Virus record (IMG/VR): IMGVR_UViG_3300025687_000442
Coordinates: 1-20,160 of that record
Direction: 5' to 3' (one strand)
From: a virus
DNA length: 20,160 nucleotides
Shown: positions 1 through 20,160 of the stretch, in pieces
How positions within the stretch are numbered: position 1 is the stretch's first letter
Layout: every line of letters starts with the position of its first letter
Position numbers and translations under genes: made by a program
The notes under the pieces: generated by a model
What the model was told of the DNA's origin: nothing
What the model saw: only the letters and a program-made list of their open reading frames with translations
The model's database searches: none

Positions 1-184
1 CAAAACCTTTTTTCTTACAAGCTTTTTCTATAAGTGCAACAGTCAATTCTTTTTTAGCTGGTGCTCCAGGTTTTTGTTTTTTTACATTTGGTGAGGATTT
101 AGTAATAATTGCAACCGTAATGGGTTTATCCTTACGTTCTAAATCTTGTTCTGTAATATATTCTCTAAACTTAGGAACTTGCAT
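1..184 (-). CDS. Partial CDS (first 61 codons), possibly RimK-like ATP-grasp protein
   Basis: Only the N-terminus is in the window; the gene continues past base 1. The ATG at 184-182 lies immediately after the RegA stop codon (187-185), so it is the next gene of the gp45-gp44-gp62-regA operon. The visible protein starts MQVPKFREYITEQDLE, followed by a beta-strand-like KPITVAIITKSSPN, a basic linker (KKQKPGAPAKK), and a second stretch LTVALIEKACKKKGF. The order strand, loop, then helix ending in 'ACKKKGF' resembles the start of a RimK/glutathione-synthetase type ATP-grasp ligase, which I recall from marine T4-like phages. No catalytic motif is in view. T4 has gene 43 (DNA polymerase) further downstream, but this N-terminus does not look like a B-family polymerase. 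The family call is a guess; that this is a coding region is well supported. Confidence 0.55.
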   Translation of the reverse strand, partial: MQVPKFREYITEQDLERKDKPITVAIITKSSPNVKKQKPGAPAKKELTVALIEKACKKKGF

Positions 185-631
185 TTATTCATTCTCAGTA
201 TTTACTTCTTCTTTATTTTCTTCTATCTTTTTTCCAATATTATATTTTGCTGATAAGTTCCATTCTTTTTTTTCTTTAAAAGGCAACACTTTAATTTGTG
301 ATAGTGGTGCTTTATTTTCAGCTTGTGATTTATCTACTATATCAATTAAGTTCCAATCTTGTAATAAGATTGATATTGTATTTCTTCTTTGTATATCATT
401 TTCTGTCAATGTTGCTTTCTTACCATCTAACGCAAATAATTCTTTAAAGTGCGTGATGTAATACTTACCTTGTTTGTGTAAGATATGACAAGATTGATAT
501 AATGTTTTGTCTTTTCGACTAGCGACACCGATACGTGTCAAAGTTTCTCTGATCTTTAGGAAGTCGTCTGGTTGTTTGATTGTGACCTCTAACATACTTT
601 TTGGCGACCAGTTAATAGTTTCTTCGCTCAT
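185..631 (-). CDS. regA: RegA translational repressor
   Basis: T4 RegA is an RNA-binding protein that represses translation of many early phage mRNAs by occupying AU-rich initiation regions. The 148-residue protein follows T4 RegA closely over its core: residues 14-34 carry the 'LEVTIKQPDDFLKIRETLTR' block, and residues 43-65 carry 'TLYQSCHIL', 'GKYYITHFKE'. A 'WNLIDIV' block follows near residue 93, and 'EWNLSAKYNIGKK' lies near the C-terminus. Compared with T4 RegA it has about 12 extra N-terminal residues (MSEETINWSPKS) and an extra acidic Glu/Asn-rich C-terminal tail of about 15 residues. The start codon overlaps the gp62 stop as ATGA, a translational-coupling junction, and the gene order gp44-gp62-regA is as in T4. 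Met13 is an alternative start that would match T4 more exactly, but the ATGA junction favours 631. Confidence 0.95.
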   Translation of the reverse strand: MSEETINWSPKSMLEVTIKQPDDFLKIRETLTRIGVASRKDKTLYQSCHILHKQGKYYITHFKELFALDGKKATLTENDIQRRNTISILLQDWNLIDIVDKSQAENKAPLSQIKVLPFKEKKEWNLSAKYNIGKKIEENKEEVNTENE

Positions 632-1023
632 TTTTTTCTCCCACCTTTATTCAAGGTCTCTTTTATAATTTCAATTTGTTCGTCTTTTAGTATGTTGAGT
701 GCTTGTTTAGCCTTCTCATTACTATAACCATAATACTCTTTTACATACTCTAAATTCTTCAATTTGGATTGTGATAACCACTTCCCACCAAATCGCTTCT
801 TTTTTCTAATACTATTTATGTAAAAATGAAACTGGACTTTCTTATCTAAAAAGTGATACCCATTCATCTCATTTGCCTGTGCAATACAGTCATAGTGCAT
901 AGATAGACACTTATTGATTACAAAGGGTGGATACTTCTTTTCCCAAGTTAAATCATCTGTATCTAGTAGATTTTCTTTACTAAAGTTAATTGCGTTTAAA
1001 TAATCTCTTAATTCGTATGCCAT
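628..1023 (-). CDS. 62: Clamp loader small subunit gp62
   Basis: gp62 is the single small subunit of the T4-type clamp loader; with four copies of gp44 it opens the gp45 ring and closes it on DNA. The 131-residue protein has the marine T4-like gp62 pattern: an N-terminal MAYELRDYLNAIN, a mid-region 'YPPFVINKCLSMHYDCIAQANEMN', then 'FHFYINSIRKKKRFGGKW', and a C-terminal 'YYGYSNEKAKQALNIL'. It is shorter than T4 gp62 (187 residues), which is usual for marine relatives. I chose the ATG at 1023 over the in-frame ATG at 1053, because 1053 would overlap the upstream oxygenase and add a non-conserved segment (MCNYFQNGLN). The stop overlaps the regA start (ATGA). In T4, gp44 and gp62 are adjacent; here three genes are inserted between them. 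Confidence 0.9.
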   Translation of the reverse strand: MAYELRDYLNAINFSKENLLDTDDLTWEKKYPPFVINKCLSMHYDCIAQANEMNGYHFLDKKVQFHFYINSIRKKKRFGGKWLSQSKLKNLEYVKEYYGYSNEKAKQALNILKDEQIEIIKETLNKGGRKK

Positions 1024-1025
1024 AT

Positions 1026-1595
1026 TTAATCCATTTTGAAAGTAATTACACATATCATTCTATATCCATAACTAGGATAAATTGCTGCGTGAGGAAAATC
1101 TCTAAAAAATAAACCTTTAAATTTTTCTGGAGTAATTTCTTTTTTTATTGTTTTCCAATCATTTTCGTATATTAAAGTTTTTGCTGAAGGATCGCAATCA
1201 TTTAAATAAACTATTAATTGATTATGTTTAATATTTTCGTGGTCTTTATGAATAACACCCATATTATCTTTTTGTGAATATATGAGGTTTATACTACATC
1301 TAAGTATATCTATATTTGTAGTATTTGATAAATTAAGTTTACTAGAATTATTTTGTAAAAATGAATCTAAAACGGAAATAAAAAAATCATAATAATCTGA
1401 TTTTATTAATTGTTCTTCATTTTGTTTATGTTCAAATCTTTTTACAATTACGTGTTGTAGATGACTTTTTTCATCGCCTGGTACAGATTCTTTGTGTAAA
1501 TAAAAAGGACCTTTAAAAGATTTTTCTAAAAAATTTTTTTGTTCAGAATTTAAAAAATTTTTATCTTCAATAATTTCATAATATGATTGTTTCAT
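1026..1595 (-). CDS. 2OG-Fe(II) oxygenase family protein
   Basis: This is a 189-residue protein with the signature of the 2-oxoglutarate/Fe(II) dioxygenase jelly-roll. The metal facial triad is H116-x-D118 (in VIHKDHEN) plus H169 (in DFPHAAIYPSYGYRM), and R179, ten residues after the distal His, can bind the 2OG carboxylate. The strand 'HNQLIVYLND' after the HxD and 'MICVITF' at the end fit the conserved beta-strands. Such enzymes hydroxylate proteins, nucleic acids or small molecules; the substrate here is unknown. It sits between a 45-residue ORF and gp62, with the oxygenase stop two bases before the gp62 ATG, so it is cotranscribed with the clamp-loader genes. No clear Shine-Dalgarno precedes the ATG, which lies in a run of A and T. 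Confidence 0.8.
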   Translation of the reverse strand: MKQSYYEIIEDKNFLNSEQKNFLEKSFKGPFYLHKESVPGDEKSHLQHVIVKRFEHKQNEEQLIKSDYYDFFISVLDSFLQNNSSKLNLSNTTNIDILRCSINLIYSQKDNMGVIHKDHENIKHNQLIVYLNDCDPSAKTLIYENDWKTIKKEITPEKFKGLFFRDFPHAAIYPSYGYRMICVITFKMD

Positions 1596-1601
1596 AAAAT
1601 T

Positions 1602-1739
1602 TTATTTTTTTCTATTGTGTCTGCCCATATACCACTCACCTGGTTCATAATTCCAACGTTTACCGTGATGACCTCTTATGTCAGCATACCACATTCTTAA
1701 TTTTACTATTAGTGTTCTAAATAATGTTTTTCTTGCCAT
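1602..1739 (-). CDS. Small basic protein, 45 residues
   Basis: The ORF runs from ATG at 1739-1737 to TAA at 1604-1602 and fills the only gap between the two oxygenase genes. The product begins MARKTLFRTLIVKLRMWYAD and ends GEWYMGRHNRKK. It is strongly basic and rich in Trp, Tyr, Arg and His, with the pattern 'MWYADIRGHHGKRWNYEPGEW'. Small phage proteins with a similar Trp/His pattern occur in marine T4-like genomes, but I cannot assign a function. There is a weak purine run (AAAAAAGA) before the ATG. An imperfect late-promoter-like box, AATAAATA (7 of 8 matches to TATAAATA), lies on the minus strand at 1777-1770, about 30 bases upstream. In DNA this AT-rich that box is weak evidence. Confidence 0.6.
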   Translation of the reverse strand: MARKTLFRTLIVKLRMWYADIRGHHGKRWNYEPGEWYMGRHNRKK

Positions 1740-1775
1740 ATATCTTTTTTGTAGTGTTAAATTTTACTATATTTA

Positions 1776-2351
1776 TTATGAAAATTTTGGTCCTTGTATA
1801 AAAAGTGTTAAACTTTCTCTAATTCCTTTTGTAATAGGTAAGACTCTGTGAAGTGTGCTTGATCTAAACATAATCATACTACCTGGTGTTAATTCAGGTA
1901 TTGAAAATTGCATTCCTGGATTTAATTGAAACTCACCGCCTTCATAACTATTATTTTTAGATAAATTAACAACTGCAGTTAATTTAACATCTGAAGTATT
2001 ATCACTTGAGTCATCAATATGCCATTTATATTCACCAAAAGGTGCTTCATATCTATTATACAAACACTCTAATGAAGATAAAGGATATAAATTATATCCA
2101 AAATTTTGTTGATTTGCTTTGTTTATTGAATATAAAATATCATCAAATAAAGAAAATGAGGTCATATCTTTGTTGTAGCACCATTTAGAATGAGAATTTT
2201 TTAATGAATCACCTGATTTTACATCAGTTGCTACTTCTGTTTTATCCTCATCTTTATATGAAATTTTGTATATTTGGTCTATAATATCTAATCTTTCATT
2301 TTCAGAAAATTTATTATTCCAATGAGTATAAAGTGGTCTTAAAAAAGTCAT
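1776..2351 (-). CDS. 2OG-Fe(II) oxygenase, prolyl-4-hydroxylase/PKHD type
   Basis: The 191-residue protein carries the complete Fe(II)/2OG signature. H111-x-D113 lies in 'YKWHIDDSS', the distal H168 in 'SSTLHRVLPITKG', and R178 follows ten residues later. The GGEF motif (138-141) followed by 'PGSMIMFRS' is typical of the PKHD/prolyl 4-hydroxylase branch, in which the oxygenase closes with a 'RESLTLFIQGP' strand. The last strands are better matched to a known family than those of the other oxygenases in this window. The substrate is unknown. The ATG overlaps the gp44 stop as ATGA (2351-2348), so translation is coupled to the clamp loader. The inserted oxygenase block (this gene, the 45-residue ORF and the next oxygenase) separates gp44 from gp62. 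Confidence 0.88.
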   Translation of the reverse strand: MTFLRPLYTHWNNKFSENERLDIIDQIYKISYKDEDKTEVATDVKSGDSLKNSHSKWCYNKDMTSFSLFDDILYSINKANQQNFGYNLYPLSSLECLYNRYEAPFGEYKWHIDDSSDNTSDVKLTAVVNLSKNNSYEGGEFQLNPGMQFSIPELTPGSMIMFRSSTLHRVLPITKGIRESLTLFIQGPKFS

Positions 2352-3292
2352 TTAAATTTACAACTTGCCATAATTTCAGTTAAACAAGCAATCATATTTA
2401 TTTCTTGGTCTGCGACAAACGCAGATTTATATTGATATCCAGCCAAAATTAATATGGATTGTGGAATAGATTTAGTGTCTAAACTTGAATATAGAATTTC
2501 GTAAATCGTTCTAAACAAGTGAGATGGTTCTTTATCTAAATTTTGAATAACCCATTTTCTCATATCATTAAATCTTTTTTCTTTTAAAGACGCCACAAGT
2601 TCTTTTGTATTGACTTCTGATAGACTAAACAATATACCACTATCAATCTTACCTCTTACTGAATATCTTTGTAATTCGTTGATAGTTCTTCTAAAGTCTG
2701 GATAATGTTTTTGTATTAGTTCTGCTAATACTTTCTTATCAAACTCTATATCTTCCTCTTTTAAGACGCTCTCAAGGCGCTTTAAGAACGCTGTAGCCGT
2801 CTTTACACGTTGACCATTCGTAATCTTAAAGTCAATGACAGTACAACGACTATGTAATGCTGGTATGATTTTATTCTTATAATTACAAGTAAATATAAAA
2901 CGACAGTTTTTATAGAACGATTCTATAAAATTTCTTAACGCAGGTTGCACTGATTCTGCGTTCATATAATCTGCTTCGTCTATGATTATTACTTTATGAT
3001 TTGCGTCTTTCGTAAGAGATACTGTACTCGCAAAATTCTTAATTTTATTTCTTACAGTATCAATTTGTCTACCTTCATCTGAACCATTAATGATTATATA
3101 ATCACTTCCTAGTTCTTCACATAGCGCTCTGGCGACAGTTGTCTTACCAGTACCAGCACTACCTGATAATAATAGATTAGGTATTTCTTTTTGTTTTAGG
3201 AATTGTGTAAATGTATTTTTAAGTTCTTCTGTAAGAATACACTCACTAATTCGTTTTGGTCTGTACTTTTCGACCCACAAAAACTCTGACAT
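2348..3292 (-). CDS. 44: Clamp loader large subunit gp44 (AAA+ ATPase)
   Basis: gp44 forms the ATPase ring that, with gp62, loads the gp45 clamp on primer-template DNA. At 314 residues it matches T4 gp44 in length (319). The features are 'WVEKYRPKRI' at the N-terminus, Walker A GSAGTGKTT (44-52), Walker B VIIIDEAD (101-108), and the sensor strand 'FIFTCNYK' near 133-139. The RFC-box arginine finger 'SRC' is at 148-150, and a sensor-2 type 'FRRTINELQRY' helix is near 205-215. The C-terminal part is the collar domain. The Shine-Dalgarno is GAGG, about ten bases before the ATG. The gene lies between an unknown 130-residue protein and a 2OG-Fe(II) oxygenase, downstream of gp45. Confidence 0.97.
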   Translation of the reverse strand: MSEFLWVEKYRPKRISECILTEELKNTFTQFLKQKEIPNLLLSGSAGTGKTTVARALCEELGSDYIIINGSDEGRQIDTVRNKIKNFASTVSLTKDANHKVIIIDEADYMNAESVQPALRNFIESFYKNCRFIFTCNYKNKIIPALHSRCTVIDFKITNGQRVKTATAFLKRLESVLKEEDIEFDKKVLAELIQKHYPDFRRTINELQRYSVRGKIDSGILFSLSEVNTKELVASLKEKRFNDMRKWVIQNLDKEPSHLFRTIYEILYSSLDTKSIPQSILILAGYQYKSAFVADQEINMIACLTEIMASCKFK

Positions 3293-3314
3293 AATATAAA
3301 CCTCACTTTATTCA

Positions 3315-3707
3315 TTATTTAGTTTCCATTGTAAATTCTTTTACAATTTCAGTATCAACATCATAACCACCTTTGTTCATTGTCCAACAATCTTCTTCAC
3401 GGTCATAATCGTGCTCATCAACAAATTGTTGTACCTTATCTGCTAATTCTTTATCTTCTTCACTAGCATTCTGATAAGTAGACCAATCAAAGTAAAGGCC
3501 TTTTTCAAAGTTAGGTAAACTACCAAACTCATTTATTATATCTTCAACAGCAATTTCTCTATTAAGATAATGTGTAGTTTGATGGTATTCTCTTGTTTCA
3601 ACTTTGATATAACCATCTAGTGGATATGCTGTACCATCTTCAGTTCTAACAACAGCAGCATTTTTATCTTCTTCTGCTGAAGTCATAGGAGTTTTAACTT
3701 CACTCAT
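3315..3707 (-). CDS. Unknown acidic protein between gp45 and gp44
   Basis: I do not recognise this 130-residue protein. It is strongly acidic, with 'SEEDKELADKVQQFVDEHDYDREEDCW' in the second half. The pattern 'DGTAYPLDGYIKVETREYH' in the first half suggests a short beta-rich segment followed by helices. There is no signal peptide, membrane span or zinc-binding cluster (only one Cys). The ATG is preceded by GGAG, eight bases away, and this Shine-Dalgarno lies inside the last codons of gp45, so the two genes are tightly linked (one base between stop and start). The position between the clamp and its loader suggests early expression and a possible link with replication, but that is inference from location. 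Phage proteins this acidic sometimes act as DNA mimics or inhibitors; nothing specific supports that here. Confidence 0.8.
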   Translation of the reverse strand: MSEVKTPMTSAEEDKNAAVVRTEDGTAYPLDGYIKVETREYHQTTHYLNREIAVEDIINEFGSLPNFEKGLYFDWSTYQNASEEDKELADKVQQFVDEHDYDREEDCWTMNKGGYDVDTEIVKEFTMETK

Positions 3708-3708
3708 A

Positions 3709-4374
3709 TTAAAACTCCGAGTCTGGTTCTAAAGCAATCCAATATTGTATAGGTTTACTTCTATTGATAAAATGACTTATCTTTGCTTTTGAAATCGCAA
3801 TATCATAGTCATCTTGTACTACTTTAATATTTTCAGCTTTAAAGTATGCAGTAAACTTCTTATCAGTTTCACCAATTATTAATGAATAATCATTTGATGA
3901 TTTATTTGTTTTATCAGTAGCAACTAAAGAAATTGTTTTACCATTACCTTTGACAGCAATATCAGGTAGATTTAATACCACAACTGCTTTCATAAGTTTG
4001 TTAAAGTCTTCTTTCTTTAAAGTAAAGCTAACTGTTTTGTCAGGCATATTAATAGATTTACTTGGCGCAACAATAACTGATTTGTCAGCAAAGAAATATT
4101 TAATAGCTTGTTTTGAATTTTCGTCTGAGATTGAGACGTATTGACCACCATTAAATTTAAAAGCTGGTTTGTTAAATAACTCAACTGCTCTTAAAAACTC
4201 TGGTAGATTATAGATACCAAACTCGGTATCAAACTTTTCACTTACTTCCGCTTCTGCTAGAATATTTTTCATACCAGAAACAGTAGATATTTTATTTCCA
4301 GGCTTAAATAAAATGTTCTCATTTATGTCTGAAAAATTTTTTAAGACGGAAATTGTATCGGAACTAATGTTCAT
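3709..4374 (-). CDS. 45: Sliding clamp gp45 (DNA polymerase processivity factor)
   Basis: gp45 is the trimeric ring that tethers the phage polymerase to DNA and, in T4, also acts as the mobile activator of late transcription with gp33 and gp55. The 221-residue length matches T4 gp45 (228). Recognisable segments are 'LKNFSDINENILFKPGN' at the N-terminus, 'FGIYNLPEFLRAVELF' near 53-68, the central 'FTLKKEDFNKLMKAVVVLNLPDIAV', and a C-terminal 'YWIALEPDSEF'. It is the first gene of the replication operon, with its own promoter (4436-4408) and a good AAGGAG ribosome binding site eight bases before the ATG. It is followed by an unknown gene, gp44, two oxygenases, gp62 and regA. Confidence 0.96.
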   Translation of the reverse strand: MNISSDTISVLKNFSDINENILFKPGNKISTVSGMKNILAEAEVSEKFDTEFGIYNLPEFLRAVELFNKPAFKFNGGQYVSISDENSKQAIKYFFADKSVIVAPSKSINMPDKTVSFTLKKEDFNKLMKAVVVLNLPDIAVKGNGKTISLVATDKTNKSSNDYSLIIGETDKKFTAYFKAENIKVVQDDYDIAISKAKISHFINRSKPIQYWIALEPDSEF

Positions 4375-4407
4375 ATTTCACTCCTTTTCATAATTTAATA
4401 TTAATAT

Positions 4408-4436
4408 AATATATCACAATATAGTTTTTTTGTCAA
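4408..4436 (-). promoter_or_regulatory. Sigma70-type promoter for gp45 operon
   Basis: On the minus strand a perfect -35 TTGACA (4436-4431) is separated by 17 bases from a -10 TATATT (4413-4408), preceded by TGA, which makes an extended -10 (TGn). The predicted start is near 4401, giving a leader of about 27 bases that contains the AAGGAG ribosome binding site. It is one of the strongest host-type promoters in the window and suits an early replication operon. Confidence 0.8.
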
Positions 4437-4439
4437 TGT

Positions 4440-4447
4440 TATTTAGA
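4440..4447 (-). promoter_or_regulatory. Possible late promoter box TCTAAATA upstream of gp45
   Basis: TCTAAATA matches the T4 late box TATAAATA at 7 of 8 positions. It begins directly after the hairpin at 4448-4471 and ends a few bases before the -35 of the early gp45 promoter. The same arrangement, hairpin then late box, occurs with a perfect box at 5010-5017. It could give late expression of gp45, but a one-mismatch box is common by chance in AT-rich DNA. Confidence 0.35.
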
Positions 4448-4471
4448 GGGTGTCCTATAAGTAGAACACCC
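4448..4471 (-). terminator. Hairpin between the small membrane protein and gp45
   Basis: On the minus strand the arms GGGTGTTC (4471-4464) and GGACACCC (4455-4448) form an eight-pair stem containing one G-U pair, with an eight-base loop. The G-U pair is only possible in RNA from the minus strand, which favours a role for the leftward transcript. It lies a few bases after the stop of the small membrane protein. The tail (TCTAAATAAC) is not U-rich, so it may act as a weak or Rho-assisted terminator, or as an mRNA 3' end stabiliser. Confidence 0.55.
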
Positions 4472-4479
4472 CCTTTATT

Positions 4480-4617
4480 TTAGAGAATTAATAGTGTTAA
4501 TAAAACTATTATTATCAATGATGGTATTGCACTCAGCATTAATATATTAAATTTTTTAACTTTCTTTTTAATTCCGTACGTAATGGTTTCCCATTCCTCT
4601 TTTGTATATGGCCACAT
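4480..4617 (-). CDS. Tiny single-span membrane protein, 45 residues
   Basis: An ATG at 4617-4615 shares one base with the TAA stop of the upstream gene (TAATG), which is a typical coupled junction; the ORF ends at TAA 4482-4480. The product starts MWPYTKEEWETITYGIKKKVKK, a charged amphipathic segment, and then has one hydrophobic run (residues 25-45, including 'SLIIIVLLTLLIL') that ends at the C-terminus. By the positive-inside rule the basic KKKVKK flank would keep the N-terminus in the cytoplasm. The function is unknown; candidates are a small inner-membrane effector or a lysis or superinfection factor, but nothing decides. A hairpin follows the stop. Confidence 0.65.
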   Translation of the reverse strand: MWPYTKEEWETITYGIKKKVKKFNILMLSAIPSLIIIVLLTLLIL

Positions 4618-4970
4618 TATTTAGCAGAACCATTTAAATGAGGAAAGAAAGCTTTTACTGTATTTTGGTATGCTTCAGCAAAAGGTTTAGAATTTTTTAA
4701 ACCTTCTTCATAAAGTTTTTGACCAAAGTTTTGATAGTCTTTCATTACATCACCAGTTGTTATAAACTCATTGAATTTCTTTGCAGTTTCAATGATGTCT
4801 TCAGCTGACATAGTAGGAGCTTTAAACTCTTGTACTACTTGATCGCCGTCTTTTTTGATGTTGTATTCGTACTCTTTAACTTTTGCGTTAAAGTTGAAGT
4901 CAGCTAATTGTTTAGCTAGACCTAATAGATCGCTTCTGATTTCAAAAGCGTTTTTTGTTGTGTTTGCCAT
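4617..4970 (-). CDS. Unknown helical protein under a late promoter
   Basis: The 117-residue protein (MANTTKNAFEIRSDLLGLAK...) looks almost wholly alpha-helical and soluble, with no Cys and no membrane span. The region 'MSAEDIIETAKKFNEFITTGD' and the C-terminal 'FAEAYQNTVKAFFPH' are amphipathic. The ATG has a strong ribosome binding site (AAGGAG, eight bases upstream). A perfect T4 late promoter box lies 40 bases before the start, so it is probably made late in quantity, as expected for a virion or assembly protein; that role is inferred from the promoter only. I do not recognise the family. It is coupled to the tiny membrane protein downstream through a TAATG overlap. Confidence 0.85.
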   Translation of the reverse strand: MANTTKNAFEIRSDLLGLAKQLADFNFNAKVKEYEYNIKKDGDQVVQEFKAPTMSAEDIIETAKKFNEFITTGDVMKDYQNFGQKLYEEGLKNSKPFAEAYQNTVKAFFPHLNGSAK

Positions 4971-5009
4971 AATTATCTCCTTTGTGTGTTTGTATGTTTA
5001 TAGCATTGT

Positions 5010-5017
5010 TATTTATA
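5010..5017 (-). promoter_or_regulatory. T4-type late promoter TATAAATA
   Basis: A perfect eight-base TATAAATA on the minus strand, 40 bases upstream of the ATG at 4970. In T4 this box is recognised by RNA polymerase carrying gp55, which is encoded in this window. It starts at the first base after the hairpin at 5018-5046, so termination of hsp20 and initiation of the next late unit are back to back. Confidence 0.75.
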
Positions 5018-5046
5018 AAAGTGGCGACAATCAAAGCCGCCACTTT
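5018..5046. terminator. Bidirectional-looking terminator hairpin after hsp20
   Basis: The nine-base arms AAAGTGGCG (5018-5026) and CGCCACTTT (5038-5046) pair perfectly around an 11-base loop. It lies 13 bases after the hsp20 stop. On the plus strand it is followed by CTTTTTT, a good U-tract. On the minus strand the tail is TATAAATA, the late box, with no U-tract. It can therefore end hsp20 transcripts and would block antisense transcription more efficiently. Confidence 0.7.
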
Positions 5047-5059
5047 CTTTTTTATCTAA

Positions 5060-5506
5060 TTACTTAATCTCTATTGATTTAAGTTTTTTAGATTCTGGAA
5101 TTATTTTTTCCATTGATACTTTCAATAGACCGTCTTTTAATTCAGCGCCTTTGATTTCAACATCATTAGCGATTGTAAATTGTCTTTTGAAATATCTTTT
5201 AGATATACCCTTATAGATTGTATTACCATCTTCGTCTTTTGACTCATCTTTATCAGATGTTTTAGACTCAATGGTTAATACACCATCTTCCACATTAACA
5301 TCAATATCTTTTTTATTAAAACCAGCTAATGCTACTTCAATGTCGTAAGCATTTTTGCCTGTCTTAACTATATTGTATGGTGGGTAGTTAATTGTTGGTA
5401 TTCTTAAATCTGAATCAAAGAAAGACTCAAATGTATCAAATACATCATCAAATCCTACCGATAAAGGTCTTAATTGGTTAAAAATAGAAAGTGCTTTGTT
5501 AGTCAT
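5060..5506 (-). CDS. Small heat-shock protein, Hsp20/alpha-crystallin family
   Basis: Hsp20 proteins are ATP-independent chaperones that hold unfolding proteins; marine T4-like phages commonly carry one, where a role in assembly is suspected. The protein has 148 residues from the chosen start (MTNKALSIFNQLRP). The alpha-crystallin domain spans about residues 40-138. It contains 'YDIEVALAGFNKKDIDV', 'DGVLTIESK', 'FKRQFTIANDV', and 'LKDGLLKVSMEKIIPE', the last being the classic GxLxVxxPK-like strand. A C-terminal 'KSIEI' can serve as the I-x-I/V tail that docks neighbouring dimers. The ATG at 5506 was chosen over the ATG at 5527 because a near-perfect AAGGAGGT lies five bases upstream of it. 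A late promoter box lies 68 bases upstream and a hairpin follows. Confidence 0.95.
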   Translation of the reverse strand: MTNKALSIFNQLRPLSVGFDDVFDTFESFFDSDLRIPTINYPPYNIVKTGKNAYDIEVALAGFNKKDIDVNVEDGVLTIESKTSDKDESKDEDGNTIYKGISKRYFKRQFTIANDVEIKGAELKDGLLKVSMEKIIPESKKLKSIEIK

Positions 5507-5573
5507 ATAAACCTCCTTGTTAAGCAAAGTTTCTTTTTATGTAATGACAACCCACTATTGGCATTGTCACATT

Positions 5574-5581
5574 TATTTATA
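5574..5581 (-). promoter_or_regulatory. T4-type late promoter TATAAATA for hsp20
   Basis: A perfect TATAAATA on the minus strand, 68 bases upstream of the hsp20 ATG and downstream of the structured region that follows bS21. This places hsp20 in the gp55-dependent late class. Confidence 0.7.
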
Positions 5582-5626
5582 TAAGTACGATTTGTAGAAT
5601 TACAAGTGGTCAATTCTGTCGCACTT

Positions 5627-5669
5627 AAAAAAAAGTGGCAGTTTCTTTTGTCACGGAGTGAGAACTGCC
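5627..5669 (-). terminator. Intrinsic terminator closing the bS21 transcript
   Basis: On the minus strand GGCAGTT (5669-5663) pairs with AACTGCC (5643-5637). An internal TCAC-TCC-GTGA hairpin sits inside the loop, and the stem is followed by AC and eight T residues (5634-5627). This is the most convincing intrinsic terminator in the window for leftward transcription. It ends the unit containing bS21 and the structured stretch. Confidence 0.75.
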
Positions 5670-5747
5670 AAAGGTCACCGATTTGCAACGCCGATAATAT
5701 TTTATCGGGCTTTTTACGCCGTCTAGGACTTATGAATTGCCTAGACC
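5627..5747 (-). ncRNA. Candidate structured non-coding RNA downstream of bS21
   Basis: This stretch is clearly more GC-rich than its surroundings and has no convincing ORF on the minus strand; the 61-codon frame through it has no family features. In leftward order it holds hairpin 1 (GTCTAGG 5746-5740 with CCTAGAC 5727-5721) and hairpin 2 (CCGATAA 5708-5702 with TTATCGG 5697-5691, loop of four). The terminator hairpin with its eight-T tail (5669-5627) closes it. A weak promoter-like pair lies just upstream on the minus strand: TTTACG, then 17 bases, then TATATT, ending near 5752. It could be an independent small RNA of about 120 bases or a structured 3' UTR of bS21. It does not fold as a tRNA. 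Hairpin 2 also has GC-TTTTT on the plus strand, so it may stop antisense transcription. Confidence 0.45.
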
Positions 5748-5787
5748 ATAATATATATAATACAAAAAGTAGCGTAAATTCATAAAA

Positions 5788-5997
5788 CTAATAACCTCTT
5801 GTTGCTAATAACTTTTTCATTTTCTTTTTGTAATTAGCGATACCTTCTTTTTTCTTACGTCTTTTACGTTCACTAGGTTTTTCATATACAGATTTTGCTC
5901 TATAATCTTTAATAATACCTTCTTTTTGTACTTTCTTTTTTAGTACACGCATCGCTTGTTCTAAATTTCCATTTCTTATTTCAACTCTAATACCCAA
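5788..5997 (-). CDS. rpsU: Phage-encoded ribosomal protein bS21
   Basis: bS21 is a small basic protein of the 30S platform near the anti-Shine-Dalgarno region and helps initiation on mRNAs. The 69-residue product has the family layout: an N-terminal beta strand 'IRVEIRNGNLEQAMRVLKKK', then 'KEGIIKDYRAKSVYEKPSERKRRKK', then a basic helical tail. The length equals bacterial bS21 (about 70). The start is TTG at 5997-5995: the codon just before it in frame is a stop, so no upstream ATG is possible, and an AGGAGGT lies seven bases before the TTG. Viral bS21 genes are known from pelagiphages and other aquatic phages, where they are thought to replace the host protein in ribosomes. A UUCG-capped hairpin lies in the leader. 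Confidence 0.93.
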   Translation of the reverse strand: MGIRVEIRNGNLEQAMRVLKKKVQKEGIIKDYRAKSVYEKPSERKRRKKKEGIANYKKKMKKLLATRGY

Positions 5998-6008
5998 TTA
6001 TTTTACCT

Positions 6009-6015
6009 CCTCCCT
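6009..6015 (-). promoter_or_regulatory. Very strong Shine-Dalgarno before the TTG start of bS21
   Basis: The minus strand reads GGGAGGAGGT just before the TTG start, which is close to perfect complementarity with the 16S 3' end. It decides the choice of the non-ATG start for bS21. Two overlapping GGAGG cores are present, so initiation here should be efficient in spite of TTG. Confidence 0.7.
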
Positions 6016-6028
6016 TATTGTGTAAAAC

Positions 6029-6048
6029 GAGGGCGCCGAAGCGCCCTC
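6029..6048 (-). terminator. GC-rich UUCG hairpin between the CobS-like gene and bS21
   Basis: On the minus strand GAGGGCGC (6048-6041) pairs perfectly with GCGCCCTC (6036-6029) around a UUCG tetraloop, a very stable combination. It is followed by GTTTTAC, a short U-tract. It lies 25 bases after the stop of the ATPase gene and about 15 bases before the bS21 Shine-Dalgarno. It may be a terminator with read-through, an mRNA processing or stability element, or part of a regulatory leader of bS21. No separate promoter is visible between it and bS21. Confidence 0.65.
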
Positions 6049-6073
6049 TTGGACTACACTATGATTTGATAGA

Positions 6074-7285
6074 TTAGGAGTCATAGCCGTTTGAGTTATC
6101 CTCATCTTGCTCATCTTCCGACTCACTATCATTGTCATTCATTTGAGTGTTCAACTCTGCTTTTCTCTGATCTTCCATAATGTCTTCGACACTAGCGCCA
6201 GAGTCCACTTTCGTATATAACTCTACAAACGAATTTTTTGTATCATCATCAAATCTATTAGTACACATTTGGATTGCTTTCATCTTATTATCAAAGATAG
6301 CAAACGCTTGAGTAATATGAACTAATCTTCTTGTTGAGATAATCTCATCTACACCACCATCAAAGTAGGTTTTTCTAATAACATCTGCCCAAGTAGTTAA
6401 CTTGTCAACAAAGCCATCGTCTTTTTTACCTACAGCTTTAAGAGTGTTTTGTAATATCTTTTTTTCTGTTTTAGTAGAAGGATAAGTTTGCTCAAAAGTA
6501 ATTGGAAATCTTTCCAAAAAAGCTTCGTTCAATACATTCGTACCGATAAACTTACCATCTTCTGAACCTTGACCTTTAGTATTCGCAGTTGCGATTACGT
6601 TAAATCCTGGTTTTGGTTTTACAAACTTGTTAATCTTTTTAACAAAGACACCAGAACCTTCAAGGATTGGTTGTAAACACATAATCTTATTACTTGCTAA
6701 GTCAATCTCATCAAGTAAAAGAATAGCGCCTCTTTCCATAGCCTCAATAACTGGACCATTCTGCCATACAGTCTGACCGTCTTTAAGTCTATAACCACCT
6801 AACAAATCATCTTCATCTGTTTCAATAGTGATGTTAACTCTGATTAATTCTTTTTTCAACTCAGCACACGCCTGTGTCACTGACATTGTTTTACCATTAC
6901 CTGAAAGACCTGTAATAAATAATGGATAAAACTGACCAGACTTAATAATATTTTTAACATCTGGATAGTTTCCAAAACTTACGAAACTTGAATCTTTCTG
7001 TGGTACGATATTACCAGTTAAAGATGAAACAACATAAGCCGCCTCTGTTTTAGTATCAGCAACTGACGTTTCCATTAACTGTTCGTTCTCGGTAAGTTTA
7101 CCATCAAGTGGTAATTTGTAAGTACCTCTATCAACTTTGTACTTATCTGTTTTCAACCAAGAAGGATTTTTAATCTTCTTTTTTGATACTAGAGCGTTTA
7201 TCTCACCTCTAGTTAAAGTGTCTTTTTTATAGTGTTTAAATAACACTGACACTTGTTCTTTTTGACTTACATTTAAGTCTATCAT
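6074..7285 (-). CDS. MoxR/CobS-like AAA+ ATPase
   Basis: This 403-residue AAA+ ATPase belongs to the MoxR/CobS group, often annotated 'porphyrin biosynthetic protein CobS' in marine phages. The motifs are Walker A GLSGNGKT (126-133), 'LLGGYRLKDG' (161-170), Walker B AILLLDEID (187-195), sensor ATANT (232-236), arginine finger in 'FLERF' (257-260), and sensor 2 'ISTRR' (316-320). The first about 110 residues form an N-terminal domain, and the last about 30 are an acidic tail rich in Asp, Glu, Asn and Ser. MoxR ATPases typically work with a vWA-domain partner encoded next door, and the upstream gene is exactly that; cobalt chelation is unlikely. I chose ATG 7285 over 7306 because AAGGAG lies just before it. 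Both ATGs sit in a repeated AACACTATG, and the upstream ATG could give a seven-residue longer form. Confidence 0.9.
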   Translation of the reverse strand: MIDLNVSQKEQVSVLFKHYKKDTLTRGEINALVSKKKIKNPSWLKTDKYKVDRGTYKLPLDGKLTENEQLMETSVADTKTEAAYVVSSLTGNIVPQKDSSFVSFGNYPDVKNIIKSGQFYPLFITGLSGNGKTMSVTQACAELKKELIRVNITIETDEDDLLGGYRLKDGQTVWQNGPVIEAMERGAILLLDEIDLASNKIMCLQPILEGSGVFVKKINKFVKPKPGFNVIATANTKGQGSEDGKFIGTNVLNEAFLERFPITFEQTYPSTKTEKKILQNTLKAVGKKDDGFVDKLTTWADVIRKTYFDGGVDEIISTRRLVHITQAFAIFDNKMKAIQMCTNRFDDDTKNSFVELYTKVDSGASVEDIMEDQRKAELNTQMNDNDSESEDEQDEDNSNGYDS

Positions 7286-7321
7286 AGTGTTTACTCCTTT
7301 TTTCATAGTGTTTATATATTA

Positions 7322-7349
7322 ATAATATCAGGATTTGTATAAAAGTCAA
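7322..7349 (-). promoter_or_regulatory. Sigma70-type promoter of the MoxR-like ATPase gene
   Basis: On the minus strand TTGACT (7349-7344), a 16-base spacer ending in CCTGA, and a -10 TATTAT (7327-7322). The TGA before the -10 makes it an extended -10. The predicted start near 7315 leaves a leader of about 30 bases with a ribosome binding site. It overlaps the 42-bp element shared with the upstream vWA gene. Confidence 0.65.
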
Positions 7350-7382
7350 CCCATAAAATTGGATTGATTTTACTAGTGTTTT
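7341..7382 (-). repeat. 42-bp control element, copy 2 (before the MoxR-like gene)
   Basis: This copy matches 9669-9710 at 36 of 42 positions without gaps. On the plus strand it reads AAAAGTCAACCC, ten variable bases, ATTGATTTTACTAGT, then RTTTT. The first block contains the -35 (TTGACT on the minus strand) and the second lies just upstream of it, where an operator or an activator site would be. Both copies sit at the same place relative to their promoter. Confidence 0.75.
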
Positions 7383-7385
7383 TCA

Positions 7386-9641
7386 CTATGCAACCTCCTG
7401 AATAAATTGATTTAACAATGTTCTACTAACGATTCGCCCTTTCATTGATTTTTTAAATACTTTAGCGATACCACCAGCTTTCATATTATCTTTAATACCT
7501 GATAAATCAGCATTCTCAACATTTAACTTTTTACCATTTAATAAGAAATACTTGTCATAACCCATTGTGTCAACAGAAGCAAATCTTTCCTTATTTAAAT
7601 TTGATCTAATTTTTTCGGTTTGTTTATCTCTTTCCATCCAATTTTTATAATTTCTAGTGTATCTGTCCACTTCCCAACTTCTAACTTTTCTAGTCACATA
7701 AAAACCAATCGTAGATATATTATGTCTTTTTCTAATAATATCTAAAAGTAATCCTGTATAAATGTCACTTGAATAATAATCCATATCATTATTAGGTAAT
7801 GTATATTGTTTTTTACCAACTTTAATAACTGGTTTACCACTATTCATTGGTGATTCATTTCCGTCATCACCAACTGTACAACTAAAAGACCAATTTGCAC
7901 CACCATCTGTTAAAGTGATCAATGACATTTTTTCAATTTTATTTTTGTTTTTAAATATTGGTATCATTTTTTCAAACGCAACTAATGCTTGATTTAATGG
8001 AGTAGAACCTAGGAAATAATCTCTAGGCATATGAAATATATCACCCATATATGGTTTTACATCTGAATAACTTCTTATAGAATATCTATCATCATAAGCC
8101 AATGACATATGCCACAACCACATTAATGACTCATCTAATTCTGTTTTTTTAAGTTTATTGTTAGCAACGCAAACTAAATTAACTTGTTCAAACATTACAT
8201 CACCAAATTTATAATCAAAAACTTTTTTTCCAGATTTTCTTTCACCTGATATATCTGTGTCTTCACCATACTCACTTGTAAAAAGATAAACTTCATATGG
8301 GATATTTACTTTTTGACAAAACCAAACTAAATTCATTAATTGCTCAACTGTTTGTTTTATTTGAGCACTCATTGAACCTGACCAATCTAACAACATCATC
8401 ATACCGTGATTTTTAGCGTCTGGTAAAACAGTTAATCTTTTGAATATATCATCTGAATATTTGTAAGATGGTAATTTAAGAGGGTCAATAACACCAGTTT
8501 TATCTGTTGATGTTCTTTTGTAAGCAGTTGCTGCTTTTTTCATTTCAAATTCTTTGACAAGATAATTTACTGTCTTACTATTATCTTTTTTAAATTTTTT
8601 ATAAGCGTTCTTTAACCAATTATAATATTCACCATATGACTTATATTTTTTAATTTCACTAAACGCATATGATTTCATATCTTTTAAAAATTGTTTATTT
8701 GTAATTATCATATTGTTTAATTTAACATTTGGTAAACTAAAATAAGAGTAGCTTCTTTTTGAATCGTAAAGATTTGATTTTTTATCTTCTAAAGACTCAT
8801 TTGTAATAGAAACTAAATTACCTGGTTTTACACCAGAACCTCCACCTATTTGAGCTTCATTATTTACACTTTTTTGAGAGTTGCTGTTTTTTTTATCCTC
8901 ACCATTATCTTCTGATTCTTTATTAGAATCATTTTGTGAATTATCATCTTTACTTTTATCTTTTGAAATTTTTATATTCGTATCATCATCTGTTTTTTCA
9001 CCATCATTATTTGAAAGATTATAATTTTTAAAAAAAGAGTGTAAATCAAAATCAGGTAATTTTTTCATTTGTTCAATTTGTTTTTTCTGCCAATCTAATA
9101 ATTCTTTAGCAAGATTGACAACATCATCAAACGATTTTAATGCGTCAACCTTGTCTAACCATTTATTATCAACAGAGGAAAACTTAATTGGTAATCTTTT
9201 TGAAGACTTATAAAATAAATTAATTTTATCAATTAACATAAATTCTTTATTAATATCTTTATCTTTAATACCAAAGAAATTTTGTTTATCTAATAAATCA
9301 AAACCATTAATATAGTTTTTAACTACACCAGGATATTGTTTTTGTATAAGTTTATCAATTCTACAATCTTCTAATACATTTACGTATGATCTTAACTCAT
9401 TATTATTCATTATAGATTTCCAACCATTTTCAGGCGTAAATAAAGCGTGAGCACATTCGTGTGCAATTAACATATCATATACATCACCTTTAGGTTGTTT
9501 AAATACAGGTAATGTTAAAATTCTATTTTTTGTATCAAATGAGGCGGTTTTAACTTTATTATGTTGTACTGAAATATTCTCGGTTGCGATCAACTTTGCG
9601 AGATTTGATTTTGTATCTAAGTTAATTGTTTGTGTATCCAT
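7386..9641 (-). CDS. Zincin-like HExxH protein with C-terminal von Willebrand A domain
   Basis: This 751-residue protein has two recognisable parts. The N-terminal part carries a zinc metalloprotease-like HECAH (61-65) followed by 'YVNVLEDCRIDKLI' (87-100), where E91 or D92 could be the third ligand. This resembles the N-terminal domain of bacterial vWA proteins of the DUF2201/CobT type. A low-complexity Asp/Lys/Asn/Ser linker spans about 207-265. The C-terminal part is a vWA domain with MIDAS DWSGS (419-423), a later 'GSTPLNQAL' threonine and a 'TLTDGGAN' aspartate, completing DxSxS-T-D. The next gene downstream is a MoxR-like ATPase, so the two very probably form a chaperone- or protease-like pair. 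Phage annotations often call such proteins peptidase or CobT. The -10 lies eight bases before the ATG with no Shine-Dalgarno, so a leaderless message is predicted. Confidence 0.85.
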   Translation of the reverse strand: MDTQTINLDTKSNLAKLIATENISVQHNKVKTASFDTKNRILTLPVFKQPKGDVYDMLIAHECAHALFTPENGWKSIMNNNELRSYVNVLEDCRIDKLIQKQYPGVVKNYINGFDLLDKQNFFGIKDKDINKEFMLIDKINLFYKSSKRLPIKFSSVDNKWLDKVDALKSFDDVVNLAKELLDWQKKQIEQMKKLPDFDLHSFFKNYNLSNNDGEKTDDDTNIKISKDKSKDDNSQNDSNKESEDNGEDKKNSNSQKSVNNEAQIGGGSGVKPGNLVSITNESLEDKKSNLYDSKRSYSYFSLPNVKLNNMIITNKQFLKDMKSYAFSEIKKYKSYGEYYNWLKNAYKKFKKDNSKTVNYLVKEFEMKKAATAYKRTSTDKTGVIDPLKLPSYKYSDDIFKRLTVLPDAKNHGMMMLLDWSGSMSAQIKQTVEQLMNLVWFCQKVNIPYEVYLFTSEYGEDTDISGERKSGKKVFDYKFGDVMFEQVNLVCVANNKLKKTELDESLMWLWHMSLAYDDRYSIRSYSDVKPYMGDIFHMPRDYFLGSTPLNQALVAFEKMIPIFKNKNKIEKMSLITLTDGGANWSFSCTVGDDGNESPMNSGKPVIKVGKKQYTLPNNDMDYYSSDIYTGLLLDIIRKRHNISTIGFYVTRKVRSWEVDRYTRNYKNWMERDKQTEKIRSNLNKERFASVDTMGYDKYFLLNGKKLNVENADLSGIKDNMKAGGIAKVFKKSMKGRIVSRTLLNQFIQEVA

Positions 9642-9648
9642 ACTAGCT

Positions 9649-9677
9649 AATCTATCAGGTTGCTTTTAAAAAGTCAA
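9649..9677 (-). promoter_or_regulatory. Sigma70-type promoter giving a predicted leaderless mRNA
   Basis: On the minus strand TTGACT (9677-9672), a 17-base spacer ending in CCTGA, and a -10 TAGATT (9654-9649) preceded by TGA. Standard spacing puts the start at about 9642, one base before the ATG at 9641. No Shine-Dalgarno can fit. The -35 is inside the 42-bp repeated element. Confidence 0.65.
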
Positions 9678-9710
9678 CCCCAAAAAAAGCATTGATTTTA
9701 CTAGTATTTT
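9669..9710 (-). repeat. 42-bp control element, copy 1 (before the vWA gene)
   Basis: This is the partner of the copy at 7341-7382: 36 of 42 identical bases, same internal spacing of ten between the two conserved blocks. It lies directly upstream of and over the -35 of the vWA gene promoter. The ATTGATTTTACTAGT block is the most conserved and is not explained by the promoter itself. Confidence 0.75.
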
Positions 9711-9724
9711 AAAGGTAAGATGTT

Positions 9725-11026
9725 CTACTTTTGTTCTAAATTATAAGGTTTTATGACTTTTTTGTATATATTTGACGCTAAATTCTTCATCATTAGGGGT
9801 GCAACCATACGACCGATTCGTTCAGCTTGTTTATCAAAGCTACCCTCTAGTTTATAATCATCTGGTAATCCCATAATTCTCTTTAATTCTGGTATAGTAA
9901 ATTTACGATTTTTACTATAATGAAAGACACCAGATACACTCATTTGTTGTCCTCTTTGTGTAAGTGTTGGACTAGGAAGTTGAGCCGCTGGTCTTATCAT
10001 ATTAAACATAGATTTTTTATAATTAATATCTACAAAGTAATATTCTCTATCAGTATCCCATTCATAATGTTTTACATCTGTTTTCATTAATTGGTTTATT
10101 GTAGTTGTACTATTTGATACTACTGGTTTAGCATTCTTTTCTTTAAAACCCATTTCTTTATATTCTGGCCATTTATCTTTTGGTATAATTCTTATTTCGT
10201 TTTCACTAGGTTTAACGTGTCTTGTAGGATTAAGTGGTAATATCTCTACCCATTTCTTTTGAAAGCCACCCTGTACATAGTCAAATAATTCTTTTTCTTG
10301 TTCTACGTCATTTTGTACATCTTCGATTGCTTCTTTTAATGATACTTGTTGTTTGTATGGTTCTGGATATACTTCATTTTCCATTGTCATAAAATTTAAT
10401 CCTACCTTATCCATAACATCATTTCTTACAGCAACAAAGAAACATCTTTGTCTTGCTTGTGGTGTTCCATAATCAGCGGCATTCAACACTTTACCGACTG
10501 CTTCATATCCCAATTTACCAAACTCATTGACTATTCTATTAAAGTATTCTTTTGCTTCACCCATTGTAATACCAGCAACGTTTTCACCGATTACTACTTT
10601 AGGCATTATCTCACCTGTGATTCGTGTAAATTCAAAAAATAAGTCTTCTATATTTTCTACTTTTTTACCATCTGAATATATCTTTTCTTGGTCCCAACCC
10701 TTTTCTCTTTTACCAGCGACACTAAACGCTGAACACGGTGGCGAACCGTCTAATATATCTAACTCACCTTTTTGAATACCAGCGGCTTTTAAAAAGTCTT
10801 CACCTTTAAGTTGTTTAATATCTTGTGGTAAAACTGGAGTATTTGGATAGTTTGATTTGTATGTTTCAACAGCGGCTTCTACAAACTCATTTACACATAA
10901 TATCTTTCCACCCGCTAGTCTATAACCCGTAGAAGAACCACCACCTCCAGCGAAAGTAGAGATCACAGTAAAGAGTTCTTTGTTTGAGTTATCTATTACA
11001 TCTTTTAGATAATATGGTTTGTACAT
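9725..11026 (-). CDS. DNA (cytosine-5) methyltransferase
   Basis: This 433-residue enzyme has the ordered motifs of C5 methyltransferases. Motif I for SAM binding is FAGGGGSSTGYR (25-36). Motif IV with the catalytic Cys is GSPPCSAFS, C98. Motif VI is ENV (149-151 region, in GENVAG), and motif VIII is QARQR (190-194). Motif X is near the C-terminus in 'ERIGRMVAPLMMKNLASNIY'. The target-recognition region lies at about residues 230-370. The family's usual Cys-Gln pair is Cys-Ser here. No restriction enzyme gene lies nearby, so it is a solitary methyltransferase, probably protecting phage DNA or altering expression; the recognition site cannot be read from sequence. The first Met is forced by length, has no Shine-Dalgarno, and lies seven bases from the -10, so the message is predicted to be leaderless. 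Confidence 0.94.
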   Translation of the reverse strand: MYKPYYLKDVIDNSNKELFTVISTFAGGGGSSTGYRLAGGKILCVNEFVEAAVETYKSNYPNTPVLPQDIKQLKGEDFLKAAGIQKGELDILDGSPPCSAFSVAGKREKGWDQEKIYSDGKKVENIEDLFFEFTRITGEIMPKVVIGENVAGITMGEAKEYFNRIVNEFGKLGYEAVGKVLNAADYGTPQARQRCFFVAVRNDVMDKVGLNFMTMENEVYPEPYKQQVSLKEAIEDVQNDVEQEKELFDYVQGGFQKKWVEILPLNPTRHVKPSENEIRIIPKDKWPEYKEMGFKEKNAKPVVSNSTTTINQLMKTDVKHYEWDTDREYYFVDINYKKSMFNMIRPAAQLPSPTLTQRGQQMSVSGVFHYSKNRKFTIPELKRIMGLPDDYKLEGSFDKQAERIGRMVAPLMMKNLASNIYKKVIKPYNLEQK

Positions 11027-11032
11027 AATATA

Positions 11033-11061
11033 ATATTATCAGGTTTATCTAATAATGTCAA
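11033..11061 (-). promoter_or_regulatory. Sigma70-type promoter of the methyltransferase gene (leaderless)
   Basis: On the minus strand a perfect TTGACA (11061-11056), 17 bases ending in CCTGA, and a -10 TAATAT (11038-11033). The predicted start falls exactly on the A of the ATG at 11026. The -35 lies inside the last codons of the upstream 82-residue gene. Confidence 0.65.
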
Positions 11062-11293
11062 CGCTGGCGTTAGTTTCAATTACCACTCTAGCGCCACAAT
11101 TCAATAGTGGTTTTTCATTACCACCATAAATCACTTTACTCGGTCCTTGTATTTCTACTTCGTGGCAATATGTATTTTTATTACCTTGTTTTATTGTAAT
11201 TACAGGATCGTCTTTTCCGTGTTTTTTATTACTACGAATCACGTGTTGGTTAACGTGAATATAAGTTTTAGACTTTTTGGATAATCTTGGCAT
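11045..11293 (-). CDS. Small conserved-looking basic protein, 82 residues
   Basis: The protein MPRLSKKSKTYIHVNQHVIR... contains 'DPVITIKQGNKNTYCHEVEI', 'GPSKVIYGG' and 'LLNCGARVVIETNASVDII'. This is a compact all-beta-looking pattern that I recall from hypothetical proteins of marine T4-like phages; I know no function for it. The two Cys and His residues (YCHEVEI, NCGARV) are too few to claim a zinc site. Its start overlaps the end of the peptide deformylase gene by 26 bases, which argues for cotranscription and coupling. The methyltransferase promoter begins inside its 3' end. Confidence 0.8.
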   Translation of the reverse strand: MPRLSKKSKTYIHVNQHVIRSNKKHGKDDPVITIKQGNKNTYCHEVEIQGPSKVIYGGNEKPLLNCGARVVIETNASVDIIR

Positions 11294-11831
11294 CTTTATC
11301 TTTTTTTATTATATTCATCATCTTTTCTGCTTTTTCGTAAGCTCTTTTTAGTTTAAATTTAGATACTTTATCTGTAAAATTTAAACCCATAGTATGATCA
11401 TATTCGTGTTGAAAGATACGACTTATCATACCGTCTAAATGTCCTTCTTGTAAATTGCCATTTTCATCTTCATATTTAACCACTACTTTACGGGGTCTAG
11501 TAATTGATAAAAATATAAATGGAAAGGTTAAACAACCCTCTTTCATTACTGTAGTTTCTTCGCTACTAGATATTATCATAGGATTAAAACACGCCATCTT
11601 TAAACCATTTTCTATTTGTAAATGATCACCAAGAACAAACATATTGAAAGGTAATCCTACTTGATTACAAGTTAAACCTATTCCTCCATATTTTTTCATT
11701 GCTTCAAACATTGCGTCAGATAGTTCTTTTCTATCTTTAAAGCCTTCTTCTTTTAACATTTCATCTTTAAAAGGTGCAATTGCTGATTGTACTCTTGGAT
11801 CACTTGGTGGTATTAATTTTAGTTCTTTCAT
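11268..11831 (-). CDS. def: Peptide deformylase
   Basis: Peptide deformylase removes the N-formyl group from new proteins at the ribosome exit. All three family motifs are present in the 187-residue product: motif 1 GIGLTCNQ (50-57; usual GxGLAAxQ), motif 2 EGCLTFP with metal ligand C100 (usual EGCLS), and motif 3 QHEYDH with H142, E143 and H146. Marine T4-like phages, especially cyanophages, often encode a deformylase. Unlike the very short cyanophage versions, this one keeps an N-terminal extension and a long basic C-terminal helix (residues 155-187). It sits downstream of two oxygenase genes; the gap to the upstream gene is one base, so it belongs to the gp55-gp47-gp46 operon. Confidence 0.95.
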   Translation of the reverse strand: MKELKLIPPSDPRVQSAIAPFKDEMLKEEGFKDRKELSDAMFEAMKKYGGIGLTCNQVGLPFNMFVLGDHLQIENGLKMACFNPMIISSSEETTVMKEGCLTFPFIFLSITRPRKVVVKYEDENGNLQEGHLDGMISRIFQHEYDHTMGLNFTDKVSKFKLKRAYEKAEKMMNIIKKDKDAKIIQKV

Positions 11832-11832
11832 A

Positions 11833-12336
11833 TTATTTTCCTATAAAGTTTAAGTTCATATTTATTCTTAGTTTTGTATCTGATTGTGATACACTTTGAT
11901 GTTTTATTAATCCATTAAATAATAACATTCTATTTTCTACTGACTCAATTTTAGTACCATCTTCAAATCCAGTATAACCATTGTTTGTGTTTATTGAAAA
12001 TACTCCTGTTGTGTGCTCAAAGAAATAATCACTATGCATACCGTGTTTAATTTGTTCACCAGTTTTTGTAAACAAATTAGACTTTATCCTTATTAACCTA
12101 TTTATTTTATCATATCCTATTTTACTTAAAAGAGGTTCACAACATTCTTTAAAACAATCTGATAATATTTTATCAAAATTATAAAAATTGTGTATAAAAT
12201 AAAAGTTTTTATTGTCTTCTTTATTAGCTACGTGATTCATAAAATACCAAGGAAACATATTGCTCATATGAATTTCCTTTATTTTATCAAATTCATTTTT
12301 TGGTAAAAAATTATCTATTACAACATATCCTTTCAT
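11833..12336 (-). CDS. 2OG-Fe(II) oxygenase family protein
   Basis: From ATG 12336 the product has 167 residues (MKGYVVIDNFLPKNEF...). The Fe(II) ligands are H101-x-D103 (GMHSDYFFEHTTG) and H146 (LIKHQSVSQSD), with R157 for 2OG, followed by the closing strand 'INMNLNF'. I chose 12336 over the in-frame ATG at 12363 because AAAGGAA lies just before it and an N-terminal 'YVVIDNFLP' is the normal start of this family. It shares an 'MFPWYF' segment and general layout with the next oxygenase upstream ('MFPWFY'), so the two are likely diverged duplicates. The substrate is unknown. Confidence 0.82.
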   Translation of the reverse strand: MKGYVVIDNFLPKNEFDKIKEIHMSNMFPWYFMNHVANKEDNKNFYFIHNFYNFDKILSDCFKECCEPLLSKIGYDKINRLIRIKSNLFTKTGEQIKHGMHSDYFFEHTTGVFSINTNNGYTGFEDGTKIESVENRMLLFNGLIKHQSVSQSDTKLRINMNLNFIGK

Positions 12337-12337
12337 A

Positions 12338-12421
12338 TTATTCCTTTGCCATTGATATACCAACTCTAGGTGTAAGTGGTACTACTTCGTGTTTTATTCC
12401 TTTGGTGTATATAACTTTCAT
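12338..12421 (-). CDS. 27-codon ORF between two oxygenase genes
   Basis: The ORF starts at an ATG overlapping the upstream stop (ATGA at 12421-12418) and ends TAA two bases before the next ATG. It fits the gap exactly, as real phage genes do. The product is MKVIYTKGIKHEVVPLTPRV plus GISMAKE. The pattern 'KHEVVPLTPRVGISMA' resembles the last part of a 2OG-Fe(II) oxygenase (distal His, then Arg, then closing strand), so it may be a remnant of a third oxygenase copy. The alternative is a genuine micro-protein. No Shine-Dalgarno is evident, so coupling would be needed. Confidence 0.4.
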   Translation of the reverse strand: MKVIYTKGIKHEVVPLTPRVGISMAKE

Positions 12422-12981
12422 ATTGATACTTTATATTTTATATTATTTTTTGCACTTACCAAATTAATGTTTAATATTATTCTTCTATCATATTTTATAG
12501 GTTTACTGCTGGAGTGTTTTATGTTTCCTTCAAATAAAATTGCTGAATTTTCTTCAGGTGTATTTTGATTTATTATATTATTTTGATTGTCATAAAAATA
12601 TGTATCACCATCACTCTCATTTAAATAATATAATATAACTTTATGTTGTTCATAAAAATCAATATGAGGATTGTGTATAATTTTTTCTGCGTTATTTGTA
12701 CTCATTCCCCACCTAAGTCTTAATATTTCATAATCATTTAAATGAAACTGGTCTTTCATAATGTTTGCTATCATCATTGTATTTTCATTAAAAAATGAAT
12801 TTGACTTTTTTTCTTTCATAGTTGTATGATAAAAAGAATATTTTTTAGTTTTATTCGTATCTGTAGTATTATCAAATGCAGAATCAGGTATATAAAACCA
12901 AGGAAACATATCTGAACACACGTGTTCTTTAATATCATTAAATAATTTTGTATCTAAAATATTATTAATTTTTTTAAACAT
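12418..12981 (-). CDS. 2OG-Fe(II) oxygenase family protein
   Basis: The 187-residue product carries H106-x-D108 (NPHIDFYEQHKVILYYLN), the distal H156 (GNIKHSSSKP) and R166/R167 before the last strand 'IILNINL'. Together these form a full Fe(II)/2OG site. The segment 'DGDTYFYD' followed by 'PEENSAILFEG' is typical of phage oxygenases with a short insert. It overlaps the gp46 stop by eight bases, so it is translated from the same message as the recombination nuclease. It shares 'SDMFPWFYIPDSA' with 'SNMFPWYFMNHVA' of the neighbouring oxygenase, indicating common origin. The substrate is unknown. Confidence 0.82.
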   Translation of the reverse strand: MFKKINNILDTKLFNDIKEHVCSDMFPWFYIPDSAFDNTTDTNKTKKYSFYHTTMKEKKSNSFFNENTMMIANIMKDQFHLNDYEILRLRWGMSTNNAEKIIHNPHIDFYEQHKVILYYLNESDGDTYFYDNQNNIINQNTPEENSAILFEGNIKHSSSKPIKYDRRIILNINLVSAKNNIKYKVSI

Positions 12982-14689
12982 TTGTTAATTTTGTAAAATT
13001 ATGTTCCTTTTCAAATTTAATTATGTTGGTAAATTTATCAAAAAGTATATCGCCTTTGTGTGATATGATAAAAATGTTTTCTTTTTCCATCTTTTTAACT
13101 ATCTTAAAAAAGTCATCTGTTCCTTGACCATCTAAACTACTATCAAAGATTTCATCAAGGACCATTAGATTTGTATTAGCGCTGTTTTTCATTTTAGCAA
13201 TAGCACGCCAAGTAAATACTAACGCCAAATCTATTCTCATTTTTTCGCCTTCACTAAAACTATTATAATCAAATACATCTCTATATCTACTTTTAACAGT
13301 TTCATTAAATTCTTCATCTAAATGAAAGTTAACAAAGAAGTCCATAGATTGTAGATATTGATTTATCAAAGTGTTCATAATTGGTAGATACTTTTTAATT
13401 ATCTTTGCCTTAGCGCCTTTGTCAGATAGTATTTCTCTAATAACATCTATATATTTCTTTTCTTCTACTATATTACTTAATTCTACTTTAGTTTCTTCTA
13501 ATTGTTTTTTAAGTTCTAATAAATGGCCTTCAACGTCTTTACTGTCTTCTTCTTTACCTTCTAACAATAATATTTCGTTATGTAAACTATCACTAAATTT
13601 TTTAAGTTCATCAATAGAAGTATTTAGTTTTGACATTTCAATATTAATATCATACATCTTATTTGATATTTTGTTGAAGTCAGTAATCTTATTTTCTACT
13701 TTTGATATTTCATTTACTAAATCTTTCATACCATCATTTAAAGTTGTAAGTTTACTCTTTTCAAAAGCAATCTTTTCATCTCTAAATTCTGCTTGTATCT
13801 TTTGTGTACAAGTAGGACAGTTATCATTTTCTTCAAAAAATTTTAAGTTCTTTTCGTGTGTATGTAAATTTTGTTCTATCTTTGTTTCTAATTTTTCTAG
13901 TTGTTTTCTTTTACTTTCAAATTTATCTTTTTCTTTTATATCTTCTTCTAGTTGCTTATATTCGGTATCTAACTTTTGTATCTTTCTTAAATATTGTTCT
14001 TTAGCGTCATTGTTTTGTTGTAATTTATTTTTCTTAATATCAATATCACCAATACTTCTATTTTTTAATTCTTCAAAGTGTCTTGTTTCTAATTCATATT
14101 TTGATTCAATTAAATCACATTGGTGTCTTGCATCAACTATCTTTTTACTAAGTTCTGTTTGTTGATTTCTTGTAAGTGAATCCATATGAGATAAGACTCG
14201 TATATCTAATATTTCTTCTACAACCTCTCGTCTATGCCTTGGTCTCATCTGCATAAATGGTTGATAAGAGGAAGAACCTAAAACAGCGATCTGTTTAAAT
14301 GCTCTATAATTTAGTCTTAATATTTGATCTTCTAATATGTTTTGATAATCTACGCTTGATGCATCTTGGTTTTGTAAAACACCATCACAATAGATTTCAA
14401 AGGTAGTTGGTTTGATGCCTCTAATAACTTTATACATCTTTGTTCCAATTTGAAATTCTATCTCAACAAGTGTGTCACCGTCATTAATTGTATTAACTAT
14501 CTGTTCTTTTTTAATGTTTCTAAATGGTCTATTGAACAACGCAAAACATAAAGCGTCTAACATAGATGATTTACCAGAACCATTGGCACCAATCATTAAA
14601 GTTAATTGCGACTTTCTCAAATCAATCTCAATAGGAGTATTGCCAGTGGAAAGAAAGTTTTTCCATTTTATCTTCTTAAATAAAATCAT
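12974..14689 (-). CDS. 46: Recombination nuclease subunit gp46 (Rad50-like ATPase)
   Basis: gp46 is the SMC/Rad50-type ATPase that, with gp47, resects DNA ends for recombination-dependent replication. The 571-residue length matches T4 gp46 (560). Walker A is GANGSGKSS (34-42). The Q-loop region is near 'LGSSSYQPFMQ' (137-147). A long coiled coil spans about 175-410 and is interrupted by the zinc-hook CPTC (291-294). The ABC signature is 'SFSEGEKMRIDLAL', and Walker B with D-loop is 'LMVLDEIFDSSLD'. The switch histidine is in 'FIISHKGD'. It overlaps gp47 upstream as ATGA. A 264-codon open frame on the opposite strand is only the antisense of its coiled coil. Confidence 0.97.
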   Translation of the reverse strand: MILFKKIKWKNFLSTGNTPIEIDLRKSQLTLMIGANGSGKSSMLDALCFALFNRPFRNIKKEQIVNTINDGDTLVEIEFQIGTKMYKVIRGIKPTTFEIYCDGVLQNQDASSVDYQNILEDQILRLNYRAFKQIAVLGSSSYQPFMQMRPRHRREVVEEILDIRVLSHMDSLTRNQQTELSKKIVDARHQCDLIESKYELETRHFEELKNRSIGDIDIKKNKLQQNNDAKEQYLRKIQKLDTEYKQLEEDIKEKDKFESKRKQLEKLETKIEQNLHTHEKNLKFFEENDNCPTCTQKIQAEFRDEKIAFEKSKLTTLNDGMKDLVNEISKVENKITDFNKISNKMYDINIEMSKLNTSIDELKKFSDSLHNEILLLEGKEEDSKDVEGHLLELKKQLEETKVELSNIVEEKKYIDVIREILSDKGAKAKIIKKYLPIMNTLINQYLQSMDFFVNFHLDEEFNETVKSRYRDVFDYNSFSEGEKMRIDLALVFTWRAIAKMKNSANTNLMVLDEIFDSSLDGQGTDDFFKIVKKMEKENIFIISHKGDILFDKFTNIIKFEKEHNFTKLTNV

Positions 14690-15750
14690 TTTTCAATAGC
14701 GTCTGTAAATAATTCTTTTACAGTTTTTTTTAATTTAAACTTATCTAAATTTGTGTCTATTTGATCTACATAATTACCTAAAAATGTAAGTGTGTCTTCG
14801 CCCTGTTCTAATATATTTTCTTTTACTGATGCTGTAATATCACTACTTAAATCTTCTATAATATTAACTTCATATGTGTTTATTGTATTATGCAATCTAT
14901 CTATTAATTTATTAAACATTTCTTCGTTTGTTTTATTAGTCACAAATATTTTCACAAAGGTATTTTCAAAAGATGACAAGTCTTTATTTGTATAATCATT
15001 TTCTTTATCGTTATAAATTAGTTTTTTGTGTATTACAATCGGATTAGGTACTCTTGTTAGTTCTCTTGTATCTGTATCAAATATATGAAAACCTTTAGGA
15101 CATTTATAGTCTGACCAAGTAATTTCATATTGAGTTCCACAATAATATATTTGACCATCATCTGATTTTTTATGAAAATGACCAGAAAAAACTTTTTCAA
15201 ATCTCTTAAATAATGATTTATCTAAACCTTGTGTATTCATAACACCATTATGCATTTCAAAACCTTTTATCTCTAAATGACCCATTGCAATTTGGGCTTG
15301 ACTATTTTCTATTTCTTTAATAGAGTGATCATAATTTTCATCACATATCCAAGGTATTAATAATATATCTAATCCATCAAAGTTTACAGTTTTTGCTTTA
15401 TCGTAAATCCAAGGTTCGTGTTGACCATCATAAGTTGTACATAATTCTGCAATTGCGTTTACTTCGTTTGTGTTCTTATAATAAGTGTCGTGGTTTCCTA
15501 AAATGATATGAGTATCAATACCTTCTTCCCATAATCTTTTCATAAACTTTTGTCTAAAGGTGTGAGCTGTTTTAAAGTTAATAAATTTTCTTCTGTCAAC
15601 AACATCACCTAAATGTACAAGTGTTTTTATATTGTGTTCTTTAAGATATGGAAAAAATATCTCATTATAAAAACGCATAAAATAATCCAAAAAAGCTGGA
15701 CTATCGTTCCTCGCCCCAAAATGTGTATCATTAAGTAAAGCAATTTTCAT
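14686..15750 (-). CDS. 47: Recombination nuclease subunit gp47 (Mre11-like)
   Basis: gp47 is the Mre11/SbcD-type Mn-dependent nuclease partner of gp46. The 354 residues (T4: 339) contain the calcineurin-like phosphoesterase motifs. They are D8-x-H10 (NDTHFG), GDVVDRR (48-54), GNHD (85-88), a 'MGHLEIKGFEMH' His region, and 'GHFHKK' near 190. The C-terminal third is the capping and gp46-binding domain. The order of transcription is gp55, gp47, gp46, as in marine T4-likes, and the gp46 start overlaps its stop (ATGA). The ATG follows the gp55 stop by two bases. Confidence 0.96.
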   Translation of the reverse strand: MKIALLNDTHFGARNDSPAFLDYFMRFYNEIFFPYLKEHNIKTLVHLGDVVDRRKFINFKTAHTFRQKFMKRLWEEGIDTHIILGNHDTYYKNTNEVNAIAELCTTYDGQHEPWIYDKAKTVNFDGLDILLIPWICDENYDHSIKEIENSQAQIAMGHLEIKGFEMHNGVMNTQGLDKSLFKRFEKVFSGHFHKKSDDGQIYYCGTQYEITWSDYKCPKGFHIFDTDTRELTRVPNPIVIHKKLIYNDKENDYTNKDLSSFENTFVKIFVTNKTNEEMFNKLIDRLHNTINTYEVNIIEDLSSDITASVKENILEQGEDTLTFLGNYVDQIDTNLDKFKLKKTVKELFTDAIEK

Positions 15751-15752
15751 AA

Positions 15753-16301
15753 CTAGTTAAATAAATTTGATTTTTTTATAACTTTCTTTTTGTTTTTATT
15801 CTTTTTCTTAGATTCTTCTTTTATTATTTTGTCACTAAATTTTGTGTTTTTTTGTAAAAATTCTGTAAATTGATTTTTATAATCATTATCATCACCTGGT
15901 AATAATGTCATATCATCATAATTTGCGTGTGCAATCATTTTTTGTTTTACTTCTACTTGTTTTTTTTCTTTTTGTATTCTTCTAACAAAAGCAAAATAAA
16001 TGATTTGTGTAAAATAAGCAAAAGGATTATTTGATTTAGCAGGATTAAAATTGTCCAAATATTGTAAACAGTTTTCTATACCATCACTAATCATATCATC
16101 TCTAAATGTATAATTAATAAAGTTTGGTCTATATGATAAGTGATTAGCAATCTTTAAAAAACAACTACCTAAAAAATTATTTACAGGAGGTTTTTCTTTA
16201 TTTTCTTTTTTTGCTTTATTACAGAGTTTTTTATATTCTTTCATAGCTTCTAAAAACTCTTTATTGTTTATATAGTGTTCCTTTGTTTGTCTTTTAGGCA
16301 T
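15753..16301 (-). CDS. 55: Late-transcription sigma factor gp55
   Basis: gp55 is the highly diverged sigma subunit that directs RNA polymerase to TATAAATA late promoters, assisted by gp33 and the gp45 clamp. The 182-residue protein (T4: 185) has the region-2-like core 'FRDDMISDGIENCLQYLDNFNPAKSNNPFAYFTQIIYFAFVRRIQKEKK' (about residues 66-114). That block is the most conserved in gp55. The C-terminus is strongly basic (KKKNKNKKKVIKK) and ends 'NLFN', fitting the short clamp-binding tail of gp55 proteins. No gp33 gene was seen in the window. It overlaps the upstream oxygenase by eight bases. Two perfect late boxes in the window agree with its activity. Confidence 0.95.
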   Translation of the reverse strand: MPKRQTKEHYINNKEFLEAMKEYKKLCNKAKKENKEKPPVNNFLGSCFLKIANHLSYRPNFINYTFRDDMISDGIENCLQYLDNFNPAKSNNPFAYFTQIIYFAFVRRIQKEKKQVEVKQKMIAHANYDDMTLLPGDDNDYKNQFTEFLQKNTKFSDKIIKEESKKKNKNKKKVIKKSNLFN

Positions 16302-16842
16302 ATTTTTTTATTTCCTCATTTTTAACATCTGTAAAACTAGAATTAAAAGAAATTATAGTTTTTCTTTTTGTTGTTTTGTTTTCTGCTGATCTATGTAATA
16401 AAAACCCAGGAAAAGTTAATACATCACCCTCATTAACTTTTATGTTTGAAATTATTTTTTTTGATATTGGGTCTAAAATTTGAGTTTCAGTATTATTAGG
16501 TAATTCTAAATAAACCACATTGGTATAATTAGTTGAAATGTGTGTGTGCCAAGGGTGTTCATCATTTGTATAATATTGTTGAAACCATATATTGTGGACA
16601 ACCCCATTTTTACATAAATGAAAATTCGCTAGTTCTTCCATATATTCTTTAACAACATCATCATAAAAATATCTAGCATATTTTCTTTCAGTATCTTTTG
16701 CTAATTCCCAATCGGTATGACTAATTTTTGCATAACTTGTTTTAGGTATCTCATTAATAAGTTGTAATAGATTTTTAATTTGTTCTTCATTACAAAGTTT
16801 TTTTTGAAATAAAGGTGCATTAAATTTGTAAATATTAATCAT
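16294..16842 (-). CDS. Putative 2OG-Fe(II) oxygenase with HxH metal motif
   Basis: The 182-residue protein has the phage oxygenase pattern 'HPWHTHISTNYTNVVYLELP' followed by 'VNEGDVLTFPGFLLHRSAENKTTKR', with H99, H101, H150 and R160. The proximal motif reads H-T-H where most family members have H-x-D, resembling the 2OG-FeII_Oxy_5 (PF13759) type. The metal set-up may therefore differ from the other four oxygenases here. The ATG has no Shine-Dalgarno and lies next to a -10 (16853-16848), so a leaderless message is predicted. It heads the operon with gp55, gp47 and gp46, so its expression is tied to recombination and late transcription genes. The substrate is unknown. Confidence 0.72.
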   Translation of the reverse strand: MINIYKFNAPLFQKKLCNEEQIKNLLQLINEIPKTSYAKISHTDWELAKDTERKYARYFYDDVVKEYMEELANFHLCKNGVVHNIWFQQYYTNDEHPWHTHISTNYTNVVYLELPNNTETQILDPISKKIISNIKVNEGDVLTFPGFLLHRSAENKTTKRKTIISFNSSFTDVKNEEIKKYA

Positions 16843-16847
16843 AAATT

Positions 16848-16876
16848 ATAATACTATAAAATGTCAAAAAAGTCAA
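16848..16876 (-). promoter_or_regulatory. Sigma70-type promoter of the oxygenase-gp55-gp47-gp46 operon
   Basis: On the minus strand TTGACT (16876-16871), 17 bases, and a -10 TATTAT (16853-16848). The predicted start is within one or two bases of the ATG at 16842, giving a leaderless message. A second TTGACA at 16867-16862 makes a tandem TTGACTTTTTTGACA. It lacks the TGA seen before the other -10 boxes of this class. Confidence 0.55.
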
Positions 16877-16944
16877 TGTTTATATTATAAATTTCTCTAT
16901 TGTTTTAGTTGTGTAAAAGCATTTATTTTTTTAATAAATCAGTA

Positions 16945-16972
16945 TTGACTTTTGACAAAAAATGTATATAAT
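16945..16972 (+). promoter_or_regulatory. Plus-strand sigma70-type promoter, antisense to the local genes
   Basis: On the plus strand TTGACT (16945-16950), 16 bases, and a perfect TATAAT (16967-16972). The start would be near 16979 and transcription would run rightward into the antisense of the 150-residue gene at 17008-17460. It is divergent from the minus-strand promoter at 16848-16876 and carries the matching tandem TTGACTTTTGACA. No plus-strand gene follows. It may drive an antisense RNA, or be chance in AT-rich DNA. Confidence 0.4.
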
Positions 16973-17007
16973 GAAGCGTGTAGAGCGTTGATAAGGGATA
17001 CTATAAG

Positions 17008-17460
17008 TTAGTGTAGAGTCTTTTTTACAAAATCATTATAATACTCATCATCTTCATCATCAAAAATCTCATTTATTTTTTTATTGTCCGAATCTGTTAA
17101 TCTTACTCTTTCGTAGAATTCATCTTTTTTAGGTTCTTCTAATTTTAAATAATTCACAGCCATTTTGTCATAACTTGATGCCATACTAGGGTTGGCATTT
17201 GTAATAGACATAATTTTATCTTTTGGAATAGTCACAATTACATCATTTGTATATGAGGCCCATCTAACAAGAGCTATATAATCTTTTATTCCATTAGTTG
17301 TAAGTTGAGGAATATATTTTATTTGAAATGGTTTTACAATACGTAAAAGTGGTGATTTTTCACCTAGTTGTTCATTAGCAAAACAACAAACTATATCATC
17401 ACCATTAATTAATTTAACTATTTTAATAGCGTCTTTAGGTGGTAGATTTTTTTGATGCAT
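17008..17460 (-). CDS. Unknown small protein, possible Sm-like fold
   Basis: The 150-residue protein starts MHQKNLPPKDAIKIVKLINGDDIVCCF; the 'IKIVKLINGDDIV' strand-turn-strand and following 'LLRIVKPFQIKYIPQ' recall Sm/Lsm-type beta barrels. Small proteins of this sort sit near uvsW and gp55 in marine T4-like phages. The assignment is tentative, since Sm folds have little sequence signature. The C-terminal 50 residues are acidic and probably disordered (EEPKKDEFYERVRL, FDDEDDEYYNDF). The ATG lies 26 bases inside the 3' end of uvsW, so translation is coupled. A plus-strand promoter points at its 3' end. Confidence 0.78.
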   Translation of the reverse strand: MHQKNLPPKDAIKIVKLINGDDIVCCFANEQLGEKSPLLRIVKPFQIKYIPQLTTNGIKDYIALVRWASYTNDVIVTIPKDKIMSITNANPSMASSYDKMAVNYLKLEEPKKDEFYERVRLTDSDNKKINEIFDDEDDEYYNDFVKKTLH

Positions 17461-18937
17461 TTATTAACTCCACGTTATGTATTTCATAATTAAAGTCTTC
17501 TTCATTATATATATTTATTCTTTCTTTAAAGTGTTGAAGTGTATAATTTGCTTTATCATTGTAAGATATATCATCAGCAATATCATATAAAGTTGCCGCA
17601 GATTTATTATCTTTTAAACGAAGACCTCTACCAATAGATTGTAAATTTCTAATACGAGATTTGCTAGGGGAAGCGAAAATAATGTTGTGAAGATTCCTAA
17701 TATTAATCCCAGTGGAAAAAGTACCATAAGAAGCAATAATAATAGCGTTATCGGACTTTTCAGTAATCGCTCTAATATCTTCTCTAACATCAGCTTCTAC
17801 TCCTCCGTGTACATAAAACACTTTTCTATCTTGTGCTTTTTCTTCTATTAAACCTTTAAGTATTTCACCGTGTTTTTCTACATACTGAAATAAACATAAA
17901 GAGTTTCCTTGTAATGATAAACAAAGATTTCTAATATATTTATTTCTCTTTGTATTAGAAACCAAATAATCCATTTCTTCTTGGTATGATTTATCTTTTA
18001 AAAAATGACGAGCCGTCTGATCGTGTTGTAATACTAAACACATAATCTTTAAATCTGCTAGTTGTTTCTTTTCTTGTAATTCACTTGTTGATACTACTTT
18101 ATTTACTGTACCAAACAAACCCTCTAACACCAACTTGTGTGTTTTAGTTCCATCTAAAGTTCCTGTAAGACCAACTCTATATTTACATTTTTCCAATTTA
18201 GTCATTAATTTAGTTAATGAAACCGCTTTAAATAAGTGCGCTTCATCACCAACAATCATACCAAATTGTTCAAACCATTTTTTTGGTAAATTATAAACAG
18301 ATTGCCAAGTAGATATTATTACTCTTTTGTTTGTTTCTTTTTCGTGTCCTGAATATATCCTATGTACATTTCTTTCACTATTATAACCATAGTCTTTAAA
18401 GTCTTTAAACAATTGTTCTACAAGCGATGTAGTAGGCACAATAATAAGAATTTTATCTTGTTTTGTATCTTTTAGTCTTAATAAATTATAGATTAACATA
18501 AGATAGATTATAAGAGATTTACCAGATGCTGTAGGCGATACAAGTAAACATCTATTCTTTTGTACTGAATACTTAAACGCTTCTTTTTGATAATCTCTAA
18601 CTTCGTGTGGTAATTTAAGAGCCTTTATTAGTTCATCTACTTTTTTATCATCTACTTTTGTTTCTTGTATTTTAGTTCCATCAACGACTTGTACATCATT
18701 GTTTTTACACCAATCTAAAATATAAGGATATAAACCAGCATATATCTTACCACTGGCGTAATTAAACAATCTTATTTTTCCGTCCCAAACTCTATTACGA
18801 TATTGAGGCATAAATTTATAACCAGGTACTTCAAAAGTAAAAAACTCACCAAGTTCTCTACGAATATCAGCATCAGCTTCTATTTTGAGATAGACTTCGT
18901 TTACTTTATCTATAATGAGATAACGGGTTGTGGTCAT
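17435..18937 (-). CDS. uvsW: RNA-DNA helicase UvsW
   Basis: UvsW is the T4 superfamily 2 helicase that unwinds R-loops and branched DNA and helps switch from origin- to recombination-dependent replication. At 500 residues it matches T4 UvsW (503). An N-terminal DNA-binding domain covers about residues 1-90. The helicase motifs are Q-like 'RDYQKEA' (114-120), motif I SPTASGKS (134-141), motif Ia 'IIVPTTSLVEQ', motif II DEAH (231-234), motif III 'GLTGTL' (256-261), and motif VI 'QSIGRGLR' in the C-terminal half. The ATG lies five bases after the uvsY stop, the same uvsY-uvsW pairing found in marine T4-likes. There is no evident Shine-Dalgarno, so it may be translated by re-initiation. Confidence 0.97.
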   Translation of the reverse strand: MTTTRYLIIDKVNEVYLKIEADADIRRELGEFFTFEVPGYKFMPQYRNRVWDGKIRLFNYASGKIYAGLYPYILDWCKNNDVQVVDGTKIQETKVDDKKVDELIKALKLPHEVRDYQKEAFKYSVQKNRCLLVSPTASGKSLIIYLMLIYNLLRLKDTKQDKILIIVPTTSLVEQLFKDFKDYGYNSERNVHRIYSGHEKETNKRVIISTWQSVYNLPKKWFEQFGMIVGDEAHLFKAVSLTKLMTKLEKCKYRVGLTGTLDGTKTHKLVLEGLFGTVNKVVSTSELQEKKQLADLKIMCLVLQHDQTARHFLKDKSYQEEMDYLVSNTKRNKYIRNLCLSLQGNSLCLFQYVEKHGEILKGLIEEKAQDRKVFYVHGGVEADVREDIRAITEKSDNAIIIASYGTFSTGINIRNLHNIIFASPSKSRIRNLQSIGRGLRLKDNKSAATLYDIADDISYNDKANYTLQHFKERINIYNEEDFNYEIHNVELINASKKSTT

Positions 18938-18942
18938 TGAAA

Positions 18943-19371
18943 TTAAATAGCGCCACTAGTAAACTTTCGCCAGTCAATTGCATTTTTTATTGTGAAACCA
19001 CGATTTGAAATTTGTCTAATTGTTCTGTCTAAAAAATCTACTGTTGCTTGTAGGTAATCTACTTTTTGTTTTAATTTTTGTAAATCTATATCTGAATCTA
19101 AATATTTGTCAATATCTGTTTTAAGTAATTTAAGATGAAATGGCTTTTGAGCATATACAGATGGATCTGCTTTACCAGTATAGTATTCCCACTTTTCTCT
19201 TTTTAATATATTATATTCTGTTTCAGTACGACTTAACATTAACTTATATGTTGTTAAGTGTTTTAAATATTTGTTATGTAAAGCTGGTGTCTTTAATGAT
19301 TCTAAATCAAGTTCAGTATCATTTATTTTAAGGTCTTTATCAGCTAAGTCTTGTAATTGTTCTAATGTCAT
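18943..19371 (-). CDS. uvsY: Recombination mediator UvsY
   Basis: UvsY loads the UvsX recombinase onto single-stranded DNA covered by gp32. From ATG 19371 the protein has 142 residues (T4: 137). The N-terminal 'TLEQLQDLADKDLKINDTELD' matches the T4 start 'RLEDLQEELKKDVFIDSTKL'. A middle 'EYNILKREKWEYYTGKADPSVY' matches the T4 'LDYYSGRGD' region, and a C-terminal 'ISNRGFTIKNAIDWRKFTSG' matches 'IKSRGFAIKHIQDMRAFEAG'. I preferred 19371 to an in-frame GTG at 19377 because GGAG sits five bases before the ATG. A sigma70-type promoter lies just upstream. No uvsX gene is in the window. Confidence 0.93.
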   Translation of the reverse strand: MTLEQLQDLADKDLKINDTELDLESLKTPALHNKYLKHLTTYKLMLSRTETEYNILKREKWEYYTGKADPSVYAQKPFHLKLLKTDIDKYLDSDIDLQKLKQKVDYLQATVDFLDRTIRQISNRGFTIKNAIDWRKFTSGAI

Positions 19372-19389
19372 ATTCACTCCGTATTATAT

Positions 19390-19418
19390 AGTATATCACA
19401 AAAACCTTTAAAAGTAAA
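19390..19418 (-). promoter_or_regulatory. Sigma70-type promoter of uvsY-uvsW
   Basis: On the minus strand TTTACT (19418-19413), 17 bases ending in GTGA, and a -10 TATACT (19395-19390) with TGA before it. The -35 starts three bases after the tail-tube gene stop. The predicted leader is about 12 bases and holds the GGAG site. A nearby TATAAT (19388-19383) is an alternative -10. Confidence 0.5.
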
Positions 19419-19420
19419 GT

Positions 19421-20047
19421 CTATGATGTAGTTATACTTGTTGTTGAGGACCCTACTGTCGCAAAATCATAAATTTGATAATTAAATGATACAGTCGCTG
19501 TCAAATAATCAACATCGGCTGCTTGTTGGTTGTATTCTAGTCCTGATAATGTCACAGGATAAACATCTCTAAATCTTACCTCTAATTGTGGATTATTTTT
19601 ACTTGTTAAAATTGTAAGTGTAGCGTCTGATAAAGTTCCACCTGCAGCAGCAGCTTTGTATTTAACTTTTCCTATTTCAGTTGATATACTTCCAGCTGAT
19701 CCTGGAAATCTATCATCACCAGAATTTGATAAATTTCTAAATTCTGAATAGTCACGTGGAAAACCTAGACCAACTAACCAACCGTGTATCTCTTGGAAAT
19801 TCTCTAAATTTTCATCAACCATAAAAGTCATACTTAATGGTTCATATGTTAACTTATCACCAGGAAGTGGAATATCTTTAAATGGTGTTTGTTGTACAGG
19901 TGAACCACCTAGTGTAATACCTGGTATATTTACAGATGTACAAAAATATTCTACTTTAGGTAATTTTAAAATACTAAACTTAAATTGCGTTGGTGACGCA
20001 TAATCTAATTTGGTAGGTTGTCTATTATATGATTTTGTTGTTGTCAT
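19421..20047 (-). CDS. gp19/gp54-type tail tube family protein
   Basis: The 208-residue protein has the tail-tube pattern of T4-type myoviruses. Key segments are 'FKFSILKLPKVEYFCTSVNIPGITLG', 'LPGDKLTYEPLSMTFMVDENLENFQEIHGWLVGLG' (residues about 63-97) and a C-terminal 'DVYPVTLSGLEYNQQAADVDYLTATVSFNYQIYDF'. This order (N-terminal strand, 'PGxKLxYEPLxxTFxVDxxxxNYxxIxxW', final 'Y..V.F.Y.iY') is shared by gp19 tube subunits and gp54 tube initiators; I cannot say which one it is, though a second tube protein elsewhere in the genome is likely. It has a poor Shine-Dalgarno; the upstream gene stops five bases before its ATG. A late-like box GATAAATA (20060-20053) ends just before the ATG. Confidence 0.75.
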   Translation of the reverse strand: MTTTKSYNRQPTKLDYASPTQFKFSILKLPKVEYFCTSVNIPGITLGGSPVQQTPFKDIPLPGDKLTYEPLSMTFMVDENLENFQEIHGWLVGLGFPRDYSEFRNLSNSGDDRFPGSAGSISTEIGKVKYKAAAAGGTLSDATLTILTSKNNPQLEVRFRDVYPVTLSGLEYNQQAADVDYLTATVSFNYQIYDFATVGSSTTSITTS

Positions 20048-20051
20048 ACTA

Positions 20052-20160
20052 CTATTTATCTAATTGTTTATCCACCTCTTCCCATTCTTGTTCTTGTTGT
20101 AATTTATCACAATCTTTAGGACTAAAAATACAGGCAATAGCTAAACTCATAGAACCATCA
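20052..20160 (-). CDS. Partial CDS, C-terminal end of unknown protein
   Basis: Only the last 35 codons lie in the window, ending at TAG 20054-20052. The visible C-terminus reads DGSMSLAIACIFSPKDCDKL and then QQEQEWEEVDKQLDK. There are two Cys residues, and the final stretch is a charged, probably helical tail. The hydrophobic 'MSLAIACIF' could be the end of a membrane or signal segment, or the ORF could begin at that Met and be a very short protein. I do not recognise it. The stop is five bases from the tail-tube ATG. Confidence 0.5.
   Translation of the reverse strand, partial: DGSMSLAIACIFSPKDCDKLQQEQEWEEVDKQLDK

Follow-up and report, generated by a model that had tools for sequence, protein, structure and literature searches.

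Two adjacent genes of a marine phage encode a MoxR-class AAA+ ATPase and a vWA protein of the CobT superfamily that carries an invariant zincin-type metallopeptidase motif. We give an approximately even chance to the reading that this pair acts as an ATP-driven metalloprotease or remodelling machine on some protein early in infection, with a predicted zincin fold, putative proteolysis and a presumed target. The domains, the invariant motifs, the gene pairing and the early-type promoter signals that underlie this reading are taken directly from the sequences. The window, which is the whole stretch of DNA that was analysed (20,160 bases, exactly the stored virus record), covers part of the genome of a T4-like marine phage, and the two open reading frames lie next to each other, as had been claimed from the sequence alone, at the positions given there and on the minus strand (Table 1). 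The order of genes in the window is uvsW, gp55, gp47, gp46, variable genes, the 751-aa gene, the AAA+ gene, S21, Hsp20, gp45, gp44, gp62 and regA, and the window has a gene order in common with the pelagiphages HTVC008M and Mosig. The nearest isolate is Mosig EXVC030M, with 47% identity in the 751-aa protein and 70% in the AAA+ protein; because this isolate infects Pelagibacter HTCC1062, the host of the window phage is likely SAR11.

Table 1. Features of the gene pair and its upstream regions (positions in the window).
Feature	Position	Strand	Basis
MoxR-class AAA+ ATPase, 410 aa (CobS label in relatives)	6074..7306	-	AAA_5 3.7e-19; phrog_249 1.3e-122; model Z 24.3 to CbbQ2, 23.2 to NorQ
CobT-superfamily protein, 751 aa: N-terminal zincin-like domain, acidic linker, helical region, vWA domain, conserved C-terminus	7386..9641	-	phrog_459 'peptidase' 1.2e-189; 463 phage records with a homologue; AlphaFold2 model, mean pLDDT 73, pTM 0.67
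Predicted zincin-like domain, approximately residues 11-197	9051..9611	-	HECAH 61-65 in helix 53-68, E91 in helix 81-102; hhalign to phrog_1576 N-domain 96.4%, E 1e-9
HECAH, residues 61-65	9447..9461	-	H61, E62 and H65 identical in 43/43; motif preserved in 72/72 unselected viral loci
E91-D92, candidate third metal ligand and neighbour	9366..9371	-	Identical in 43/43
Acidic disordered linker, approximately residues 195-277	8811..9059	-	pLDDT <50 at 195-273; 32% D/E
vWA domain with MIDAS, residues 410-751	7389..8414	-	Fold matches to midasin MIDAS and NorD; five MIDAS residues in 43/43
Promoter-like TTGACT-N17-TAGATT before the 751-aa gene	9649..9677	-	Promoter-like sites upstream enriched across homologues
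Promoter-like TTGACT-N16-TATTAT with extended TG before the AAA+ gene	7322..7349	-	Conserved in close relatives
42-nt repeat copy before the 751-aa gene (family D1, 86% identical)	9669..9710	-	Conserved in close relatives
42-nt repeat copy before the AAA+ gene (family D1)	7341..7382	-	Same repeat as before the 751-aa gene

Motifs and fold together place the AAA+ protein in the MoxR class, within the CbbQ/NorQ/CobS group, so that the claim of a MoxR-class ATPase with all of its motifs holds. The Walker A motif (GLSGNGKT, residues 133-140), the Walker B motif (LLLDE, 196-200), the sensor-1 asparagine N242, the candidate arginine finger R266 and the sensor-2 arginines R326/R327 are invariant in 33 homologues. 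The structure model (pLDDT 73.6) is nearest to CbbQ2 and NorQ, and the best match outside those families reaches a Z score of 16.0.

The larger protein joins HECAH, an ED pair located 25 residues past H65, and an intact C-terminal MIDAS consisting of D419-W-S421-G-S423, T547 and D579, which is the combination that the sequence-only reading had described. Every one of the 43 aligned homologues, down to approximately 29% identity, has the same residue as the window protein at H61, E62, H65, E91, D92, R94, D419, S421, S423, T547 and D579. The motif HExxH...ED-x-R-I is preserved in each of the 72 viral and 10 MAG/SAG loci that cover it; these counts come only from scans whose patterns excluded HExxH, and a second viral scan was excluded from them because HExxH was among its search patterns. 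Since the motif is intact in all of these unselected loci, we do not consider it a product of chance. Homologues lacking the His and Glu of the HECAH region, which had been named in advance as evidence against a protease, were looked for in the same alignment and viral loci, and none was found within the family. The genome-contig scan returned 12 loci, which we read as phage contigs inside MAGs or SAGs. The comparison with family HMMs was mixed: Pfam detects neither a zincin nor a vWA domain in this protein, whereas PHROGs names it 'peptidase'. Judged by sequence, the family has the HExxH and the conserved downstream acidic residue of zincin metallopeptidases. The acidic linker is 68-109 long across homologues, and an exactly invariant C-terminus was ruled out because the terminal VA is missing in 27 of 159 homologues.

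In the AlphaFold2 model of the 751-aa protein, beta strands at residues 24-28, 34-36 and 41-45 stand before the HECAH helix, and this predicted secondary structure is consistent with a zincin fold. After the disordered linker comes the vWA domain, whose nearest solved folds in VIA-align are the MIDAS domain of midasin (Z 16.1, rmsd 3.5, 224 aligned) and the vWA domain of NorD (Z 15.8, rmsd 6.9, 247 aligned); the protein therefore has the vWA fold and the complete MIDAS of AAA+-partner vWA proteins. Foldseek and VIA searches of the PDB with the whole model gave matches on the vWA part only and thus carry no information on the zincin part. Comparisons of the phage N-domain with zincin families by hhalign were weak (51-64%, including SprT, with M78 at 64% and M48 at 62%), and the M78 and M48 matches rest mainly on the HExxH helix; the match to DUF2201 was also weak (14%). 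These values are too low to name a zincin family for the N-domain, whether M48, M78, SprT or DUF2201. The N-domain of phrog_1576 aligns with HExxH and ED both in register.

By broad homology, both proteins fall within the CobS/CobT superfamily. Solved CobS is matched by the AAA+ profile at 1.1e-24, ranked after midasin, and the vWA region matches bacterial CobT in hhalign (83%, E 8.5e-6). Direct hhalign between the phage and CobT N-domains was not significant (2.2%), and their relationship is drawn through phrog_1576, whose N-domain matches the phage N-domain at 96.4% and the CobT N-domain at 77.3% (E 2e-5). A Klebsiella phage member of phrog_1576 matches Pfam CobT at 1e-22 and carries HEVGH, and HExxH is also kept in the phage 'CobT' proteins of Vibrio ICP2, Rhizobium B1VFA, Klebsiella ST13 and Gordonia Shelley; none of 30 genuine bacterial CobT proteins has it. 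In the Stenotrophomonas phage BUCTxx99, HExxH is lost (DREVS) while the ED motif, the vWA domain and the AAA+ gene are kept, which suggests that the superfamily can work without catalysis. The simplest reading would be a single superfamily in which the protease-type site was kept in most of the phage members examined and is absent from genuine CobT.

The sequence-only reading had stated that the pair has no known role in phages, which overlooks two published proposals. According to Liu et al. (2021; PMC8651126), who recognised the pair, the cyanophage peptidase is a mis-annotated CobT that hijacks host CobN; our data support their homology and do not support their dismissal of the peptidase site. 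The gene cobS ranks with the most widespread 'auxiliary metabolic genes' of cyanophages; ecological surveys count it as B12 synthesis and use it as a community marker (PMC9983427, PMC10452541). The superfamily ties to CobS and CobT and the presence of CobN-family genes in a Prochlorococcus genome favour a viral helper of cobaltochelatase that would act with the host's CobN and increase B12 production, as Liu et al. and the general annotation as an auxiliary metabolic gene would have it, but we regard this as very improbable. The phage proteins widely miss the NCBIfam equivalog cut-offs for CobS (TIGR01650, 76.9 vs 558.55 bits) and CobT (TIGR01651, 12.1 vs 759.05 bits). We take nrdA/nrdB of S-SSM5 to encode a B12-independent class I reductase. 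The occurrence of cobS alongside these genes in S-SSM5 (PMC9723779) also counts against a B12 role. The B12 reading of cyanophage "cobS" is weak because HExxH is absent from all 30 bacterial CobT proteins, because SAR11, the host of the nearest isolate, is reported neither to make nor to need B12 (PMC8552899), and because no CobN gene was found in the pair-bearing phage genomes HTVC008M, Mosig and S-TIM4. Given the CobN-family genes of that Prochlorococcus genome, the argument from the host is confined to SAR11 and does not extend to cyanobacteria.

Under the reading that we prefer, a MoxR-type AAA+ ring would pair with a CobT-like vWA partner that keeps a catalytically plausible zinc-peptidase domain, and we infer from the motifs and the analogies that the two proteins form a complex and that the N-terminal domain binds zinc. 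By analogy with NorQ/NorD, the vWA domain would be held at the pore of the ring, and ATP hydrolysis would rotate or pull it relative to the N-terminal domain by way of the acidic linker, which would be stretched; in the mechanism proposed from cryo-EM of NorQD, the vWA domain is twisted by the ring relative to the N-domain, and the linker is stretched (PMC13036017). The MIDAS site may grip the target protein, and the zincin domain may then cut the exposed target. Of the zincin-vWA and MoxR machine that had been suggested from the sequence, the MoxR/vWA pair with its invariant zincin-type motif stands, as does the likeness of the vWA domain to AAA+-partner folds; the idea is not new, having been published for jumbo phages by Iyer et al. 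(2021; PMC7824862).

A NorQD-like remodelling or metal-insertion chaperone, with an HExxH domain that binds metal or target without cleavage, is in our judgement unlikely. This explanation draws on the nearest characterised relatives, NorQD, CbbQO and CobST, which remodel or metallate rather than cut (PMC13036017), on the CobT proteins and BUCTxx99 without HExxH, and on at least three 2OG-Fe(II) oxygenases encoded in the window (Pfam-supported or near-threshold), which are possible metal-protein clients. However, the strict invariance of the catalytic-type Glu62 within the family is difficult to explain without catalysis.

The two genes travel together. In all 154 loci with both genes, the AAA+ gene follows the larger gene downstream on its strand; 21 loci were without it, most of which had little or no downstream sequence to look at. 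Cyanophage record counts, compared as totals, are the same for both proteins (Synechococcus 365, Cyanophage 61, Prochlorococcus 24), and gp46 occurs in 376 Synechococcus-phage records. The complete genome of the Methylophilales phage Melnitz-3 has neither pair gene and retains deformylase, Hsp20, gp45 and gp44 around the site of the pair, as well as gp23; its gp46 is 49% identical to that of the window. In addition, cobS is reported missing from four cluster C cyanophages (PMC10665884). PADLOC assigned the pair to no defence system (best 0.0059).

Promoter-like sites precede both genes. The 42-nt repeat carries TTGACT, and close relatives keep TTGACT-spacer-TATTAT/TAGATT upstream of both genes. 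In cyanophage-like loci the upstream form is TTTACA-N17-TATAAT, which we take to resemble a T4 early promoter. Sites scoring at least 10/12 were found upstream of the 751-aa gene in 36% of homologues and upstream of the AAA+ gene in 51%, compared with 3-4% in random windows and in shuffles that preserved base composition only; the corresponding values for other genes were 43% for gp45, 7% for gp46 and 2% for gp44. For either gene of the pair, roughly half or more of the homologues thus fall short of this score, which weakens the case for early expression. These signals suggest sigma-70-like promoters before each gene and thus early or middle rather than late expression, and with early transcription the target would most likely be a protein of the host or one that the phage itself makes early. 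Host or virion proteins had both been put forward as targets from the sequence, and the early-type promoters make action on virion proteins the less likely of the two.

The same evidence bears on the proposal of Iyer et al. (2021), who describe a pair of MoxR and vWA proteins in group 2.2 jumbo phages, the latter with an N-terminal metallopeptidase domain, suggest virion assembly with processing, and cite an archaeal virus precedent without a peptidase (PMC7824862). That a published proposal exists for the same architecture speaks for a virion assembly and processing machine here too, but we consider this quite unlikely: both genes follow early-type promoters, the pair is located among replication genes between gp46 and gp45, and Melnitz, with gp23 and the flanking genes, has no pair. 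Our literature search found no virion proteome that includes this pair; the phage of the S-CREM2 virion study is itself reported to be without cobS (PMC10665884).

The pair is already known and catalogued in phage records, in PHROGs families and in the jumbo-phage architecture of Iyer et al. (PMC7824862). What we add is the contrast between CobT and HExxH, the promoter-like sites before each gene, and the paired absence in Melnitz with the flanks kept. The gain lies in a more clear-cut and testable choice among protease, chaperone, virion processing and B12; Glu62, which is invariant, the Walker and MIDAS residues, and the relatives in which pair or motif is missing offer a direct test. Should the two genes encode a remodelling or proteolytic machine, the B12 readings of cobS are wrong, and a core function of very abundant marine viruses is yet to be found. 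In its boldest form, which we find possible but doubtful, the core 'cobS' of cyanophages and pelagiphages would have no part in B12 synthesis and would instead be the motor of an ATP-driven metalloprotease that acts early. This machine would cut or dismantle one specific protein of the host, and bacterial CobT would be a relative that has lost the protease site.

Among known systems, cobaltochelatase CobS/CobT has a collinear N-domain, acidic linker, helical region and vWA domain, and its CobS is related to the AAA+ partner; it differs in that genuine CobT is without HExxH (30/30), while the phage pair is without a CobN gene in the three genomes checked. The cyanophage core 'cobS' (phrog_249) and 'peptidase' (phrog_459) are full-length homologues in the same order, between gp46 and gp45, although the usual reading makes the first an auxiliary metabolic gene for B12 and the second a peptidase with no relation to it. 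NorQ/NorD and CbbQ/CbbO supply the nearest AAA+ folds and a close vWA fold, but their clients are nitric oxide reductase and Rubisco, and the available part of the source reports no zincin motif for NorD. Bacterial DUF2201 (PF13203) has HExxH and a vWA domain, and in 3 loci a Walker-A protein is encoded close by, a pairing that speaks for the preferred reading, but the motif after HExxH is not the same and the profile match is weak. The group 2.2 jumbo-phage pair (PMC7824862), compared by architecture, shares the MoxR ATPase and the vWA protein with an N-terminal metallopeptidase domain; virion assembly is proposed there, whereas the early-type promoters, the comparison with CobT and the paired absence, which do not figure in the available part of that paper, come from the present analysis.

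The relative in Stenotrophomonas phage BUCTxx99 retains both an intact vWA domain and an intact ED motif despite the replacement of HExxH, and it is a natural loss of the putative catalytic site. The HExxH motif is also missing from several bacterial DUF2201-vWA proteins that adjoin Walker-A proteins (loci L234, L235, L236 and L238), and this absence suggests that the site has been lost repeatedly in pairs of this type.

Coordinates of the features in the window and in the BUCTxx99 locus (L212)
Feature	Location	Match or identity	Remark
Relative in phage BUCTxx99	L212:1631-3616		DREVS where HExxH is expected
2OG-Fe(II) oxygenase-like gene	1776-2351
2OG-Fe(II) oxygenase-like gene	12418-12981	Pfam, under cut-off
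2OG-Fe(II) oxygenase-like gene	16294-16842
C-5 cytosine DNA methyltransferase	9725-11026	PF00145, 2.8e-55	Lies immediately upstream of the two genes
Ribosomal protein S21, phage-encoded	5788-5997	phrog_21469, 3.9e-13	Adjoins the AAA+ gene
42-nt repeat, two copies	7341-7382; 9669-9710	86% identical	Upstream of the AAA+ gene and the 751-aa gene, respectively

The repeat copy that precedes the AAA+ gene has, in addition, the score of a terminator-like hairpin (7367-7346), and therefore termination and a new promoter might be combined in this one element. This single 20-kb fragment carries several 2OG-Fe(II) oxygenase-like genes. The methyltransferase gene was found in 20 of the 175 related loci, and the S21 gene is common to the window and the pelagiphages HTVC008M and Mosig.
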